Shown: piece after piece, positions 1-64,000 of the stretch
How positions within the stretch are numbered: position 1 is the stretch's first letter
Layout: every line of letters starts with the position of its first letter
Assembly: GCF_001591405.1 (NCBI RefSeq)
Contig: NZ_BCUV01000006.1
Location: 682,001-746,000, forward strand
DNA from: Janibacter terrae NBRC 107853
Lineage (GTDB): Bacteria > Actinomycetota > Actinomycetes > Actinomycetales > Dermatophilaceae
Direction: 5' to 3'
DNA length: 64,000 bases
Notes under the pieces: generated by a model
The model's input: the letters and a program-made list of their open reading frames with translations, nothing else
Told to the model about the DNA's origin: nothing
Database searches by the model: none
Translations under genes and position numbers: made by a program

Positions 1-1347
1 GCCGCGGGCGAGCTGCTTCATCATCTTCTGCGCCTGGGTGAAGCGCTCGAGCAGCTGGTTGACCTCGGAGACGGTGACGCCGGAGCCCTTGGCGATGCGC
101 GAGCGGCGCGAGCCGTTGATCTGCTTGGGGTGCGTCCGCTCGAAGGGGGTCATCGAGCGGACCATGGCCTCGACCCGGTCGAACTCGCGCTCGTCGAGCG
201 CGTCGAGCTGGGCGGACATCTGGCCCATGCCCGGCATCATCTTGAGCATCGACTTCAGCGAGCCCATGCGCTTGATGGCCGACATCTGCTCGAGGAAGTC
301 GTTGAAGGTGAAGTCCTCCTCGGCGAGGAACTTGCGCTGCATCTCCTCGGCCTGGCCCTGGTCGAAGGCGCGCTCGGCCTGCTCGATGAGGGTGAGGACG
401 TCACCCATGTCGAGGATGCGGCTGGCCATGCGGTCGGGGTGGAAGACCTCGATGTCGCGGGTCTGCTCGCCGGTCGAGGCGAACATGATCGGTCGGCCGG
501 TCGTGCCGGCCACCGACAGGGCGGCGCCACCGCGGGCGTCACCGTCGAGCTTGGACAGGACGACACCGGTGAAGTCGACGCCCTCGGCGAAGGCGCGGGC
601 GGTCTCGACCGCGGCCTGGCCGATCATCGCGTCGATGACGAAGAGGACCTCGTCGGGCTGGACCGCGGCGCGGATGTCCGCGGCCTGCTGCATCAGCTCG
701 GCGTCGACGGCGAGACGGCCGGCGGTGTCGACGATGACGACGTCGTGCTGCTGGCTCTGGGCGTGGGCGATGCCCGCGCGGCTGACGACGACCGGGTCAC
801 CGAAGGAGCGGGTGCCCTCCCCCGACTCGAGGACTGCGTCGTGGCCGCCGGTGTTGCCGCGCTCCGGGGCGAAGACCGGGACCCCGGCGCGCTGGCCGGT
901 GACCTCGAGCTGGGTGACGGCATTGGGTCGCTGCAGGTCGGCCGCGACGAGGATCGGGGTGTGCCCCTGCTCCTTGAGCCAGGCGCCGAGCTTGCCCGCG
1001 AAGGTCGTCTTGCCGGAGCCCTGGAGGCCGGCGAGCATGATGACCGTCGGCGGGCGCTTGGCGAACTGGATCGTGCGGGTGTTGCCGCCGAGGATCGTCA
1101 CGAGCTCCTCGTTGACGATCTTGATGACCTGCTGGGCCGGGTTGAGCGCCCCGCTCACCTCCGCGCCGGTCGCGCGCTCGCGCACCGCGGAGGTGAACTC
1201 CTTGACGACGGGCAGGGCCACGTCGGCGTCGATGAGCGCCATCCGGATGTCCCGGACGGTCTTGTTGACGTCGGACTCGGACAGGCGCCCCTTGCCGCGG
1301 AGGTTCTTGAACGTCGCGGTCAGGCGGTCGGACAGGCTGGTGAACAC
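1..1347 (-). CDS. ffh: Signal recognition particle protein Ffh (3' end outside window)
   Basis: SRP54-type GTPase that binds signal sequences and 4.5S RNA and delivers ribosomes to FtsY at the membrane. 449 codons are visible; the C-terminal end lies left of position 1. An N domain is followed by the G domain with P-loop GLQGSGKTT (residue ~105), DTAGR and SKLDGDARGG, then the start of the Met-rich M domain (SMLKMMPGMGQM). The GTG start at 1347 is chosen because a TACCCT -10 box lies exactly 7 nt upstream and there is no Shine-Dalgarno sequence, which suggests a leaderless message. It lies downstream of glnD on the same strand, but a hairpin separates the two, so it is probably its own transcription unit. 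Confidence 0.97.
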   Translation of the reverse strand, partial: MFTSLSDRLTATFKNLRGKGRLSESDVNKTVRDIRMALIDADVALPVVKEFTSAVRERATGAEVSGALNPAQQVIKIVNEELVTILGGNTRTIQFAKRPPTVIMLAGLQGSGKTTFAGKLGAWLKEQGHTPILVAADLQRPNAVTQLEVTGQRAGVPVFAPERGNTGGHDAVLESGEGTRSFGDPVVVSRAGIAHAQSQQHDVVIVDTAGRLAVDAELMQQAADIRAAVQPDEVLFVIDAMIGQAAVETARAFAEGVDFTGVVLSKLDGDARGGAALSVAGTTGRPIMFASTGEQTRDIEVFHPDRMASRILDMGDVLTLIEQAERAFDQGQAEEMQRKFLAEEDFTFNDFLEQMSAIKRMGSLKSMLKMMPGMGQMSAQLDALDEREFDRVEAMVRSMTPFERTHPKQINGSRRSRIAKGSGVTVSEVNQLLERFTQAQKMMKQLARG

Positions 1348-1354
1348 CCGGCCT

Positions 1355-1360
1355 AGGGTA
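1355..1360 (-). promoter_or_regulatory. -10 box of leaderless ffh promoter
   Basis: TACCCT on the minus strand, followed by a 7-nt spacer and the GTG start of ffh. It matches the TANNNT plus 6-7 nt arrangement seen at many other starts in this window. Confidence 0.6.
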
Positions 1361-1373
1361 CTTGCCCGCGTCC

Positions 1374-1404
1374 CCTCCCTTCGTCCTCGCCCGGCGAAGG
1401 GAGG
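1374..1404 (-). terminator. Hairpin after glnD
   Basis: CCTCCCTTCG and CGAAGGGAGG form a perfect 10-bp stem with an 11-nt loop, starting two bases after the glnD stop codon. There is no T run. It probably ends or attenuates the amtB-glnB-glnD transcript before ffh. Confidence 0.6.
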
Positions 1405-1405
1405 A

Positions 1406-3748
1406 TCACGCGCCGTCGCAGGCGTCGATCACCGTCGCGAGGAGGCGGGCCACGGCCGCCGGGCCGAGCGCCCGTCCGTCGCGGCCGGTCACGTAGAAGG
1501 TGTCCAGGGTCTGGCCGGCGAAGGTGGAGATGTGCGCCGACCGCACGGCCACGTCCTGGCCTGCGAGCGCGACGCCGATGTCGTGGAGCAGCCCGGGGCG
1601 GTCCTGCGAACGCACCTCGATGACGGTGGCCCCGCCGCCGACGCCCGGGAGCACGAAGGCCCGCGTCCCGCCGGCGGCGGTCGCGCCGCCGGCCGCCCGG
1701 CGGCGTGCGAGCGAGCCGAGCGCGGCACGGTCGCCGGCGCCGAGCCGGAGCAGTCCCGCGGTGACGCGCAGGGGTTCGGGGGGGTCGCCGCCCGGCGACT
1801 CGACGAACCACTCGTCCACGGCGATGCCGTCGACGGTCGCCAGCCGGGCCCGTCGCACCGTCATGCCGTGGGCGGCGAGGAGGCCCGCGGTGTCGGCGAA
1901 GAGGCCCACCCGGTCCTGTGCGTGCACGGTGACGGTCCATCCCCCGGGCCCCGGCTCGACCCGCACGTGCGGTCGCCCGGCGACGACGTCCCCGAGGGCA
2001 GCGTCATCGACCTGCGGCGCGGGCGCGAGGGGCGGGACGGGCGGCGCGTTGCCGGTGAGCAGGGCCCGCACCTGGCCGGTGAGGGTGTCGAGCAGGCTGG
2101 CGCGCCAGTCGGTCCACGCCTTGGGGCCGGCGGCGCGGGCGTCGGCGATGGTGAGGGCCCGCAGCAGCTCGAAGGTCGACGCGTCCTGCCCGACGAGCTC
2201 GCACACGCTCGCCGCGGTGGCCGGCTCGGCGAGGTCCCGGCGCGTCGCGGTCTCGACGAGGGTGAGGTGCTCGCGCACGAGCAGCACGACGACCTCCCGG
2301 TCGGGGTCGGGCAGGCCCCACCGCGCGAGCACGCGCTCGGCGATCCCGGCGCCGGTGCGCGAGTGGTCCCTCGCGCCGGCGACCTTGCCGATGTCGTGCA
2401 GGAGGGCGGCCAGGAGCAGCAGGTCGGGCCGGGCGACGTCGCGGGTGAGCGCGGCCGCCTGCGCCACGGTCTCGAGCAGGTGCCGGTCGACGGTGTGCCG
2501 GTGCACCGGGTTGCGCTGGGGCCGGGAGCGCACGGCGGTCCACTCGGGCAGCCACCGCTCGACCACGCCGGCCTGGTCGAGCCCCTCCCAGACCGTCTCG
2601 AGGCCCGGTCCGGAGGCGAGCAGGTCGGTGAGCAGGTCCAGCGCGTGCCGGTCCCACGGGCTCGGCAGGTCGGGGCAGGTGGCGAGGTTGGTGAGGGTCT
2701 GCGGCGCCAGGGGCAGCCGGTTGCGGGCGGCGGCGACGGCGGCGCGCAGCGGCAGTGTGGGGTCGCTGGCGACCAGGCGGGTCGAGCCGAGGACGGCCTC
2801 GCCGTCGTGGGCGAAGAGCCCGTGCCCGAGCGGTGACATCGCGGGACGTCGTGGTCCGACCCGCAGGGTGCGGGCCCGCTGGCTCTGGCCGGCCCGCCGC
2901 ATCGTCGACCCGAGGGCCCACGCGATGGTGCGGGCCGAGGTCGAGACGAGGGTGAGCAGCTCGTCGGCGTCCGGCAGGCCGAGCAGCGCGGCGACGGCGT
3001 CGTGCTCCTCGCGCAGCAGCCGGTCGCGACCCCGGCCGCTCACGACGTGCAGGGCGTCGCGCACGTCGAGCAGCCGCCCGAGCGCCGGGTCGACCGCGCC
3101 GTGGGGGCGGTCGGTGAGCCAGGCCCGGGTCAGGGCGTGGAGCACGGTGACGTCGCGGATCCCGCCGAGGGCCTCCTTGAGGTCGGGTTCGATCTGCTGG
3201 CCGAGGTCCCCGTGGCGATGGTGCCGGGCCCGCACCGACTCGAGGAACTGCGGCAGCCGGGTGCGGGCACCGGCCCGCCAGTCGTGGGCGACGGTGGAGC
3301 GCACGCCCGCGACGAGGTCCTCGTCGCCGGCGAGGTGCGTGATGTCGAGGAGGCCGACGGCGGCCGAGAGGTCGTCGCGGGCGACGGCGCGGCACTGGGC
3401 GGCCGAGCGGACGGAGTGGTCGAGGGCCAGGCCGGAGTCCCAGATCGGGTACCAGAGCCGCTCCGCCGCGCCGGCGAGGTCCCCGGCGGCGACGCTGCGC
3501 CCGTCGTGCACGAGCACGAGGTCGAGGTCGCTCAGGGGACCCGACCACCCACGGCCGAGGGACCCGACGGCAGCCAGGGCGATCCCCTCGCGGTCGCCGA
3601 CGGCGGCCGCGTGGAGCTCGGCGAGCCACGTGCGGGTGGCGGCGGTGATGGCCGCACGCCGGACCGCGCCGGCCCCGGGAGCGGTGAACTCCCGGGTGCC
3701 GGCGAGGTCGAGGCGCACGGCGCGCATGTCGGGCACGGGGCGGGTCAT
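1406..3748 (-). CDS. glnD: PII uridylyl/adenylyltransferase GlnD
   Basis: Bifunctional nucleotidyltransferase and nucleotidyl-removing enzyme that modifies PII (GlnB/GlnK) according to glutamine level; actinobacterial GlnD is known to adenylylate PII. The 780-residue protein has the usual order: a nucleotidyltransferase domain with GSLGRGWSGPLSDLDLVLVH (residue ~62), a PII-uridylyltransferase helical region, an HD domain (ALLHDIGKVAG, ~445), and two C-terminal ACT domains (VTVHAQDRVGLFADT and IEVRSQDRPGLLHDIG). It starts 13 nt after glnB stops, so the genes are co-transcribed with amtB. A second possible start is the Met at residue 8. Confidence 0.96.
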   Translation of the reverse strand: MTRPVPDMRAVRLDLAGTREFTAPGAGAVRRAAITAATRTWLAELHAAAVGDREGIALAAVGSLGRGWSGPLSDLDLVLVHDGRSVAAGDLAGAAERLWYPIWDSGLALDHSVRSAAQCRAVARDDLSAAVGLLDITHLAGDEDLVAGVRSTVAHDWRAGARTRLPQFLESVRARHHRHGDLGQQIEPDLKEALGGIRDVTVLHALTRAWLTDRPHGAVDPALGRLLDVRDALHVVSGRGRDRLLREEHDAVAALLGLPDADELLTLVSTSARTIAWALGSTMRRAGQSQRARTLRVGPRRPAMSPLGHGLFAHDGEAVLGSTRLVASDPTLPLRAAVAAARNRLPLAPQTLTNLATCPDLPSPWDRHALDLLTDLLASGPGLETVWEGLDQAGVVERWLPEWTAVRSRPQRNPVHRHTVDRHLLETVAQAAALTRDVARPDLLLLAALLHDIGKVAGARDHSRTGAGIAERVLARWGLPDPDREVVVLLVREHLTLVETATRRDLAEPATAASVCELVGQDASTFELLRALTIADARAAGPKAWTDWRASLLDTLTGQVRALLTGNAPPVPPLAPAPQVDDAALGDVVAGRPHVRVEPGPGGWTVTVHAQDRVGLFADTAGLLAAHGMTVRRARLATVDGIAVDEWFVESPGGDPPEPLRVTAGLLRLGAGDRAALGSLARRRAAGGATAAGGTRAFVLPGVGGGATVIEVRSQDRPGLLHDIGVALAGQDVAVRSAHISTFAGQTLDTFYVTGRDGRALGPAAVARLLATVIDACDGA

Positions 3749-3761
3749 GGGGTGACGAGGC

Positions 3762-5597
<1,836 letters not shown>

Positions 5598-5674
5598 GAC
5601 CGGCTCACGGTCGTGACGGTCATGTAAACACCGCCCCGGTCGTCTTCGGCGGAGGGAGGCGCCGGGTACCGGTC

Positions 5675-5680
5675 TAGGGT
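5675..5680 (+). promoter_or_regulatory. -10 box of leaderless promoter (DCC protein)
   Basis: TAGGGT, 7-nt spacer, then the ATG at 5688; no Shine-Dalgarno sequence. Confidence 0.55.
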
Positions 5681-5687
5681 GAGGCCC

Positions 5688-6080
5688 ATGCGTCCGGTCC
5701 TCGTCTTCGATGGTGACTGCGGGATGTGCACGACGTCGGCCGCCTTCGCCGAGCGCCACGTGCGCCGCTCCCCCGCGGACTTCGACATCGCCGCCAGCCA
5801 GCACCTCGACCTCGCGGCCCTCGGGCTGACCCGGCAGCAGTGCGTGGAGGCCCTGCAGTGGGTCGACGCCGAGGGACGTGTCGTCTCCGGCCACGCGGCC
5901 GTCGCCGCGCTGCTGCGCGCGGGACGCTGGTGGGGCCGGCCGCTCGGGCACCTCGTCGACGCTCCCGGGCTGCGCCGCCTGTCGGCCCGGGCCTACCGGT
6001 GGGTCGCGGCACACCGACACATGTTCCCCGGGGGCACGCCGGCGTGCGCCCTCCCGTCACCCGAGCAGGGGCACCCATGA
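5688..6080 (+). CDS. DUF393/DCC family thiol-disulfide oxidoreductase-like protein
   Basis: Small 130-residue member of the DCC family (DUF393), predicted thioredoxin-like proteins of unknown substrate. The N terminus VLVFDGDCGMC carries the defining DxxC...C pattern, here with two cysteines spaced CGMC as in thiol oxidoreductases. The ATG at 5688 is preceded by a -10 box at leaderless spacing; a GTG at 5679 is possible but would fall inside that box. The stop overlaps the next gene (ATGA), so the two are translationally coupled. Confidence 0.85.
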   Translation: MRPVLVFDGDCGMCTTSAAFAERHVRRSPADFDIAASQHLDLAALGLTRQQCVEALQWVDAEGRVVSGHAAVAALLRAGRWWGRPLGHLVDAPGLRRLSARAYRWVAAHRHMFPGGTPACALPSPEQGHP

Positions 6081-6787
6081 CGACACCACCTCCCGGCCCC
6101 GGACGGCCCGGTGGCTACCCGTACGGCACTCCCGGTCAGGGCCCGACCGGCTACGGGCCCCCCGGCTACGGGCCGCCCGGCTACGGACCGCCCGGCTACG
6201 GACCGCCGAAGAAGGGCGGGGTCCCCCTCTGGGCGTGGATCGTGGGTGGCATCGCCCTCCTCCTCGTCTTCTGCCTGTGCGGCGGCATCGGCCTGTACAC
6301 GCTGTCCGACCGCGACGTGACCTCGACGGCGCAGACCGTGACCGAGACGCCGACGACCGAGCCGCCCACGACGGAGCCGCCGACGACCGAGCCGCCCACG
6401 ACGGACCCGTCGAGCACGACCACGCCCACCGTGCCGTCGACGACGGACCCGTCGAGCACGGCCACGACGGGTCCGACGAGCGCCCCGACGCAGTCGATCC
6501 CGCCCACACCGGCCGGCTCGACCGCCAACACCGACACGAGCCGGACGCTCTCGGCGGACGACCTCGAGGGGCAGATCGCCCGGGGCATGAGCCAGTACGG
6601 GCACACCCGGTCCGAGATCTCCTGCTCGTCCCCGCTCGTGCTCGTCGCGGGCCGCACGACCTCCTGCACCGCGCCCGTCCCCGGCAGCAGCACCCGCCGC
6701 TCGACCGTCACCGTCGAGACCGCGTGGGCGGTCAGCACGAGCACGCAGCTGCGCTACTACCTGACCTTCAACCAGACGCTGGGCTGA
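6077..6787 (+). CDS. Gly/Tyr/Pro-rich membrane-anchored protein with DUF4333-like C-terminal domain
   Basis: 236 residues. A cytoplasmic Gly-Tyr-Pro-rich head contains four tandem GYGPP units. One membrane helix follows (LWAWIVGGIALLLVFCLCGGIGLY, residues ~52-75, given here as the segment from LWAWIV to GIGLY). A long Thr/Pro linker (repeats of TTEPP) probably spans the cell wall. The last ~85 residues form a DUF4333-like domain with two cysteines (ISCSSP and TSCTAP) likely to be disulfide-bonded. The substrate or partner is unknown. Coupling to the DCC thiol protein by an ATGA overlap is suggestive, since this protein carries an extracytoplasmic Cys pair. Confidence 0.8.
   Translation: MTTPPPGPGRPGGYPYGTPGQGPTGYGPPGYGPPGYGPPGYGPPKKGGVPLWAWIVGGIALLLVFCLCGGIGLYTLSDRDVTSTAQTVTETPTTEPPTTEPPTTEPPTTDPSSTTTPTVPSTTDPSSTATTGPTSAPTQSIPPTPAGSTANTDTSRTLSADDLEGQIARGMSQYGHTRSEISCSSPLVLVAGRTTSCTAPVPGSSTRRSTVTVETAWAVSTSTQLRYYLTFNQTLG
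6149..6208 (+). repeat. Four tandem 15-bp units coding GYGPP
   Basis: GGCTACGG(G/A)CC(C/G)CC(C/G) repeated four times in frame. The units differ only at synonymous positions, which suggests recent expansion. Confidence 0.85.
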
Positions 6788-6792
6788 GCGCG

Positions 6793-6837
6793 GCACGACG
6801 CAGGCCCCGACCGTGACGGTCGGGGCCTGCGTCGTGC
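6793..6837. terminator. Bidirectional terminator, 22-bp perfect stem
   Basis: GCACGACGCAGGCCCCGACC and its exact complement flank a tiny loop around 6815. It lies between the convergent DUF4333-like gene and ftsY and serves both strands; there is no T run. Confidence 0.85.
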
Positions 6838-6847
6838 GCGGGAGGGG

Positions 6848-8236
6848 TCAGCCGACGATCGCGTCGACGAAGGCCTCCGGCACGAAGGGCGCCAGGTCGT
6901 CCGGTCCCTCACCGAGCCCGACGAGCTTGACCGGCACCCCGAGGGTGCGCTGCACGGCGACGACGATGCCGCCCTTGGCGGTGCCGTCGAGCTTGGTGAG
7001 CACGACGCCGGTGACGTCGACGGCCTCGGAGAAGACCTTGGCCTGGGCCAGGCCGTTCTGGCCGGTGGTCGCGTCGAGGACGAGCAGGACCTCGTCGATC
7101 GGGGTCTGCTTCTCGATGACGCGCTTGACCTTGGCCAGCTCGTCCATGAGGCCGACCTTGTTGTGCAGCCGACCGGCGGTGTCGATGATCACGACGTCCA
7201 CCTCGGTGTCGGCCGCGGCCTTGACGGCGTCGAAGGCGACCGCCGCGGGGTCGGCGCCCTCCCGGTCGCTGCGCACGGTGGGGACCCCGACGCGGGCACC
7301 CCAGGTCTCGAGCTGGTCGGCGGCGGCCGCGCGGAAGGTGTCCGCCGCCCCGAGGATCACGTCCCGGTCGTTGGCGACCAGCACGCGGGCGAGCTTGCCG
7401 ACGGTCGTCGTCTTGCCCGTGCCGTTGACGCCGACGACGAGGATGCACGCGGGGCGGCCGTCGACGCGTGAGGCCGCGAGACCCCGGTCCATGCTCGGGT
7501 CGACGAGCGCGAGGAGGTCCTGGTAGAGCCAGTCCTTGGCGATCTCGGGGTCGGTCGTCCCGTCGACGGAGACGTGCTCGCGCAGCGAGTCGACGAGCTC
7601 GGTGGTCGGCTCCAGACCGAGGTCCGCCGCCAGCAGCGTGTCCTCGACCTCCTCCCAGTCCTCCTCGCTGAGCCGGCCCTGCGACAGCAGCGCGAGCAGG
7701 CCCTTGCCGATGGCACCGTTGGAGCGGGCCAGTCGCGAGCGCAGCGCCCGCATCCGGTCGCGGGTCGGCGCCGGGGTCTCGATCTCGGGCTCGACCGCGG
7801 CGGCCTCCGGCTCCGGGACCGTGACCTCCGGCTCCAGCGTCGGCTCGGGGGTCGCGGCCGGCGGGGCCGTGCGGGCCCGCTCGACGTCGGCGTCGGGGCG
7901 CAGGGGGGTGAAGTCCTCCTCCGCGGCCGGCTCGGCGGCGGCCGGCTCGTCCGCAGCCGGCTCGGGGGCGGGTGCCTCGGCGGGCTCGTCGACGGGCGCC
8001 TCGTCCCCCTTCGGGGGGGGTGCCTGCGCCTTGGCGTGCTCGCTCGGGCGGTCGAGGACGATCGACCCGCTGCGGTGGTCCGCGCTGCCCTTCGGCCGCT
8101 CCGGCGGACGCTGCTCCGGCGGCAGCTCCTTGGTCCTGCCGCCGCCACCGCGCAGGAAGGCGGCGATCAGCCCGCCGAGGACGACCAGCAGGCCGACGGC
8201 GACGGCGATGTACTCGGTCAGTGTGTCGATACCCAT
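6848..8236 (-). CDS. ftsY: SRP receptor FtsY
   Basis: Membrane-associated GTPase that receives ribosome-SRP complexes. The protein has 462 residues from the ATG at 8236; an adjacent GTG at 8239 is equally possible. An N-terminal membrane helix (residues ~7-28) is followed by a long acidic, Pro/Ala/Glu-rich A region to ~165, then the NG domains with P-loop GVNGTGKTTT, DTAGRLHNK and TKLDGTAKGG. The partner Ffh is encoded 5 kb away. In many actinobacteria ftsY directly follows smc; here an M13 peptidase and a DUF309 gene lie between them. Confidence 0.96.
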   Translation of the reverse strand: MGIDTLTEYIAVAVGLLVVLGGLIAAFLRGGGGRTKELPPEQRPPERPKGSADHRSGSIVLDRPSEHAKAQAPPPKGDEAPVDEPAEAPAPEPAADEPAAAEPAAEEDFTPLRPDADVERARTAPPAATPEPTLEPEVTVPEPEAAAVEPEIETPAPTRDRMRALRSRLARSNGAIGKGLLALLSQGRLSEEDWEEVEDTLLAADLGLEPTTELVDSLREHVSVDGTTDPEIAKDWLYQDLLALVDPSMDRGLAASRVDGRPACILVVGVNGTGKTTTVGKLARVLVANDRDVILGAADTFRAAAADQLETWGARVGVPTVRSDREGADPAAVAFDAVKAAADTEVDVVIIDTAGRLHNKVGLMDELAKVKRVIEKQTPIDEVLLVLDATTGQNGLAQAKVFSEAVDVTGVVLTKLDGTAKGGIVVAVQRTLGVPVKLVGLGEGPDDLAPFVPEAFVDAIVG

Positions 8237-8279
8237 CACGGGGACATCTTCGCAGCCTCGGCCGGTCGCGCAGAACCCG

Positions 8280-8768
8280 TCAGGAGCGAAGGGAGGGCAC
8301 CGGCACCGTCTCCTCCGGACGGGCCGCGAGGGCGCGTGCCCAGACGAGCAGCCCGGCGACGTCGATCCCGTGCGGGGCGATGGCGACGTAGCGCTCGATG
8401 GCGTCAGCGCCTCGCGTCGTGACGGTGGTGGCGCCGCGCCGGTTGCCGCGGCGCTGGTGCGTCAGGCCGACGGCGAGCTGGGCCAGGCCCTGCCAGAGGG
8501 CGCGCTCCGGCTCGGGCGCGGACTTCCACTGCTCCTCGAGGACCTCGTGGGCGTGGAAGGGCATGCCCCGGTCGAGCCACTCCTGGGCCTCGGCGAGCGC
8601 CTCGTCGGGCGTGCGCTCGCGCGCCTCGACCCGCTCGGCGCCGGGGCTGCCGTACGGGAGCGGTCGCCCCAGCCCGTCTCGGGGACGGGCCTGCTCGGCC
8701 CGTCCCTCGGCGTTGCGGTCGCGGGGCCCGGTCAGAAGAGCGTCACCCGCTGCTCGGGCGCGAGCCAC
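8280..8768 (-). CDS. DUF309 domain protein
   Basis: 162 residues from a GTG that overlaps the M13 peptidase 3' end by 37 bp. The helical DUF309 core (residues ~50-135) has the family signature FHAHEVLEEQWK and a following QGLAQLAVGLTHQRRGN helix. The function of DUF309 is unknown; it is an all-helical domain. No internal start occurs until well inside the domain, so the overlapping GTG is preferred. It is probably translated from the peptidase message. Confidence 0.8.
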   Translation of the reverse strand: MARARAAGDALLTGPRDRNAEGRAEQARPRDGLGRPLPYGSPGAERVEARERTPDEALAEAQEWLDRGMPFHAHEVLEEQWKSAPEPERALWQGLAQLAVGLTHQRRGNRRGATTVTTRGADAIERYVAIAPHGIDVAGLLVWARALAARPEETVPVPSLRS

Positions 8769-10723
8769 ATGCCGTCGCCCTCACGGGTGCCGTAGGCCTC
8801 GTGGAAGGCGTCGATGTTGCGCACGGCGTTGCCCCGCACGTCCTGCGGGCTGTGCGGGTCCACGGCGAGCAGGCGCACGGCCTCCTCGGTGCGGGCGTCG
8901 CCGCACCACACGCGGGCCCAGTTGTTGAAGAAGCGTTGGTCGCCGGTCAGTCCGTCCTCGCCCACCTGCTGCGCGACCTCGTCACCGACCGCGATGCGGT
9001 AGGCCGCGTGCCCGATGGCCAGCCCGCCGATGTCGCCGATGTTCTCGCCGACGGTCAGGGCGCCGTTGACGGTGTGGCCCGGCGCGTGGCGGGTCGTGTA
9101 CGCGTCGAACTGCGCGATGAGCGCCTCGCGACGCTCGTCGAAGGCCTCGCGGTCGGACGCGGTCCACCAGTCACGCAGGTTGCCCTGCCCGTCGAAGGTC
9201 GAGCCGGCGTCGTCGAAGCCGTGCCCGATCTCGTGGCCGATGACCGCACCGATGCCGCCGTAGTTGTCGGCGTCCTCGCCCTCGGCGTCGAAGAAGGGCG
9301 GCTGGAGGATCGCCGCGGGGAAGACGATCTCGTTGAGGCCGGGGTTGTAGTACGCGTTGACCGTCTGGGGCGTGAGGAACCACTCGTCCCGGTCGACCGG
9401 ACCGCCGAGCTTGGCGAGCTGGCGGTCGACCTCGAAGGCCGCGACGCGTCGCACGTTGCCCACCAGATCGTCCTCGCGGATCTCGAGCGCGGAGTAGTCG
9501 CGCCACCGCTGCGGGTGACCGACCTTGGGGGTGAAGGCGTCGAGCTTGGCGCGGGCCTCCCCCTTCGTCCCCTCGCCCATCCACGTCGACGCATCGAAGG
9601 AGCGACGGAAGGCCTCGACGAGGTGGTCGACGAGCTCGGCCATCCGCTCGCGGGCGGCCGGCGGGAAGTGGCGGGCGACGTAGAGCTCGCCGACGGCCTC
9701 GCCGAGGGAGGCGTCGACGAGCGAGACCCCGCGCTTCCAGCGGGCGCGCTGCTCCGGGATGCCGGAGAGGGTCCGGCCGACGAAGTCGAACTCCGCCTCG
9801 ACGATCCGCGCGTCGAGGTAGGCGGCGTGGGACTGGACGATGCGTACCCGCAGCCAGTCCTGCCAGGTGGCCAGGTCGACGCCGTCGAGGGCCTCAGTGA
9901 GTCCGCGGAGGAAGTCGGGCTGGCGCACGACGACCTCGTCGAAGGGTGCGCCTGCCCCCAGCCCGCGCGCCCACGCGGCCCAGTCGACGGCGGGCGCGAG
10001 CTCGGTGAGGCCGGCCGCGTCGACGAGCGTGTAGGTCTTCACCGGGTCGCGGTTGGCGACGCGGTCCCAGTGGCTCTCGGCGAGCCGGGTCTCGAGGTCG
10101 ACGACCCGCTCGGCGGTCCGCGTCGCGGTCTCGTCGTCGAGACCGGTCGCGAGGGTGAGGAGCCGCGCGACGTGGTCACGGTAGGCCGCGAGGATCGGCG
10201 CGTGCTGCTCCTCGCGGTAGTAGGACTCGTCGGGCAGGCCCAGGCCGCCCTGCTCGAGGTAGACGACGTAGCGCGAGGAGTCCTTGTCGTCGGTGTTGAC
10301 GAAGGGGAGGACGAACCCGCTCACGCCCTCGCGCCCGAGGCGCCCGGTGAGGGCGACGAGGTCCGGGATGCTCGTGGCGGTGTCGACGCTCTCGAGCAGG
10401 TCGCGGATCGGCTCGACCCCGAGCTCGTCGGCGCGCGCCTCGTCGAGGAAGGAGCGGTAGAGCGCACCGACCTTGCCCGCGACGTCGTCGGCGGCCAGCT
10501 CGCCGGACTCGACGCCGGCGCTCACCTCCTCGATGAGCACGCGGACGTCCTCCTCGGCCTGCTCGCGCAGCACGTCGAAGACCCCGTACCGACCGCGGTC
10601 GGACGGGATCTGCACGGCCTGCAGCCAGTGGTTGTTGACGTGCCCGAAGAGGTCGTCCTGCGGACGCACCCGTGGGTCCACCGGACCGCGGAAGGCCGAG
10701 ACGTCCTCGGGTGCGGTGCTCAT
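8732..10723 (-). CDS. M13 (neprilysin-like) family zinc metallopeptidase
   Basis: 663-residue PepO/neprilysin-like oligopeptidase. The zinc site is GHEIGHGFDD (HEXXH, residue ~495) with the third ligand motif ENIGDIGG about 60 residues later. The substrate-positioning motif NAYYNP is present. There is no signal peptide or membrane anchor, so it is predicted to be cytoplasmic like bacterial PepO. The ATG overlaps the stop of the small membrane gene upstream (ATGA), and DUF309 overlaps its 3' end, so the three form a compact operon. Confidence 0.93.
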   Translation of the reverse strand: MSTAPEDVSAFRGPVDPRVRPQDDLFGHVNNHWLQAVQIPSDRGRYGVFDVLREQAEEDVRVLIEEVSAGVESGELAADDVAGKVGALYRSFLDEARADELGVEPIRDLLESVDTATSIPDLVALTGRLGREGVSGFVLPFVNTDDKDSSRYVVYLEQGGLGLPDESYYREEQHAPILAAYRDHVARLLTLATGLDDETATRTAERVVDLETRLAESHWDRVANRDPVKTYTLVDAAGLTELAPAVDWAAWARGLGAGAPFDEVVVRQPDFLRGLTEALDGVDLATWQDWLRVRIVQSHAAYLDARIVEAEFDFVGRTLSGIPEQRARWKRGVSLVDASLGEAVGELYVARHFPPAARERMAELVDHLVEAFRRSFDASTWMGEGTKGEARAKLDAFTPKVGHPQRWRDYSALEIREDDLVGNVRRVAAFEVDRQLAKLGGPVDRDEWFLTPQTVNAYYNPGLNEIVFPAAILQPPFFDAEGEDADNYGGIGAVIGHEIGHGFDDAGSTFDGQGNLRDWWTASDREAFDERREALIAQFDAYTTRHAPGHTVNGALTVGENIGDIGGLAIGHAAYRIAVGDEVAQQVGEDGLTGDQRFFNNWARVWCGDARTEEAVRLLAVDPHSPQDVRGNAVRNIDAFHEAYGTREGDGMWLAPEQRVTLF

Positions 10724-10935
10724 GAGGCCTTGCGCTTGTTGGGCGCGGCGCTGGAGATGAGGCTGGAGGCGCTGCTCGCGGCACCGTCGGCGCTCTCGCG
10801 GACCTTGACCACGACCCGCTCCCCGCGAGCCGTGAGGATCTCGCGGCCCTCGCGTCGGGCGGGCAGGGCGACGATCGCCATCACGGCGAGGGACAGGGCG
10901 AGGCAGATCAGCAGGCCCACGATCATGGCGGTCAT
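10720..10935 (-). CDS. Small single-span membrane protein
   Basis: About 71 residues from the ATG at 10935 (alternatives at 10944 and 10926). One N-terminal membrane helix (MIVGLLICLALSLAVMAIVA) is followed by a basic cytoplasmic tail ending NKRKAS. I do not recognise a family. The stop overlaps the M13 peptidase start (ATGA), so the two are coupled. Confidence 0.6.
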   Translation of the reverse strand: MTAMIVGLLICLALSLAVMAIVALPARREGREILTARGERVVVKVRESADGAASSASSLISSAAPNKRKAS

Positions 10936-11004
10936 GGGGCCCATCGTCTCCCGGGCGGCGCGGCGTCTCAACCCGACCCGCCGCACGGACCGGGGCGAAG
11001 AGGG

Positions 11005-14000
11005 TCAGGCCGGCTGCTGCTCGCCCACGGGGGCCACGTCGCGCAGGCGCTGGCTCACGACAGTGGTGATCCCGTCGCCGCGCATCGAGACGCCGTAGAG
11101 GGCGTCGGCGACCTCCATCGTCTTCTTCTGGTGGGTGATGACGATCAGCTGGCTGGAGTCGCGCAGCTCCTCGAAGAGCATGATCAGGCGCCCGAGGTTG
11201 GTGTCGTCGAGGGCGGCCTCGACCTCGTCCATGATGTAGAAGGGCGAGGGCCGGGCCTTGAAGATCGACACGAGCAGGGCGACGGCGACGAGGGAGCGCT
11301 CACCACCGGAGAGCAGCGACAGGCGCTTGACCTTCTTGCCCGGCGGGCGGGCCTCGACCTCGATGCCCGTCGTGAGCATGTTGGCCGGGTCCGTGAGGAG
11401 CAGCCTCCCCTCGCCCCCGGGGAAGAGGCGGGAGAAGACGCCCTCGAACTGCTCGGCGGTGTCGGCGAAGGCCTCGGAGAAGACCTGCTCCACCCGCTCG
11501 TCGATCTCCGCGACGATGTCCAGGAGGTCCTTCCTGGACTGGCGCAGGTCCTCCAGCTGGGTCGAGAGGAAGGTGTGCCGCTCCTCGAGCGCCGCGAACT
11601 CCTCGAGCGCCAGCGGGTTGACCTTGCCCAGGGCCTTCAGGCCGCGCTCGGCGGTGCGCAGGCGCTTCTCCTGGACCTCGCGGACGTAGGGCTGCGGGTC
11701 GGGGAAGTCCTCTGACTCCGGGTCCTCGTCGGGTCCCGCGACGTGCGGGACCAGGCGGTGCGGGCCGAACTCCTCCATGAGCACGTCGGGGTCGACGCCG
11801 AGCTCCTCGATCGCCTTGGCCTGCAGCTGCTCGATCCGCGCGATCTGCTGGGCCCGCGCGACCTCGTCGCGGTGGACCTCGTCGGTCAGCTCGCGCAGCG
11901 CGTCCTGCTGCTCGGCCAGCTCTGTCCGCAGCACCCGCAGGGCCTCGTCGCGCTCGGTGCGGGCGGACTCCCCCGCGTCGCGCTGCTCGGCCGCGACCCG
12001 GGCGGCGGCCGCGATGCGCTCGCCGGACCAGCGCGCGGCGGTCTCGACGGCGGCGGCGACCTCGGCCTCCCGGCGGCGACGCTCCCTTCGCGCCCGCAGG
12101 CGCTCACGGGCGGCGATCTCGTTGCGGGCGGCGCCCTCGAGCGACTCGGCCCGGCCGTGGAGCGAGCGGGCGCGCTCCTCCTTGGTGCGAAGGGCGAGAC
12201 GCACCTCGGTCTCGGCGGTCCGAGCCGCGCGGGCCTCGAGCTCGAGACGCTCACGGTCGTCGGTGACCTCCTCGGCGTCGTCCTCGGCGGGCGCGGCGGA
12301 CGCGTCCTCGAGGCGCTGCTCGAGCTCGGCGAGCTCGGTGCGGTCGGCCTCCAGGGCCGTGGTGACCTCGGCGATCTTCGTGCGGGTGCGCTCGGCCTCG
12401 GCCCGAGCGGTACGGGTCGTCGTGCCGAGCCCACCGAGCTGCTCGGCGACCGCGGCCATGCGCGCGTCGGACTCGTGGAGGGCCTCCATCGCCGCGTCGC
12501 GCCCCTCGACTCGTTCGGCGAGCACGGCCCGCGCGGTGGTGAGGGCGAAGGTCGCCTCCTCGCTGCGGCGGGTGGCGTCCTCGAGCGTCGCGCGCGTCTC
12601 GTCGACGGCGGCCTGCAGCTCGAGCAGGCTCGGCGCGGCGCTCGACCCCCCGCGCACGAACCCCGGCCCGTAGACGTCCCCGTCGCTGGTGACCGCGGTG
12701 AGGTGGCCCAGCTCATCGACGAGCGCGAGGGCACTCGGGGTGTCGGGCACGAGGGCGACACGCTCGAGCACCTGCTCGACGGCGGGGCGGACCCCGTCGG
12801 GGGCCTCGACGACGTCGAGCGCCCAGACGGCGTGGTCCGGCAGGGCCGGCCAGCCGGCCCGGTCGGAGGGGCGGGCGGTCGCACCGACGACGAGCGTCGC
12901 GCGACCCGCGTCGTCGGTGCGCAGGCGCTCGACCGCGCGGGCGGCGGCGTCGACGCTGCCGACCGCGAGCGCGTTGCCGGCCTGGTCGAGGGCCGCGGCG
13001 ACGGCCGCCTCGTGGCCCCCGGTCACGGTGACGAGCTCGGCGACCGAGCCGATGATCTCGTGGTCGGCGTCCGCGGCCTCGCGCAGCGACTCCACGCCGT
13101 CCTTGCGACGCAGACTCATCTCGAGGGCCTCGAGACGGGCACGGGCGGAGTCGCGCTCGCGCTCGGCGGCCCGGCCGGCCTCGACGATGCGCTCGACCTC
13201 CTGGGCGGCCGCGTCGTGGGCGTCGGCGGCGCGCTCGTAGACCTCGTCCAGGCCCTCCTCGCTCCCTTCCTCGTCCGCGATCGTGCCCTCGAGGCGGGTG
13301 AACTCGCGCTCGGCCTCGTCGGCCCGGGCCAGGGCGGTCGCGACGACCTCCTCGAGGCGCCCGACCTCTGCCTCGCGGGCCTCGACGCGGGAGCGCCGGG
13401 CGCCCACCTGGCCGGCGAGCCGGGCGAGGCCCTCGCGGCGGTCGGCCGCCCGCTGGGCGAGGGTGGCGATCCGCCGCTGCTCCGCGGCGTGGGCCTGCTC
13501 GGCGGCCTCGCGCGCGGCGACGGCCGCGGCGAGCTGCTCGGTGATCGCGGCGACCTCGGCGCGCAGCGCCTCCTCGTCGCCGCGGGCCTGGGCGGCCTGG
13601 GCGCGCAGGGCCTCGGGGTCGCGCCCGCTCGTCGTCTCCTCCTGCTCGTCCTGCCCGAGCAGGCGCACCCGCTCGGCGGCCAGGGAGGCGGTGGCGGAGA
13701 GTCGGTCGGTGAGCGAGGCGAGGCGCACGGCGCGCTGCTGCGCGGCAGCGAGCTCGGCGGCGGCGGAGGCACCGGCCTCCTCGTGCTCGGTGATCCGGGC
13801 GCGGGCGGCGAGCACGGCCTGCTCGAGGCCCTTGCGGCGCTCGAGCATCGCCTGCTCGTCGGCGACCTCCTGCTGCAGGGCCGAGGTCATCCGCACGAGG
13901 TCGTCGGCGAGCAAGCGGTGCCGGGCGTCCCGGGCGTCGGCCTGGATGACGGCCGCCTTGCGGGCGGTCTCGGCCTGGCGCCCGAGCGGCCCGAGCTGGC

Positions 14001-14598
14001 GGCGGATCTCGGTCGTCAGGTCGGCGACCCGGGAGAGGTTGGCCTCCATCCCCTCGAGCTTGCGGATCGCCTTTTCCTTGCGCTTGCGGTGCTTGAGGAC
14101 CCCGGCGGCCTCCTCGATGAACCCCCGGCGTTCCTCCGGCGTCGCGCGCAGCACCGCGTCGAGCTGGCCCTGGCCGACGATGACGTGCATCTCACGACCG
14201 ATGCCCGAGTCGGAGAGCAGCTCCTGGACGTCGAGCAGTCGGCACGACGTGCCGTTGATCGCGTACTCCGAGCCGCCGTTGCGGAACATCGTCCGGCTGA
14301 TCGTCACCTCGGTGTAGTCGATCGGCAGCGCACCGTCGGTGTTGTCGATCGTCATCGTCACCTCGGCGCGACCCAGCGCCGCCCGGCCGGTCGTCCCGGC
14401 GAAGATGACGTCCTCCATCTTGCCGCCGCGCAGCGACTTCGCCCCCTGCTCCCCCATCACCCAGGCGAGCGCGTCCACGACATTGGACTTGCCGGACCCG
14501 TTCGGCCCGACGATGCACGTGATCCCCGGCTCGAGCCGCAGGTGCGTCGCCGAGGCGAACGACTTGAAGCCCTTGAGGGTGAGGCTCTTGACGTACAC
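11005..14598 (-). CDS. smc: Chromosome segregation protein SMC
   Basis: 1197-residue condensin ATPase. Order: N-terminal ATPase half with Walker A GPNGSGKSN (residue ~32), a long coiled coil, a hinge near residues 500-660, a returning coiled coil, then the C-terminal half with signature LLSGGERSL and Walker B FYIMDEVEAALDD. It partners with ScpA/ScpB, which are not in the window. The start is a GTG with GAGGAG 10 nt upstream. It follows map on the same strand after a 113-bp gap containing a TAGAGT -10 candidate. Confidence 0.98.
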   Translation of the reverse strand: MYVKSLTLKGFKSFASATHLRLEPGITCIVGPNGSGKSNVVDALAWVMGEQGAKSLRGGKMEDVIFAGTTGRAALGRAEVTMTIDNTDGALPIDYTEVTISRTMFRNGGSEYAINGTSCRLLDVQELLSDSGIGREMHVIVGQGQLDAVLRATPEERRGFIEEAAGVLKHRKRKEKAIRKLEGMEANLSRVADLTTEIRRQLGPLGRQAETARKAAVIQADARDARHRLLADDLVRMTSALQQEVADEQAMLERRKGLEQAVLAARARITEHEEAGASAAAELAAAQQRAVRLASLTDRLSATASLAAERVRLLGQDEQEETTSGRDPEALRAQAAQARGDEEALRAEVAAITEQLAAAVAAREAAEQAHAAEQRRIATLAQRAADRREGLARLAGQVGARRSRVEAREAEVGRLEEVVATALARADEAEREFTRLEGTIADEEGSEEGLDEVYERAADAHDAAAQEVERIVEAGRAAERERDSARARLEALEMSLRRKDGVESLREAADADHEIIGSVAELVTVTGGHEAAVAAALDQAGNALAVGSVDAAARAVERLRTDDAGRATLVVGATARPSDRAGWPALPDHAVWALDVVEAPDGVRPAVEQVLERVALVPDTPSALALVDELGHLTAVTSDGDVYGPGFVRGGSSAAPSLLELQAAVDETRATLEDATRRSEEATFALTTARAVLAERVEGRDAAMEALHESDARMAAVAEQLGGLGTTTRTARAEAERTRTKIAEVTTALEADRTELAELEQRLEDASAAPAEDDAEEVTDDRERLELEARAARTAETEVRLALRTKEERARSLHGRAESLEGAARNEIAARERLRARRERRRREAEVAAAVETAARWSGERIAAAARVAAEQRDAGESARTERDEALRVLRTELAEQQDALRELTDEVHRDEVARAQQIARIEQLQAKAIEELGVDPDVLMEEFGPHRLVPHVAGPDEDPESEDFPDPQPYVREVQEKRLRTAERGLKALGKVNPLALEEFAALEERHTFLSTQLEDLRQSRKDLLDIVAEIDERVEQVFSEAFADTAEQFEGVFSRLFPGGEGRLLLTDPANMLTTGIEVEARPPGKKVKRLSLLSGGERSLVAVALLVSIFKARPSPFYIMDEVEAALDDTNLGRLIMLFEELRDSSQLIVITHQKKTMEVADALYGVSMRGDGITTVVSQRLRDVAPVGEQQPA

Positions 14599-14637
14599 GA
14601 GCGAGGCGCTCCTCGGGCCGACGGGTGGATTCGGGCC

Positions 14638-14643
14638 ACTCTA
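14638..14643 (-). promoter_or_regulatory. Possible -10 box for smc
   Basis: TAGAGT on the minus strand, about 40 nt upstream of the smc GTG, in the 113-bp map-smc gap. No clear -35. The rest of the gap is GC-rich and featureless to me. Confidence 0.35.
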
Positions 14644-14711
14644 CTTCGCCGGCTCCCCGCGGGGTCGGCTCCGGCTCGGACCGGCGCCGGTGCTCACGCG
14701 CGGGTCATGAC

Positions 14712-15473
14712 TCAGGCGGTGAGGACGATCGGGTCCCCGTCGGTGATGGCGACGGTGTGCTCGCTGTGCGCGCCGCGGGAACCGTCCGCGCTGCGGAGGG
14801 TCCAGCCGTCGGGGTCGGTGTAGATCTCGTCGGTCGTGGCGAGGAACCACGGCTCGATGGCGATCGTCAGGCCGGGACGAAGGGGGATGCCGCGTCCCGG
14901 GCGGCCGTCGTTGCTCACGTGCGGGTCACCGTGCATCTCGCGGCCGACGCCGTGGCCGCCGAACTGCGTGTTGATCGAGTAGCCCTCGGCCCGAGCGACG
15001 GCCGCGATGGCGGCGCTGATGTCACCGATCTTGTGGCCGGGCCGGGCGACCTCGATGGCTGCGGCGAGCGCGCGCTCGGTGGTGTCGATGAGGCGCAGGT
15101 CCTCCGGGTCGGGCGTCCCGACGACGAAGGAGCGGGCCGCGTCGCACACCCAGTTGTCCACGGAGACGGCGAAGTCGACGGACAGCAGGTCGCCGTCGCG
15201 CAGCCGGTAGTCGTGGGGCAGGCCGTGGAGGACCGCGTCGTTGACCGACGTGCACAGCACCTTGCCGAAGGGGGACGCGCCGAAGGAGGGGTGGTAGTCG
15301 ATGTAGCAGGAGGTGCCGCCGGCGGCGCGGATCATCTCGTGCGCGACCGCGTCGAGCTCGAGCAGGTTGGTGCCGACCTCGGCGACCTCGGTGAGCCGCT
15401 GGAGCACGTCGCGCACCAGGCGACCGGCCGGGCGCATCGCCTCGACCTCGTCAGGGGTCTTCAGCTCGATCAT
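14712..15473 (-). CDS. map: Methionine aminopeptidase type I
   Basis: Removes the initiator Met from nascent proteins; a dinuclear metal enzyme. 253 residues. Metal ligands appear in the order DFAVSVDNWVCDAAR (two Asp), GGHGVGREMHGDPHV (His), AIEPWF (Glu) and HTVAITDGDP (the region of the last Glu). The ATG overlaps the chorismate mutase stop (ATGA). Actinomycetes usually also have a map gene in the ribosomal protein region, so this may be the second copy. Placement between acyP and smc is not the usual order. Confidence 0.94.
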   Translation of the reverse strand: MIELKTPDEVEAMRPAGRLVRDVLQRLTEVAEVGTNLLELDAVAHEMIRAAGGTSCYIDYHPSFGASPFGKVLCTSVNDAVLHGLPHDYRLRDGDLLSVDFAVSVDNWVCDAARSFVVGTPDPEDLRLIDTTERALAAAIEVARPGHKIGDISAAIAAVARAEGYSINTQFGGHGVGREMHGDPHVSNDGRPGRGIPLRPGLTIAIEPWFLATTDEIYTDPDGWTLRSADGSRGAHSEHTVAITDGDPIVLTA

Positions 15474-15784
15474 CGGGGCTCCTGCCCGCTCGTCGCCTGC
15501 TGGCTGGCGATCTGCTCGTGGTGGTGGATGACCTCGGCGATGACGAAGTTGAGGAACTTCTCCGCGAAGACCGGGTCGAGCCCGGCGTCGTCCGCGAGGT
15601 CACGCAGGCGGGCGATCTGGCGCTCCTCGCGCGCCGGGTCGGCCGGCGGCAGGGCCAGCTCGGCCTTGAGGACGCCGACCCGCTGCGTCGCCTTGAACCT
15701 CTCGGCCAGCAGGTGGACCAGCGCCGCGTCGATGTTGTCGATGGACTGGCGCAGCCGCAGCAGCTCGGGGGGTGTCTCGCTCAC
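15470..15784 (-). CDS. Chorismate mutase (AroQ class)
   Basis: Converts chorismate to prephenate for Phe/Tyr synthesis. 104 residues, all-helical AroQ fold: LRQSIDNIDAALVHLLAERF provides the helix-1 Arg and Asp, followed by the VGVLKAE helix with the active-site Lys. There is no signal peptide, so this is the cytosolic form that in other actinobacteria is activated by DAHP synthase. The GTG start at 15784 sits 7 nt after a TAGCCT box. It is translationally coupled to map. Confidence 0.88.
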   Translation of the reverse strand: MSETPPELLRLRQSIDNIDAALVHLLAERFKATQRVGVLKAELALPPADPAREERQIARLRDLADDAGLDPVFAEKFLNFVIAEVIHHHEQIASQQATSGQEPR

Positions 15785-15791
15785 CCGGTCA

Positions 15792-15797
15792 AGGCTA
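15792..15797 (-). promoter_or_regulatory. -10 box of leaderless chorismate mutase-map promoter
   Basis: TAGCCT, 7-nt spacer, GTG at 15784. Confidence 0.55.
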
Positions 15798-15828
15798 GGT
15801 CACGCGGCGTGGTGGCCCCGAGGCGATC

Positions 15829-16119
15829 TCACTTCTCGACGAAGCCGGCGATGTCCCCCTTCGCCGCTCCCTCCTGCCGCACGACGGAGGTGACGGCGCC
15901 GGGCCGGCGGGCGGTCGAGGGCTCCTCGCGCAGCAGCGCGTCCAACGCGTCGAGGGACGAAGGGGGCCCCTCCGCCACCACCTCGACCCGCCCGTCGTCG
16001 GTGTTGCGGGCGTGACCGACCAGCCCCAGCTCGAGCGCCCGGGCGCGGGTCCACCAGCGGAAGCCCACTCCCTGCACCCGTCCCCGGACGAACCACGTCG
16101 CACGCGCCACACCACTCAT
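15829..16119 (-). CDS. acyP: Acylphosphatase
   Basis: Hydrolyses acyl phosphates. 96 residues from the ATG at 16119. The signature GRVQGVGFRWW contains the phosphate-binding Arg, and GHARNTDDGRVEVVAEG contains the catalytic Asn. It starts just after a TAGGTT box (8-nt spacing). It is divergent from the acyltransferase gene. An upstream in-frame GTG would add unconserved residues. Confidence 0.93.
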   Translation of the reverse strand: MSGVARATWFVRGRVQGVGFRWWTRARALELGLVGHARNTDDGRVEVVAEGPPSSLDALDALLREEPSTARRPGAVTSVVRQEGAAKGDIAGFVEK

Positions 16120-16127
16120 GGGCGCGA

Positions 16128-16133
16128 AACCTA
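16128..16133 (-). promoter_or_regulatory. -10 box of leaderless acyP promoter
   Basis: TAGGTT, 8-nt spacer, ATG at 16119. It faces away from the divergent box at 16177. Confidence 0.45.
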
Positions 16134-16176
16134 CCCGTCCACGGTGCGCCTCCCCCACCGGAGGCCCCGGAGTGCC

Positions 16177-16182
16177 TAGCGT
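16177..16182 (+). promoter_or_regulatory. -10 box of leaderless acyltransferase promoter
   Basis: TAGCGT, 7-nt spacer, GTG at 16190. The box decides the start: an upstream ATG at 16118 would precede the promoter. Confidence 0.55.
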
Positions 16183-16189
16183 CGACCCC

Positions 16190-18100
16190 GTGGGTCAGCC
16201 AACTGCCACCGACGCGCCACGCGCTTCGGCACCCGCCGCGCTCCTCCCCGCCGCACCGACGGCCCCGGGACGGTCCCGGCGTGGCCACCTGGCGGGCCTG
16301 GACGGCCTCCGGGCGCTGGCGATCATCTCCGTGCTCGTCTTCCACCTCGACCCCGCGTGGCTGCCCGGCGGCTTCCTCGGCGTCGACATCTTCTTCGTCA
16401 TCTCGGGCTTCCTCATCACGACGCTCCTCGTGCGCGAGCGCCGCAGCACGGGCGGGGTCGACCTGCGCGGGTTCTGGACCCGCCGGGCCCGACGCCTGCT
16501 CCCCGCCCTGCTCGTCGTCGTGCCGGCCGCGATCCTCATCGCCCGCACGGTCGAGGCCGACCTGCTCGTCGGCATCCGCCGCCAGGCCCTCGGCGCGCTG
16601 ACCTTCTCGACCAACTGGCTCGAGATCGCGAGCGGCAGCAACTACTTCGCCGCGACCTCACCGCAGCTGTTCATGAACTTCTGGAGCCTCGCGGTCGAGG
16701 AGCAGTTCTACCTCTTCTGGCCGCTCGTCATGCTCGGCCTGATGTGGGTGCACCGACGCTTCGCCGTCACCGAGGGCGCCGTGGCCACCCTCCTGCTCGG
16801 TATCGGCCTGGTCTCCGCGCTGCTCATGGCCGTGACCTTCGACCCCGCGGCACCGACCGTCGCGTACTACGGCACGCACACCCACCTCTTCGGGCTCATG
16901 CTCGGGGCGGCGCTCGCGATCGTCTGGACCGGCCCCCTGCGCGCCTACACGACGACGTCCCTGTGGCGGGCCCGTCGCGGCTGGCTCGTGGGCGCGTCGT
17001 TCGCGACGATCGCGCTGCTCCTCGCCGTGGCCGGGGAGGACCACGCGTGGACCTTCCGCCTGGGCATCCCCCTCGTCTCGGTGGCCAGTGCCATCCTGCT
17101 GCTCGCCGCCGTCGAGCGACCGGGCCGACTGCGGACCGTGCTCGAGCTGCCGCCGCTGACGTGGATCGGTCAGCGGTCGTACGGCATCTACCTGTGGCAC
17201 TGGCCGGTCATCCTCATCGTCGCCCAGGACATCCCGACCAACGCCGGCACCTCGGAGTTCGTCTGGACCCGCGTGTGGGCGGTCGTCGTGACGCTCGCGA
17301 TCGCGGACCTGTCCTTCCGCTTCGTCGAGACGCCGGTGCGCCGCCTCGGCTTCCGCGGCACCGCCCGTCGCATCGGGCGGGCCTTCTCCCTCCGTTCCGC
17401 CCGCAGCCGCAAGGTCGTCCTCGGCGTCGCGGTCGTGGCCGCGATGGTCTTCGGGATCGTCCTGGTGACCGCGCCGGAGACCACGACGACGCAGCAGACG
17501 ATCGAGCGCAACCAAGCCCGGGCCTCCGCACCGCGCCAGACCGCGCCGGTCAAGACCTTCAGCGGGACCAAGAGCTTCACGATGCCGAAGGGGGACGAGA
17601 TCGACGTCTTCGGCGACTCGATGGTCGTCGGCTCGGTCCCGGCGCTGGAGTACTACTTCCCCGGCATCCAGATCGACGCCAGGTCCAACCGCCGCTGGAC
17701 CGACGGCCTGAGGGCCGTGGACGCCGCCGGCAGCTCGCTGCGGCGCGCGGTCGTCCTCGCCTTCGGCACCAACGCCGGCACCGACACGGCCACCCTGGAG
17801 CGGATCCTCGACCGGGTCGGCGAGGACCGCATGGTCGTCATCGTCAACCTGCACGCCGACCGGCTCTCGCGCATCGACGACGACAACGCCGCCCTGAAGG
17901 AGGTCGCCGACGCCCACCCCAACGTCGCCCTCGCCGACTGGGACGCCGCGGTCGTCGCGCAGGACCTGCAGGCCGACGGCATCCACCCCTCGCTCGGCGG
18001 CGCGCACACCTACGCGGCGACCATCCGCCAGGCCTTCGCCGACCTGTCCGAGAAGCACACCGGCAAGGCCGTGCGGCTCAAGGAGCTCCCCCGCCCCTGA
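16190..18100 (+). CDS. OafA/YrhL-type membrane acyltransferase with C-terminal SGNH domain
   Basis: 636 residues. An acyltransferase-3 domain of about ten helices (residues ~30-380) begins LDGLRALAIISVLVFH, with the catalytic His in the first helix and the motif SGFLITTLL. A linker and an extra helix follow, then an exported SGNH hydrolase-like domain (~460-630) with VFGDSMVVGS (block I Ser) and DGIHPSLGG (Asp/His pair). Such enzymes transfer acetyl groups onto cell-wall polymers or exported glycans; the target here is unknown. It ends 6 bp from the convergent mutM. Confidence 0.9.
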   Translation: MGQPTATDAPRASAPAALLPAAPTAPGRSRRGHLAGLDGLRALAIISVLVFHLDPAWLPGGFLGVDIFFVISGFLITTLLVRERRSTGGVDLRGFWTRRARRLLPALLVVVPAAILIARTVEADLLVGIRRQALGALTFSTNWLEIASGSNYFAATSPQLFMNFWSLAVEEQFYLFWPLVMLGLMWVHRRFAVTEGAVATLLLGIGLVSALLMAVTFDPAAPTVAYYGTHTHLFGLMLGAALAIVWTGPLRAYTTTSLWRARRGWLVGASFATIALLLAVAGEDHAWTFRLGIPLVSVASAILLLAAVERPGRLRTVLELPPLTWIGQRSYGIYLWHWPVILIVAQDIPTNAGTSEFVWTRVWAVVVTLAIADLSFRFVETPVRRLGFRGTARRIGRAFSLRSARSRKVVLGVAVVAAMVFGIVLVTAPETTTTQQTIERNQARASAPRQTAPVKTFSGTKSFTMPKGDEIDVFGDSMVVGSVPALEYYFPGIQIDARSNRRWTDGLRAVDAAGSSLRRAVVLAFGTNAGTDTATLERILDRVGEDRMVVIVNLHADRLSRIDDDNAALKEVADAHPNVALADWDAAVVAQDLQADGIHPSLGGAHTYAATIRQAFADLSEKHTGKAVRLKELPRP

Positions 18101-18106
18101 GCGGCC

Positions 18107-18973
18107 TCAGAGCCCGCGGGGCCGGACCTGGCAGCGCGGGCAGCTCGTCGAGCTGCGGTTCATGAACTGCTCCCGCCGCATGGTGCTCCCGCAGCGCGGG
18201 CACGGCCGGCCTTCCTGGCCGTAGGCGGCGAGGGAGCGGTCGAAGTACCCCGAGGCACCGTTCACGTTGACGTAGAGCGCGTCGAAGCTCGTCCCGCCCT
18301 GGCCCAGCGCCTCGGCCATCACGTCGCGGGCGTGGTCGAGCAGCCGGCCGATCGTCGGCTTGGTGAGCGCGGAGGCAAGGCGCTCCCCGTGGACCTGCGC
18401 GCGCCACAGGGCCTCGTCGGCGTAGATGTTGCCGATCCCCGAGACGACGGTCTGGTTGAGCAGGACCCGCTTGATCCCGCTGCGGCGTGCCTTGATGTCG
18501 CGCACGACGGCGTCCCGGTCGTAGCCGGGGTCGAAAGGGTCGCGCGCGATGTGCGCGACGCTCGTCGGCACCCCGTCGACGAGGTCGGCGAGCGCGAAGC
18601 CGCCGAAGGTCCGCTGGTCGACGAAGCGCAGCTCGCGACCGCCGTCGGTGAAGGAGACCCGCGCGTGGGTGTGCCTGGCCTCCGCGTCCGCCGGGTCGGT
18701 GACGAGGAGCTGCCCGCTCATCCCGAGGTGGACGATCAGGGCCTCGTCGGCCACCGCGTCCGGCGCGTCCGCCAGGGACAGCCACAGGTACTTGCCGCGG
18801 CGGTGCGCCCCGGTGACCGTGCGTCCCGCGAGCCGGTCCGACAGGTCCTGCGGCCCGGGGGCGTGACGACGCGCGACCCGGTGGCCGTGCAGGACGACGG
18901 TCGAGATGGTCCGGCCCGTCACGTGGTCGGCGAGGCCTCGTCGCACGACCTCGACCTCGGGCAGCTCAGGCAC
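18107..18973 (-). CDS. mutM: Formamidopyrimidine-DNA glycosylase (Fpg/MutM)
   Basis: Excises 8-oxoguanine and formamidopyrimidines and cleaves the abasic site. 288 residues. The mature N terminus [13 protein letters not shown] supplies the catalytic Pro2 and Glu3. A helix-two-turn-helix precedes the C-terminal zinc finger (CPRCGSTM...CPRC). The GTG start at 18973 is fixed by the need for Pro at position 2. It lies 11 nt after rnc, in the usual DUF177-rpmF-rnc-mutM operon. Confidence 0.97.
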
Positions 18974-18984
18974 GTCGGGTCACG

Positions 18985-19731
18985 TCAGGCGGGGTTCATC
19001 GGCTCGTGCACGACCAGGGTGGCGTAGGCGTCGGCCGCGGCCTGCTGCTCCGCGACCTTCTTCGTCCGGCCGGTCCCGTGACCGCGGACCTCGTCGCCGA
19101 CGACCGCCTCTGCGGTGAAGGTCTTGTCGTGGTCCGGGCCCTCGTCGCTCGTGCGGTAGAGGACCCCGCCGAGTCCTTGGCCGGCGGCGACCTCCTGGAG
19201 CGAGGTCTTCCAGTCCAGCCCGGCGCCGAGGGTGGCCGAGCGCTTCATGAGAGGGCCGAGCAGGGAGTGCACGAGCAGCCCGGCGGCGTCGAGCCCGCCC
19301 GGCTTGGGGGTCGAGAGGTAGACCGCGCCGATGACCGCCTCGACGGTGTCGGCGAGGATCGAGTTCTTGTCCCGCCCACCGGTGGTCGTCTCGCCGCGGC
19401 CGAGCAGGATGTAGTCACCCAGGTCGATGGCACGCGCGACGTCGGCGAGTGCCCGCATGTTGACGACCGCCGCCCGCAGCTTGGCCAGCTCCCCCTCGCT
19501 GAGGTCGGGATGGCTCTCGTGCAGGTGGTCGGTGACGACGAGCCCGAGCACGGAGTCCCCGAGGAACTCCAGCCGCTCGTTGTGCGGCAGGCCGCCGTGC
19601 TCGTACGAGTACGACCGATGGGTGAGGGCACGCGTGAGCAGCGGCTCGTCGACGGGCTCCCCGGTCACCTCGGTGAGGTACTGGGAGAGCTCCTCGACGG
19701 GCCGCTGCTGCGACGAGGTCCTGTCGCTCAT
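18985..19731 (-). CDS. rnc: Ribonuclease III
   Basis: Double-strand-specific RNase for rRNA processing. 248 residues: an RNase III domain with signature [12 protein letters not shown] and a second acidic cluster ([12 protein letters not shown]), then a C-terminal dsRNA-binding domain ([12 protein letters not shown]...[14 protein letters not shown], residues ~170-240). It starts 13 nt after rpmF stops. Confidence 0.97.
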
Positions 19732-19744
19732 TGCGACAGGGGAC

Positions 19745-19939
19745 TCAGGCCTGGTGCTCGGTACGGTCCGCGGTCGCGTAGTAGCGACCCTTGTAGGTAC
19801 CGCACGACGGGCAGGCCTGGTGGGCCGGCGCCGGGGACTTGCACTGCGGGCAGGTCGACAGCGCGGTGGGCGTTGCCTTCCAGTTCGCGCGGCGGCTACG
19901 GGTGTTGGAGCGCGACAGCTTCCGCTTCGGGACGGCCAC
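19745..19939 (-). CDS. rpmF: Ribosomal protein bL32
   Basis: 64-residue zinc-ribbon ribosomal protein. It begins [17 protein letters not shown] and contains CPQC and CPSC, so it is the zinc-binding (C+) form. The GTG at 19939 has AGAGGAA seven nt upstream and is one base from the DUF177 stop. Confidence 0.97.
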
Positions 19940-19940
19940 G

Positions 19941-20537
19941 TCAGTTCCTCTTCTCTTCGTTGTCCTCATCCCCCGGCCGGGCGGCCAGAGGCGCGAGCGC
20001 CTCCAAGGACGCCCACCGGGGGTCGATCAGCTCGTGGTGGTGGTCCGGGTCGTCCTCGAGCCTGGCTCCGCACTCGGAGCACAGTCCCGGGCAGTCGTCC
20101 CGGCACACCGGTTGGAACGGCAGGTTCGGCAGAACCGCGTCCCTCAGCACCGGTTCGAGGTCGATCTGGTCGTCCTCGATCTGGTGCTCTTCCTGCTCAT
20201 CGGCCTCGGCATCCACCTCGCGGTGGTGCTTCGCCCGATCCGGCCAGACGAACAGCTCCTGGAAGTGGTTGTCGACCCGCAGGTCGAGCTCGTCCAGGCA
20301 CCGCACGCAGGCTCCGACCGCCGTGGCAGAGACCGTCCCCGTCACCAGGACACCCTCGTGCACCGACTCCATCCGCACCTGCAGGTCCATCGGCTGGCCC
20401 TGCGGGATGGACAGCACGTCCGTGCCGAAATCGGCTGGCGCCTCGGCCTGGAGGTCCACTTCGTGCATCGACCCGGGACGACGGCCCACGTTCTTGGCGT
20501 CGAGCACCAAGGGCGAGGCGGGGGCGTTGCGGTTCAT
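19941..20537 (-). CDS. DUF177 (YceD) protein
   Basis: 198 residues. YceD-family proteins are encoded next to rpmF across bacteria and are linked to 23S rRNA accumulation. The conserved CxRC (CVRCLDEL) and the later CGLC-like pair (CPGLCSECG) are both visible, so a metal site is possible. A long acidic stretch (residues ~105-125) is typical. The ATG has GGAG at good spacing. It is the first gene of the operon through rpmF, rnc and mutM. Confidence 0.9.
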
Positions 20538-20591
20538 GGCTCCAGTTTCCGTGAGAACGGCCCACGACACGACGACGTAGACCGACGCACC

Positions 20592-20621
20592 AGAGTACCG
20601 GGGGATCCCCCTTCGTCCCAA
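20592..20621 (-). promoter_or_regulatory. Promoter of DUF177-rpmF-rnc-mutM
   Basis: TTGGGA-N18-TACTCT on the minus strand, 55 nt before the DUF177 ATG. It is nearly the same as the rpmB promoter (TTGGTC-N18-TACTCT). The 125-bp gap also holds CCCCTTCG and CGAAGGG copies that could pair as a weak coaD terminator or antiterminator. Confidence 0.5.
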
Positions 20622-20662
20622 ACCGGCGGATCATCGCTGGTCCGGGCGCGAAGGGATGGACC

Positions 20663-21145
20663 TCAGGACCGCGCCAGGCGCTCCAGGAGGCCGGTGCGCA
20701 CGGCCTCGGGGACGAGGCCGGTGATGTCCCCGCCGAAGCGCGCGACCTCCTTCACCAATGAGCTCGAGATGTGCTCGTGCCGGGGGTTGCCCGGCAGGAA
20801 AAGCGTCTCGACCTCGGTGAGGTGCCGGTTCATCAGCGCCATCGGCCACTCGTACGAGAAGTCGATCTCGCCGCGCAGACCCTTGACCATCACGCCGGCG
20901 TCGAGCTGGGTGCACACGTCGACGACGAGCATGTCGGCGAAGGCCTCCACGCGCACGTTGCCCAGGTGGGCCACCTCGTCACGGATGAGGCCGACCCGCT
21001 CGTCGACGGTGAAGGTCCCCTGCTTGGCCGGGTTGTGCAGGATCGCGACGACGACCTCGTCGAAGAGCGTCGAGGCCCGCGCGAAGACGTCCAGGTGACC
21101 GACGGTGACGGGGTCGTAGGACCCGGGGCAGACCGCCCGCGTCAC
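20663..21145 (-). CDS. coaD: Phosphopantetheine adenylyltransferase
   Basis: Adds AMP to 4'-phosphopantetheine in CoA synthesis. 160 residues, the standard length, from the GTG at 21145. Motifs: CPGSYDPVTVGHLDVF (T/HxGH nucleotidyltransferase) and RHEHISSSLVKEVA. The start overlaps the stop of the hemerythrin-like gene (GTGA), so translation is coupled. Confidence 0.97.
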   Translation of the reverse strand: MTRAVCPGSYDPVTVGHLDVFARASTLFDEVVVAILHNPAKQGTFTVDERVGLIRDEVAHLGNVRVEAFADMLVVDVCTQLDAGVMVKGLRGEIDFSYEWPMALMNRHLTEVETLFLPGNPRHEHISSSLVKEVARFGGDITGLVPEAVRTGLLERLARS

Positions 21146-21699
21146 TCGGAGGGCTGCTCGTCGTTCGGGAGCAGGCCGTCGTCGTAGGCCTTCTTGACGA
21201 TCTTCTCGACGTTGTCGAGCGAGCCGGCGCCGGACTCGAGCAGGGTGTTGCGCTTGGCGAGCCACGTCTCCGCCAGCTGCTGGCGCAGGTCCTGCGACGC
21301 ATCCTCACGGGCGGGGTTGAGGATCGACAGCTCCTCCTCGCCGATGTGGTGGTTGAGCACCTCGGCCACGGCCTCGAGGGCGTCCTCGAACTTCTGCGTG
21401 TCCGTGCCCTTGGCCTGGAGCAGCTTCAGCAGGGCCTCGTTGGTGGCGGCGTGCTCCTCCTCGCCGTGCTCCTCCTCCTCGCCGTCGATGACCTTCTTCG
21501 ACTTCAGCTTGGGGTAGACCGCCTCCTCCTCCGCCTCGCTGTGCGCGACGAGGAGGTCGGAGAAGGCCACGCGGGCGGCGTCACGGTCCGCGCTCTCGTC
21601 GCGCATGGCCCGCATGAGGTCCTCGAGGAGGCGGTGGTCCTGCGAGATGAGGTCGACGATGTCGCCGGACGTGGGCTGCGGGATGGTGTAGTCACTCAT
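21142..21699 (-). CDS. Hemerythrin HHE cation-binding domain protein
   Basis: 185 residues, a four-helix HHE-type di-iron protein. Candidate ligands: His in SQDHRLLEDL, HSEAEEE, EEEHAATNE and NHHIGEEE. Such proteins bind O2/NO or protect iron; the exact role is unknown. The ATG at 21699 is chosen because upstream residues are unconserved. It sits between rsmD and coaD, which are adjacent in most actinobacteria, and overlaps coaD by GTGA, so it looks like an insertion into an old operon. Confidence 0.85.
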   Translation of the reverse strand: MSDYTIPQPTSGDIVDLISQDHRLLEDLMRAMRDESADRDAARVAFSDLLVAHSEAEEEAVYPKLKSKKVIDGEEEEHGEEEHAATNEALLKLLQAKGTDTQKFEDALEAVAEVLNHHIGEEELSILNPAREDASQDLRQQLAETWLAKRNTLLESGAGSLDNVEKIVKKAYDDGLLPNDEQPSE

Positions 21700-21749
21700 G
21701 GGACCATTCCTACCCGATCCGGGTGCCGGCACACCGGCGGCGCGACGGC

Positions 21750-22325
21750 TCAGATCTGGTAGTCGGGGGCGACCCTCGTCGCGAACCACAGGACGGTCTC
21801 ACCGTAGGACTTCGAGTCCTCGGCGACGATCCCGTCCGGCCACGTCGGCTCGGGCGAGCGCGAGGAGCGCTCGACGACGATCAGCGGCTCCTGGGCGAGC
21901 CACTGGTGGGTCAGCAGCATCTCGAGGACCGCGGCCAGCGACTCCTCGGTGACGTCGTACGGCGGGTCGGCGAGCACGAGGTCGTAGTGGAGCGAGGCCG
22001 GGCGGTCGAGCGCCTGCTCGACGGTGCTCGACTGCAGGCGCGCCCCCGCGACCCCGAGGTCGGAGATGTTGGCCCGGATCGTGGCCGAGGCGCCACGGTC
22101 GGACTCGACGAGCAGCACGCTCGCCGCCCCCCTGCTGGCCGCCTCGAGACCGAGGGCGCCGGAGCCGGCGTAGAGGTCCATGACGTGCGCGCCGTCGATG
22201 ACGCCGCGCGCCTCGAGCGAGCTGAAGAGCGCCTCACGCACGCGGTCGGTCGTGGGCCGGGTGCCGTCGCCCGTGGGCGTGCGCAGTCGTCGCCCGCCGG
22301 CCTCACCGCTGATGATCCGAGTCAC
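21750..22325 (-). CDS. rsmD: 16S rRNA (guanine966-N2)-methyltransferase RsmD
   Basis: SAM-dependent methyltransferase. 191 residues from the GTG at 22325 (VTRIISGEAGGRRL matches the family N terminus); an ATG at 22343 would add six residues. Motif I MDLYAGSGALGLEA and motif IV ADPPYDV are clear. It lies downstream of recG. Confidence 0.93.
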   Translation of the reverse strand: MTRIISGEAGGRRLRTPTGDGTRPTTDRVREALFSSLEARGVIDGAHVMDLYAGSGALGLEAASRGAASVLLVESDRGASATIRANISDLGVAGARLQSSTVEQALDRPASLHYDLVLADPPYDVTEESLAAVLEMLLTHQWLAQEPLIVVERSSRSPEPTWPDGIVAEDSKSYGETVLWFATRVAPDYQI

Positions 22326-22380
22326 GGGTCCATGATGCGCCATGGGCGCGGCCCCGGCCCAACCAGCACGACGGCGGGCC

Positions 22381-24600
22381 TCAGCCCTTCTCGAGGTAGG
22401 CCGCCTGCTCCGCGTCCAGCCAGTCCGCGATCGTCGCCCGCAGGTCGGGGTGGCCGGCCAGGTCGCGGTCCTCGGCGAGCAGCTCCTGGGCGTCCTCGCG
22501 GGCTTCCTCGATGATCGTCTCGTCGCGCAGGACGGACAGGTGCTGCAGCTGGCTGCGCACCCCGTGCTGGGCGGTCCCGAGGACATCTCCCTCGCGGCGC
22601 TGGGTGAGGTCGAGGCGCGCGAGCTCGAAGCCGTCGGTCGAGCCGGCCACGGCCGTGAGCCGTTCCATCGCGGAGTCGCTGTCCGAGCCCGTCATGAGCA
22701 GGCAGACGCCCGGGTGCCCGCCACGACCGACCCGGCCGCGCAGCTGGTGCAGCTGGGAGACGCCGAAGCGGTCGGCGTCGAGGATGACCATCGTCGAGGC
22801 GTTGGGGACGTCGACGCCGACCTCGATGACCGTCGTCGAGACGAGGGCGTCGACCTCTCCCGCGTGGAAACGCGCCATGACCCGGTCCTTGTCCTCCGGT
22901 GCCATGCGTCCGTGGAGCATCTCGAGCCGGAGCCCCTGCAGCGCCGGGGTCGCCCGGAGCGTCTCGATGACCTCCTCGACCGCGGCGAGCGGACGCTGCT
23001 CGGGCCGCTCGCCCTCGAGGCGCTCGCCGTCGTCGTGCTCGTCGTCGACGACCGACTCCTCCGCCACGAGGTCCGCGCCGTCGGCCTCCTCGCCCTCGTC
23101 TCCGTCGATGCGGGGGCAGACGACGTAGGCCTGCCGCCCGGCCGCGACCTCCTCGGCCACCCGCTGCCAGGTGCGCTCGACCCACCCCGGCTTGTGCGTC
23201 GGCACGACGTGCGTGGTGATCGGCTGGCGGCCGCGCGGCAGCTCGCGCAGGGTCGAGGTCTCCATGTCGCCGAAGACGGTCATCGCCACCGTCCTCGGGA
23301 TCGGCGTCGCGGTCATGACGAGCAGGTGCGGGGGCGTGACCCCCTTCGCCCGCAGGGCATCACGCTGCTCGACGCCGAAGCGGTGCTGCTCGTCGACGAC
23401 GACGAGCGCGAGGTCGGCGAAGGTCACCCTGTCCTCGAGGAGCGCGTGGGTCCCGATGACGATGCCCGCCTGCCCGGAGGCGATCTCGAGCATCGCCTGC
23501 TTGCGGCGGGCCGTGGACATCGACCCGGTGAGCAGCGCGACGCGGGTGGCGTGCTCGTCGCCTCCGAGCATCCCCCCGTCGGCCAGATCACCGAGCATCG
23601 CGCGGATCGACGTGGCGTGCTGGGACGCGAGGACCTCGGTGGGGGCGAGCAGCACCGCCTGTCCCCCGGCGTCGACCGCTGCGAGCATCGCGCGCAGGGC
23701 GACGATCGTCTTGCCGGAGCCGACCTCGCCCTGCAGCAGGCGGTGCATCGGGGTGGGGCGGGCCATCTCGTCGAGGATCTCGCGACCGACCTGCTGCTGG
23801 CCCTCGGTGAGCTCGAAGGGCAGCCGGTCGTCGAACGCGGCGAGGAGACCGCCCTCGCGCGGCGTCCGTCCCCGGGTGACGACGGCCGCCGCGGCGAGCC
23901 GACGCTGCCCGAGGATGCACTGCAGGACGAGCGCCTCCTCGTAGCGCAGCCGGGCCTTGCCGGCGGCGACCTCGGCGTGGTCACGGGGGGCGTGGATGGC
24001 GCGAAGGGCGGCGCCCCGGTCGAGCAGGCCGCGGCGGGTCCGCACGGGCTCGGGGACGGCGTCGACGACGTCATCGAGCTGGCCCAGGACGAGCCGCACG
24101 CAGCGCGTGATCGTCCACGGGTGGACACCTGGTACGTGCCGGTAGATGGGGATGAGGCCGGTGTGCTCGGCGTCGCCGAGCTCACCCAGGGCCGCGGCCT
24201 CCTCGAGCGTCGCGTAGCCGGGGTGGGCCAGCTGGCGCACGTTGCGGTACTCCGACACGGTGCCCGCGAAGAGCAGCTCGCGCCCCGCGACGAGCTTGTG
24301 CTCGTGGCCGCGGGCGTCGAAGAAGGTCACCCGCAGGCGCGAGCGCCCGTCCGTGATCGTCGCCTCGAGCATGCGTCCCCGACGCGACTTCATCGTGCGG
24401 GTCTCGGCGTGCTCGACGCGGGCCACCGCGACGAGGAAGTCCCCGACGCGCGGCTGCCCGAGGTCGGCCTCGGCGGTGCGGTACCGGCGCGGCCAGAAGT
24501 CGAGCAGCTCGCCCACGGTCTCGATCCCGCGGTGCTTGGCCAGCTTGCTCGCGGCCTGGCCGCCGAGCAGCCCCTTGAGCCGGGTGGTCTCCGACGCCAC
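22381..24600 (-). CDS. recG: ATP-dependent DNA helicase RecG
   Basis: Branch-migration helicase for stalled forks. 739 residues: wedge/OB domain (~50-150), helicase motif I GEVGSGKTIVAL, motif II VVVDEQHRFG (DEQH), motif III TATPIPRT, and motif VI QLRGRVGRGG. The GTG at 24600 overlaps the stop of the DhaL-domain gene (TAGTG). The frame stays open for over 500 codons upstream, but that part is the other gene read in a shadow frame. An acidic insert near residue 520 (EGEEADGAD) is unusual but plausible. Confidence 0.97.
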   Translation of the reverse strand: MASETTRLKGLLGGQAASKLAKHRGIETVGELLDFWPRRYRTAEADLGQPRVGDFLVAVARVEHAETRTMKSRRGRMLEATITDGRSRLRVTFFDARGHEHKLVAGRELLFAGTVSEYRNVRQLAHPGYATLEEAAALGELGDAEHTGLIPIYRHVPGVHPWTITRCVRLVLGQLDDVVDAVPEPVRTRRGLLDRGAALRAIHAPRDHAEVAAGKARLRYEEALVLQCILGQRRLAAAAVVTRGRTPREGGLLAAFDDRLPFELTEGQQQVGREILDEMARPTPMHRLLQGEVGSGKTIVALRAMLAAVDAGGQAVLLAPTEVLASQHATSIRAMLGDLADGGMLGGDEHATRVALLTGSMSTARRKQAMLEIASGQAGIVIGTHALLEDRVTFADLALVVVDEQHRFGVEQRDALRAKGVTPPHLLVMTATPIPRTVAMTVFGDMETSTLRELPRGRQPITTHVVPTHKPGWVERTWQRVAEEVAAGRQAYVVCPRIDGDEGEEADGADLVAEESVVDDEHDDGERLEGERPEQRPLAAVEEVIETLRATPALQGLRLEMLHGRMAPEDKDRVMARFHAGEVDALVSTTVIEVGVDVPNASTMVILDADRFGVSQLHQLRGRVGRGGHPGVCLLMTGSDSDSAMERLTAVAGSTDGFELARLDLTQRREGDVLGTAQHGVRSQLQHLSVLRDETIIEEAREDAQELLAEDRDLAGHPDLRATIADWLDAEQAAYLEKG

Positions 24601-26264
24601 TACTCGGCCCCGAGGAGGAGCAGGTAGTGCGGCTGGCGCCCGTCGACGAGCTCGACCTCGACGCCGGCGCGGTGCTCCACCAGCCACTGCTCGAGCCGGC
24701 CGGTGAGGCCCTCGGGCGCGCCCTCGCCGGTGACCATCGTCACGAGGTCGGCGCCGGGGCCGGTCAGGGTCTCCAGCACCCGGGTGGCGACCTCCTCGAC
24801 GTCGGAGCCGACGATCGTGATGTCGCCGCTCACCACCCCGAGCACGTCGCCGACCTCGCACGGGCCGCCCGAGGTCAGCCCGGCCTTGACCGCGATCGTC
24901 ACCGCGCCGTGCCGGGTGGCGGCAGCGCTGTGGGTCATGGCGAGCACGTTGGCCCGCGCCGGCAACCCCGGGTCGAAGACCGCCAGCGCGGCGAGACCCT
25001 GCACCGCCGTGGCGGAGGGGATGACGTGGACGGTCTGCCCCTCCTGCGAGGCGGCGTGGGCGGCAGCCTCGGCGGCCATGCGGGTGTCGCGGTCGTTGGG
25101 CAGCAGGATGACCTCGGCCGTGCCCGCGGCGCGGACCGCGGCGACGATCTCGCCGGCCGACGCCCGGCGACCGGGGCCCGACGGCAGGGTCGCAGCGCCG
25201 GCCTGCTCGAGCAGCTCGGCGATGCCCGGGCCGGCGGCGCAGGCCACGATCGAGACCCCTGCGCGCGGCGGCCCGTGGCCGGGCTCGAGCAGGGTGACGA
25301 CGACGCGCTGCGGGGCGGCGTGCGCCAGGCCCGCCTCGAGCACGGCCCCGATGTCGTCCGTGTGGACGTGCACGTGGGTGACGTCCTCGGCGGTGGAGAC
25401 GACGACGCTCTCGCCGAGACCGTCGAGACGGGCGCGAAGGGCGGCGACGCCCCCTTCGTCCACGTCGTGCACGAGGTACATGACCTCGTAGGCCGGGCCC
25501 TCGCACCCGCCCGGCGCCGTCACGGCCTCGGTGCGCTCGCGCGACCACTCGGCGCGCCGCTCGAGCGAGATGTTGAGGGTGAACTCGTCGACCGCGTAGT
25601 GGTTGTCGGGGCCCTGCTCGCGCACCACCTGGTCGAGCGCCTCGACGAAGAGGAGGTACCCGGCGCCCCCGGCGTCCACGACGCCCGCGTCGGCCAGGAC
25701 CGGCAGCTGGTCCGGGGTGCGGGCGAGCGCGGTGCGCGCGGCCTCGACCGCGGCCCGGGTCAGGTCGCCGAGGGAGCCGCCGGCCTCGGCGACCCGCGTG
25801 ACCTCCGCGGCGGTCGCGTCCGCGACGCTGAGGATCGTCCCCTCCTGCGGCCGCACGACGCTCTCGCGGGCGCGCCGGGCGCCCTGGCAGACCGCTCGGG
25901 CGACGGCGGTGACGTCGACCTCGTCGAGGCCCTCGGCGACGACGACCTCGCTCACGCCTCGGATGAGCTGGCTGAGGATGACGCCGGAGTTGCCGCGGGC
26001 CGACATGAGCGCGGCGCGGGAGATGGCGGCGGACTCGACGGCGAGCGGCAGCTGCCCGGTGAGCCCGGCGGCCTCCTGCTCCGAGCGGGCGACGTCGAGC
26101 GCCTGGTCGAGGGTCAGGTACATGTTGGTGCCGGTGTCGCCGTCGGGCACGGGGTAGACGTTGAGCGCGTCGATCTCGGCACGACGGGCCGCGAGCGCGG
26201 CGCGCGTCACGACGACCCACCTGCGCACCGAGTTCGCGTCCAGGACCTCCAGCACGTGCGTCAC
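24600..26264 (-). CDS. DAK2/DhaL-domain protein (YloV/FakA-like)
   Basis: 554 residues from the GTG at 26264 (another GTG at 26285 is possible). The N-terminal DhaL nucleotide-binding domain has NVYPVPDGDTGTNM, with the Mg-binding aspartates, and ARGNSGVILSQLIRG. The C-terminal half resembles the FakA middle and C domains. In Firmicutes FakA phosphorylates fatty acids bound to FakB/DegV; the actinobacterial role is inferred only. It is co-transcribed with recG (overlap) and divergent from rpmB. Confidence 0.88.
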   Translation of the reverse strand: MTHVLEVLDANSVRRWVVVTRAALAARRAEIDALNVYPVPDGDTGTNMYLTLDQALDVARSEQEAAGLTGQLPLAVESAAISRAALMSARGNSGVILSQLIRGVSEVVVAEGLDEVDVTAVARAVCQGARRARESVVRPQEGTILSVADATAAEVTRVAEAGGSLGDLTRAAVEAARTALARTPDQLPVLADAGVVDAGGAGYLLFVEALDQVVREQGPDNHYAVDEFTLNISLERRAEWSRERTEAVTAPGGCEGPAYEVMYLVHDVDEGGVAALRARLDGLGESVVVSTAEDVTHVHVHTDDIGAVLEAGLAHAAPQRVVVTLLEPGHGPPRAGVSIVACAAGPGIAELLEQAGAATLPSGPGRRASAGEIVAAVRAAGTAEVILLPNDRDTRMAAEAAAHAASQEGQTVHVIPSATAVQGLAALAVFDPGLPARANVLAMTHSAAATRHGAVTIAVKAGLTSGGPCEVGDVLGVVSGDITIVGSDVEEVATRVLETLTGPGADLVTMVTGEGAPEGLTGRLEQWLVEHRAGVEVELVDGRQPHYLLLLGAE

Positions 26265-26316
26265 GTTAGTGGAGCGGCGTCGCACCGTGCGGTACGGGGA
26301 GGGCCGCCGGGCCGTT

Positions 26317-26346
26317 TTGGTCCCGCGGGGCGCCCTCGGCTACTCT
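26317..26346 (+). promoter_or_regulatory. rpmB promoter
   Basis: TTGGTC-N18-TACTCT, about 88 nt upstream of the rpmB GTG. It shares its -10 and spacing with the rpmF operon promoter at 20592-20621. The untranslated leader from 26353 to 26422 holds nothing else I recognise. Confidence 0.5.
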
Positions 26347-26434
26347 GTACCGGTTGCCCGGCGCCGTGTCCCCTCTCCGAGGTGGGCTGCCGGAGCGCAT
26401 CACTCACGTTACTGACGAACACAGGAGATTCCCC

Positions 26435-26629
26435 GTGGCTGCCAACTGCGACGTCTGCGGCAAGGGCCCGTCCTTCGGCCACTCCATCTCGCACTCGCAC
26501 CGCCGTACGAAGCGTCGCTGGAACCCCAACATCCAGCGCGTGCGTGCGAAGGTGGGCGTCGCGGGTGCGACCCCGAAGCGTCTCAACGTCTGCACCTCCT
26601 GCCTCAAGGCCGGCAAGGTCCAGCGCTGA
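26435..26629 (+). CDS. rpmB: Ribosomal protein bL28
   Basis: 64 residues, zinc-binding form with CDVCGKG and CTSCLKAGK. The core [19 protein letters not shown] is typical. The GTG has AGGAGA six nt upstream, a strong site. A terminator follows within 25 bp, so it is monocistronic. Confidence 0.97.
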
Positions 26630-26650
26630 CCCTCGCCTGACACGAGACGA

Positions 26651-26684
26651 GCCGCCGTTCCCTCCCCGGGACGGCGGCTTCTTT
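26651..26684 (+). terminator. rpmB terminator
   Basis: GCCGCCGT-TCCC stem with GGGACGGCGGC (one bulged T), short loop, then TTCTTTC. One of the few intrinsic terminators here with a recognisable T tract. Confidence 0.85.
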
Positions 26685-26699
26685 CGTCCCCCGACGCGG

Positions 26700-27716
26700 T
26701 CAGGGACGGAAGTGGTCCCACCCCAGGACGTCCGGCTCCACACCGTCGACGAGCACGCCCGGCTCCCCCACGACGCACGCCCCGAGGACCCGCCAGCCGG
26801 CCGGCACCCCGCCCGGTGGGAAGGTCGCGACGAGCGAGTGCTCCTCGCCGCCCGAGAGCACTTGGCGCAGCGCCTCGTCGGCGCCGAGCGCGTCGGTGAG
26901 CGCTCCCGCGGCCTCCGCGGCCAGCGCCCGGCCGGACAGCTCCACCCGCAGCCCGCTCGCCCGGGCCAGCCGACCCAGGTCGCGGACGAGCCCGTCGGAG
27001 ACGTCGATCATCGCGGTCGCGCCGGCGTCCGCGGCCCTCGGGCCCTCGGCGAAGGGGGGTTCCCCGGCCGTGCGGTGCACCCGGCACAGCTCGTCGACGG
27101 CGCGCTCCAGGGGTGACGCCCCCGCGTCCGGCCGCGGGTCGAGGTGCGTGCGACCGCGCCCGGCGAGCAGCAGCTGCAGGCCGCCCCCCGACCGGCCGAG
27201 GGTTCCGGCGACCGCCACGACGTCGCCGGGTCGGGCGCCGTCACGCCGCACGGGAGGACGACCGGCCAGGTCACCGACCGCCGTGATGGCGACGAAGATC
27301 GTGCCGGGACCGGCGGAGGAGAGGTCACCGCCGAGGACCGGGGTCCCGGCCGCGCGCGCCGCCTGCGCGATGCCCGCGGTGAGCTCGACCGCCCACTCGA
27401 CCTCGGTCCGGGGGTCCGCGGCGAGCGCGATGAGCAGCCCGGTCGGGACGGCGCCCATCGCGGCGATGTCGGCCAGGTTCTGCGCGACGACCTTGCGGCC
27501 GACCTCGTGGCCGCTGGACCAGTCGTCGCGCCAGTCACGCTCCCGCACCATCGAGTCGGTCGTGAGCACGACGGCGCCCGAGGGCGCGGCGAGCACGGCG
27601 GCGTCGTCGCCGGGCCCGAGGTGGACGTGTGCGGGTCCGGTCGTCCCGTGGAGCAGCGGGAAGATGCGCGCCAGCAGCTCTCCCTCGGAGAGGTCACGCA
27701 GGCGGGTGCCGGGCAT
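26700..27716 (-). CDS. thiL: Thiamine-monophosphate kinase
   Basis: Phosphorylates TMP to thiamine diphosphate. 338 residues, PurM-like fold: GPGDDAAVL, TTDSMVRERDW (Mg-binding), VLGGDLSSAG and IDVSDGLVRDL. The last 60 bp approach the rpmB terminator (convergent). It is divergent from the DUF3515 gene, 55 bp apart. Confidence 0.95.
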   Translation of the reverse strand: MPGTRLRDLSEGELLARIFPLLHGTTGPAHVHLGPGDDAAVLAAPSGAVVLTTDSMVRERDWRDDWSSGHEVGRKVVAQNLADIAAMGAVPTGLLIALAADPRTEVEWAVELTAGIAQAARAAGTPVLGGDLSSAGPGTIFVAITAVGDLAGRPPVRRDGARPGDVVAVAGTLGRSGGGLQLLLAGRGRTHLDPRPDAGASPLERAVDELCRVHRTAGEPPFAEGPRAADAGATAMIDVSDGLVRDLGRLARASGLRVELSGRALAAEAAGALTDALGADEALRQVLSGGEEHSLVATFPPGGVPAGWRVLGACVVGEPGVLVDGVEPDVLGWDHFRP

Positions 27717-27758
27717 CAGGGGTCTCCCGTCGGACGAAGGGGGGTCAGGACGGCACGG

Positions 27759-27764
27759 TAGCCT
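27759..27764 (+). promoter_or_regulatory. -10 box of leaderless DUF3515 promoter
   Basis: TAGCCT, 7-nt spacer, GTG at 27772. Confidence 0.55.
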
Positions 27765-27771
27765 CCCGGCC

Positions 27772-28254
27772 GTGACCTCCTCACCCCGGCGTCACGAGGG
27801 ACTCGTCCCCGCGACCCTGCTGCTGCTCGCCGTCGTGGGCGCGGGCGTGCTCGGCACGGCTGTCACCGGCCGCCCGGCGGAGGTCGGCATCCCGCTGCGG
27901 GCGGATGATCCCGCGTGTGCGGCCGCGAGCACCCACTGGCCCGAGGAGGTCGACGGGGAGACCTCGCGCGAGACGGACCCGAGCGACCCGGCCGTGCGAG
28001 CCTGGGGCGACCCCGCTGTCGTCGCACGCTGCGGCGTCCCGGCGATGCCGCCCACGCAGGACCAGTGCGTCGTCGTCGACGAGATCGGCTGGGTCGCGGA
28101 GGACCTCGGTGACGGGACGCGGCTGACGAGCTTCGGTCACGACCCCGCGATCGAGGTCATCGTGCCGCAGGTGCACGGTCCGGGCCCGCTGCTGCTGCCC
28201 GCCTTCTCCGACGCGGTGCGCGAGCTGCCGACCAACGGCCGCGAGTGCAGCTGA
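27772..28254 (+). CDS. DUF3515 family membrane-anchored protein
   Basis: 160 residues with one N-terminal membrane helix (LVPATLLLLAVVGAGVLGTAV, residues ~11-30) and an extracytoplasmic domain with four cysteines (DDPACAAAS, ARCGVPA, DQCVVVD, GRECS) that could form two disulfides. DUF3515 is confined to actinobacteria and commonly lies between thiL and ddl, as here; the function is unknown. The start is fixed by the leaderless box. Its stop is 3 bp from the convergent ddl stop. Confidence 0.85.
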   Translation: MTSSPRRHEGLVPATLLLLAVVGAGVLGTAVTGRPAEVGIPLRADDPACAAASTHWPEEVDGETSRETDPSDPAVRAWGDPAVVARCGVPAMPPTQDQCVVVDEIGWVAEDLGDGTRLTSFGHDPAIEVIVPQVHGPGPLLLPAFSDAVRELPTNGRECS

Positions 28255-28257
28255 GGC

Positions 28258-29385
28258 TCAGCGCAGGCCGACGGGACGCTCGAGCGCGAGCTGGATCAGC
28301 TCGTCGACGAGCTCGGGGTAGGTGATCCCGCTCTCCTGCCACATGCGCGGGTACATCGAGTGCGGGGTGAAGCCGGGCATGGTGTTGATCTCGTTGATGA
28401 CCACTCGGCCGCCCTCGGTGACGAAGCAGTCCACGCGCGCCAGGCCCTCGCAGGCCAGCGACTCGAAGGCCGCCGCAGCGAGCCGGCGCACCTCGTCGGC
28501 CGCACCCCGCGGCAGGTCTGCCGGGCACGAGAGGACCACGGACGCCTCGTCGAGGTACTTGGCCTCGAAGTCGTAGAAGTCGTGCCCGTGGCCCGTCTCG
28601 ACGACGATCTCGCCGGGCTGCGAGGTGCGCGGGGCGTCGAGGCCACGCCCCTGCAGGACGGCGCACTCGATCTCCCGGCCGACGATGCCGGACTCGACGA
28701 TGACCTTGAGGTCGTGCTCGCGGGCGGCCTCGATCGCGGCCTCGAGCCCGTCGGGGGTGTCGACCTTGGACACGCCCATCGACGAGCCGGCGCGGCAGGG
28801 CTTGACGAAGACCGGGTAGGTCAGGGCACCGACGGCGTCCATCGCGGCGGCCCGGTCGCGGCGCCACTGGGCATCGGTGATGACGGTGTACGGGCCGACG
28901 GGCAGTCCGGCGCCCGCGAAGACGACCTTCATGTAGTGCTTGTCCATGCCCGCAGCAGAGGCGAGCACGCCCGAGCCGACGTAGCGGATGTCGGTCAGCT
29001 CGAGCAGCCCCTGCAGGGTGCCGTCCTCGCCGTAGGGGCCGTGGAGCAGCGGGAAGACGACGTCGACCTCGCCGAGGGCCTCGAGCGCCTCGCCGGGCCG
29101 GTGCACCGTGAGCGTCGTCTCGCCCACCCGGGTGGGGAGGATGACCTCGGTGCCGGTGTCGGTCACCTCGGGGGTGTGGCCCGGGGTGAGCGCGAGCGCG
29201 TCCGGGTCGTCGGCGGCCAGGACCCAGGCACCCTCGCGGGTGATGCCCACGGGCACGACGTCGTAGGCCTCGCGGTCGATCGCCCGCAGGACACCGGCGG
29301 CGGTCGCGCAGGAGACGGCGTGCTCGGAGGAGCGCCCGCCGAAGACGACGGCGACGCGGGGCTTGCGGCTGGGATGGCTGCTCAT
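28258..29385 (-). CDS. ddl: D-alanine--D-alanine ligase
   Basis: ATP-grasp ligase making the D-Ala-D-Ala dipeptide for peptidoglycan. 375 residues: GGRSSEHAVS (phosphate loop), FPLLHGPYGEDGTLQG, and the C-terminal INEINTMPGFTPHSMYP with the metal-binding Glu/Asn. The ATG at 29385 is 7 nt after TAGTCT on the minus strand. Its promoter interlocks with the divergent trans-sulfuration gene. Confidence 0.96.
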   Translation of the reverse strand: MSSHPSRKPRVAVVFGGRSSEHAVSCATAAGVLRAIDREAYDVVPVGITREGAWVLAADDPDALALTPGHTPEVTDTGTEVILPTRVGETTLTVHRPGEALEALGEVDVVFPLLHGPYGEDGTLQGLLELTDIRYVGSGVLASAAGMDKHYMKVVFAGAGLPVGPYTVITDAQWRRDRAAAMDAVGALTYPVFVKPCRAGSSMGVSKVDTPDGLEAAIEAAREHDLKVIVESGIVGREIECAVLQGRGLDAPRTSQPGEIVVETGHGHDFYDFEAKYLDEASVVLSCPADLPRGAADEVRRLAAAAFESLACEGLARVDCFVTEGGRVVINEINTMPGFTPHSMYPRMWQESGITYPELVDELIQLALERPVGLR

Positions 29386-29392
29386 CGGGGGA

Positions 29393-29398
29393 AGACTA
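29393..29398 (-). promoter_or_regulatory. -10 box of leaderless ddl promoter
   Basis: TAGTCT on the minus strand, 7-nt spacer, ATG at 29385. The divergent box at 29404 is only 5 bp away, so the two promoters cannot both be occupied. Confidence 0.55.
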
Positions 29399-29403
29399 AC
29401 GTC

Positions 29404-29409
29404 TAGCCT
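29404..29409 (+). promoter_or_regulatory. -10 box of leaderless trans-sulfuration gene promoter
   Basis: TAGCCT, 7-nt spacer, ATG at 29417. Confidence 0.55.
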
Positions 29410-29416
29410 CACGCTC

Positions 29417-30523
29417 ATGGAGCACCCGAACGACGACGCGCACGCCGACCTCTCCCCCCGCACCAAGGTCGTGGCCCTCGGCCGTCCCGAGCGCACGGCC
29501 GGCGCCGCGCTCAACCCCCCGGTCACCTTCACGTCCACGTACATCCAGGACGGGCCGATCAACTACGCCCGCGTGGACAACCCGACGTGGACCCCCTTCG
29601 AGGAGGCCGTCGGTGAGCTCGAAGGGGGGCGCGCACTCCTCTTCTCCTCCGGCATGGCCGCGGTGCACGCCGCCCTCTCGCTCGTCCCGGCCGGCGGCAC
29701 CGTCGTCGCCCCGGCGGCCGCGTACAACGGCGTCGTCGTCTCCCTCACCGAGGCCGAGCAGGAGGGCCGGCTCAGCGTGCGCTGGGTCGACGTCACCGAC
29801 ACGGACGCTACCGTCGCCGCCCTGCCCGGCGCGGACCTGCTGTGGCTCGAGTCGCCGTCCAACCCGCTGCTCGAGCTCGCGGACATCTCCGCCCTCACCG
29901 CCGCCGCCCACGAGGCGGGCACCCTCGTCGTCGTCGACAACACCTTCGCCACCCCGCTGCTGCAGCGCCCGCTCGAGGACGGCGTCGACGTCGTCGTGCA
30001 CTCGGCGACGAAGTACCTCGCCGGCCACTCCGACGTCATCCTCGGCCTGACGGTCACCGCCGACACCGAGCACGGCCGCGGGCTGCACACCCGACTGGCC
30101 CGGCAGCGCACCCTCGGCGGCGCGATCGCCGGCCCCATGGAGGCCTGGCTCGCCCTGCGCGGGCTGCGGACGCTCTCCCTGCGCCTGGAGCGGGCCTGCG
30201 CCAACGCCGCGGACCTCGCCGAGCGCCTGCGCTCCCACCCGCGGATCTCCCGCGTGCGCTACCCCGGCTGGGGCGCGATCGTCTCCGTCGAGGTCACGGG
30301 CGACGGCGACGGGACCGAGGCCGCGGAGGCCCTGACGACCGGCACGCGGGTCTGGTCTCCGTCGACGAGCCTCGGCGGCGTGGAGTCCCAGCTCGAGCGG
30401 CGCCGCCGTCAGCCCGGCGAGCCGGAGGCCGTCCCGGTCAACCTCGTGCGACTGTCCGTCGGCGTCGAGGACGTCGAGGACCTGTGGACGGACCTGCGTA
30501 GGGCGCTCGACGCGCTGGCCTGA
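29417..30523 (+). CDS. Trans-sulfuration family PLP enzyme (cystathionine gamma-synthase/lyase-like)
   Basis: 368 residues, Cys/Met metabolism PLP fold type I. The PLP lysine is in HSATKYLAGHSD; FSSGMAAVHA and VVVDNTFATP are also present. Compared with MetB it lacks about 15-20 residues between RYPGWG and the following beta strand, and has the insert-like LERRRRQPGEPEAVP after SLGGVES, which marks an actinobacterial subgroup. Synthase, beta-lyase or gamma-lyase activity cannot be chosen from sequence alone. It ends 2 bp from the convergent gpsA. Confidence 0.88.
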   Translation: MEHPNDDAHADLSPRTKVVALGRPERTAGAALNPPVTFTSTYIQDGPINYARVDNPTWTPFEEAVGELEGGRALLFSSGMAAVHAALSLVPAGGTVVAPAAAYNGVVVSLTEAEQEGRLSVRWVDVTDTDATVAALPGADLLWLESPSNPLLELADISALTAAAHEAGTLVVVDNTFATPLLQRPLEDGVDVVVHSATKYLAGHSDVILGLTVTADTEHGRGLHTRLARQRTLGGAIAGPMEAWLALRGLRTLSLRLERACANAADLAERLRSHPRISRVRYPGWGAIVSVEVTGDGDGTEAAEALTTGTRVWSPSTSLGGVESQLERRRRQPGEPEAVPVNLVRLSVGVEDVEDLWTDLRRALDALA

Positions 30524-30525
30524 CG

Positions 30526-31524
30526 TCAGTCGGTCTCGTGCTTGCGGGCGCGGCCCAGCAGGACGCCGACCATGTCCTGCGGCGAGACCCCCTCGTGCAC
30601 CACGCGGGTGACCTGCTCGGTGATCGGGACGTCGACCCCGTGCGCGCGGGCGAGGTCGAGGATCGAGGCGCAGGACTTCACGCCCTCGGCGGTCTGCTTC
30701 GTCTGCTCGGTGACGTCGGCGACGGACAGGCCCTCGCCGAGCTTGACGCCGAAGGAGTGGTTGCGCGAGAGCGGCGACATGCACGTGGCGATGAGGTCGC
30801 CGACGCCCGCGAGGCCCGACATCGTGCGCGGGTCGGCGCCGAGCGCCATCGCCAGGCGCGTGGTCTCGGCGAGGCCGCGGGTGATGATCGTCGCCTTCGT
30901 GTTGTCGCCGAAGCCCAGGCCCGCGGCCATGCCGACGGCGAGCGCGATGACGTTCTTCACCGCGCCGCCGAGCTCGGCCCCGATGACGTCCGTGGACGTG
31001 TACGGCCGGAAGAACGAGGTCGAGCACGCTGCCGCCACCCGGTTGGCCGCCTCGAGGTCCGGGCAGGCGACGACGCTGGCCGCCGGCTGCTGCTGGACGA
31101 TCTCCTTGGCGAGGTTGGGCCCGCTCACGACACCGATGCGCTCGACGGGGACGCCCGCCACCTCGTGGATGACCTCGCTCATCCGCCGGGTCGTGCCGAG
31201 CTCGATGCCCTTCATCAGCGACACGACGATCCGGTCACCGGCGAGCAGCGAGCCCCAGTCGGAGAGGTTGGCGCGCAAGGACTGCGAGGGCACGGACAGG
31301 ATGACGATCTCGGCACCGTCGGCGACCTCGGCCGGGCTGGTGGAGGCGCTGATCCTCGGGGAGAGGCGCACCCCGGGGAGGTAGTCGTCGTTGGACCCGG
31401 CGTTGATCTGGGCGACGAGCTCGGCGCGGCGCCCCCACACCCGCACGTCGTTGCCGCCGGCCGCGAGGATCGTGGCGAAGGCGGTGCCCCAGCTGCCGGC
31501 ACCGAAGACCGCGATGTGGCTCAT
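30526..31524 (-). CDS. gpsA: Glycerol-3-phosphate dehydrogenase [NAD(P)+]
   Basis: Makes sn-glycerol-3-phosphate from DHAP for phospholipids. 332 residues: nucleotide-binding VFGAGSWGTAFA, substrate region GGAVKNVIALAVG with the catalytic Lys, and FGDNTKATIITRG. The ATG overlaps the stop of plsC (ATGA), matching the pathway order G3P to acyl-G3P. Confidence 0.97.
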   Translation of the reverse strand: MSHIAVFGAGSWGTAFATILAAGGNDVRVWGRRAELVAQINAGSNDDYLPGVRLSPRISASTSPAEVADGAEIVILSVPSQSLRANLSDWGSLLAGDRIVVSLMKGIELGTTRRMSEVIHEVAGVPVERIGVVSGPNLAKEIVQQQPAASVVACPDLEAANRVAAACSTSFFRPYTSTDVIGAELGGAVKNVIALAVGMAAGLGFGDNTKATIITRGLAETTRLAMALGADPRTMSGLAGVGDLIATCMSPLSRNHSFGVKLGEGLSVADVTEQTKQTAEGVKSCASILDLARAHGVDVPITEQVTRVVHEGVSPQDMVGVLLGRARKHETD

Positions 31525-32282
31525 TGGTCGTCTCCTGACGTGTAGTTGCCCGTGACCCGCATGCCGTGGGCCCTGGGGTCGAAGCGCTGCGCCGGAGCGC
31601 GCTCGCCGCGCAGCTCCTCGAGCTCGTGGGTGATGGCGGCCATGATCCGGTCGGTCGCGGCGACGAGGAGCGGGCCGGTGACCGGCCGGCCGTGGAGGTC
31701 GGACAGGTCGACCGGTGGGCCGAAGCGCACCCGGATGAGGGTGCGGCGGCGCCCCAGCCGCAGCCGCAGTCGCTTGGAGTACCGGGGCAGCAGGTCCTGC
31801 GGACCCCACTGGGCGATCGGGATGACCGGGACGCCGGACTGCAGCGCGAGCCGGGCGGCGCCGGTCTTGCCGCGCATCGGCCACAGGTCGGGGTCCCGCG
31901 TCAGGGAACCCTCGGGGTAGACGACGACGCACTCCCCCGCCGCGAGAGCGCGGACCGCGGGCGCCAGGGCGTCGGCCGCGTGCGTCGTCTCCCGGTCGAC
32001 CCGCACCTGCTTGGCGTGGCGCAGCACCCAGCCGACGACCGGGGTGTCGAAGAGGGTGCTCTTGGCGAGGTACACGGGGCTGTGGCCGCGGTCGTACAGC
32101 ACGTGCGCCCACGGGAAGGGGTCGACGTGCGAGACGTGGTTGGGCGTGACGATGAACCCACCGCGGGTGGGGACGTGCTCCAGACCGCTCACCTCGTAGC
32201 GGGCGAGGGCACGCATCCCGAGGCGCAGCACACCGGCTGCCGCCCGGTACGCCACGGGGGTCGGTGTGCGGTGGACGACCAT
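31521..32282 (-). CDS. 1-acyl-sn-glycerol-3-phosphate acyltransferase (PlsC-like)
   Basis: 253 residues. PlsC motif I NHVSHVDPF (HX4D), motif III VVYPEGSLTRD and motif IV VPVIPIAQWG are present. It acylates lysophosphatidate at the membrane and is coupled to gpsA. The ATG has GAGGTG close upstream. Confidence 0.92.
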   Translation of the reverse strand: MVVHRTPTPVAYRAAAGVLRLGMRALARYEVSGLEHVPTRGGFIVTPNHVSHVDPFPWAHVLYDRGHSPVYLAKSTLFDTPVVGWVLRHAKQVRVDRETTHAADALAPAVRALAAGECVVVYPEGSLTRDPDLWPMRGKTGAARLALQSGVPVIPIAQWGPQDLLPRYSKRLRLRLGRRRTLIRVRFGPPVDLSDLHGRPVTGPLLVAATDRIMAAITHELEELRGERAPAQRFDPRAHGMRVTGNYTSGDDQ

Positions 32283-32332
32283 GTCACCTCATTCTGCGTC
32301 TCTCGTGAGCCGTGCTCACCCTAGGCCACGGA

Positions 32333-32338
32333 TACCCT
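32333..32338 (+). promoter_or_regulatory. -10 box of leaderless promoter for the 69-aa gene
   Basis: TACCCT, 7-nt spacer, GTG at 32346. Confidence 0.55.
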
Positions 32339-32345
32339 CGACCCC

Positions 32346-32555
32346 GTGCAAGCGACTGTCTTCTCCCACGACCCGGACCACGGCACGAGCGTGGTCACCG
32401 ACGACGGCGTCCGGCTCCACGCCGACGCGGCCGTCTTCGCACGCAGCGGACTGCGGTGGCTGCGTGCCGGGCAGCGGGTGAGCATCACCGTCGAGGCCGA
32501 CGAGGTGACCCGGCTGTGGATCGTCGGGATCGGCGAGGACGAGACGATCGCCTGA
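32346..32555 (+). CDS. Small OB-fold/cold-shock-like protein, 69 aa
   Basis: The layout resembles a diverged cold-shock domain: a first strand MQATVFSHDPDHGTSVVTDD, a HADAAVFARSGLRWL segment, then LRAGQRVSITVEADE, as in the Gxx-V of CspA-type proteins. The RNP1/RNP2 aromatic motifs are missing, so nucleic-acid binding is not assured. It is leaderless and followed by a strong terminator, so monocistronic. The family is not recognised with certainty. Confidence 0.7.
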   Translation: MQATVFSHDPDHGTSVVTDDGVRLHADAAVFARSGLRWLRAGQRVSITVEADEVTRLWIVGIGEDETIA

Positions 32556-32567
32556 CCCGGGGACGGG

Positions 32568-32607
32568 CGAAGGGGGGGCCCCGCCGGCGTGGCGGGGCCC
32601 CCCTTCG
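32568..32607. terminator. Bidirectional terminator, 17-bp stem
   Basis: CGAAGGGGGGGCCCCGCC pairs with GGCGGGGCCCCCCTTCG around a 5-nt loop (one bulged G). It lies between the 69-aa gene and hup, which converge. Confidence 0.85.
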
Positions 32608-32619
32608 TCCGTGGTGGCG

Positions 32620-33285
32620 TCAGCTGCCGCTCGACGTCGTCTTCTTGGCCGTCGTCTTCTTGGCGGTGGCCTTCTTCGCCGTCGTCTTCTTGGCGGGCGT
32701 GGAGGTGGTGGCCGTCGACTTCGTCGCGGCCTTCTTCGCCGTGGACTTCGTCGCGGCCTTCTTCGCCGCCGCGGACTTCTTCGCCGGCGCGGCCTTCTTC
32801 GCCGGCGCGGCCTTCTTCGCCGTGGACTTCGTCGCGGTCTTCTTCGCCGGAGTCGACTTCTTCGCCGGGCCGGACTTCTTGGCGGTGGTCGTCGTGGTCT
32901 TCCTCGCCGGCTTCCGGCCCGGGATCGCGGTGTCCGCGATCGCGCCGGCGACGGAGGTGACGGTCCCGGCGGCGGCCCGGGCGGCGGCCGGCGCCGCCTT
33001 GGGGAGCGAGCGCGGGTCGGCGACATATCCCTTGAAGCTCGTCCCGGCCTTGAAGCGTGGCACGGACGTCTTCTTGATCTTGACGACCTCACCGGTGCGC
33101 GGGTTGCGGCCGGTACGGGCCGCGCGGGCCGCCTTCTCGAAGGTGCCGAATCCCGTGATGGCGACGCGGCCCCCCTTGGCGACCTCCCGCACGATCGTGT
33201 CGAGCACGACCTCGAGTGCCTCCTGGGCAGCCTTGCGGCTACCGAGTCTCTCTTCGAGAGCCTTGACCAGTTCTGCCTTGTTCAC
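32620..33285 (-). CDS. hup: HU-family DNA-binding protein with long basic tail (HupB type)
   Basis: Nucleoid protein, 221 residues. An N-terminal HU domain (1-92, MNKAELVKALEERLG; RNPRTGE and the DNA-binding beta arm) and a tail of ~115 residues rich in Lys, Ala, Thr and Pro with AKK/PAKK repeats, as in mycobacterial HupB and histone H1-like tails. The GTG start has GGGAG nearby. It is downstream of leuCD, an order common in actinobacteria. The tail codons are strongly biased to AAG/GCC, producing GAAGAAGGC-like repeats at DNA level. Confidence 0.96.
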   Translation of the reverse strand: MNKAELVKALEERLGSRKAAQEALEVVLDTIVREVAKGGRVAITGFGTFEKAARAARTGRNPRTGEVVKIKKTSVPRFKAGTSFKGYVADPRSLPKAAPAAARAAAGTVTSVAGAIADTAIPGRKPARKTTTTTAKKSGPAKKSTPAKKTATKSTAKKAAPAKKAAPAKKSAAAKKAATKSTAKKAATKSTATTSTPAKKTTAKKATAKKTTAKKTTSSGS

Positions 33286-33360
33286 GTGTCACTCCCGTAG
33301 TGATCCGTCACCGGTCGTCCCCCGGCAGGGAGGCCAAGCCGAAACACCCGACCTGTTCCG

Positions 33361-33389
33361 ACGGTAGAGGCGCCGGGAGTGCAGGTGCA
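33361..33389 (-). promoter_or_regulatory. hup promoter candidate
   Basis: TGCACC-N17-TACCGT on the minus strand, about 75 nt before the hup GTG. The remainder of the 218-bp leuD-hup gap shows no other gene. Confidence 0.4.
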
Positions 33390-33503
33390 GCCTTTGGACC
33401 TCGCCACTTTGCATGCTGCACAGGGGAGTTCGCGGGTCGTCACGATCGCGGGAGGGAGACGCGGCGCGAGCACCCTTGCGCGACAACGAGATCGCGAAGG
33501 AAG

Positions 33504-34097
33504 TCAGCTCGGCTGGGTGACCGGCTTCCAGCTGGGGCGCGTGGACTCGTACTCGGTGATGTCCTGCTCGTGGCGCAGGGTGAGACCGATGTCGTCGAGG
33601 CCCTCGAGCAGGCGCCAGCGCGTGTAGTCGTCGACGTGGAAGGCGCAGACGATGTCACCTGCGGTGACCGTGCGGGCGGTGAGGTCGACGGTGATCTCGG
33701 CGCCGGGGGTGTTCTCGAGGTACTTCCACAGCAGCTCGACGTCGTCCTGGCTGACCTGCGCGGCGAGCAGACCCTGCTTGCCGGAGTTGCCGCGGAAGAT
33801 GTCGGCGAAGCGCGAGGAGATGACGACGCGGAACCCGTAGTCCTTGAGCGCCCAGACGGCGTGCTCGCGGGAGGAGCCCGTGCCGAAGTCGGGACCGACG
33901 ACGAGGACGGAGCCGTCGCGGTAGGCCGGCTGGTTGAGCACGAAGGTGTCGTCGCCCCGCCAGGCGGCGAAGAGGCCGTCCTCGAAGCCGGTGCGCGAGA
34001 CCCGCTTGAGGTAGACGGCGGGGATGATCTGGTCGGTGTCGACATTGCTGCGGCGCAGCGGGACACCGGTGCCGGTGTGGGTGGTGAAGGCTTCCAT
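33504..34097 (-). CDS. leuD: 3-isopropylmalate dehydratase small subunit
   Basis: 197 residues; the swivel domain of isopropylmalate isomerase, forming a heterodimer with LeuC in leucine synthesis. It begins [27 protein letters not shown] and has the substrate motif [13 protein letters not shown]. It starts 9 nt after leuC stops. Confidence 0.97.
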
Positions 34098-34106
34098 GGC
34101 TGCTCC

Positions 34107-35534
34107 TCAGGCCGTCTCGAGCTGGTCGGTCGCGGGCGCGGACGTCAGGTCCGCGGGGCTGGAGAGCGTGCCGCGCACGGCGGTCGCCGCCGCGACGAGC
34201 GGGCTGACGAGGTGGGTGCGTCCGCCCTTGCCCTGCCGGCCCTCGAAGTTGCGGTTGCTCGTCGACGCGGAGCGCTCGCCGGGGGCGAGGGTGTCGGGGT
34301 TCATGCCGAGGCACATCGAGCAGCCGGGCAGGCGCCACTCGGCACCGGCGTCGGTGAAGACCTTGTCCAGGCCCTCGGCCTCGGCCTGCAGGCGCACGCG
34401 GGCGGAGCCGGGCACGACGAGCATGCGCACGGACTCGGCGACGTGCCGGCCCTTGATGACCTCGGCGGCGGCGCGCAGGTCCTCGATGCGGCCGTTGGTG
34501 CAGGAGCCGACGAAGACGGTGTCGACGGCGACCTCGCGCAGCGGGGTGCCGGCGGTGAGGCCCATGTACTCGAGCGCCTTGGTGGCGGTGGCGCGCTCGT
34601 TCTCGTCGGCCATCGCCGCCGGGTCCGGCACGGCCTCGGCCAGCGGGGAGCCCTGGCCGGGGTTGGTGCCCCAGGTGACGAAGGGGGTGAGCGTCGAGGC
34701 GTCGATGTCGACCTCGGCGTCGAAGACCGCGTCGTCGTCGCTGCGCAGCGCGCGCCAGGCCTCGACGGCGGCGTCCCAGTCGGCGCCGGTCGGCGCGTGG
34801 TCGCGACCCCTGAGGTACTCGAAGGTGGTCTCGTCCGGGGCGATCATGCCGGCGCGGGCGCCGGCCTCGATCGACATGTTGCACACCGTCATGCGCGCCT
34901 CCATCGAGAGCGCCTCGATGGCCTCGCCGCGGTACTCGAGCACGTAGCCCTGACCGCCGCCGGTGCCGATCTTCGCGATGACGGCGAGGATGACGTCCTT
35001 GGCCGTCACGCCGGGCTGGAGGTGCCCGCGCACGTTGATCGCCATGGTCTTGAAGGGGTTGAGCGAGAGCGTCTGCGTGGCGAGGACGTGCTCGACCTCG
35101 CTCGTGCCGATGCCGAAGGCGAGCGCGCCGAAGGCACCGTGGGTGCTCGTGTGACTGTCGCCGCAGACGACCGTCGTGCCGGGCTGGGTCAGGCCCAGCT
35201 GGGGGCCGACGACGTGGACGATGCCCTGCTCGGCGTCGCCCATCGGGTAGAGGCGCACGCCGAACTCGGCGCAGTTGTCACGCAGCGTCTCGACCTGGAT
35301 CTTGCTCACCGGGTCGGTGATCGGTCCGGGCGTCGTCGGGACGTTGTGGTCCTCGGTCGCGAGGGTGAGGTCGGGGCGACGGACGGGCCGGCCGGCCAGG
35401 CGCAGACCCTCGAAGGCCTGCGGGCTCGTCACCTCGTGGAGGAGGTGCAGGTCGATGTAGAGGAGGTCGGGCTCCCCCTCGGCGCGGCGGACGACGTGCG
35501 CGTCCCAGACCTTCTCGGCCAGCGTTCCTGCCAT
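34107..35534 (-). CDS. leuC: 3-isopropylmalate dehydratase large subunit
   Basis: 475 residues from the ATG at 35534 ([15 protein letters not shown]). The aconitase fold with three iron-sulfur cysteines: [26 protein letters not shown] and [11 protein letters not shown]. It converts 2- to 3-isopropylmalate with LeuD. The divergent IclR-type regulator is the expected controller, by analogy with LtbR/NdgR. Confidence 0.97.
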
Positions 35535-35562
35535 CTGTCTCATTCCCATCCATGCGTGGTGC

Positions 35563-35583
35563 CACGGTGTGTGCACGGTGTGT
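35563..35583. repeat. Tandem direct repeat in leuC-iclR gap
   Basis: CACGGTGTGT occurs twice (35563-35572 and 35574-35583), 30-50 bp upstream of the leuC ATG. It may be a regulator-binding site on the leuC side. Confidence 0.4.
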
Positions 35584-35620
35584 TGACGACGACATTTCCA
35601 CGTCGTGGGCCGCCCGGATC

Positions 35621-35649
35621 TTGCGTCTCACGACATGAGATGTCAGTAT
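35621..35649 (+). promoter_or_regulatory. iclR-family gene promoter
   Basis: TTGCGT-N17-CAGTAT, with the ATG six nt after the -10, so near-leaderless. Confidence 0.5.
35626..35640. promoter_or_regulatory. Palindromic IclR-type operator
   Basis: TCTCA-CGACA-TGAGA, perfect 5-bp arms, lying between the -35 and -10 of the regulator gene. This position fits autorepression and shared control of the divergent leuCD. Confidence 0.6.
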
Positions 35650-35655
35650 CACTCC

Positions 35656-36405
35656 ATGGACAACGGTAGCGGAGTTGGCGTTCTGGACAAGGCCGCCGTC
35701 GTGCTGGGCGCACTCGAAGCGGGTCCCTCGACCCTCGCCCAGCTCGTCGCGGCCACCGGTCTGGCACGCCCCACGGCACATCGGCTCGCGGTCGCCCTCG
35801 AGCACCACCGACTCGTCGCGCGCGACATGCAGGGACGCTTCGTCCTCGGCCCGCGCCTGGGTGAGCTGGCCGCCTCCGCCGGCGAGGACAAGCTCCTCGT
35901 CGCCGCCAACCCGGTCCTCGGCGCCCTGCGCGACCACACCAACGAGTCGGCGCAGCTCTTCCGCCGCCAGGGCGAGCACCGGGTCTGCGTCTCCGCCGCC
36001 GAGCGCCCGGTCGGCCTGCGTGACTCCATCCCCGTCGGTGCCACCCTGTCGATGCACGCCGGCTCGGCCGCCCAGGTCCTGCTCGCGTGGGAGGAGCCCG
36101 ACCGGCTCCACCGCGGCCTGCAGGACGCCGCCTTCACCGCGACGATGCTCTCTGCCGTGCGCCGCCGGGGCTGGGCGCAGAGCGTGGGCGAGCGCGAGCC
36201 CGGCGTGGCCTCCGTCTCGGCCCCCGTCCGCTCCCCCAGCGGCCGCGTCATCGCCGCCGTGTCCATCTCCGGCCCGATCGAGCGTCTTTCGCGCCAGCCC
36301 GGCCGCCTGCACGCCGCGACCGTCATCGCCGGCGCCAACAAGCTGACCGAGGTCCTCGAGAAGCACGCCCGGGCCGCCGAGGCCGCCGACCGCGACACCG
36401 AGTGA
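35656..36405 (+). CDS. IclR-family transcriptional regulator (NdgR/LtbR type)
   Basis: 249 residues: an N-terminal winged helix-turn-helix (PSTLAQLVAATGLARPTAHR, residues ~20-60) and a C-terminal effector domain (LRDSIPVGATLSMHAGSAAQ, GVASVSAPVRSPSGRVIAAVS). It is divergent from leuCD exactly like Corynebacterium LtbR and Streptomyces NdgR, which control leuCD and other amino acid genes. A palindrome overlaps its promoter. Two hairpins follow it. Confidence 0.92.
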   Translation: MDNGSGVGVLDKAAVVLGALEAGPSTLAQLVAATGLARPTAHRLAVALEHHRLVARDMQGRFVLGPRLGELAASAGEDKLLVAANPVLGALRDHTNESAQLFRRQGEHRVCVSAAERPVGLRDSIPVGATLSMHAGSAAQVLLAWEEPDRLHRGLQDAAFTATMLSAVRRRGWAQSVGEREPGVASVSAPVRSPSGRVIAAVSISGPIERLSRQPGRLHAATVIAGANKLTEVLEKHARAAEAADRDTE

Positions 36406-36431
36406 CGAAGGGGGGTTCGCTCCCCTTCGTC
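36404..36431 (+). terminator. First hairpin after the IclR gene
   Basis: GACGAAGGGG / CCCCTTCGTC, 10-bp perfect stem with an 8-nt loop; it overlaps the stop codon. Confidence 0.65.
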
Positions 36432-36454
36432 CTCGTCCCTGCCCCCGGGCACGA

Positions 36455-36488
36455 CGAAGGCCCCCGCTCTGACGAGCGGGGGCCTTCG
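36455..36488. terminator. Second hairpin after the IclR gene
   Basis: CGAAGGCCCCCGCTC - tgac - GAGCGGGGGCCTTCG, 15-bp perfect stem. It also faces the tRNA-Glu 3' end, so it can serve both strands. Confidence 0.85.
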
Positions 36489-36495
36489 ACCGATG

Positions 36496-36568
36496 TAGCC
36501 CCGACGGGATTCGAACCCGCGCTACCGCCTTGAGAGGGCGGCGTGCTAGGCCACTACACAACGGGGCC
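36496..36568 (-). tRNA. tRNA-Glu(CTC)
   Basis: 73 nt, CCA not encoded. Anticodon loop CTCTCAA in the stem CCGCC/GGCGG gives CTC. The T arm GGGTTCGAATCCC and D arm with TAGTGGCCTAG are normal. The first acceptor pair is G-U (GGCCCCG with CGGGGCT), with discriminator A. It clusters with tRNA-Gln and gltX. Confidence 0.95.
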
Positions 36569-36666
36569 ATGTGTGCTTCCCGGACCGGCGGGCCGGCTGG
36601 GCAACGGAGAGAACCTTAACCCGAAGGGGGCTCTTTCCGAAATCGAGCGGCGGACCGCTCTCAGCG

Positions 36667-36738
36667 CTGGGGTACCAGGACTCGAACCTAGAACAACTGA
36701 ACCAGAATCAGCCGTGTTGCCAATTACACCATACCCCA
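36667..36738 (-). tRNA. tRNA-Gln(CTG)
   Basis: 72 nt, CCA not encoded. Acceptor TGGGGTA/TACCCCA with a U1-A72 pair typical of tRNA-Gln, anticodon loop TTCTGGT (CTG), T arm TAGGTTCGAGTCCTG. In actinobacteria without GlnRS it is charged with Glu by GluRS and converted by GatCAB. The 98-bp spacer to tRNA-Glu and the 94 bp to gltX hold no gene. Confidence 0.95.
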
Positions 36739-36832
36739 AGGGGGTATCACTGGCCCTTCGGAGCGAGCTCCGCGCGGCCGGTGAACCGAGTGACGATGCT
36801 ACCCGTCAACCTCTGTGACCCCAAATCGTCAC

Positions 36833-38380
36833 TCAGGCCAGCGCATCCCGCAGCGAGCGCAGCCGCGCCAGCGTCGAGGACTGGCCCAGGATCTCCATCG
36901 ACTCGAAGAGCGGCGGGCTGATCCGCGCACCCGAGACGGCCGTGCGCAGCGGGCCGAAGGCCAGGCGCGGCTTGATGCCCATGCCCTCGACGATCGCCTC
37001 GCGCAGCGTGGCCTCGATCCGCTCGGCGTGCCACTCGTTCGCGTCGCGGTTCTCCTGCGAGAGGACACCCGCCGGCACGTGCAGGGCCTGGAGCGCCGTG
37101 ATGGCCGCCTCGAGCACCTGGCCGGCGTCGTCCTTGAGGCCGGCGCGCGCGTCCTCGTCGATCTGCAGCTCGTCGTCGGCGGTGTAGAAGGGCCGCACGA
37201 GCGCGGACGCCTCGGTGAGCAGCGCGATGCGCGTCTGGATGAGCTCGGCGACGGACTTCAGCCGGGCGAGCTCCCCCAGCGACGGGTTGTCGCCGAGCAC
37301 GCCGTCGGCCTGCAGGTACGGCAGCAGTCGCGAGGTGAAGTCACCGAGCTCGAGGTCGCGGATCCACGCGCCGTTCAGCCACTCGAGCTTCTTGAGGTCG
37401 AAGATCGGGCCGACCGTGTTGACCTTGCTCCAGGCGAAGTCGCGGGCGAACTCCTCGAAGGTGAACTTCTCGACGTCCTGGCCGTCCTCCCCCTTCGCCG
37501 GCGGGTAGGCCAGGAGGCCGAGGAAGTTGACGACGGCCTCGGGCAGGTAGCCCTGCTCCTTGAACCACGTGAGGCGCGCCTCGGGGTTCTTGCGCTTGGA
37601 GATCTTCGACTTGTTGGTGTTGCGCAGCAGCGGCATGTGCGCGAACTGCGGCGGCTCCAGCCCGAGCCACTGGTAGAGCAGCACGTGCTTGGGCGTGGAG
37701 GAGATCCACTCCTCGCCGCGCACGACGTGGGTGATGCCCATCTCGTGGTCGTCGACGACGACGGCCAGGTGGTACGTCGGGAAGCCGTCGGCCTTGAGGA
37801 TCACCTGGTCGTCCGGCCGCGGCGCGGACACGGTCCCGCGGATGACGTCCTCGAAGGTCGTCGGCGCGTCGTCGGGCACGAGCATGCGCACGACGGGCGT
37901 GTCGTTGAAGCCCTCGAGCTCGGCCCGCTCCTCCTTGGTCTTGCCGACGCAGAGACGATCGTAGCCGGTGGGCAGCTTGAGCTTCTGCTGCTTCTCGCGC
38001 ATCGCGGTGAGACGCTCGGTGGAGCACCAGCAGTGGTAGGCGTGGCCGTCCTCGACGAGCCTGTCGACGTACGGCCGGTAGGTCTCCAGCCGCTCGCTCT
38101 GCCGGTACGGCGCGTACGGGCCGCCGACGTCCGGCCCCTCGTCCCAGCGCAGGTCGAGCCACCCGAGGGTGTCGTAGAGCTGCTGCTCGCTCGTCTCGTT
38201 GAACCGCGCCCGGTCGGTGTCCTCGATGCGCAGGACGAAGGAACCGCCCTGCTGCCGCGCGAAGGCGAGGTTGAACAGGGCCATGTAGGCGGTGCCGACG
38301 TGCGGGTCGCCGGTCGGCGACGGGGCGACGCGCAGGCGTGGGGCGGAGGCGGGCGTGGGGGTGTCTGCGGGGGTGCTCAT
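36833..38380 (-). CDS. gltX: Glutamyl-tRNA synthetase
   Basis: Class I aminoacyl-tRNA synthetase, 515 residues, probably non-discriminating (charges both tRNA-Glu and tRNA-Gln). Class I motifs: RVAPSPTGDPHVGTA (HIGH equivalent HVGT) and KISKRKNPEA (KMSKS equivalent). The C-terminal anticodon-binding helical domain is intact. The ATG is followed by a low-complexity Thr/Pro stretch. The two cognate tRNAs lie directly downstream. Confidence 0.97.
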   Translation of the reverse strand: MSTPADTPTPASAPRLRVAPSPTGDPHVGTAYMALFNLAFARQQGGSFVLRIEDTDRARFNETSEQQLYDTLGWLDLRWDEGPDVGGPYAPYRQSERLETYRPYVDRLVEDGHAYHCWCSTERLTAMREKQQKLKLPTGYDRLCVGKTKEERAELEGFNDTPVVRMLVPDDAPTTFEDVIRGTVSAPRPDDQVILKADGFPTYHLAVVVDDHEMGITHVVRGEEWISSTPKHVLLYQWLGLEPPQFAHMPLLRNTNKSKISKRKNPEARLTWFKEQGYLPEAVVNFLGLLAYPPAKGEDGQDVEKFTFEEFARDFAWSKVNTVGPIFDLKKLEWLNGAWIRDLELGDFTSRLLPYLQADGVLGDNPSLGELARLKSVAELIQTRIALLTEASALVRPFYTADDELQIDEDARAGLKDDAGQVLEAAITALQALHVPAGVLSQENRDANEWHAERIEATLREAIVEGMGIKPRLAFGPLRTAVSGARISPPLFESMEILGQSSTLARLRSLRDALA

Positions 38381-38451
38381 GATGGGCCGATCGTATCGCC
38401 GTCACGTCGGCGTGCGACCGGCCAGGACGAAGGGGGCGCCGCCGGGCGGTG

Positions 38452-38479
38452 CGGTGCAGCTCAGGCGGTGCAGCTCAGG
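38452..38479. repeat. Tandem 14-bp duplication at ynfA stop
   Basis: CGGTGCAGCTCAGG twice head to tail; the duplication includes the stop codon of the YnfA gene, so the second copy is untranslated. Looks like recent slippage. Confidence 0.8.
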
Positions 38480-38810
38480 CGGAGCGCGGGGCGTACATGA
38501 TCACGGCGACGCCGACGAGGCAGAGCAGGGCGCCGGCGACGTCGAAGCGGTCGGGGCGGAAGCCGTCGACGACCATGCCCCACAGCAGCGAGCCGGCGAC
38601 GAAGACCCCGCCGTACGCGGCGAGGATCCGGCCGAAGCTCGCGTCCGGCTGCAGGGTCGCGACGGCCCCGTAGAGGCCGAGCGCGACGACGCCGGCGCCG
38701 ACCCACACCCACCCGCGGTGCTCGCGCAGGCCCTGCCAGACCAGCCAGGCCCCGCCGATCTCGAGCAGCGCCGCGAGGACGAAGAGCGGGACCGACCGAG
38801 CGACGTCCAC
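38475..38810 (-). CDS. YnfA (UPF0060) family membrane protein
   Basis: 111 residues, four membrane helices, related to small multidrug-resistance/DMT proteins. Family landmarks: [17 protein letters not shown] at the N terminus, [10 protein letters not shown] and [15 protein letters not shown]. The start is GTG. It follows the FAH gene by 12 bp. Confidence 0.9.
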
Positions 38811-38822
38811 GTCAGGCCCGAG

Positions 38823-39599
38823 TCACTCGGAGGCGACGAAGGGGTTGGACAGCGTGCCGATGGCGTCGATCTCGATGTCGATCCGCTGGCCGGGGGTGAC
38901 CCGACCGACGCCGGCCGGGGTGCCGGTGAGGATGACGTCGCCGGGCAGCAGCGTGAAGGACTTGGAGCAGTGGCTGATGAGCGCCGCCACCCCGTGGACC
39001 ATGTCGGAGCTGTGCCCGTCCTGGGCGACCTCGCCGTCACGCAGGGTGGTGATCGAGACGTCCTGCGGGTCGAGGTCGGTCTCGATCCACGGGCCGAGCG
39101 GGCAGAAGGTGTCCATACCCTTGGCCCGCGCCCACTGCCCGTCGCCGCGCTGCAGGTCGCGCGCGGTCACGTCGTTGGCGATCGTGTAGCCGAAGATGAC
39201 CTTCTTGGCCTCCTCGGGCTCGATGTCCTTGCACATCCGCCCGATGATCACCGCGAGCTCGCCCTCGAAGGAGACCTCCGAGGTGAGCTCCGTCGGGATG
39301 ACGACCGGGTCGCCCGGGCCCACGACGGCGGTGTTGGGCACGAGGAACATCATCGGCTCGTCGGGCACCGCGTTGCCCATCTCGGCGGCGTGGTCGGCGT
39401 AGTTGCGCCCGATCCCGATGATCTTGCTGCGCGGGATGACGGGCGCGAGCAGGCGCACCTCGTCGACCGTCGTGGTCTTCCCGGTCAGCTCGATCCGCTG
39501 GTAGAGCGGGTCGCCGCTCACCTCGGCGATCTTCTGGCCGTCTGCGTCGACGAGCCCGTAGACGGGGTCGTCACCTTCGGTGTATCTCGCGATGCGCAC
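38823..39599 (-). CDS. Fumarylacetoacetate hydrolase (FAH) family protein
   Basis: 258 residues. FAH-fold hydrolase/decarboxylase with metal ligands in the FEGELAVIIG, GYTIANDVTARDLQ and GPWIETDLDP regions, plus TGTPAGVGRVTPG. Substrates in this family range from acylpyruvates to oxaloacetate; which one applies is unclear. The GTG is 6 nt after TAGGGT. FAH genes often sit upstream of gltX in actinobacteria, as here. Confidence 0.92.
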   Translation of the reverse strand: MRIARYTEGDDPVYGLVDADGQKIAEVSGDPLYQRIELTGKTTTVDEVRLLAPVIPRSKIIGIGRNYADHAAEMGNAVPDEPMMFLVPNTAVVGPGDPVVIPTELTSEVSFEGELAVIIGRMCKDIEPEEAKKVIFGYTIANDVTARDLQRGDGQWARAKGMDTFCPLGPWIETDLDPQDVSITTLRDGEVAQDGHSSDMVHGVAALISHCSKSFTLLPGDVILTGTPAGVGRVTPGQRIDIEIDAIGTLSNPFVASE

Positions 39600-39605
39600 G
39601 AGGCC

Positions 39606-39611
39606 ACCCTA
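39606..39611 (-). promoter_or_regulatory. -10 box of leaderless FAH promoter
   Basis: TAGGGT, 6-nt spacer, GTG at 39599. Confidence 0.55.
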
Positions 39612-39688
39612 GGCGACGACGACGCGCGGGGGCACCGGGGCCGGGGGCCCGAGCACAGCACCCGCAGGCAGGTGGCACCGCCGGGACC

Positions 39689-39694
39689 TACCCT
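39689..39694 (+). promoter_or_regulatory. -10 box of leaderless promoter (glycosylase-like gene)
   Basis: TACCCT, 6-nt spacer, GTG at 39701. Confidence 0.55.
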
Positions 39695-39700
39695 GTTTCG

Positions 39701-40579
39701 GTGATCGAGACGACCCTGGCGCGCGCGGAGTGGACCGCCCGGGCCCGCGCCCACGAGGCAGCGGTCGACGAGCTGACCGCCGGCCACCGCGAGCGCCGCG
39801 GCCGCGGCGAGCGGCACGCGGTCGACGACTTCCTCTTCGAGTACTACGCGCACCGTCCGGCGCAGCTGCGGCGGTGGCACCCCGGGCCGGGTGTGCTCCT
39901 CGAGGACGCCGCGGAAGCGTACGCGGGCAGGTCCGGCTACGTCGTCGACGAGAGCGGGTCGGTGCGCCTGGACGTCGACGACCTCGTCGCGCGAAGGGGG
40001 CGGACCCTCGCCTTCGTCAGGGACCTGGTCGGCGCGACGTTGTCGCGTCCGGGCACCCACGACTGCTTCGGGTTGCACGAGTGGGCGATGGTCTACCGGC
40101 TGCAGCCGGGCGAGCAACGGCACGAGCAGCTCCCCCTTCGCCTCGGTCAGGCGGAGACGGACGCCGTCGTCGAGGGCCACCGGATCCGGTGCAGCCACCA
40201 CGACGCGTACCGCTTCTTCACCCCGGACGCGGTGGGGCGCAACTCCCTTCGTCCGACGCGGGAGGACCAGGCCGACCACGAGCAGCCGGCCTGCCTGCAC
40301 GCGGGCATGGACGTCTACAAGTGGTGCTTCAAGCTCGCACCGGCGGTCCCGTCCGGGCTGACGCTCGACGCCTTCCGTCACGCCCTGCGGGTGCGGCGCC
40401 TGGACATGCAGGCCTCCCCCTACGACCTGTCCGGCCTCGGGCTCGCCCCGGTCACCATCGAGACGCCCGAGGGCAAGGCGCAGTACGTCGCCCGCCAGCG
40501 GGAGCTGATGGTGACGTCGAACTCCCTTCGCCGGCGGCTGCTGGCCGTCACGGACCTGCTGGACCCTGCATTGCCCTAG
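39701..40579 (+). CDS. Actinobacterial protein annotated as 3-methyladenine DNA glycosylase
   Basis: 292 residues. The N terminus VDDFLFEYYAHRPAQLRRWHPGPGVLLE and the later QPACLHAGMDVYKWCFKL and RRLDMQASPYDL blocks belong to a family found across actinobacteria, often labelled 3-methyladenine DNA glycosylase from weak evidence. I see no helix-hairpin-helix or AlkA catalytic motif, so that label should be treated with caution. His/Cys-rich patches (RCSHHDAYR, CLHAGMD) could bind metal. Leaderless start. Confidence 0.75.
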   Translation: MIETTLARAEWTARARAHEAAVDELTAGHRERRGRGERHAVDDFLFEYYAHRPAQLRRWHPGPGVLLEDAAEAYAGRSGYVVDESGSVRLDVDDLVARRGRTLAFVRDLVGATLSRPGTHDCFGLHEWAMVYRLQPGEQRHEQLPLRLGQAETDAVVEGHRIRCSHHDAYRFFTPDAVGRNSLRPTREDQADHEQPACLHAGMDVYKWCFKLAPAVPSGLTLDAFRHALRVRRLDMQASPYDLSGLGLAPVTIETPEGKAQYVARQRELMVTSNSLRRRLLAVTDLLDPALP

Positions 40580-40622
40580 GGGAATGCCGCCTCCTGGCCC
40601 CGGTGGCTGCCACGCTGGGGGC

Positions 40623-41438
40623 ATGGACACGCCCTTGCAGACCCAGCCTCGGCGGTTCTACGACGGCGGGGTCCCCGGTGGGCCCCCGGACCCCACGTCT
40701 CCCCCGCTCATCGTCCTCGAGCGCACGCTCGACATGGCGGTCGACGAGTTCCGCATGGTCCGTCGGCTCGGCTACCGCGACCGCGAGCTCGGGCAGCTGC
40801 TCGTGCCGGTCGACACGGCAGGCTTCACCACCGACCTGACGTCGGTGCCCTCGATCTTCCTCTGGCTCGTGCCGCGGACCGGCCGGCACCTGCCCGCTGC
40901 ACTGCTGCACGACGGCCTCGTCCGCGGCGAGTACGCGGCCGCTCCTGGCGTCGACATCGACCGCGAGCACGCGGACCTCGTCTTCCGGTCGGCCATGGCG
41001 GACACCGGGACCGGTCTCGTCCGACGGTGGCTCATGTGGACCGCGGTGACGCTCGGCACCTTCTTCCAGGACAGGCACACGCGCTGGCCTGCGGGCGAGC
41101 TCTGGCGCTGGCGGATCACCGCCGCGGGCACGCTCCTGCTCACCGCCCTGCTCGGGGTCGTCGCGACCCTGGACCTCTTCGACCTCAGGGTCCCGGTCAT
41201 CGGCGGCGTCCCGTGGATGGGCGACCGCCCGTGGTGGGTCGAACTGGTCACGGGTGCGATCGGCGCGGTCGTCGTCCCGCTGCTGCTCGGGCTGCTGTGG
41301 GGCCGGTTCCGCGCCGCGGGCATGATCGCCGGCGTCGCGCTGGCCCTGCTGCTCCACGTCACGATCGCCGTCGCGGCACTCACCGCCGCCTACCAGCTGG
41401 CCGAACGGGTCGTGACGCGCCCGGTGCGGGAGGACTGA
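40623..41438 (+). CDS. DUF1353 domain membrane protein
   Basis: 271 residues. The N-terminal half is a DUF1353 domain (FTTDLTSVPSIFLW, AALLHDGLVRGE), a family also found in phage proteins. The C-terminal half has three hydrophobic segments (WRITAAGTLLLTALLGV, AIGAVVVPLLLGLLWG, GVALALLLHVTIAVAAL). Function unknown. Its last 49 bp overlap the convergent PucR gene. There is no clear promoter box; it probably shares the upstream transcript. Confidence 0.8.
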   Translation: MDTPLQTQPRRFYDGGVPGGPPDPTSPPLIVLERTLDMAVDEFRMVRRLGYRDRELGQLLVPVDTAGFTTDLTSVPSIFLWLVPRTGRHLPAALLHDGLVRGEYAAAPGVDIDREHADLVFRSAMADTGTGLVRRWLMWTAVTLGTFFQDRHTRWPAGELWRWRITAAGTLLLTALLGVVATLDLFDLRVPVIGGVPWMGDRPWWVELVTGAIGAVVVPLLLGLLWGRFRAAGMIAGVALALLLHVTIAVAALTAAYQLAERVVTRPVRED

Positions 41439-42589
41439 GCACCGCGCCCCAGCACGAGCAGACCGAGGTGCAGCTCGAGCCGGTCCCGGCCCCGGGAGAG
41501 GTCGAGCCCGGTCACTGCCTCGACCCGGCGCAGCCGGGCGTAGACGCTCTGCCGGTGCAGCCCGAGCCTGCGTGACGTCGCCGCGATCGACCCCGCCTCC
41601 TCGAGGTGAATCCACGCGGTCTCGACGAGCTCCGGTGCTGCGGCGAGGAGCTCGGCCACGGCGGGGGTGCGGGCGGCGTCCAGCAGGTCGTCGCCGGCCG
41701 TGGTGCCGAGCAGCCGCTCGATGCCGAGCGAGGCCCACGGGTGCACGCGCGCGCCTGCTGGCGGACGATCGCCCTCGGGGGACATCGGACGCACGACGCG
41801 AAGGGCGGCGCGCGCCTCCCGCAGCGAGCCGGACACGGCGGTGAGCGGGACGAGCTCCCCCACCCCCGCCACCACGTGCGCGTCGGTGATGCGGCCGAGC
41901 GCGGTCAGGGCCGACTCGGCCGCGTCGTGCACCTCGGTCTCCGTGACGGCGGGGACGACGAGGACGAGGTCGCCGGAGCGCTCGGCGACGCCGATGCGGC
42001 GGGGCAACCCGCCGGGTCCGTGGACCTCGTCGGCGCGCAGCCGCACCCCGGGCGCCGCGCCGAGGACGACGACGGAGGCGTGGGTGCCCGGGTCGACGGC
42101 CAGCTCGTCGGCGAGCTCGCGCGCGGGACCGCTGCGGGCCTGGGGGCCCGCGTCGAGCAGGTCGAGGACCAGTCGCTCGGTCTCCCGACGGCGGGAGGCC
42201 AGCCGGGCGAGCTGCTCCCCCGCGCGGTCGGCGACGACCTCCGCGGCCCGCACCCGCTCGGGCGACAGCCCGTCCGGCGGCTCGACCGCCCAGAGGTAGC
42301 CCTGGACGACCCCGTGCCAGCGGGCCGGCAGGCACAGGCGGGCGGCCGTGCCCCGCTCGGCGTCGGCGGGGATGCGCACCGGCCCGGTGGCCCGGGCGAT
42401 GCCGAAGCTCTCGAACCACTCGCGCGTGCGGGGGTGCGCCCCGCGCGACATCACGGTCTCCACCCGCACGCTGTCGGCGTCGTCGGCGTGGGCGGCGAAG
42501 GCGAGCAGCCGGAGGCGCCGGTCCTCCAGGGTCACGGGGGCGAGGAGGATCGCGGACGCCTCGTCGACGAGGTCCTGCACATCGGCCAT
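41390..42589 (-). CDS. PucR-family transcriptional regulator (PruC-like)
   Basis: 399 residues: a GAF-like N-terminal region, a middle GGDEF-like fold (~160-280), and a C-terminal PucR helix-turn-helix (SIAATSRRLGLHRQSVYARLRRVE, given as the segment from SIAAT to RLRRVE). The location beside putA matches the mycobacterial proline-responsive activator PruC. The ATG at 42589 sits 6 nt after TACATT, and a 16-bp element shared with the putA upstream region overlaps this start, which suggests autoregulation. The 3' end overlaps the convergent DUF1353 gene. Confidence 0.88.
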   Translation of the reverse strand: MADVQDLVDEASAILLAPVTLEDRRLRLLAFAAHADDADSVRVETVMSRGAHPRTREWFESFGIARATGPVRIPADAERGTAARLCLPARWHGVVQGYLWAVEPPDGLSPERVRAAEVVADRAGEQLARLASRRRETERLVLDLLDAGPQARSGPARELADELAVDPGTHASVVVLGAAPGVRLRADEVHGPGGLPRRIGVAERSGDLVLVVPAVTETEVHDAAESALTALGRITDAHVVAGVGELVPLTAVSGSLREARAALRVVRPMSPEGDRPPAGARVHPWASLGIERLLGTTAGDDLLDAARTPAVAELLAAAPELVETAWIHLEEAGSIAATSRRLGLHRQSVYARLRRVEAVTGLDLSRGRDRLELHLGLLVLGRGAQSSRTGRVTTRSASW

Positions 42590-42603
42590 CAGACAAATGT
42601 ATG
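42588..42603. promoter_or_regulatory. Proline-locus 16-bp element, copy 1
   Basis: ATCAGACAAATGTATG, overlapping the pucR start codon and -10 box (TACATT, 42596-42601). It matches copy 2 at 15 of 16 bases. Confidence 0.6.
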
Positions 42604-42631
42604 CCCGCGGGGGTGCGGGCACCGGCGGCCG

Positions 42632-43642
42632 TCAGCCGGCCCGGTCCACCTCGTGCGGCGGGACCTCGTTGTGCCGGCGGGCCGCGCGGTCACCGAGGAC
42701 GCTGAGCGCGTCGACGACCTTCGACCCCAGCTCGAGTCGGGCGCGGGCACCGACCACGTGGTCCGCGTCCCGGCTCATCGACGGGCCGTCCTGCCGACCG
42801 TGCGGGAGCAGCCGCGCCACGAGGCCGAGCAAGCGGGAGGTCGTCCCCGGCGCCACCCCGTGGACCCGCCGGCCCACCCAGGTGAGGGGCGTCAGCTCGA
42901 CCTGCGAGCGCCCGGCGAGCACGGCGTCGACGATCCGTCGGGCGGCTCGTGGCCCGGAGACCGAGAGCAGCGGCACCGAGGCGCCCGGGGCGAACCACGC
43001 GTAGTCCTTGGCCGCGTCCCCGACCAACTGCGCGTGCACGTGGCCACCCGTGCGCATCAGGCCCGGGACGATCGTCGTGGCCGTGACGCCGGTGCCGCTG
43101 AGCTCCGACCGAAGTCCCTCGGTGAGGGCGGTCGCGCCGAACTTCGCGACGGAGTACGGCAGCAGGTGGGGCACCGCGACGACACCGCCGACGGAGCTCA
43201 CCACCCCGATCCGGCCCGATCCCGCCGAGAGCATCGTGGGCACGACGGCGAGGCACAGGTGCACCGGGCCCATGAGCATGGTGTCGATCGCGGCCCGGAA
43301 GTGGCCGAGCGTCGTCGACTCGAGCGGACCCACCTGGATGATGCCGGCCACGTGGATGGCGACGTCGACGCGGCCCTCGTCGCGGAGCACCCGCCCCACC
43401 CAGGCCTCGACGGCCTCGGCGTCGGTCACGTCGCAGACCTCACCTACGAAGGACCCGGTGCCCTGTGCCGACGGTCCGACCCGGCCCTGCGCGACGAGCC
43501 GCTCGGCCCGGTCGAGCTCGACTCGGTCGCGGGCGCAGCCGTGGACGCGGTACCCGCGGGCGGCCAGCTCGGCGCTGATGAGCAGGCCGAGCCCGCGCGA
43601 GGCTCCGGCGACGAGGGCGACCTGTCGTGTGGGTGGGACCAT
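42632..43642 (-). CDS. Short-chain dehydrogenase/reductase
   Basis: 336 residues. Rossmann motif VALVAGASRGLGLLIS (GxxxGxG), HVAGIIQVGPL, catalytic Ser in VVSSVGGV and YxxxK as YSVAKFGATAL. The substrate is unknown; it is transcribed away from putA and shares the gap carrying element copy 2. A weak TAGGGC box lies 6 nt before the ATG. The C-terminal ~60 residues are unusual for SDRs. Confidence 0.9.
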   Translation of the reverse strand: MVPPTRQVALVAGASRGLGLLISAELAARGYRVHGCARDRVELDRAERLVAQGRVGPSAQGTGSFVGEVCDVTDAEAVEAWVGRVLRDEGRVDVAIHVAGIIQVGPLESTTLGHFRAAIDTMLMGPVHLCLAVVPTMLSAGSGRIGVVSSVGGVVAVPHLLPYSVAKFGATALTEGLRSELSGTGVTATTIVPGLMRTGGHVHAQLVGDAAKDYAWFAPGASVPLLSVSGPRAARRIVDAVLAGRSQVELTPLTWVGRRVHGVAPGTTSRLLGLVARLLPHGRQDGPSMSRDADHVVGARARLELGSKVVDALSVLGDRAARRHNEVPPHEVDRAG

Positions 43643-43689
43643 GCCCCGGCCCTACCCGCCGACCGCCCGCTCATGCCCCGCCGGTGCTG

Positions 43690-43705
43690 ATCAGACAGAT
43701 GTATG
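43690..43705. promoter_or_regulatory. Proline-locus 16-bp element, copy 2
   Basis: ATCAGACAGATGTATG, in the SDR/putA divergent gap, about 55 bp upstream of the putA -10. Candidate PucR-binding site. Confidence 0.6.
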
Positions 43706-43760
43706 ACGGAGCGGACTGCTGCTCAGACATCCGTCGGTGGCGACGACCCCACGCGCGTCC

Positions 43761-43766
43761 TACCGT
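43761..43766 (+). promoter_or_regulatory. -10 box of leaderless putA promoter
   Basis: TACCGT, 7-nt spacer, ATG at 43774. Confidence 0.55.
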
Positions 43767-43773
43767 CGAGAGC

Positions 43774-46700
43774 ATGACGACCACCCCTGCGCAGACCGAC
43801 CCGGCCACCGCCGCCTTCGCCCCCTTCGTCGAGGACGCCATCACGCTCGCCGAGCGCTGGTCCGCCGCCGCGGAGGCCGGGGAGACCCGGCGCGAGGCGC
43901 AGACGACCGGCCAGCTGGCCGCCCTGCTCTCCGACCACGCCGGCCTCGACCTGGCCGTCTTCTTCGTCGACCGCGTCGCCCGCCCCGAGGACAACACGGT
44001 CGCCGCGACCGCGCTCAACCGGATCACCGCGTCCGACGCGTCGTCCTTCCTCGGCACCCTCGACCGCAGCCTCCTCGGCCTCGGCGCCCGCGCGGCCAGG
44101 ATCGCGCCCCAGGTCGTCGTCCCCGCCGCCCGCGCCCGCATGAAGCAGATGGTCGGCCACCTCATCGTCGACGCCCGCGACCCCAAGCTGGGCAAGCACC
44201 TCGCGGCCGCCCGCGAGGACGGGTTCCGCCTCAACATCAACCTGCTCGGGGAGGCCGTCCTCGGTGAGGGCGAGGCCGCGTCCCGCACCGAGCGCACCCG
44301 CGAGATCCTCCAGCGTCCCGACGTCGACTACGCCTCGATCAAGGTCTCCTCGCTCGTCAGCCAGATCAGCACCTGGGACACCGCCGGCACCGTCGAGCGC
44401 TGCCTGACGCGCCTGCGCCCCCTCTACGAGACCGCCCGCGCGTCGACGCCGCACGCCTTCGTCAACCTCGACATGGAGGAGTACCGCGACCTCGAGATGA
44501 CGATGGAGGTCTTCATGGCCCTCCTGTCCGAGCCGCAGTTCCACGACCTCGAGGCCGGCATCGTCCTGCAGGCGTACCTGCCCGATGCCCTCCCCGCGCT
44601 CGAGCGCCTCATCGAGTTCGCGACCGCGCGCCGCGACGCCGGCGGCGCCCCGATCAAGGTCCGGCTCGTCAAGGGTGCCAACCTCGCCATGGAGCGCGTC
44701 GAGGCCGTCCTGCACGGCTGGGAGCAGGCGCCCTACACGACCAAGGCCGACGTCGACGCCAACTACCTGCGCTGCATCGAGCGGGCGTTGCGCCCCGAGC
44801 TCGCCGGCGCCCTGCGCCTGGGTGTCGCCTCGCACAACCTCTACGACGTCGCCGCGGCGCACCTGCTCGCGCAGCACCGCGGCGTCCAGGACGCGCTCGA
44901 CGTGGAGATGCTCCAGGGCATGTCCCCCGCGCAGGCCCGCGCGGTCCGCGACGAGGTCGGCACCGTGATCCTCTACACGCCGGTCGTCGCCCCCAAGGAC
45001 TTCGACGCCGCCGTGTCCTACCTCGTGCGCCGCCTCGAGGAGACCGCCTCGCCGGAGAACTACCTCCACGCCTCCTTCGCGGACGACCCGGGGGCCATGC
45101 CCGACCAGGAGGCGCGCTTCCGGGCCAGCGTCGAGGCCATCGGGTCCACACCCGTCGGGCCGCGTCGCTCCGCCGAGCGCCGGCCGATCGGCGACGTCTT
45201 CGCCAACACCCCCGACTCCGACCCGGCGCTGCCCGCCAACCGCGAGTGGGCCGCCCGCGCCGTCGCCGCCTCGCGCCCCGAGCCGACCTCCCCGCACCTC
45301 GGCAGCGTCGCCGCCGTCGACGAGGTCGTCGCCACCGGCCGGGACGCGCACGCTGCCTGGGCCGCCCGCCCGGCCGCCGAGCGGGCAGACCTCCTGCGCC
45401 GTGCCGCTCGGGAGATCGACGCCCGGCGCGAGGAGCTGCTCGCCGTCATGGCCGCCGAGGCCGGCAAGACGGTCGCCGAGGCCGACCCGGAGATCTCCGA
45501 GGCCGCCGACTTCGCCCGCTACTACGCCGACCGCGCGCTCGAGCTGGCCGACGGGGCGATGGCGGACGGCGCGCGCTTCACCCCCTTCGCGCTGACGCTC
45601 GTCACGCCGCCGTGGAACTTCCCCGTCGCCATCCCGATCGGCGGCGTCCTCGCCGCGCTCGCCGCCGGGTCCGCCGTCGTCATCAAGCCCGCCCCGCAGA
45701 CCCCGGTCTGCGTGGAGGCGACCGTCGACGCGCTCCACGCCGCCGGCATCCCCCGCGACGTCCTGCAGGTCGTGCGCACCGAGCAGGACGAGGTCGGCCA
45801 GCACCTCGTCTCCCACCCGGGGGTCGACGCGGTCGTCCTCACCGGGGCCAGCGAGACCGCGCGGCTCTTCGCCGGGTGGCGCGCCGGCCGCGAGCACGGC
45901 GCCCGTGTCCTGGGTGAGACCTCGGGCAAGAACGCGCTCGTCGTCACCCCGTCCGCCGACCTCGACCTCGCCGTCGCGGATCTCGTCTCGTCCGCCTTCG
46001 GCCACGCCGGCCAGAAGTGCTCCGCCGCCTCGCTCGGCATCCTCGTCGGGTCGGTGGCCACCTCCGAGCGCTTCCGCCGCCAGCTCGTCGACGCCGTCGA
46101 GTCGATCGCCGTCGGCTGGCCGGTCGACCTCGGCACCCGCATGGGCCCGGTCATCGAGGAGCCGAGCGGCAAGCTGCGCCGCGCGCTCACCACGCTCGAG
46201 CCCGGCGAGAGCTGGCTCGTCGAGCCCCGGCAGCTCGACGACACCGGTCGCCTGTGGTCGCCCGGCGTCAAGGACGGCGTGCGCCCCGGCTCCTTCTTCC
46301 ACCTCACCGAGGTCTTCGGCCCGGTGCTCGGCCTCATGCGCGCCGACTCGCTCGACGAGGCGATCGAGCTGCAGAACGCGACGGACTTCGGTCTCACCGG
46401 CGGTCTGCACAGCCTCGACGAGGGGGAGATCGCGCACTGGACCGACGCGGTCGCCGTGGGCAACGCCTACGTCAACCGGCACATCACCGGCGCCATCGTG
46501 CGTCGCCAGTCCTTCGGCGGCTGGAAGGCCAGCTCGATCGGCCCCGGCGCCAAGGCGGGTGGCCCCAACTACGTCGCCCAGCTCGGGACGTGGTCGGCCC
46601 ACGGCCTGCCGACGAAGGGAGGCGCCGTCACCTCCGCGGTCCGTGCGACCGTCGACGCGCAGCTGGCTTCGCTCGGCGAGCGGGTCACCGAGGTCGAGCG

Positions 46701-47196
46701 GACCTGGCTCGAGGCGGCGGTCGCGAGCGACGCGGCCGCGTGGGCCCAGGAGCTCGGCGTCGAGCACGACGAGAGCGCCCTCGTCGTCGAGAGCAATGTC
46801 TTCCGCTACCGGCCGCACCCGCAGGTGCTCGTGCGCGCCGGCGCGCAGACCCGCGTCGTCGAGGTCCTGCGCCTCGTCGCCGCGGCCACCCTGACCGGCG
46901 CCCACGTCCTCGTCTCGGCGGACACCGCCGCCGGGCTGCCGAGCAGCATCGGGCACGTGCAGGTCGTCACCGAGACCGACGCCGCCCACCTCGCCCGTGC
47001 CTCCCGCGCCGCGGACGCCCGGGTCCGGGCGGTCGGCGGCGTGCCGGCCACGCTCGTCGACGAGCTCGTCGCCGCGGGCGTCGACGTCATCACCGGCGAG
47101 GTCCTGGCGACGGGACGACGCGAGCTCCTCCCCTTCGTCCGGGAGCAGGCGGTGAGCACCACCCGTCACCGCTTCGGTCACGTGGCCGGCGCCTGA
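43774..47196 (+). CDS. putA: Bifunctional proline dehydrogenase / P5C dehydrogenase PutA
   Basis: 1140 residues; oxidises proline to glutamate. The N-terminal PRODH barrel (~1-470) has VKGANLAMERVE and HNLYDVAAAH; the P5CDH domain (~510-980) has TPPWNFPVAIP, the NAD site and the catalytic Cys in GHAGQKCSAAS; a conserved C-terminal domain of ~150 residues follows. It lacks the ribbon-helix-helix DNA-binding domain of enteric PutA, so control must come from another protein, probably the neighbouring PucR. Mycobacteria use two separate proteins (PruB/PruA), so the fused form is notable. Confidence 0.96.
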   Translation: MTTTPAQTDPATAAFAPFVEDAITLAERWSAAAEAGETRREAQTTGQLAALLSDHAGLDLAVFFVDRVARPEDNTVAATALNRITASDASSFLGTLDRSLLGLGARAARIAPQVVVPAARARMKQMVGHLIVDARDPKLGKHLAAAREDGFRLNINLLGEAVLGEGEAASRTERTREILQRPDVDYASIKVSSLVSQISTWDTAGTVERCLTRLRPLYETARASTPHAFVNLDMEEYRDLEMTMEVFMALLSEPQFHDLEAGIVLQAYLPDALPALERLIEFATARRDAGGAPIKVRLVKGANLAMERVEAVLHGWEQAPYTTKADVDANYLRCIERALRPELAGALRLGVASHNLYDVAAAHLLAQHRGVQDALDVEMLQGMSPAQARAVRDEVGTVILYTPVVAPKDFDAAVSYLVRRLEETASPENYLHASFADDPGAMPDQEARFRASVEAIGSTPVGPRRSAERRPIGDVFANTPDSDPALPANREWAARAVAASRPEPTSPHLGSVAAVDEVVATGRDAHAAWAARPAAERADLLRRAAREIDARREELLAVMAAEAGKTVAEADPEISEAADFARYYADRALELADGAMADGARFTPFALTLVTPPWNFPVAIPIGGVLAALAAGSAVVIKPAPQTPVCVEATVDALHAAGIPRDVLQVVRTEQDEVGQHLVSHPGVDAVVLTGASETARLFAGWRAGREHGARVLGETSGKNALVVTPSADLDLAVADLVSSAFGHAGQKCSAASLGILVGSVATSERFRRQLVDAVESIAVGWPVDLGTRMGPVIEEPSGKLRRALTTLEPGESWLVEPRQLDDTGRLWSPGVKDGVRPGSFFHLTEVFGPVLGLMRADSLDEAIELQNATDFGLTGGLHSLDEGEIAHWTDAVAVGNAYVNRHITGAIVRRQSFGGWKASSIGPGAKAGGPNYVAQLGTWSAHGLPTKGGAVTSAVRATVDAQLASLGERVTEVERTWLEAAVASDAAAWAQELGVEHDESALVVESNVFRYRPHPQVLVRAGAQTRVVEVLRLVAAATLTGAHVLVSADTAAGLPSSIGHVQVVTETDAAHLARASRAADARVRAVGGVPATLVDELVAAGVDVITGEVLATGRRELLPFVREQAVSTTRHRFGHVAGA

Positions 47197-47203
47197 GCGC
47201 CCG

Positions 47204-47260
47204 CGAGACTCGGGTGATGGGCCCTATCCGACGTGGATAGCGGCCATCACCCGAGTCTCG
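47204..47260. terminator. Bidirectional hairpin between putA and cimA
   Basis: CGAGACTCGGGTGATGG pairs over 17 bp with CCATCACCCGAGTCTCG; a smaller ATCC/GGAT stem caps it. Confidence 0.85.
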
Positions 47261-47266
47261 AGCGCG

Positions 47267-48847
47267 TCAGCGCACGGGCACCCCGGCCCGCATCAGCCCG
47301 TAGGTGACGCCGTCGAGGAGCGCCGACCACGAGGCCTCGACGATGTTGGGCGCGACGCCGACGGTCGTCCACGAGGTGTGCTCGTCGCTGTGCTCGATGA
47401 GCACGCGGGTCGTGGCGTCGGTGCCGTGCGCGGCGTCGAGGATGCGCACCTTGTAGTCGATGAGCTCGATGCCCTCGAGCTCGGGGTAGACGACCGACAG
47501 CGCCTGCCGCAGTCCCTGGTCGAGCGCGTTGACCGGGCCGTTGCCCTCCCCCGTCGCGACGAGCCGCTGCCCGCCGGCGACGGCCTTGACGGTCGCCTCG
47601 GACAGCGCGTCGGCGCCGCCCTTGGCGTCGATCATGATCCGCCAGGACTCGATCTGCGCGTACTCCGGGGCGTCCTCCTCGAGCTCGCGGCGCAGCAGCA
47701 GCTCGAAGCTCGCGTCGGCCGCGTCGAAGGTGTACCCCTGCTGCTCGAGTGCCTTGACCCGCGCCAGGACCCGGGTCAGGGCGTCGTCGTCACCGGAGAG
47801 GTCGACGCCGAACTCGCGGCTCTTCAGCTCCACGGTCGCGCGCCCGGCCATGTCGGAGACGAGCATGCGCATGTCGTTGCCGACGTCCTTGGGCTCGATG
47901 TGCTGGTAGAGGTCGGGATCGACCTTGATCGCGCTCGCGTGCAGCCCGGCCTTGTGCGCGAAGGCTCCCGACCCCACGTACGGCTGCCGGGAGAAGTGCG
48001 GGAAGTTGGTCACCTCGCTCACCGCGTGCGCGATGCGGGTCGCGTCCTGGAGGCGGTGCGGCTCGACGAGGTCCACGCCGAGCTTGAGCTGGAGGTTGGC
48101 GACGACGGTGATGAGGTCGGCGTTGCCGGTCCGCTCGCCGTAGGCGTTGACCGTGCCCTGCACGTGGTCGGCGCCCGCCTCGACGGCGGCCATGGTGTTG
48201 GCGACGGCGCAGCCGGTGTCGTTGTGGCAGTGGACGCCGAGGCGCGCGCCGGTGGCGGCGATGACGTCCGCGACCGCGTCGCGGACCTGCCCCGGCAGCA
48301 TCCCGCCGTTGGTGTCGCACACCGCGACGACCTCGGCCCCGGCCTCGTGGGCGGCGCGCACGCAGGCCAGCGCGTAGTCGCGGTCGAGGTGGTAGCCGTC
48401 GAAGAAGTGCTCGCCGTCGACGATCACCGTGCGGCCCTGCTCGCGCAGGTGGGTCACGGTGTCGGTGATCATCGCGAGGTTCTCCTCGCGGGTGGTCCGC
48501 AGCGCACGCTCGACGTGGCCGGGGTGCATCTTGGCCACGAGGGTGATGACCTCGGCGCCCGAGTCGAGCAGCGCCTGCACCTGCGGGTCGCTGGCGGCGG
48601 ACCCGCCGGCCCGACGGGTGGCGCCGAAGGCCGCGAGGGTCGCGGTGTGCAGCTGCAGCTCGGTGCGCGCGCGGGCGAAGAACTCGGTGTCGTTGGGGTT
48701 GGCGCCGGGCCAACCCCCTTCGATGTGGGTGACGCCGAGGTCGTCGAGGTGACGGGCGATCGCCAGCTTGTCGACGACGGACAGGTTGATGCCCTCCTGC
48801 TGGGCACCGTCGCGCATGGTCGTGTCGTAGACGTGGAAGCCGTACAT
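47267..48847 (-). CDS. cimA: (R)-citramalate synthase
   Basis: Condenses pyruvate and acetyl-CoA to citramalate, giving a threonine-independent route to isoleucine through LeuCD and LeuB. 526 residues: YDTTMRDGAQQEG (HMGL active site), HCHNDTGCAVAN metal site, GTVNAYGERTGNADL, and a C-terminal LeuA-type regulatory domain (~390-526). The family length and GTVNAYGERTGN favour CimA over LeuA. A 190-nt leader with an attenuator lies upstream. Confidence 0.95.
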   Translation of the reverse strand: MYGFHVYDTTMRDGAQQEGINLSVVDKLAIARHLDDLGVTHIEGGWPGANPNDTEFFARARTELQLHTATLAAFGATRRAGGSAASDPQVQALLDSGAEVITLVAKMHPGHVERALRTTREENLAMITDTVTHLREQGRTVIVDGEHFFDGYHLDRDYALACVRAAHEAGAEVVAVCDTNGGMLPGQVRDAVADVIAATGARLGVHCHNDTGCAVANTMAAVEAGADHVQGTVNAYGERTGNADLITVVANLQLKLGVDLVEPHRLQDATRIAHAVSEVTNFPHFSRQPYVGSGAFAHKAGLHASAIKVDPDLYQHIEPKDVGNDMRMLVSDMAGRATVELKSREFGVDLSGDDDALTRVLARVKALEQQGYTFDAADASFELLLRRELEEDAPEYAQIESWRIMIDAKGGADALSEATVKAVAGGQRLVATGEGNGPVNALDQGLRQALSVVYPELEGIELIDYKVRILDAAHGTDATTRVLIEHSDEHTSWTTVGVAPNIVEASWSALLDGVTYGLMRAGVPVR

Positions 48848-48902
48848 GGTGGGTCTCTCGCTCGGGACGAAGGGGAGGCACTCGCCTCCCGCGGCAGTGT
48901 GA

Positions 48903-48918
48903 CACCTGCTCGTCGCGC
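48903..48918 (-). repeat. Arm C of cimA leader structure
   Basis: The minus-strand RNA here is the perfect 16-nt complement of arm B (49009-49024). It lies downstream of the attenuator terminator, about 55 nt before the cimA ATG. Confidence 0.6.
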
Positions 48919-48981
48919 CCGTCCGTGGCTGGGGTGTGCTCCGGACCCGTCTGCGTCTGCCGTTCCCTGCCCGACAAATGC

Positions 48982-49007
48982 AAAAGACCCCCCGGGTGTG
49001 GGAGGTC
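48982..49007 (-). terminator. Attenuator terminator in cimA leader
   Basis: GACCTCCC pairs with GGGGGGTC (8 bp including one G-U, stable only in minus-strand RNA), 6-nt loop, then TTTT. Sits about 30 nt after the leader-peptide stop. Confidence 0.75.
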
Positions 49008-49008
49008 C

Positions 49009-49035
49009 GCGCGACGAGCAGGTGGCTCGTCGCGC
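49009..49035 (-). promoter_or_regulatory. cimA leader hairpin (arms A and B)
   Basis: GCGCGACGAGC - 5-nt loop - GCTCGTCGCGC, 11-bp perfect stem starting at the leader peptide stop codon. Arm B together with the loop can instead pair with arm C over 16 nt. Confidence 0.7.
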
Positions 49036-49086
49036 CTAGATAATGAGCTCGGCCGCGGTGGCAGCCCGGGTCGTCATCTGCAGCAT
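49036..49086 (-). CDS. cimA leader peptide MLQMTTRAATAAELII
   Basis: 16 codons from the ATG at 49086, with AAGGTGA 7 nt upstream. It ends Leu-Ile-Ile-stop using CTC ATT ATC TAG; ATT is a rare Ile codon in this genome. The stop abuts the 5' arm of the hairpin, so a ribosome stalled for charged tRNA-Leu/Ile would cover arm A. Same design as known branched-chain attenuator peptides. A shorter version could start at the ATG at 49077. The stretch 49100-49155 upstream has no clear promoter box. Confidence 0.7.
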   Translation of the reverse strand: MLQMTTRAATAAELII

Positions 49087-49155
49087 CACCCGATCACCTT
49101 GGCACCACCGCCGCGAGGCATCACCCGACGTCCGCATGATGGGATCGCGGTGCCG

Positions 49156-49956
49156 TCAGGCGAGCCGGGCGAGGAGCCCTTCGAGGGTGACCGCGACGCC
49201 GTCCTCGTCGTTGGTCGGCACGCGATCGGTCGCGACGGCCAGCACCTCCTCGTGCGCGTTGGCCACGGCGAAGGAGCGCCCCGCCCACGTGAGCATCGGC
49301 AGGTCGTTGGGCATGTCGCCGAAGGCCCAGACGTCGGCCGCGTCGATCCCGAGCTCGGCGCACCACCCGGCGAGCGCAGCCGCCTTGGTCACCCCCGCCG
49401 CGGAGATCTCGGCGAGCCCGCCAGCCCCGGAGAAGGCGACGATCGCCCGGTCCCCCACGACCTCGGTGACGACGGCGATGAACTCCTCGTCGCTCAGGTG
49501 CGGGTTGCGCGCGAGCAGCTTGCCGACGGAGGCGTCGGTGAGCAGCTCGATCGAGGGCGTCGTCACGAGGTCCTCGGGGTGGTCGTGGATCGCGGCGAAC
49601 ATGCTCTCGGCGGCCAGCCCCGTGTGCCGCTCGGCGGCGAAGCCGGTCCCGGGCAGCTGCTCGCGCAGGTCGTGCACGATCTCGGTGACGACATCGCGCG
49701 GGATCGAGCGCACCCCGAAGATCCGCCGCTCCGCGACGTCGTAGCGGAAGGCACCGTTGCCGCAGAGCGCCACGCCGCGAGCCCCAACGACGTGCGCGAG
49801 CTCGTCGAGCCAGCGCGGCGGCCGGGCGGTGACCAGGACCGTCTCGAGGCCCGCGTCGGCGACGGCACGAAGGGCGTCGACCGAGCGTCCGGACACGCTC
49901 CCGTCACTGCGCAGCAGGGTGCCGTCGAGGTCGGTGGCGATGAGACGAGGGGTCAC
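49156..49956 (-). CDS. HAD-superfamily hydrolase, Cof type (IIB)
   Basis: 266 residues. Motif I LIATDLDGTLLRSDG, motif II VLVTARPP, and motif IV VWAFGDMPNDLPML with a C2B cap between. Cof-type HADs dephosphorylate sugar phosphates or flavin intermediates; the substrate is unknown. The GTG at 49956 places motif I at the N terminus as usual. It sits between ilvE and the cimA leader. Confidence 0.9.
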   Translation of the reverse strand: MTPRLIATDLDGTLLRSDGSVSGRSVDALRAVADAGLETVLVTARPPRWLDELAHVVGARGVALCGNGAFRYDVAERRIFGVRSIPRDVVTEIVHDLREQLPGTGFAAERHTGLAAESMFAAIHDHPEDLVTTPSIELLTDASVGKLLARNPHLSDEEFIAVVTEVVGDRAIVAFSGAGGLAEISAAGVTKAAALAGWCAELGIDAADVWAFGDMPNDLPMLTWAGRSFAVANAHEEVLAVATDRVPTNDEDGVAVTLEGLLARLA

Positions 49957-49994
49957 GTGGATCGGTGGCCGAGGGGGTTCGGCGAGGGTGCCGC

Positions 49995-51095
49995 TCAGAC
50001 CAGCCGGGTCATCCAGCCGCGCGTGTCCTCCGCGCGGCCGTACTGGATGTCGAGGAGGGCCTGGCGGATCTTGCGGGTGCACTCCCCGCCCCCTTCGCCG
50101 GCCGTGGACGGGGCCGAGCCACCGGCCCAGCGCAGCTCGCCCACGGGGGTGATGACCGCGGCGGTGCCGCACGCGAAGACCTCGGTGATCTCGCCGGAGG
50201 CGACGCCCTCGGTCCACTCGTCGATGCCGATGCGCGCCTCCTCGGGGGTCAGGCCGAGGTCGGGAGCGATCGCCAGGATCGAGTCGCGGGTGACGCCCTC
50301 GAGGATCGAGCCGGTGAGCGCGGGGGTGCGCAGACGGCCGTCCCTGGTGACGAAGAAGAGGTTCATCCCGCCGAGCTCCTCGATGTACGTCTGCGTCGAG
50401 GAGTCGAGGAAGACGACCTGGTCGCAGCCCTGCGCCTGGCCCTCGAGCTGGCCGGCGAGCGAGGAGGCGTAGTTGCCCCCGCACTTGGCGGCGCCGGTGC
50501 CGCCCGCGCCGGCGCGCGCGTAGTCACGACTCAGCCAGAGGTTGACCGGCTTGAGGCCGCCCGCGAAGTAGGCACCCGCGGGGCTGGCGATGACCGAGAA
50601 GGTCACCTCGTTGGCCGGCCGCACCCCGAGGAAGGCCTCGGAGGCGAACATGAAGGGGCGCAGGTAGAGGCTCATCTCGCCGCTGTCGGCGGCCGGCACC
50701 CACGCCTCGTCGATCTCGACGAGCGCCGTGATGGCCCCGATGAAGTCCTCCTCTGGCAGCACCGGCAGCGCGAGTCGCTCGCAGCTACGTGCCATGCGCG
50801 CGGCGTTGCGGTCGGGCCGGAAGGTCCACACGGAACCGTCCGCGTGACGGTAGGCCTTCATGCCCTCGAAGACCTCCTGCGCGTAGTGCAGGACGGCCGC
50901 CGCCGGGCTGACCTGCAGCGGCCCGAAGGGGCGCACCTCACCGGTGTGCCAGCCCTCCCCCTTCGTCCACGTCGCGGTGACCATGTGGTCGGTGAAGGTG
51001 GACCCGAACCCCGGGTTCGCGAGGACCGCCTCGCGCTCGGCGTCGGGAAGGGGGGCTTCGCTGCGGGTGGTCGTGAAGGTCAGCTCAGCGGTCAT
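49995..51095 (-). CDS. ilvE: Branched-chain amino acid aminotransferase
   Basis: Final step of Ile, Val and Leu synthesis. 366 residues, PLP fold type IV. EVFEGMKAYRH, LRPFMFASE, PLP lysine region TGAAKCGGNYASS and FACGTAAVITPVG are present. The ATG at 51095 is preferred over a frame extension of three residues. It follows leuB by 59 bp with nothing else in the gap. Confidence 0.97.
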   Translation of the reverse strand: MTAELTFTTTRSEAPLPDAEREAVLANPGFGSTFTDHMVTATWTKGEGWHTGEVRPFGPLQVSPAAAVLHYAQEVFEGMKAYRHADGSVWTFRPDRNAARMARSCERLALPVLPEEDFIGAITALVEIDEAWVPAADSGEMSLYLRPFMFASEAFLGVRPANEVTFSVIASPAGAYFAGGLKPVNLWLSRDYARAGAGGTGAAKCGGNYASSLAGQLEGQAQGCDQVVFLDSSTQTYIEELGGMNLFFVTRDGRLRTPALTGSILEGVTRDSILAIAPDLGLTPEEARIGIDEWTEGVASGEITEVFACGTAAVITPVGELRWAGGSAPSTAGEGGGECTRKIRQALLDIQYGRAEDTRGWMTRLV

Positions 51096-51154
51096 CGGTG
51101 GCACGTCTCCTCGGGGGTCTGGTGTGTTGCAGGCTACCCCCCGGGAGGGAGGCC

Positions 51155-52198
51155 TCAGAGCCGGCCGGCCACCGCGTCACCGATCGCGCTGGTCGACCGC
51201 TCGCCCGAGCGCTCGGCGAGGTCGGCGGCCACGGCCGCCTCGACCCGCTGGGCGTCCTCGGCGAGACCGAGGTGGTCGAGCAGCATCGCGGCGGAGAGGA
51301 TCGCGGCGGTGGGGTCGGCCTTGCCCTGGCCGGCGATGTCCGGGGCCGAGCCGTGGACCGGCTCGAACATGCTCGGGGCCTCGCGGGTGGGGTTGATGTT
51401 GCCGCTCGCGGCCAGGCCGATGCCGCCGGCGACGGCCGCGGCGATGTCGGTGATGATGTCGCCGAAGAGGTTGTCGGTGACGATGACGTCGAAGCGCGCC
51501 GGGTCGGTCGCGAGGAAGATCGTCGCGGCGTCGACGTGCTGGTAGGCGGTCTCGACGTCGGGGAACTCCGCGCCGACCTCGTCGACGGTGCGGCGCCACA
51601 GGTGGCCGGCGTTGACGAGCACGTTGTGCTTGTGGACGAGCGTCAGGTGCTTGCGCGGCCGGGCCTGGGCGCGGGCAAAGGCGTCGCGGACGACCCGCTC
51701 CACGCCGAAGCGGGTGTTGACGCTGACCTCGGTCGCGATCTCGTGCGGGGTGCCGACGCGCAGCGCGCCGCCGTTGCCGACGTACGGGCCCTCGGTGCCC
51801 TCGCGGACGACGACGAAGTCGAGCCCCTTGCTCGTCACGTGCTCCGCGAGCGGGCTCTGCACACCCGGGAAGAGCTTGGCCGGGCGCAGGTTGACGTAGT
51901 GGTCGAGCGCAAAGCGAAGGGGGAGCAGCACGCCGCGCTCGAGGACACCGGAGGGGACGGTCGGGTCGCCGATGGCGCCGAGCAGGATGCCGTCGTGGCC
52001 GCGCAGCTCGTCCACGACGGAGTCGGGCAGGGTCTCGCCGGTGCGGTGCCAGCGGGCGGCGCCCAGGTCGTACTCCGTGGTGCGGATGTCGACCCCGGTG
52101 GCGCCGAGGACCTTCAGGCCCTCCGCGACCACCTCGGGGCCGATCCCGTCGCCGCCGATGACGGCGATGTCAAAGCTCTTGGTCTGCGCGTCGGTCAT
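51155..52198 (-). CDS. leuB: 3-isopropylmalate dehydrogenase
   Basis: 347 residues; oxidative decarboxylation of 3-isopropylmalate (and erythro-methylmalate on the citramalate route). [23 protein letters not shown], the metal site [15 protein letters not shown] and the NAD-binding [12 protein letters not shown] are clear. The ATG is 6 nt after TAGCCT. Confidence 0.97.
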
Positions 52199-52204
52199 GC
52201 GGTC

Positions 52205-52210
52205 AGGCTA
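52205..52210 (-). promoter_or_regulatory. -10 box of leaderless leuB promoter
   Basis: TAGCCT, 6-nt spacer, ATG at 52198. Confidence 0.55.
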
Positions 52211-52257
52211 TGCGGCCGTCCCGACATGTGAACCTCACGTCCCGCCATGCGGACGTC

Positions 52258-54099
52258 TCAGTCGACCTTGCGTGCGGCGCCCTTGTCGGCGGACTGAGCG
52301 AACTTCGCGAAGATCTTCAGCGCCGGGGAGACGGGACGCTCGCGGTCGACCGGGGCCCACCCCTTCGCGTCCTGCTCGGTGCGGCGGCGGGCGAGCTCCT
52401 CGTCGTCGACGAGGAGGTTGACCCGACGACCCGGGATGTCGAACTCGATGACGTCGCCGTCCTTGACCAGGCCGATCGCGCCACCGGAGGCGGCCTCCGG
52501 GGAGACGTGGCCGATGGACAGGCCGGACGAGCCGCCGGAGAAGCGCCCGTCGGTGATCAGGGCGCACTTCGGGCCGAGGCCGGTGCCCTTGAGGTAGGAG
52601 GTCGGGTAGAGCATCTCCTGCATGCCGGGGCCGCCCTTGGGGCCCTCGTAGCGGATGACGACGACCTCGCCCTCCTGCACCTGCTTGGACAGGATCATCT
52701 CGACCGCCGCCTCCTGCGACTCGGCGACGCGTGCCGGGCCGGCGAAGTTCCACTGGTGCTCGGGCACGCCGGCGGTCTTGACGATGCAGCCGTCGGGCGC
52801 GAGGTTGCCGTGGAGGACGGCCAGTCCCCCTTCGCTCGTGTAGGCGTGCTCGACGGAGCGGATGCACCCGGTCTCCGCATCCCGGTCGAGGGAGGACCAC
52901 CGGTTGGTCGACGAGAAGGCCTGCGTCGTGCGCACGCCGCCGGGCGCCGCGTGGAAGAGCTCGGTGGCCTTGGCCGACGTCGCGCCGGAGCGGATGTCCC
53001 AGTCGGACAGCCAGGAGTCGAGGTCGCGGCTGTGCACCGAGCGCACGCCCGCGTCGAGCATGCCGCCGCGGTGCAGCTCGCCGAGGATCGCAGGGATGCC
53101 GCCGGCACGGTGCACGTCCTCCATGTAGTAGTCGCCGCTGTTGGGCGCGACCTTGACCAGGCACGGGGTGACCCGCGAGAGCGCGTCGATGTCGTGCTGG
53201 TCGAAGTCGACCTCCGCCTCCTGCGCCGCTGCGAGCAGGTGGAGGATCGTGTTGGTCGAGCCGCCCATGGCGATGTCCAGGCGCATCGCGTTGGCGAAGG
53301 CCGGCTTGGTCGCGATCGAGCGCGGCAGGACCGACTCGTCGTCGCCGTCGTAGTAGTCGCGGCACAGGTCGACGACGAGCTTGCCCGCGTCGAGGAAGAG
53401 GTCCCGCCGGGCGCTGGCCGTGGCGAGCGTCGAGCCGTTGCCGGGGAGGGAGAGACCGAGCGCCTCGGTGAGGCAGTTCATCGAGTTGGCGGTGAACATG
53501 CCCGAGCAGGACCCGCACGTCGGGCAGGCGGCCTGCTCGATCGCGGTGATCTCCTCGTCGGAGACGTTGTCGTCCACGGCCTTGACCATCGCGTCGACGA
53601 GGTCGAGCCGGGTGTACGTCTCGCCGTCGTCACCGATGATCGCCTTGCCGGCCTCCATCGGGCCGCCGGAGACGAAGACCGTCGGGATGTTCAGGCGCAG
53701 CGCGGCCAGGAGCATGCCCGGCGTGATCTTGTCGCAGTTGGAGATGCACACGAGCGCGTCGGCGCAGTGCGCGTTCACCATGTACTCGATCGAGTCGGCG
53801 ATGACCTCGCGGCTCGGCAGCGAGTAGAGCATGCCGTGGTGGCCCATCGCGATGCCGTCGTCGACGGCGATGGTGTTGAACTCCTTGCCCACTCCCCCGG
53901 CCTCCTCGATGGCGCCGGCGACGAGCTGGCCCATGTCCTTGAGGTGGACGTGCCCCGGGACGAACTGGGTGAAGGAGTTGGCGATCGCGACGATCGGCTT
54001 GCCGAAGTCCCCTTCGCCCATGCCGGTCGCGCGCCAGAGGGCACGGGCACCGGCCATGTTGCGACCGTGGGTGGTGGTTCGGGAACGCAGCTCAGGCAT
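52258..54099 (-). CDS. ilvD: Dihydroxy-acid dehydratase
   Basis: 613 residues, the long (E. coli-type, iron-sulfur) form. Cysteine motifs [11 protein letters not shown] and [15 protein letters not shown], and the C-terminal [16 protein letters not shown]. Third enzyme of Ile/Val synthesis. The ATG is 6 nt after TACCGT, so it has its own leaderless promoter and is not part of ilvBNC. An upstream terminator (54151-54186) separates it from the 23-codon gene. Confidence 0.97.
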
Positions 54100-54105
54100 G
54101 GCCCC

Positions 54106-54111
54106 ACGGTA
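54106..54111 (-). promoter_or_regulatory. -10 box of leaderless ilvD promoter
   Basis: TACCGT, 6-nt spacer, ATG at 54099. Confidence 0.55.
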
Positions 54112-54150
54112 GTTCGCCGGTCCGGGCAGTGATACCGCGTCTCACATGCA

Positions 54151-54186
54151 GACCGCCCCTGCCCGCACGGCGCGGGAGGGGCGGTC
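54151..54186 (-). terminator. Terminator after the 23-codon gene
   Basis: GACCGCCCCT-G-CCCGC pairs with GCGGG-A-GGGGCGGTC, 15 bp with one internal G/A mismatch. It lies 19 bp after the small gene's stop. Confidence 0.8.
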
Positions 54187-54204
54187 AGTGGTTCGTGGGC
54201 TGGC

Positions 54205-54276
54205 TCACTCGCCGCTGTCGCGGCGGTCCAGGCTCTCCTGCAGGGCCCGGCGGGCCTCGGCTGCGTCGTCGCTCAT
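54205..54276 (-). CDS. 23-residue small protein
   Basis: An ATG at 54276 with AGGAG five nt upstream opens 23 codons ending in TGA. The peptide is charged and probably helical (MSDDAAEARRALQESLD then RRDSGE). Third positions are all G or C up to the stop except one. A strong hairpin follows. Not in any family I recognise; there is no membrane segment. Supported as a real gene by ribosome site plus terminator rather than homology. Confidence 0.6.
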   Translation of the reverse strand: MSDDAAEARRALQESLDRRDSGE

Positions 54277-54527
54277 GTCGGCTCCTCGTACGTGCGGGTG
54301 GGTCCGGTCGGGCACGACGTGGGTGGGGTGCCGGTGGTGCGAAGGGGGTGGCGCCGGGTGTGGCACCGATCGTGCGACGGTACGCCGCCCGGGTCCCGTA
54401 CCGATGCGCCATGTCCACCACCTGGACGCGCGTCTCGAGGTTCGGCTGGCAGACGTGGGTCGTCGTCACCGGGTCCCAGGGAAAATCGGAGGCGCGTGTC
54501 GATGGGTGGACATAGCCTTGACAGGTC
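54277..54527. other. 251-bp divergent region between small gene and ABC exporter
   Basis: Holds the exporter -10 (54513-54518) and a possible minus-strand TACCGT near 54379. Two overlapping short frames have coding-like third positions: a plus-strand one of 34 codons (54411-54515, four Trp) and a minus-strand one opening with GTG at 54469 (VTTTHVCQPNLETRVQVVD). At most one is real; I cannot choose. Confidence 0.4.
54513..54518 (+). promoter_or_regulatory. -10 box of ABC exporter promoter
   Basis: TAGCCT, 9 nt before the ATG at 54528. Confidence 0.5.
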
Positions 54528-57500
54528 ATGACGCAGACCCTCGAGCGGACCGCCACGCCGCCCCCCACGACCACCGAGTCGACCCCGCCGGAGCGCACCG
54601 TCGACTGGCGACGCATGAGCTCGCCCGCCGCCGGCTTCGCCCTGGCCTGCTCGGCGACCGCCGCCGTCCTCATCACCCTCGGCACGGTCGTCATCGGTCG
54701 CCTCGCCGAGGACCCGACGACCGGCCTCGTGCAGCTGCTCGCGCTCCTCGTCGTCGGTGGCGCGCTCGTCGACAACATCGGCAAGGTCGTCTGGGTCGGC
54801 CTGTCCGACCGGGCCGAGGGGGTGCTGCGCGACGACCTGCTCGACGCCGCGCTCGCCCAGCCCGTCGCGACCCTCTCGGAGCAGGCGGCCGGCGAGATCC
54901 TCGACCGGGTCGACGACGACACCCACGAGGTCGGCAACCTCATGAGGTGGCAGGTGTGGATGTTCGCGCGGACCGCCTTCTCCGTCATCCCGATGTGGGT
55001 CGTCGCGGGCCTCACGTGGTGGCCCGCGTGGCTGCTCTTCCCCCTGCTGGGGCTCGTGACGGGCGCCGCGGTGCGCCCGCTGCTCGGCGAGATCTCCCGT
55101 CGCAAGGTCGTCGAGGAGATGGCCTGGACGGACCACGCGAGCGCGCTCGAGGAGGGCATCGCCGGTCGCGACGACCTGCGCACGAGCCTCGGGCAGGCGC
55201 ACATGGTCCAGCGGCTCGCGACGCTGACCGCGGCCGTCCACGCGCGCTTCGCCAGCGTCCTCGAGATCGAGAGCCGGCTCGCCCGCCGCGCCGGCCTGCT
55301 CCTGCACGGGCTCCTCGCGGGCATCGGCGTCGCCGGCATCGCCCTCTCGGTCCGCGGCTCCCTGTCGGTCGGCGAGCTCGTCACGCTCTTCATCGTCACC
55401 TCGAGCTTCGTCGGGCTGATCACGATGCTCTCCCACCAGCTCCCCGACCTGCAGGCGGGACTGGGTGCGGTGATCCGCCTGCGGCAGATGCTCGCCGTCG
55501 AGCCCGAGCCGCAGGGTGGCGCGCCCGTGCCCGAGGGGGCCGAGCTCACGGTCGAGGTGCGCGGCCTGGACTTCTCCTACGCGGAGGGCAGCTTCGCGCT
55601 GCGCGACGTGACCTTCAGCTGCCCGGCCGGCGAGACCGTCGCCCTCGTCGGGCGCACCGGGTCCGGCAAGTCGACGCTCGCGTCCTTCGTCTCCCGGGCC
55701 ATCGAGCCGCCCCGCGGCAGCGTCTTCGTCGGCGGCGTCGACGTGCGCGACATCGACCTGCAGCTGCTGCGGACCGAGGTCGGCGTCGTCACCCAGCGCA
55801 CCGAGATCATCTCCGGGACCCTCGCGGACAACATCGCCCTCTTCGACGACACCCCGCGCTCGGACCTCCGGGCGGCCGTCGTCGAGCTCGGGCTCGGTGA
55901 CTGGGTCGACGGGCTGCCCGACGGGCTCGACACCCTCCTCGGCCCCGGCGGCACGACCCTGTCCGCCGGCGAGGAGCAGCTCGTGGCCTTCGCCCGGCTG
56001 CTCGTGCGCGATGTCCGCGTCGTCGTGCTCGACGAGGCGACCGCCCGCATGGACCCGCTCACCGAGCGGCGGGTCGTCTCCGCCGCGGACCGGCTGCTGC
56101 TCGGCCGTACCGGCATCCTCATCGCCCACCGGCTCAACACCATCGAGCGGGCACCGCAGGTCGTCGTCCTCGACCGCGGCCGGGTCATCCAGCAGGGCCG
56201 ACGCACCGACCTGGCCCAGGCACCGGGCCCCTTCCGCACCCTCCTCGTCGACAGCCGGGCGGAGTCGGCGACCGACCTCCCTCCGGCCGCGGGGTCCGCC
56301 GGCGACCACGACGTCGACCACGCCGACCTCGACCCCGTCGGCGGCCGACGGCGCACCACCACCCCGCCGGACCTGCCCGAGGTCGGCGACGGGCCGTCGC
56401 TGGCCCGGGGCATCACGCACGCACTGCTGGTCAAGCCGGCGTGGGGCATCGCCGGGGCGGCCTGCTTCCTCCTGCTGTCGCTGCTCGGGGCGCAGGGTGC
56501 GATCACCGGGCTCGTGTGGGGCCGCGCGATCGAGGAGCTGCAGGCCGGTCGGACGCCGACGCTGCTCGCCGCCGTGCTCGTCGCCTGCCTGCTCGTCGTC
56601 CCCTTCATCACCGCGCAGGCCTTCTACCGCTACCCGCTGTGGTGGATCGAGGTCATGCTCCGCACCCGCATGGCGGTGCTCGTCGGTCAGACGCGCGCGG
56701 AGCGGCTGCCGCGCACGCCCCCGGGTGAGGTCGTCGCCCGGTCGATGGACGCCGACCGGTACGCGCGCTACGCCGACCGGTGGGTCGACTTCATCAACGG
56801 CCTGGTCATCGCGGCCGTCACGGCCGCGCTCGCCGGCACGTGGGTCGCCGGCGCCGTCCTGCTGACCGTCATGGTCAGCTCGGCGCTGGCCGCGAGCCTC
56901 GGCCGTCCGGTCGCCGGCCGCTCCGCCGCGGCGGCGTCACTGGCCCGCGCCCGCTTCGGCCGCGCGGTCGTCTCTGCCCTGGAGTCGGTCCGCACGGTCA
57001 AGCTGGCGGCGGCCACCCCCTTCGTCCGTCGCCACCTGCGCGAGGTCGACGGCGGACGCGTCGAGGCCGCCGTCAAGGAGCATCGGGTCCAGGCCGTGCT
57101 GGACGCCGTGCCGCTCGTCATGGTCCAGGGCGGCATCGTCGCGACGTGGTGGATCCACGTCGCCGGCGGCTGGGGCCTCGGGACGGCGATCCTCGTGTCC
57201 GGCGCCGTGGCCGGCTTCGACTGGTTCGGTCGCGTCGCCAGCATGGTCGTCACCGAGGCACCCGGCACCCGGGCCTGGCAGGTCGAGACGGCCCGCTTCG
57301 CCGGCGGCGTCGACCTCATGGACCTGCCCGCAGGTGTCGACCTCGTCGAGGGCACCGCTCCGCTGCCGGTCACCGGCGAGCGCGAGCCCCTGCGGCGCCT
57401 CGAGCTGCGCGGGCTGAGCGTCGTCCACGACGACGGCACCGTCGGCGCGAGCGACATCGACCTCACCGTCGACGCCGGTGAGCTCGTCCTGCTCGTCGGC

Positions 57501-58070
57501 CAGGTCGGGTCGGGCAAGTCGAGCCTGCTCGCCTCGCTCGCCGGGCTCGTCGACCACCGCGGCGACCTGCTGTGGAACGGCTCCCCCGTCACCGACCCCC
57601 AGCGGACCCTGCGGCCGGGTCGCGTCGCGCACGTCGCCCAGGTGCCCCGGGTGCTGTCGGGGACCTTCACCGACAACGTGCGGCTCGGGCACGAGCGACC
57701 CCTCGACGCGCCGGTCGCGCTCGCCCGGCTGACCGAGGACGTCTCTGCCGCCGGCGGGCCCGACTCGCTCGTCGGCCACCGCGGCGTGCGTCTGTCGGGC
57801 GGCCAGGTCCAGCGGCTGGCGCTCGCCCGGGCACTTGCGACCGAGGCCGAGCTGCTCCTCGCCGACGACGTCTCGTCCGCGCTCGACGCGACGACCGAGA
57901 TCGACCTGTGGCGCGGTCTGCGCGAGCGGGGAGCGACGGTCATCGGTGCGACCTCCAAGCGGGCGGCGCTCGAGCAGGCCGACCGCGTCGTCGTCCTCGA
58001 CGGTGGCCGGGCGGTCGCGGTCGGTGCCTGGTCCGACCTCTCCCCGACGTGGGGGCACCTGGCCGGCTGA
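54528..58070 (+). CDS. Fused ABC exporter (TMD-NBD-TMD-NBD) with one degenerate ATP site
   Basis: 1180 residues; two type-IV exporter halves in one chain. First half: helices ~35-310, Walker A GRTGSGKST (~375), signature LSAGEEQ, Walker B VVVLDEATARMD with catalytic Glu, H-loop LIAHRL. Second half: helices ~640-930, Walker A GQVGSGKSS (~990), signature LSGGQVQ, Walker B LLLADDVSSALD with Asp in place of Glu, and no His in the H-loop (GATSKR). So site 1 (NBD1 Walker plus NBD2 LSGGQ) is competent and site 2 degenerate, as in heterodimeric exporters. Substrate unknown. Oriented against the ilv genes around it. Confidence 0.93.
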   Translation: MTQTLERTATPPPTTTESTPPERTVDWRRMSSPAAGFALACSATAAVLITLGTVVIGRLAEDPTTGLVQLLALLVVGGALVDNIGKVVWVGLSDRAEGVLRDDLLDAALAQPVATLSEQAAGEILDRVDDDTHEVGNLMRWQVWMFARTAFSVIPMWVVAGLTWWPAWLLFPLLGLVTGAAVRPLLGEISRRKVVEEMAWTDHASALEEGIAGRDDLRTSLGQAHMVQRLATLTAAVHARFASVLEIESRLARRAGLLLHGLLAGIGVAGIALSVRGSLSVGELVTLFIVTSSFVGLITMLSHQLPDLQAGLGAVIRLRQMLAVEPEPQGGAPVPEGAELTVEVRGLDFSYAEGSFALRDVTFSCPAGETVALVGRTGSGKSTLASFVSRAIEPPRGSVFVGGVDVRDIDLQLLRTEVGVVTQRTEIISGTLADNIALFDDTPRSDLRAAVVELGLGDWVDGLPDGLDTLLGPGGTTLSAGEEQLVAFARLLVRDVRVVVLDEATARMDPLTERRVVSAADRLLLGRTGILIAHRLNTIERAPQVVVLDRGRVIQQGRRTDLAQAPGPFRTLLVDSRAESATDLPPAAGSAGDHDVDHADLDPVGGRRRTTTPPDLPEVGDGPSLARGITHALLVKPAWGIAGAACFLLLSLLGAQGAITGLVWGRAIEELQAGRTPTLLAAVLVACLLVVPFITAQAFYRYPLWWIEVMLRTRMAVLVGQTRAERLPRTPPGEVVARSMDADRYARYADRWVDFINGLVIAAVTAALAGTWVAGAVLLTVMVSSALAASLGRPVAGRSAAAASLARARFGRAVVSALESVRTVKLAAATPFVRRHLREVDGGRVEAAVKEHRVQAVLDAVPLVMVQGGIVATWWIHVAGGWGLGTAILVSGAVAGFDWFGRVASMVVTEAPGTRAWQVETARFAGGVDLMDLPAGVDLVEGTAPLPVTGEREPLRRLELRGLSVVHDDGTVGASDIDLTVDAGELVLLVGQVGSGKSSLLASLAGLVDHRGDLLWNGSPVTDPQRTLRPGRVAHVAQVPRVLSGTFTDNVRLGHERPLDAPVALARLTEDVSAAGGPDSLVGHRGVRLSGGQVQRLALARALATEAELLLADDVSSALDATTEIDLWRGLRERGATVIGATSKRAALEQADRVVVLDGGRAVAVGAWSDLSPTWGHLAG

Positions 58071-58108
58071 TCCCCTTCGTCCCGCGGGACGGTGGGTCCA
58101 GGGCATGA

Positions 58109-58154
58109 CGAAGGGGGCGCCCCCGGCCGGTGAGCCGGTGGGGCGCCCCCTTCG
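58109..58154. terminator. Bidirectional terminator between ABC exporter and ilvC
   Basis: CGAAGGGGGCGCCCC pairs perfectly with GGGGCGCCCCCTTCG (15 bp), capped by CGGC/GCCG. Confidence 0.85.
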
Positions 58155-58198
58155 GGGCCCGCGCGGGGTCGCCGCGACGGGAGTCCTGGGTGCTCGCG

Positions 58199-59311
<1,113 letters not shown>

Positions 59312-59821
59312 TCAGTGTCTGGACCGGTCCGTGATGGACCGGGGGCCGCGGCCGATGGCCACGACGCCGGACTGGACGAGCTCCTTGACGCCGTGGGGCT
59401 CGAGGATCTCGAGCATCGCGGCGATCTTGTCGGAGTTGCCGTACACGTGCAGGGTCATCGCCTCGGGCGTCGTGTCGACGATCTTGGCCTTGAACATCTG
59501 CGCGGTCTCGAGGATGGCGCTGCGGTTGGTCGCGTCGGCGCGCACCTTGACGAGGACGACCTGGCTCGTGACCGAGGCCAGCGGGTCGAGCTCGACGACC
59601 TTGAGCACCTCGACGAGCTTGTTGAGCTGCTTGGTCACCTGCTCGAGCGGGAGCAGGTCGACCTCGACGACGACGGTCATCCGGGAGACCTCGGGGTGCT
59701 CCGTGGGGCCGACGGCCAGCGAGTCGATGTTGAACCCGCGACGGGAGAACAGCGCCGAGATCCGGGCGAGGACGCCGGGCTTGTTCTCGACGAGGACGGA
59801 CAGGGTGTGCTTCGTGCTCAT
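59312..59821 (-). CDS. ilvN: Acetolactate synthase small (regulatory) subunit
   Basis: 169 residues with an N-terminal ACT domain (HTLSVLVENKPGVLARISAL, RRGFNIDSLAVG) that binds valine and confers feedback inhibition on IlvB, and a C-terminal ACT-like half. It follows ilvB by 13 bp. Confidence 0.97.
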   Translation of the reverse strand: MSTKHTLSVLVENKPGVLARISALFSRRGFNIDSLAVGPTEHPEVSRMTVVVEVDLLPLEQVTKQLNKLVEVLKVVELDPLASVTSQVVLVKVRADATNRSAILETAQMFKAKIVDTTPEAMTLHVYGNSDKIAAMLEILEPHGVKELVQSGVVAIGRGPRSITDRSRH

Positions 59822-59834
59822 GGGTGGCCTGCGC

Positions 59835-61742
59835 TCACTTTCCCTGGGAGTCGCTGTGGTCGGCGTCGGTCGGCTGCTCGATGGCCTCTGACTCCTCGCG
59901 GTCCCACTGGGGCGCGGAGTCCCGGGCGATCTGGATCTCGTCGTTGCTCACGCCGGCGGCCACCATCGGCCACACCATGGCGTCGCGCTCGACGACGAAG
60001 TCGACGACGACGGGGCGGTCGTTGATCGACATCGCCTCGGCGATCGTCGCCTCGAGGTCCTCGGGACGCTCGCAGCGCAGGCCGACGCAGCCGTAGGCCT
60101 CGGCGAGCTTGACGAAGTCGGGGATGCGGCTGCCGACCGAGGTGTGCAGGTCGGTGTTGGAGTAGCGCTCGTTGTAGAAGAGCGACTGCCACTGGCGGAC
60201 CATGCCCAGGCTCGAGTTGTTGATGATCGCGACCTTGATCGGGATGTCGTTGATGACGCAGGTCGCCAGCTCCTGGTTGGTCATCTGGAAGCAGCCGTCG
60301 CCGTCGATGGACCACACGACACGGTCGGGCTCGCCGACCTTGGCGCCCATGGCCGCCGGCACGGAGTAGCCCATCGTCCCGGCGCCGCCGGAGTTGAGCC
60401 AGGAGTTGGGGCGCTCGTAGTCGATGAACTGCGCGGCCCACATCTGGTGCTGGCCGACGCCCGCCGCGTAGATCGCCTCGGGACCGGCGGCCCGGCCGAT
60501 GGCCTCGATGACCTCCTGCGGCATGAGCGCGCCCTCGCCGTGCGACTGGTAGCCGACCGGGTAGGTCTGGGACCAGCCCGCGGTCTCCGCTGCCCAGACC
60601 GCGTAGGTGTGCGGGTTGACGTCTGCCGCGTCACCGGAGCCGGACTCGACGGCGGCGATGAGCTCACCAAGGATCGCCTTGGCGTCGCCGACGATCGGCA
60701 CGTCGGCGGTGCGGTTCTTCGAGATCTCCGCCGGGTCGATGTCGGCGTGGATGACCTTGGCCCCCGGGGCGAAGGACGGCAGGTGACCGGTCACCCGGTC
60801 GTCGAAGCGGGCACCGATCGTGATGAGCAGGTCACTGCGCTGCAGGCCGGTCACGGCCGCGACGGACCCGTGCATCCCGGGCATGCCGAGGTGCAGGCGG
60901 TGCCCGTCGGGGAAGGCGCCCCGCGCCATGAGGGTCGTGACCACCGGGATGCCGGTGAGCTCGGCGAAGCGGAGCAGCTCGACGTGCGCGCCGGAGCGGA
61001 TCACGCCGCCGCCGACGTAGAGCACCGGCCGGCGGGCGGCGGCCATGAGGCGCACGGCCTCGCGGATCTGCTTGGCGTGCGGACGCGTCACCGGGTGGTA
61101 ACCCGGCAGGGCGATCTGCGGCGGCCACGCGAAGGTGGTGGTGGCCTGCAGCGCGTCCTTGGAGATGTCCACGAGCACGGGACCGGGGCGACCGGTACCG
61201 GCGATGTGGAAGGCCTCGGCGATGACGCGCGGGATCTGCGCCGCGTCGGTCACGAGGTAGTTGTGCTTGGTGATCGGCATGGTGATGCCGCGGATGTCCG
61301 CCTCCTGGAAGGCGTCGGTACCGATGGCGGCGGAGGCCACCTGGCCGGTGATCGCGACCATCGGGACGGAGTCCATGTGCGCGTCGGCGATGGCGGTGAC
61401 GAGGTTGGTGGCCCCGGGCCCGGAGGTGGCCATGCACACCCCGACCTTGCCCGTGGCGGAGGCGTAGCCCTCGGCGGCGTGGCCGGCGCCCTGCTCGTGC
61501 CGCACGAGGATGTGGCGCACCTTCGTCGAGTCCATGAGCGGGTCGTAGGCGGGCAGGATGGCGCCGCCGGGGATGCCGAAGACGACCTCCGCGCCGACGT
61601 GCTCGAGGGAGAGGACGAGGCTCTTCGCTCCCGTCACCTGCTCGGGGGTCGGTCGAGCCTCCGCCCGGCGCGCCATCGCGGCCGGGCTCGGGGCGCTGCT
61701 GGTCGTGTCAGTCACCGTGTGTCCTTCGGTCAGTCGTGCCAT
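59835..61742 (-). CDS. ilvB: Acetolactate synthase large subunit
   Basis: TPP enzyme, first step of Ile/Val synthesis. 635 residues from the ATG at 61742 (GAGGAG close upstream); a GTG at 61715 with AAGGA at ideal spacing is an alternative start giving 626. Motifs: [16 protein letters not shown], the catalytic Glu in [16 protein letters not shown] region, and TPP motif [12 protein letters not shown]...INN. It is controlled by the upstream leader-peptide attenuator. Confidence 0.97.
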
Positions 61743-61774
61743 CCGTCCTGCTCCTCACATCTTCTCCCGGCATG

Positions 61775-61810
61775 AAAAAGCCCCTCAGTCCGGGTACGGA
61801 CATGAAGGGC
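61775..61810 (-). terminator. ilvBNC attenuator terminator
   Basis: On the minus strand GCCCTTCA-T-GTCCG pairs with CGGAC-TGAGGGGC (one bulge, one G-U) around a 4-nt loop, then TTTTT. It lies 33 nt before the ilvB ATG. Confidence 0.85.
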
Positions 61811-61849
61811 GCGCGCTGCGTCGACGACGTCGTCGCTCAGGCAGCGCGC
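61811..61849 (-). promoter_or_regulatory. Pause hairpin of ilvBNC attenuator
   Basis: GCGCGCTGC (inside the leader peptide codons for Arg-Ala-Ala) pairs with GCAGCGCGC over 9 bp; the loop contains the palindrome CGACGACGTCGTCG. It precedes the terminator as in classical attenuators. Confidence 0.7.
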
Positions 61850-61875
61850 CGGGGAAGTACGAGGAGGAGGACCAT
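61837..61875 (-). CDS. ilvBNC leader peptide MVLLLVLPRRAA
   Basis: 12 codons: Met-Val-Leu-Leu-Leu-Val-Leu-Pro-Arg-Arg-Ala-Ala. The run of Val/Leu codons includes the rare GTA and CTT, so translation senses charged tRNA-Val and tRNA-Leu. Followed by a pause hairpin and a T-tailed terminator before ilvB. The ATG is 6 nt after a possible -10 (GAGAGT), so the peptide may be read from a leaderless message. Confidence 0.85.
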   Translation of the reverse strand: MVLLLVLPRRAA

Positions 61876-61881
61876 GTCGTT

Positions 61882-61910
61882 ACTCTCCCCCGCCGCCTCC
61901 CCCGTGTCAA
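61882..61910 (-). promoter_or_regulatory. ilvBNC promoter
   Basis: TTGACA-N17-GAGAGT on the minus strand; perfect -35, weak -10; the leader-peptide ATG follows 6 nt later. Confidence 0.5.
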
Positions 61911-61972
61911 TGAATGAGACGGCAGCGTCCACCATCCGGACGCAGGCGAAGGGAGTGCCGCCGACAATCCCC

Positions 61973-62001
61973 GTGACACCGCCCGGGAAGTGGAGGATCC
62001 T
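61973..62001 (+). promoter_or_regulatory. GNAT gene promoter candidate
   Basis: GTGACA-N17-GATCCT, 7 nt before the ATG at 62009; divergent from the ilv promoter. Confidence 0.4.
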
Positions 62002-62008
62002 CCCTTCC

Positions 62009-62935
62009 ATGAGCACCGCAGCGTCGACCCCCTTCGCCCTGCCGGCAGGCGTGGACCTCACCGTCCGCCCGCTCCGGGCCACGGACGCCGAGGCGGTCGT
62101 CGCGCTCGCCCGCGCCGACGAGGCCGAGTCGCTGGCCGAGCCGGTCACCGAGCTGGTCGACGTGCAGCGCGCCTGGCGGCTGCCGACCACCGACCTCGAC
62201 CACCGCTCGCTGGCCCTCCTCGACGGCACCCGCCTCGTCGGCTACCTCGTCGTCGGGGCGCACGGTCGCCTCGACGCGGTCGTCGCGGCCTCGCACCGCG
62301 GCCGCGGCATCGGGCGCGCCCTGCTCGACCACGCCATGGTCGTGGCCCGCAACCAAGGTGACCCGGAGGTCTCGCAGACGGTGCCCGTCGGCAGTCCCGC
62401 CCACCGCTTCCTCGACGCGGCCGGCGGCACCGCGACCTGGGACTCCTGGATCCTCGAGCTGCCGGCCGACCGCCGCCTGCCCGAGCAGGCGCTCCCCGAC
62501 GGCTTCACGCTCGGCGAGGGGCGGCCCGAGGAGATGCACTCCGTGCACCTGGTCAAGGAGGCCGCCTTCGACGAGTGGCCCGGCCGGCGCCCGACGAGCT
62601 ACGAGGACTGGGCGGCCGACTTCCTCGAGGGCGAGGAGGCCGCGCCGTGGCGCTGCCGCGTCGTGCGCGACCGCGAGGGCCGCGTCGTGGCCATGGCGAT
62701 GGTCATCGGCAGCGAGGACGGGATGCTCTGGGTCGACCAGCTCGCCGTCGCCGCCCCGCACCGCGGCCTCGGCCTGGGCCGTGCCCTGCTCGCGGACTCC
62801 TTCGCGGAGGGACGTCGGCGCGGGCTGGCCCGTGCGGGGCTGTCGACCGACTCGCGCACCGGTGCGCTCGGCCTGTACGAGCACGTCGGCATGGAGGTCA
62901 CCGCGACCTTCCGCCACCTCGCGATCCCGGTGTGA
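62009..62935 (+). CDS. Tandem GNAT-domain N-acetyltransferase
   Basis: 308 residues with two GCN5-like halves. The first has ASHRGRGIGRALLDHA and the second AVAAPHRGLGLGRALLADS, both acetyl-CoA pyrophosphate-binding Q/RxxGxG/A motifs. Double-GNAT actinobacterial enzymes include mycothiol synthase MshD, which this resembles in length and in the GLYEHVGMEV ending, but several other tandem GNATs look similar. Substrate not assigned. Confidence 0.88.
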   Translation: MSTAASTPFALPAGVDLTVRPLRATDAEAVVALARADEAESLAEPVTELVDVQRAWRLPTTDLDHRSLALLDGTRLVGYLVVGAHGRLDAVVAASHRGRGIGRALLDHAMVVARNQGDPEVSQTVPVGSPAHRFLDAAGGTATWDSWILELPADRRLPEQALPDGFTLGEGRPEEMHSVHLVKEAAFDEWPGRRPTSYEDWAADFLEGEEAAPWRCRVVRDREGRVVAMAMVIGSEDGMLWVDQLAVAAPHRGLGLGRALLADSFAEGRRRGLARAGLSTDSRTGALGLYEHVGMEVTATFRHLAIPV

Positions 62936-62956
62936 GGGACGACGAGGGACGACCGA

Positions 62957-63409
62957 TCAGTAGTACCGGGTCGTGCAGAGGTACACGCGGGTCTTCACCG
63001 TGCCGGCCGTCGAGGTGCCCATGGCGCGCTTCTTGGCCAGGCGCACGGTGGGCCACTTGTACTTGCCGTACGCGCTGCCGTAGCGGACCGGGCGGTTCTT
63101 GGAGTCGTACTTGACCGCGACGGCGGCGCACCCGTTGCTGACCCACACGACGTTCTTGCAGTAGGAGGAATAGCTGTACTGCTTGCAGCGCTTCAGGGCC
63201 GCGCTCTGGGCGCTGCTGCGGTACTTGGCGTTGACCGACGTGCCGACGGCGAGGGTGCGGGTGTTGAGGGCGATGGCGCCGTAGTAGTTCGTCGCCGCGG
63301 ACGAGGAGTCCTGGGTGACGGCCGCGCCGGCGGGCGCGGTGGCGAGGGTCGTGGCGGTGAGCGCGACGGCGGCGGACGCCACGGCGGCACGGGTGATGAC
63401 GGACTTCAT
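62957..63409 (-). CDS. Secreted DUF4189-like protein
   Basis: 150 residues. A signal peptide of ~29 residues (MKSVITRAAVASAAVALTAT, ending near APAGAA) precedes a small basic domain: YYGAIALNTRTLAVG, then ALKRCKQYSYSSYCKNVVWVSNGCAAVA, with four Cys and many Tyr/Lys. DUF4189 proteins are secreted, function unknown. SD GGGGAG is well placed. Confidence 0.82.
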   Translation of the reverse strand: MKSVITRAAVASAAVALTATTLATAPAGAAVTQDSSSAATNYYGAIALNTRTLAVGTSVNAKYRSSAQSAALKRCKQYSYSSYCKNVVWVSNGCAAVAVKYDSKNRPVRYGSAYGKYKWPTVRLAKKRAMGTSTAGTVKTRVYLCTTRYY

Positions 63410-63518
63410 GGATGACTCCCCTGGTGTGGTGGTGGCGGCCCCGGTGGCCGCCCCGGTGGACATCTTGGCGCCCGCGCCGGGCGCGCGCCATGGGGAGTCC
63501 TCCCCCGCAGGCGAGCGC

Positions 63519-64000
63519 TCAGGGCAGGCGGAAGTCGTCCAGCTGTGCCGCCCCGAAGGCGAGGTCCTCCCAGTGCCCCGAGAAGCGCAGCACCGCTGCC
63601 GCGGCCGGCGGGAACCCCTGACCCAGGCACTCGTGCGCGTGCGCCCGGCCCTCGCCGTCGGCGAGCAGGCTCGCGGCCGCGGGGAGCCCGGGCGCGTGGC
63701 CGATGACGAGGAGCACGCTCGCGTCGTCCGTCGACTCGCGTACCACGGAGAGCACGTCCTCGGCGTCGGCGTTGTACAACCGGTGCTCGATCCGGACCTC
63801 GGCCTCCGCGCACCCGGCCTCGGCGACCTCCTGCATCGTCTCCCGGGTGCGCAGGGCGGGCGAGCACATGACCTCGTCGCAGCCCAGACCCCGCTCGCGC
63901 AGCCAGCGGCCCACCTCCTGAGCCTGGGCGCGGCCCGGCTCGGACAGGGGGCGCTCGCGGTCGTCCTGACCGGCACGGCCCGGCTCGGGCTCGGCGTGCC
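63519..64000 (-). CDS. SixA-type histidine phosphatase (5' end outside window)
   Basis: Histidine phosphatase superfamily, cut at its N terminus by the window edge: the last visible codon fragment fits the Arg of the RHG-type motif, followed by HAEPEPGRAGQDDRERPLS. The remainder (CSPALRTRETMQEV, LLVIGHAPGLPAAA) matches SixA/phosphohistidine phosphatases of about 165-170 residues. It could act on phosphohistidine or on small phosphoesters. Confidence 0.88.
   Translation of the reverse strand, partial: HAEPEPGRAGQDDRERPLSEPGRAQAQEVGRWLRERGLGCDEVMCSPALRTRETMQEVAEAGCAEAEVRIEHRLYNADAEDVLSVVRESTDDASVLLVIGHAPGLPAAASLLADGEGRAHAHECLGQGFPPAAAAVLRFSGHWEDLAFGAAQLDDFRLP

Follow-up and report, generated by a model that had tools for sequence, protein, structure and literature searches.

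The window (the whole 64,000-nucleotide stretch of Janibacter terrae DNA analysed here) carries on its minus strand, in this order, ilvD, leuB, ilvE, a gene for a HAD-type hydrolase and cimA. The cimA gene (47267..48847) was assigned to citramalate synthase using TIGR00977 (628 bits, cut-off 450) and is presumed to be the gene controlled by the elements described here; its nearest relative among the cimA genes fetched was that of J. limosus (95% identity). The 308 bases upstream of cimA contain the cimA leader, and all of the elements named in a first-pass annotation of this DNA were located in it by sequence inspection. Every feature below is read on the minus strand.

The putative leader ORF (49036..49089) comprises 17 codons from GTG 49089 and ends in CTC ATT ATC TAG, that is, Leu-Ile-Ile-stop, with the TAG at 49038-49036. 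The 16-codon peptide of the first-pass annotation is obtained from ATG 49086, and the GTG start is likelier; the Leu-Ile-Ile-stop ending and an 11-bp hairpin starting at the stop were both found where that annotation had placed them. This hairpin, P1, is formed by arm A (GCGCGACGAGC, 49025..49035), which lies immediately 3' of the TAG, and arm B (GCTCGTCGCGC, 49009..49019). The 5' arm (t5, 49000..49008) of a second hairpin, P2, abuts arm B with a gap of 0 nt, and the P2 3' arm and U tract occupy 48982..48993 (3' arm 48993-48985, TTTT 48985-48982). The form of P2 suggests a terminator; the annotated 8-bp stem with TTTT was present, and the stem counts 9 bp when a terminal G-U pair is included. 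The leader through the U tract folded with a z of -3.95, and 0 of 200 dinucleotide shuffles were equally stable. Arm C (48903..48918), an accessory element clearest in Janibacter and Marihabitans, was confirmed as the perfect 16-nt complement of 49024-49009 (P1 loop and arm B) that had been annotated. Just past the U tract, CGGGCAGG (48973-48966) is by eye complementary to the P1 loop and the start of arm B, and a small hairpin containing it seemingly covaries in Janibacter and Marihabitans. Upstream of the ORF, GATCCCATCATGCGGAC (49146-49130) is an imperfect palindrome of the type GTCC-NATNN-GGAC that recurs upstream of many cimA leaders; it looks like a candidate transcription-factor site, which we take to be perhaps bound by a leucine-type regulator.

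The same layout, consisting of a short ORF that closes with Ile codons, P1 and an abutting P2, was present in 77 of 80 fetched cimA loci, the detector used for this count demanding an Ile codon, so that "at least one Ile" holds there by construction. The layout was not seen in L070 (just 68 upstream bases), L046 and L058. In L046 (Kribbia dieselivorans) cimA begins, by eye, directly where an ilvE-like frame ends, which suggests that attenuation was lost there upon operon fusion. The stop codon lay at the base of P1 in 73 of the 77 loci and further in for four (L060, L061, L069, L072). These 73 and the window form the main set of 74 leaders, in which the GCGC of P1 starts at +2 (66 leaders) or +3 (8 leaders), counted from the stop's first base, and the linker between P1 and P2 measures 0 nt in 48, 1 nt in 25 and 2 nt in one. 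When a stop-anchored two-hairpin detector with no amino-acid condition was run on the 79 loci with more than 100 upstream bases and on the window, the main layout was returned from 59 of these 80 real upstream regions and from 0 of 1600 shuffled ones, and 57 of the 59 detections carried at least two Ile codons among their last five. Across the 73 distinct leaders 94.4% of P1 and P2 cells were paired, falling to 40-59% in slid versions. Two-sided changes affected 9 of the 20 P1 and P2 pairs, with 97 two-sided cells against 26.4 in shuffles; within P1 they affected 6 of 11 pairs, and the four basal GCGC pairs were invariant. Both the covariation of arms A and B and the conservation of an Ile-ending peptide, which the first-pass annotation had proposed to look for upstream of related cimA genes, were thus found.

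A covariance model of the leader, R1, was used for genome scans. In the window's own genome it gave one leader match, apart from one weak partial palindrome. Matches were obtained in 16 of 16 Janibacter genomes, in 234 of the 394 class genomes scanned and in 83 of 396 genomes drawn from the phylum, the class and phylum scans (those of more than 40 genomes) having been run with stricter filters that miss weak matches. A set of 117 loci, made up of 58 best-scoring or listed matches and 59 picked by hand for spread, contained 74 before cimA, 35 before ilvB, two before leuA, one each before leuB, leuS and an isocitrate lyase gene, and three without assignment. Eight representative downstream genes were named using NCBIfam, and two others had no match at its threshold. 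At L107, L109, L110, L111, L112, L123 and L132 the ilvB match starts approximately 360-640 bases downstream. The match at L126 and a second one in Janibacter genome L150 lacked the layout and were taken, partly by eye, as chance. Single loci with the architecture were seen before leuS (L119, 1573-1643; tail Leu-Leu-Leu-Ile-Trp, stop within P1), before leuB (L121, 461-533; tail Val-Ile-Ile-Arg) and, in one genome, before isocitrate lyase (L125, 1565-1642; Phe-Val-Ala-Ile-Ala, TAG, P1, P2). A linker of 0-1 nt was shared by 147 of the 150 cimA leaders and 31 of the 35 ilvB leaders, counts in which the relatives are not independent and in which the protein-found and model-found sets may share genomes. 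In 16 leaders (15 cimA, one leuS; L211 is counted in the main layout), including Kineosporia (L061, L072) and two MAGs, the arrangement differs: this second layout has its stop where arm A ends or within the P1 loop.

Codons before P1 followed the downstream gene. At least two Ile codons preceded P1 in 136 of 150 cimA leaders and in 0 of 35 ilvB leaders, whereas two or more Val or Leu codons were seen in 3 of the cimA leaders and in all 35 of the ilvB leaders; for these counts the frame richest in Ile, Leu or Val before P1 was used, which favours branched-chain codons generally and not one of them per gene. The codon table left out four of 195 rows (L115, L116, L126, L150), and the 15 Janibacter loci L135-L149 lay outside the 117-locus set and the codon counts. 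Both leuA leaders had Leu codons before P1. Among the cimA leaders found by protein, 74 of 78 carried two or more Ile codons immediately upstream of P1, as did 62 of 72 found with R1, a model that includes Ile codon columns and so may have enriched this group for Ile. The Val and Leu codons of the ilvB leaders run counter to that bias. Counted to its start, the last branched-chain codon lay 8 bases upstream of P1 in 102 of the 150 cimA leaders and 28 of the 35 ilvB leaders; among the 16 second-layout leaders, 13 have this codon 7-8 nt from P1. The cimA leader therefore has the small reading frame, bearing codons of the pathway's end product, that is expected of an amino-acid attenuator.

Codon choice was equally distinctive. 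The ATT codon, annotated as rare, accounts for 68 of the 172 Ile codons that the leader tails contain and for only 23 of 1298 in 73 cimA coding regions, an enrichment of approximately 20-fold over the cimA genes. The stop was TAG in 170 of 174 main-layout leaders, in one of 16 second-layout leaders and in 13 of 72 cimA genes. TAG may have been retained on account of its G, with which P1 usually begins; slow release at TAG-C is an alternative possible cause. The agreement of codons with the gene, together with the enrichment of ATT, is taken as the strongest evidence that these sequences would function as leaders. It is difficult to reconcile codons that track the product of the next gene, a 20-fold excess of ATT and a TAG so much more frequent than in cimA genes with a constitutive double-hairpin terminator of the upstream gene, in which the ORF would be accidental and cimA would have its own promoter downstream. 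The co-directional ilvD, leuB, ilvE and hydrolase genes upstream would suit such an arrangement, as would TGTCACACT (48904-48896), which follows arm C, is similar to an extended -10 element and could serve as a second promoter of cimA; as an account of the whole region we nevertheless hold it to be extremely improbable.

At the start of the leader, AAGGTGA (49100-49094) had been annotated as a ribosome site. Likeness to a Shine-Dalgarno sequence was not conserved, relatives having CATGGT, CACGCT, CACACT and similar letters at this place. What recurs in the 74 leaders is a group of letters resembling TGnCANNNT, mostly 6-7 nt before GTG or ATG; in the window it corresponds to a putative -10 hexamer, CAAGGT (49096..49101), preceded by TG at 49104-49103, in a conserved pattern and place that marks a candidate start of a leaderless transcript. 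Scoring of the TG and of the A and T of the hexamer gave both in 125, one in 18 and none in 7 of 150 cimA leaders, and both in 4, one in 13 and none in 18 ilvB leaders (n=35). The AAGGTGA region is probably part of the extended -10 element of a leaderless ORF, a reading that is less sure for ilvB because the ilvB leaders score lower for this pattern. Leaderless leader peptides have been reported in Streptomyces (PMC8079986). In the Nocardioidaceae the leader ORF mostly has 8-10 codons, so that, if its start is right, the ORF, P1 and P2 account for nearly all of the leader up to the terminator, with no space for more arms.

Folding was calculated for the 74 leaders with the ribosome placed at different codons. 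The footprint was set with the first free base 13 nt from the A-site codon. This agrees with the 26-nt footprint centred on the codon that was used for M. tuberculosis, as given in the portion of PMC13236596 drawn on here. With the ribosome at the first Ile codon, the mean pair probability of P1 exceeded 0.5 in 72 of 74 leaders. At the last Ile codon it did so in just 20 of 74, and at the stop codon in 0 of 74, only 0-1 bp of P1 being left in every leader. The values for P1 in the window were 0.64, which is only moderate, at the first Ile (with 7 of its 11 bp free), 0.36 at the last Ile (4 bp) and approximately 0 at the stop. First Ile and stop still contrasted when the first free base was set at 12-14 nt, and less so on the Ile side at 15; when it was set at +10 or +11, a terminating ribosome left no more than 2 bp in just 40 of 74 or 59 of 74 leaders. 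The proposal of the first-pass annotation that stalling masks arm A thus looks inverted: a ribosome at the last Ile does disturb P1 in most leaders, as it supposed, and one at the first Ile has the opposite effect. Since P1 is favoured with a held ribosome and blocked with a terminating one, it would take the role of antiterminator; and since so few leaders keep P1 with the ribosome at the last Ile, the first Ile codon (or the preceding Leu) would have to be the main sensor. In the second layout the stop lies inside P1, and an unhindered ribosome would therefore run over arm A.

P2 had a probability above 0.5 in 74 of 74 leaders in every ribosome state, P1 and P2 folding together without conflict, so that thermodynamics alone gives no switch. 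Putative P2 with its U tract, both covarying and placed between ORF and gene, would be the intrinsic terminator of an attenuator. No antiterminator helix overlapping the terminator bases was found, as P1 and P2 abut and share none; nor was a conserved hidden one, t5 pairing upstream with a probability above 0.5 in no more than 2 of the 74 leaders whichever of four ribosome states was assumed (means 0.01-0.24). Arm B, which had been supposed to be freed from arm A, accordingly lacks a conserved partner in the terminator. With no shared bases and no conserved alternative helix, P1, if it controls P2, would act on it by position, by pausing or through a factor.

That the region is an Ile-sensing, ribosome-mediated transcription attenuator of cimA is considered very probable. 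RNA polymerase would initiate at or adjacent to the GTG and so produce a leaderless leader ORF, which a ribosome would translate (17 codons in the window) as far as the Ile codons. Were Ile-tRNA scarce, the ribosome would wait at these codons with its front edge over no more than the lower portion of arm A; the A:B hairpin, P1, would form, ending exactly at the start of the terminator, and would prevent P2 from closing its base at the polymerase, with readthrough into cimA. Were Ile-tRNA plentiful, the ribosome would proceed to the TAG with its footprint over arm A, P1 would not form, P2 would, and transcription would stop. To this entire course, including the positional exclusion of P2 by P1, we give a little better than an even chance. 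The sequences themselves show the layout with its conservation and covariation, the matching of codons to genes, the geometry and the lack of a conserved base-pair switch between P1 and P2; the leaderless start, termination at P2, the direction of regulation and the positional exclusion are inferences. Contact between the hairpins is favoured on the ground that completing P2 would require its 5' base to be pulled back as far as the polymerase, and a stem directly behind would obstruct it. P1 could instead be a polymerase pause hairpin, or be bound by NusA or another protein, and alter termination without contacting P2, the attenuator and its ribosome logic being otherwise the same. The invariance of the four basal GCGC pairs, which goes beyond what pairing needs, and the lack of a conserved base overlap between P1 and P2 would both be expected of such a hairpin, and the fixed spacing of 0-1 nt (73 of 74 leaders) is more simply explained by contact; a pause hairpin or bound factor is judged rather unlikely.

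Complementarity of arm C in the window exceeded that in 300 of 300 shuffles, and each of the 16 Janibacter genomes, counting that of the window, gave the lowest value attainable with the shuffles (1 of 301), with one B:C pair broken in L136, L143 and L144 and a bulge required in L142. By eye, arm C lies within a conserved block of approximately 55 bases. In the alignment of 18 sequences 96.8% of B:C cells were paired, a two-sided change was seen in 2 of 16 pairs (4 cells), and further pair types were no more numerous than in shuffles; in Marihabitans (L007) one change was matched across all three arms. Across the 74 leaders p<0.01 was reached in 8 and p<0.05 in 14, no Nocardioidaceae leader reaching p<0.01. 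The covariation of arms B and C that the first-pass annotation had proposed to look for is limited to two pairs, and arm C, conserved in Janibacter, is not conserved generally. As B:C lies 3' of the terminator, it cannot influence that round of termination. Hiding arm C shifted the accessibility of the cimA start by no more than 0.07 in 7 of 8 genomes (from 0.64 to 0.57 in the window), and a clear rise was seen in L003 only (0.12, from 0.38 to 0.50). Arm C as an opener of the cimA start was unsupported in those 7 genomes, and the idea that B:C clears this start after readthrough was not clearly borne out. The model from which that idea comes, in which a stalled ribosome covers A and frees B, and B:C after readthrough either stabilises the message or clears the start, accords with the B:C pairing of Janibacter, the matched change in Marihabitans and the disturbance of P1 by a ribosome at the last Ile. 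The opposite direction of the geometry at the first Ile and the stop, the narrow spread of arm C and the small effect of hiding it make this model very unlikely. Returning to the attenuator with contacting hairpins, we tentatively propose a wider picture, somewhat short of an even chance: one compact design of stop-anchored hairpin and terminator may serve several branched-chain amino acid genes of Actinomycetota, retuned by two or three codons and switched by hairpin contact at the polymerase, and in Janibacter the third arm may clear readthrough messages of P1 through strand displacement that begins at the loop.

No gathering-score match to Rfam was obtained at the cimA leader or in the loci of 20 relatives (52046 bases). 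For the T-box there was no gathering match over the window, where Rfam gave two tRNAs only, and none at E<=10 in 48820-49200; resemblances to Cobalamin, CC3664 and sR32 in that interval at E<=10 were far below gathering. In the literature listings searched no cimA leader was found, in line with the first-pass annotation, which names attenuators of ilvB and leuA and none of citramalate synthase, and no direct precedent was found for antitermination by a hairpin abutting the terminator. If the proposal is true, leader-peptide control extends to citramalate synthase. The match of codons to genes makes function testable by codon swaps and may aid the annotation of genes of these pathways. In many Nocardioidaceae the system is tiny (approximately 80 nt, 9 codons) and would allow one to ask if hairpins exclude each other by position alone.

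In the E. coli trp attenuator the position of the ribosome selects between two hairpins whose arms overlap (2:3 versus 3:4). Choice by ribosome position would be common to both systems, whereas the cimA hairpins merely touch and the cimA transcript is seemingly leaderless. The ilvB1NC leader of M. tuberculosis resembles the cimA leader in the branched-chain codons of its short ORF, its intrinsic terminator and its ribosome logic; in the portion of PMC13236596 used, which includes reporters and codon mutants, a ribosome at the stop masks the ilvB1 antiterminator and a stalled one permits it. It differs in the gene and in the amino acid sensed, here cimA and Ile, and its terminator and antiterminator are called mutually exclusive in that portion, whereas P1 and P2 share no bases. 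Two hairpins, a branched-chain ORF and a terminator P2 are also shared with the ilvB-II motif of Corynebacterium (PMC10272879, in part). There the ORF covers most of P1, and the antiterminator proposed consists of part of P2 and the P1 loop; unlike this motif, the cimA leaders show no conserved upstream pairing of the terminator 5' arm, the arm that was tested. The LEU element of leuA leaders, as presented in the available part of PMC1262725, has a Leu run, and the cimA tail is Leu-Ile-Ile. The ilvB leaders of Corynebacterium, Mycobacterium and Streptomyces in the same source are alike in placing actinobacterial branched-chain peptides before branched-chain genes; their codon runs overlap the terminator, their mode is described there as unclear, mutating leader codons of Streptomyces coelicolor ilvB is said there to have had no effect, a point against the proposed course, and the part of the text available contains neither cimA nor a stop-anchored P1. 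P1 would be a candidate antiterminator for actinobacterial branched-chain leaders of the sort whose components are missing in that account. The main text of a Streptomyces lividans paper with eight leader peptides (PMC8079986) contains 0 mentions of citramalate or cimA. Ribosome-mediated control of branched-chain genes is known in Actinobacteria for ilvB, and, because the literature listings searched yielded no cimA leader, the cimA leader is judged to be a new variant.
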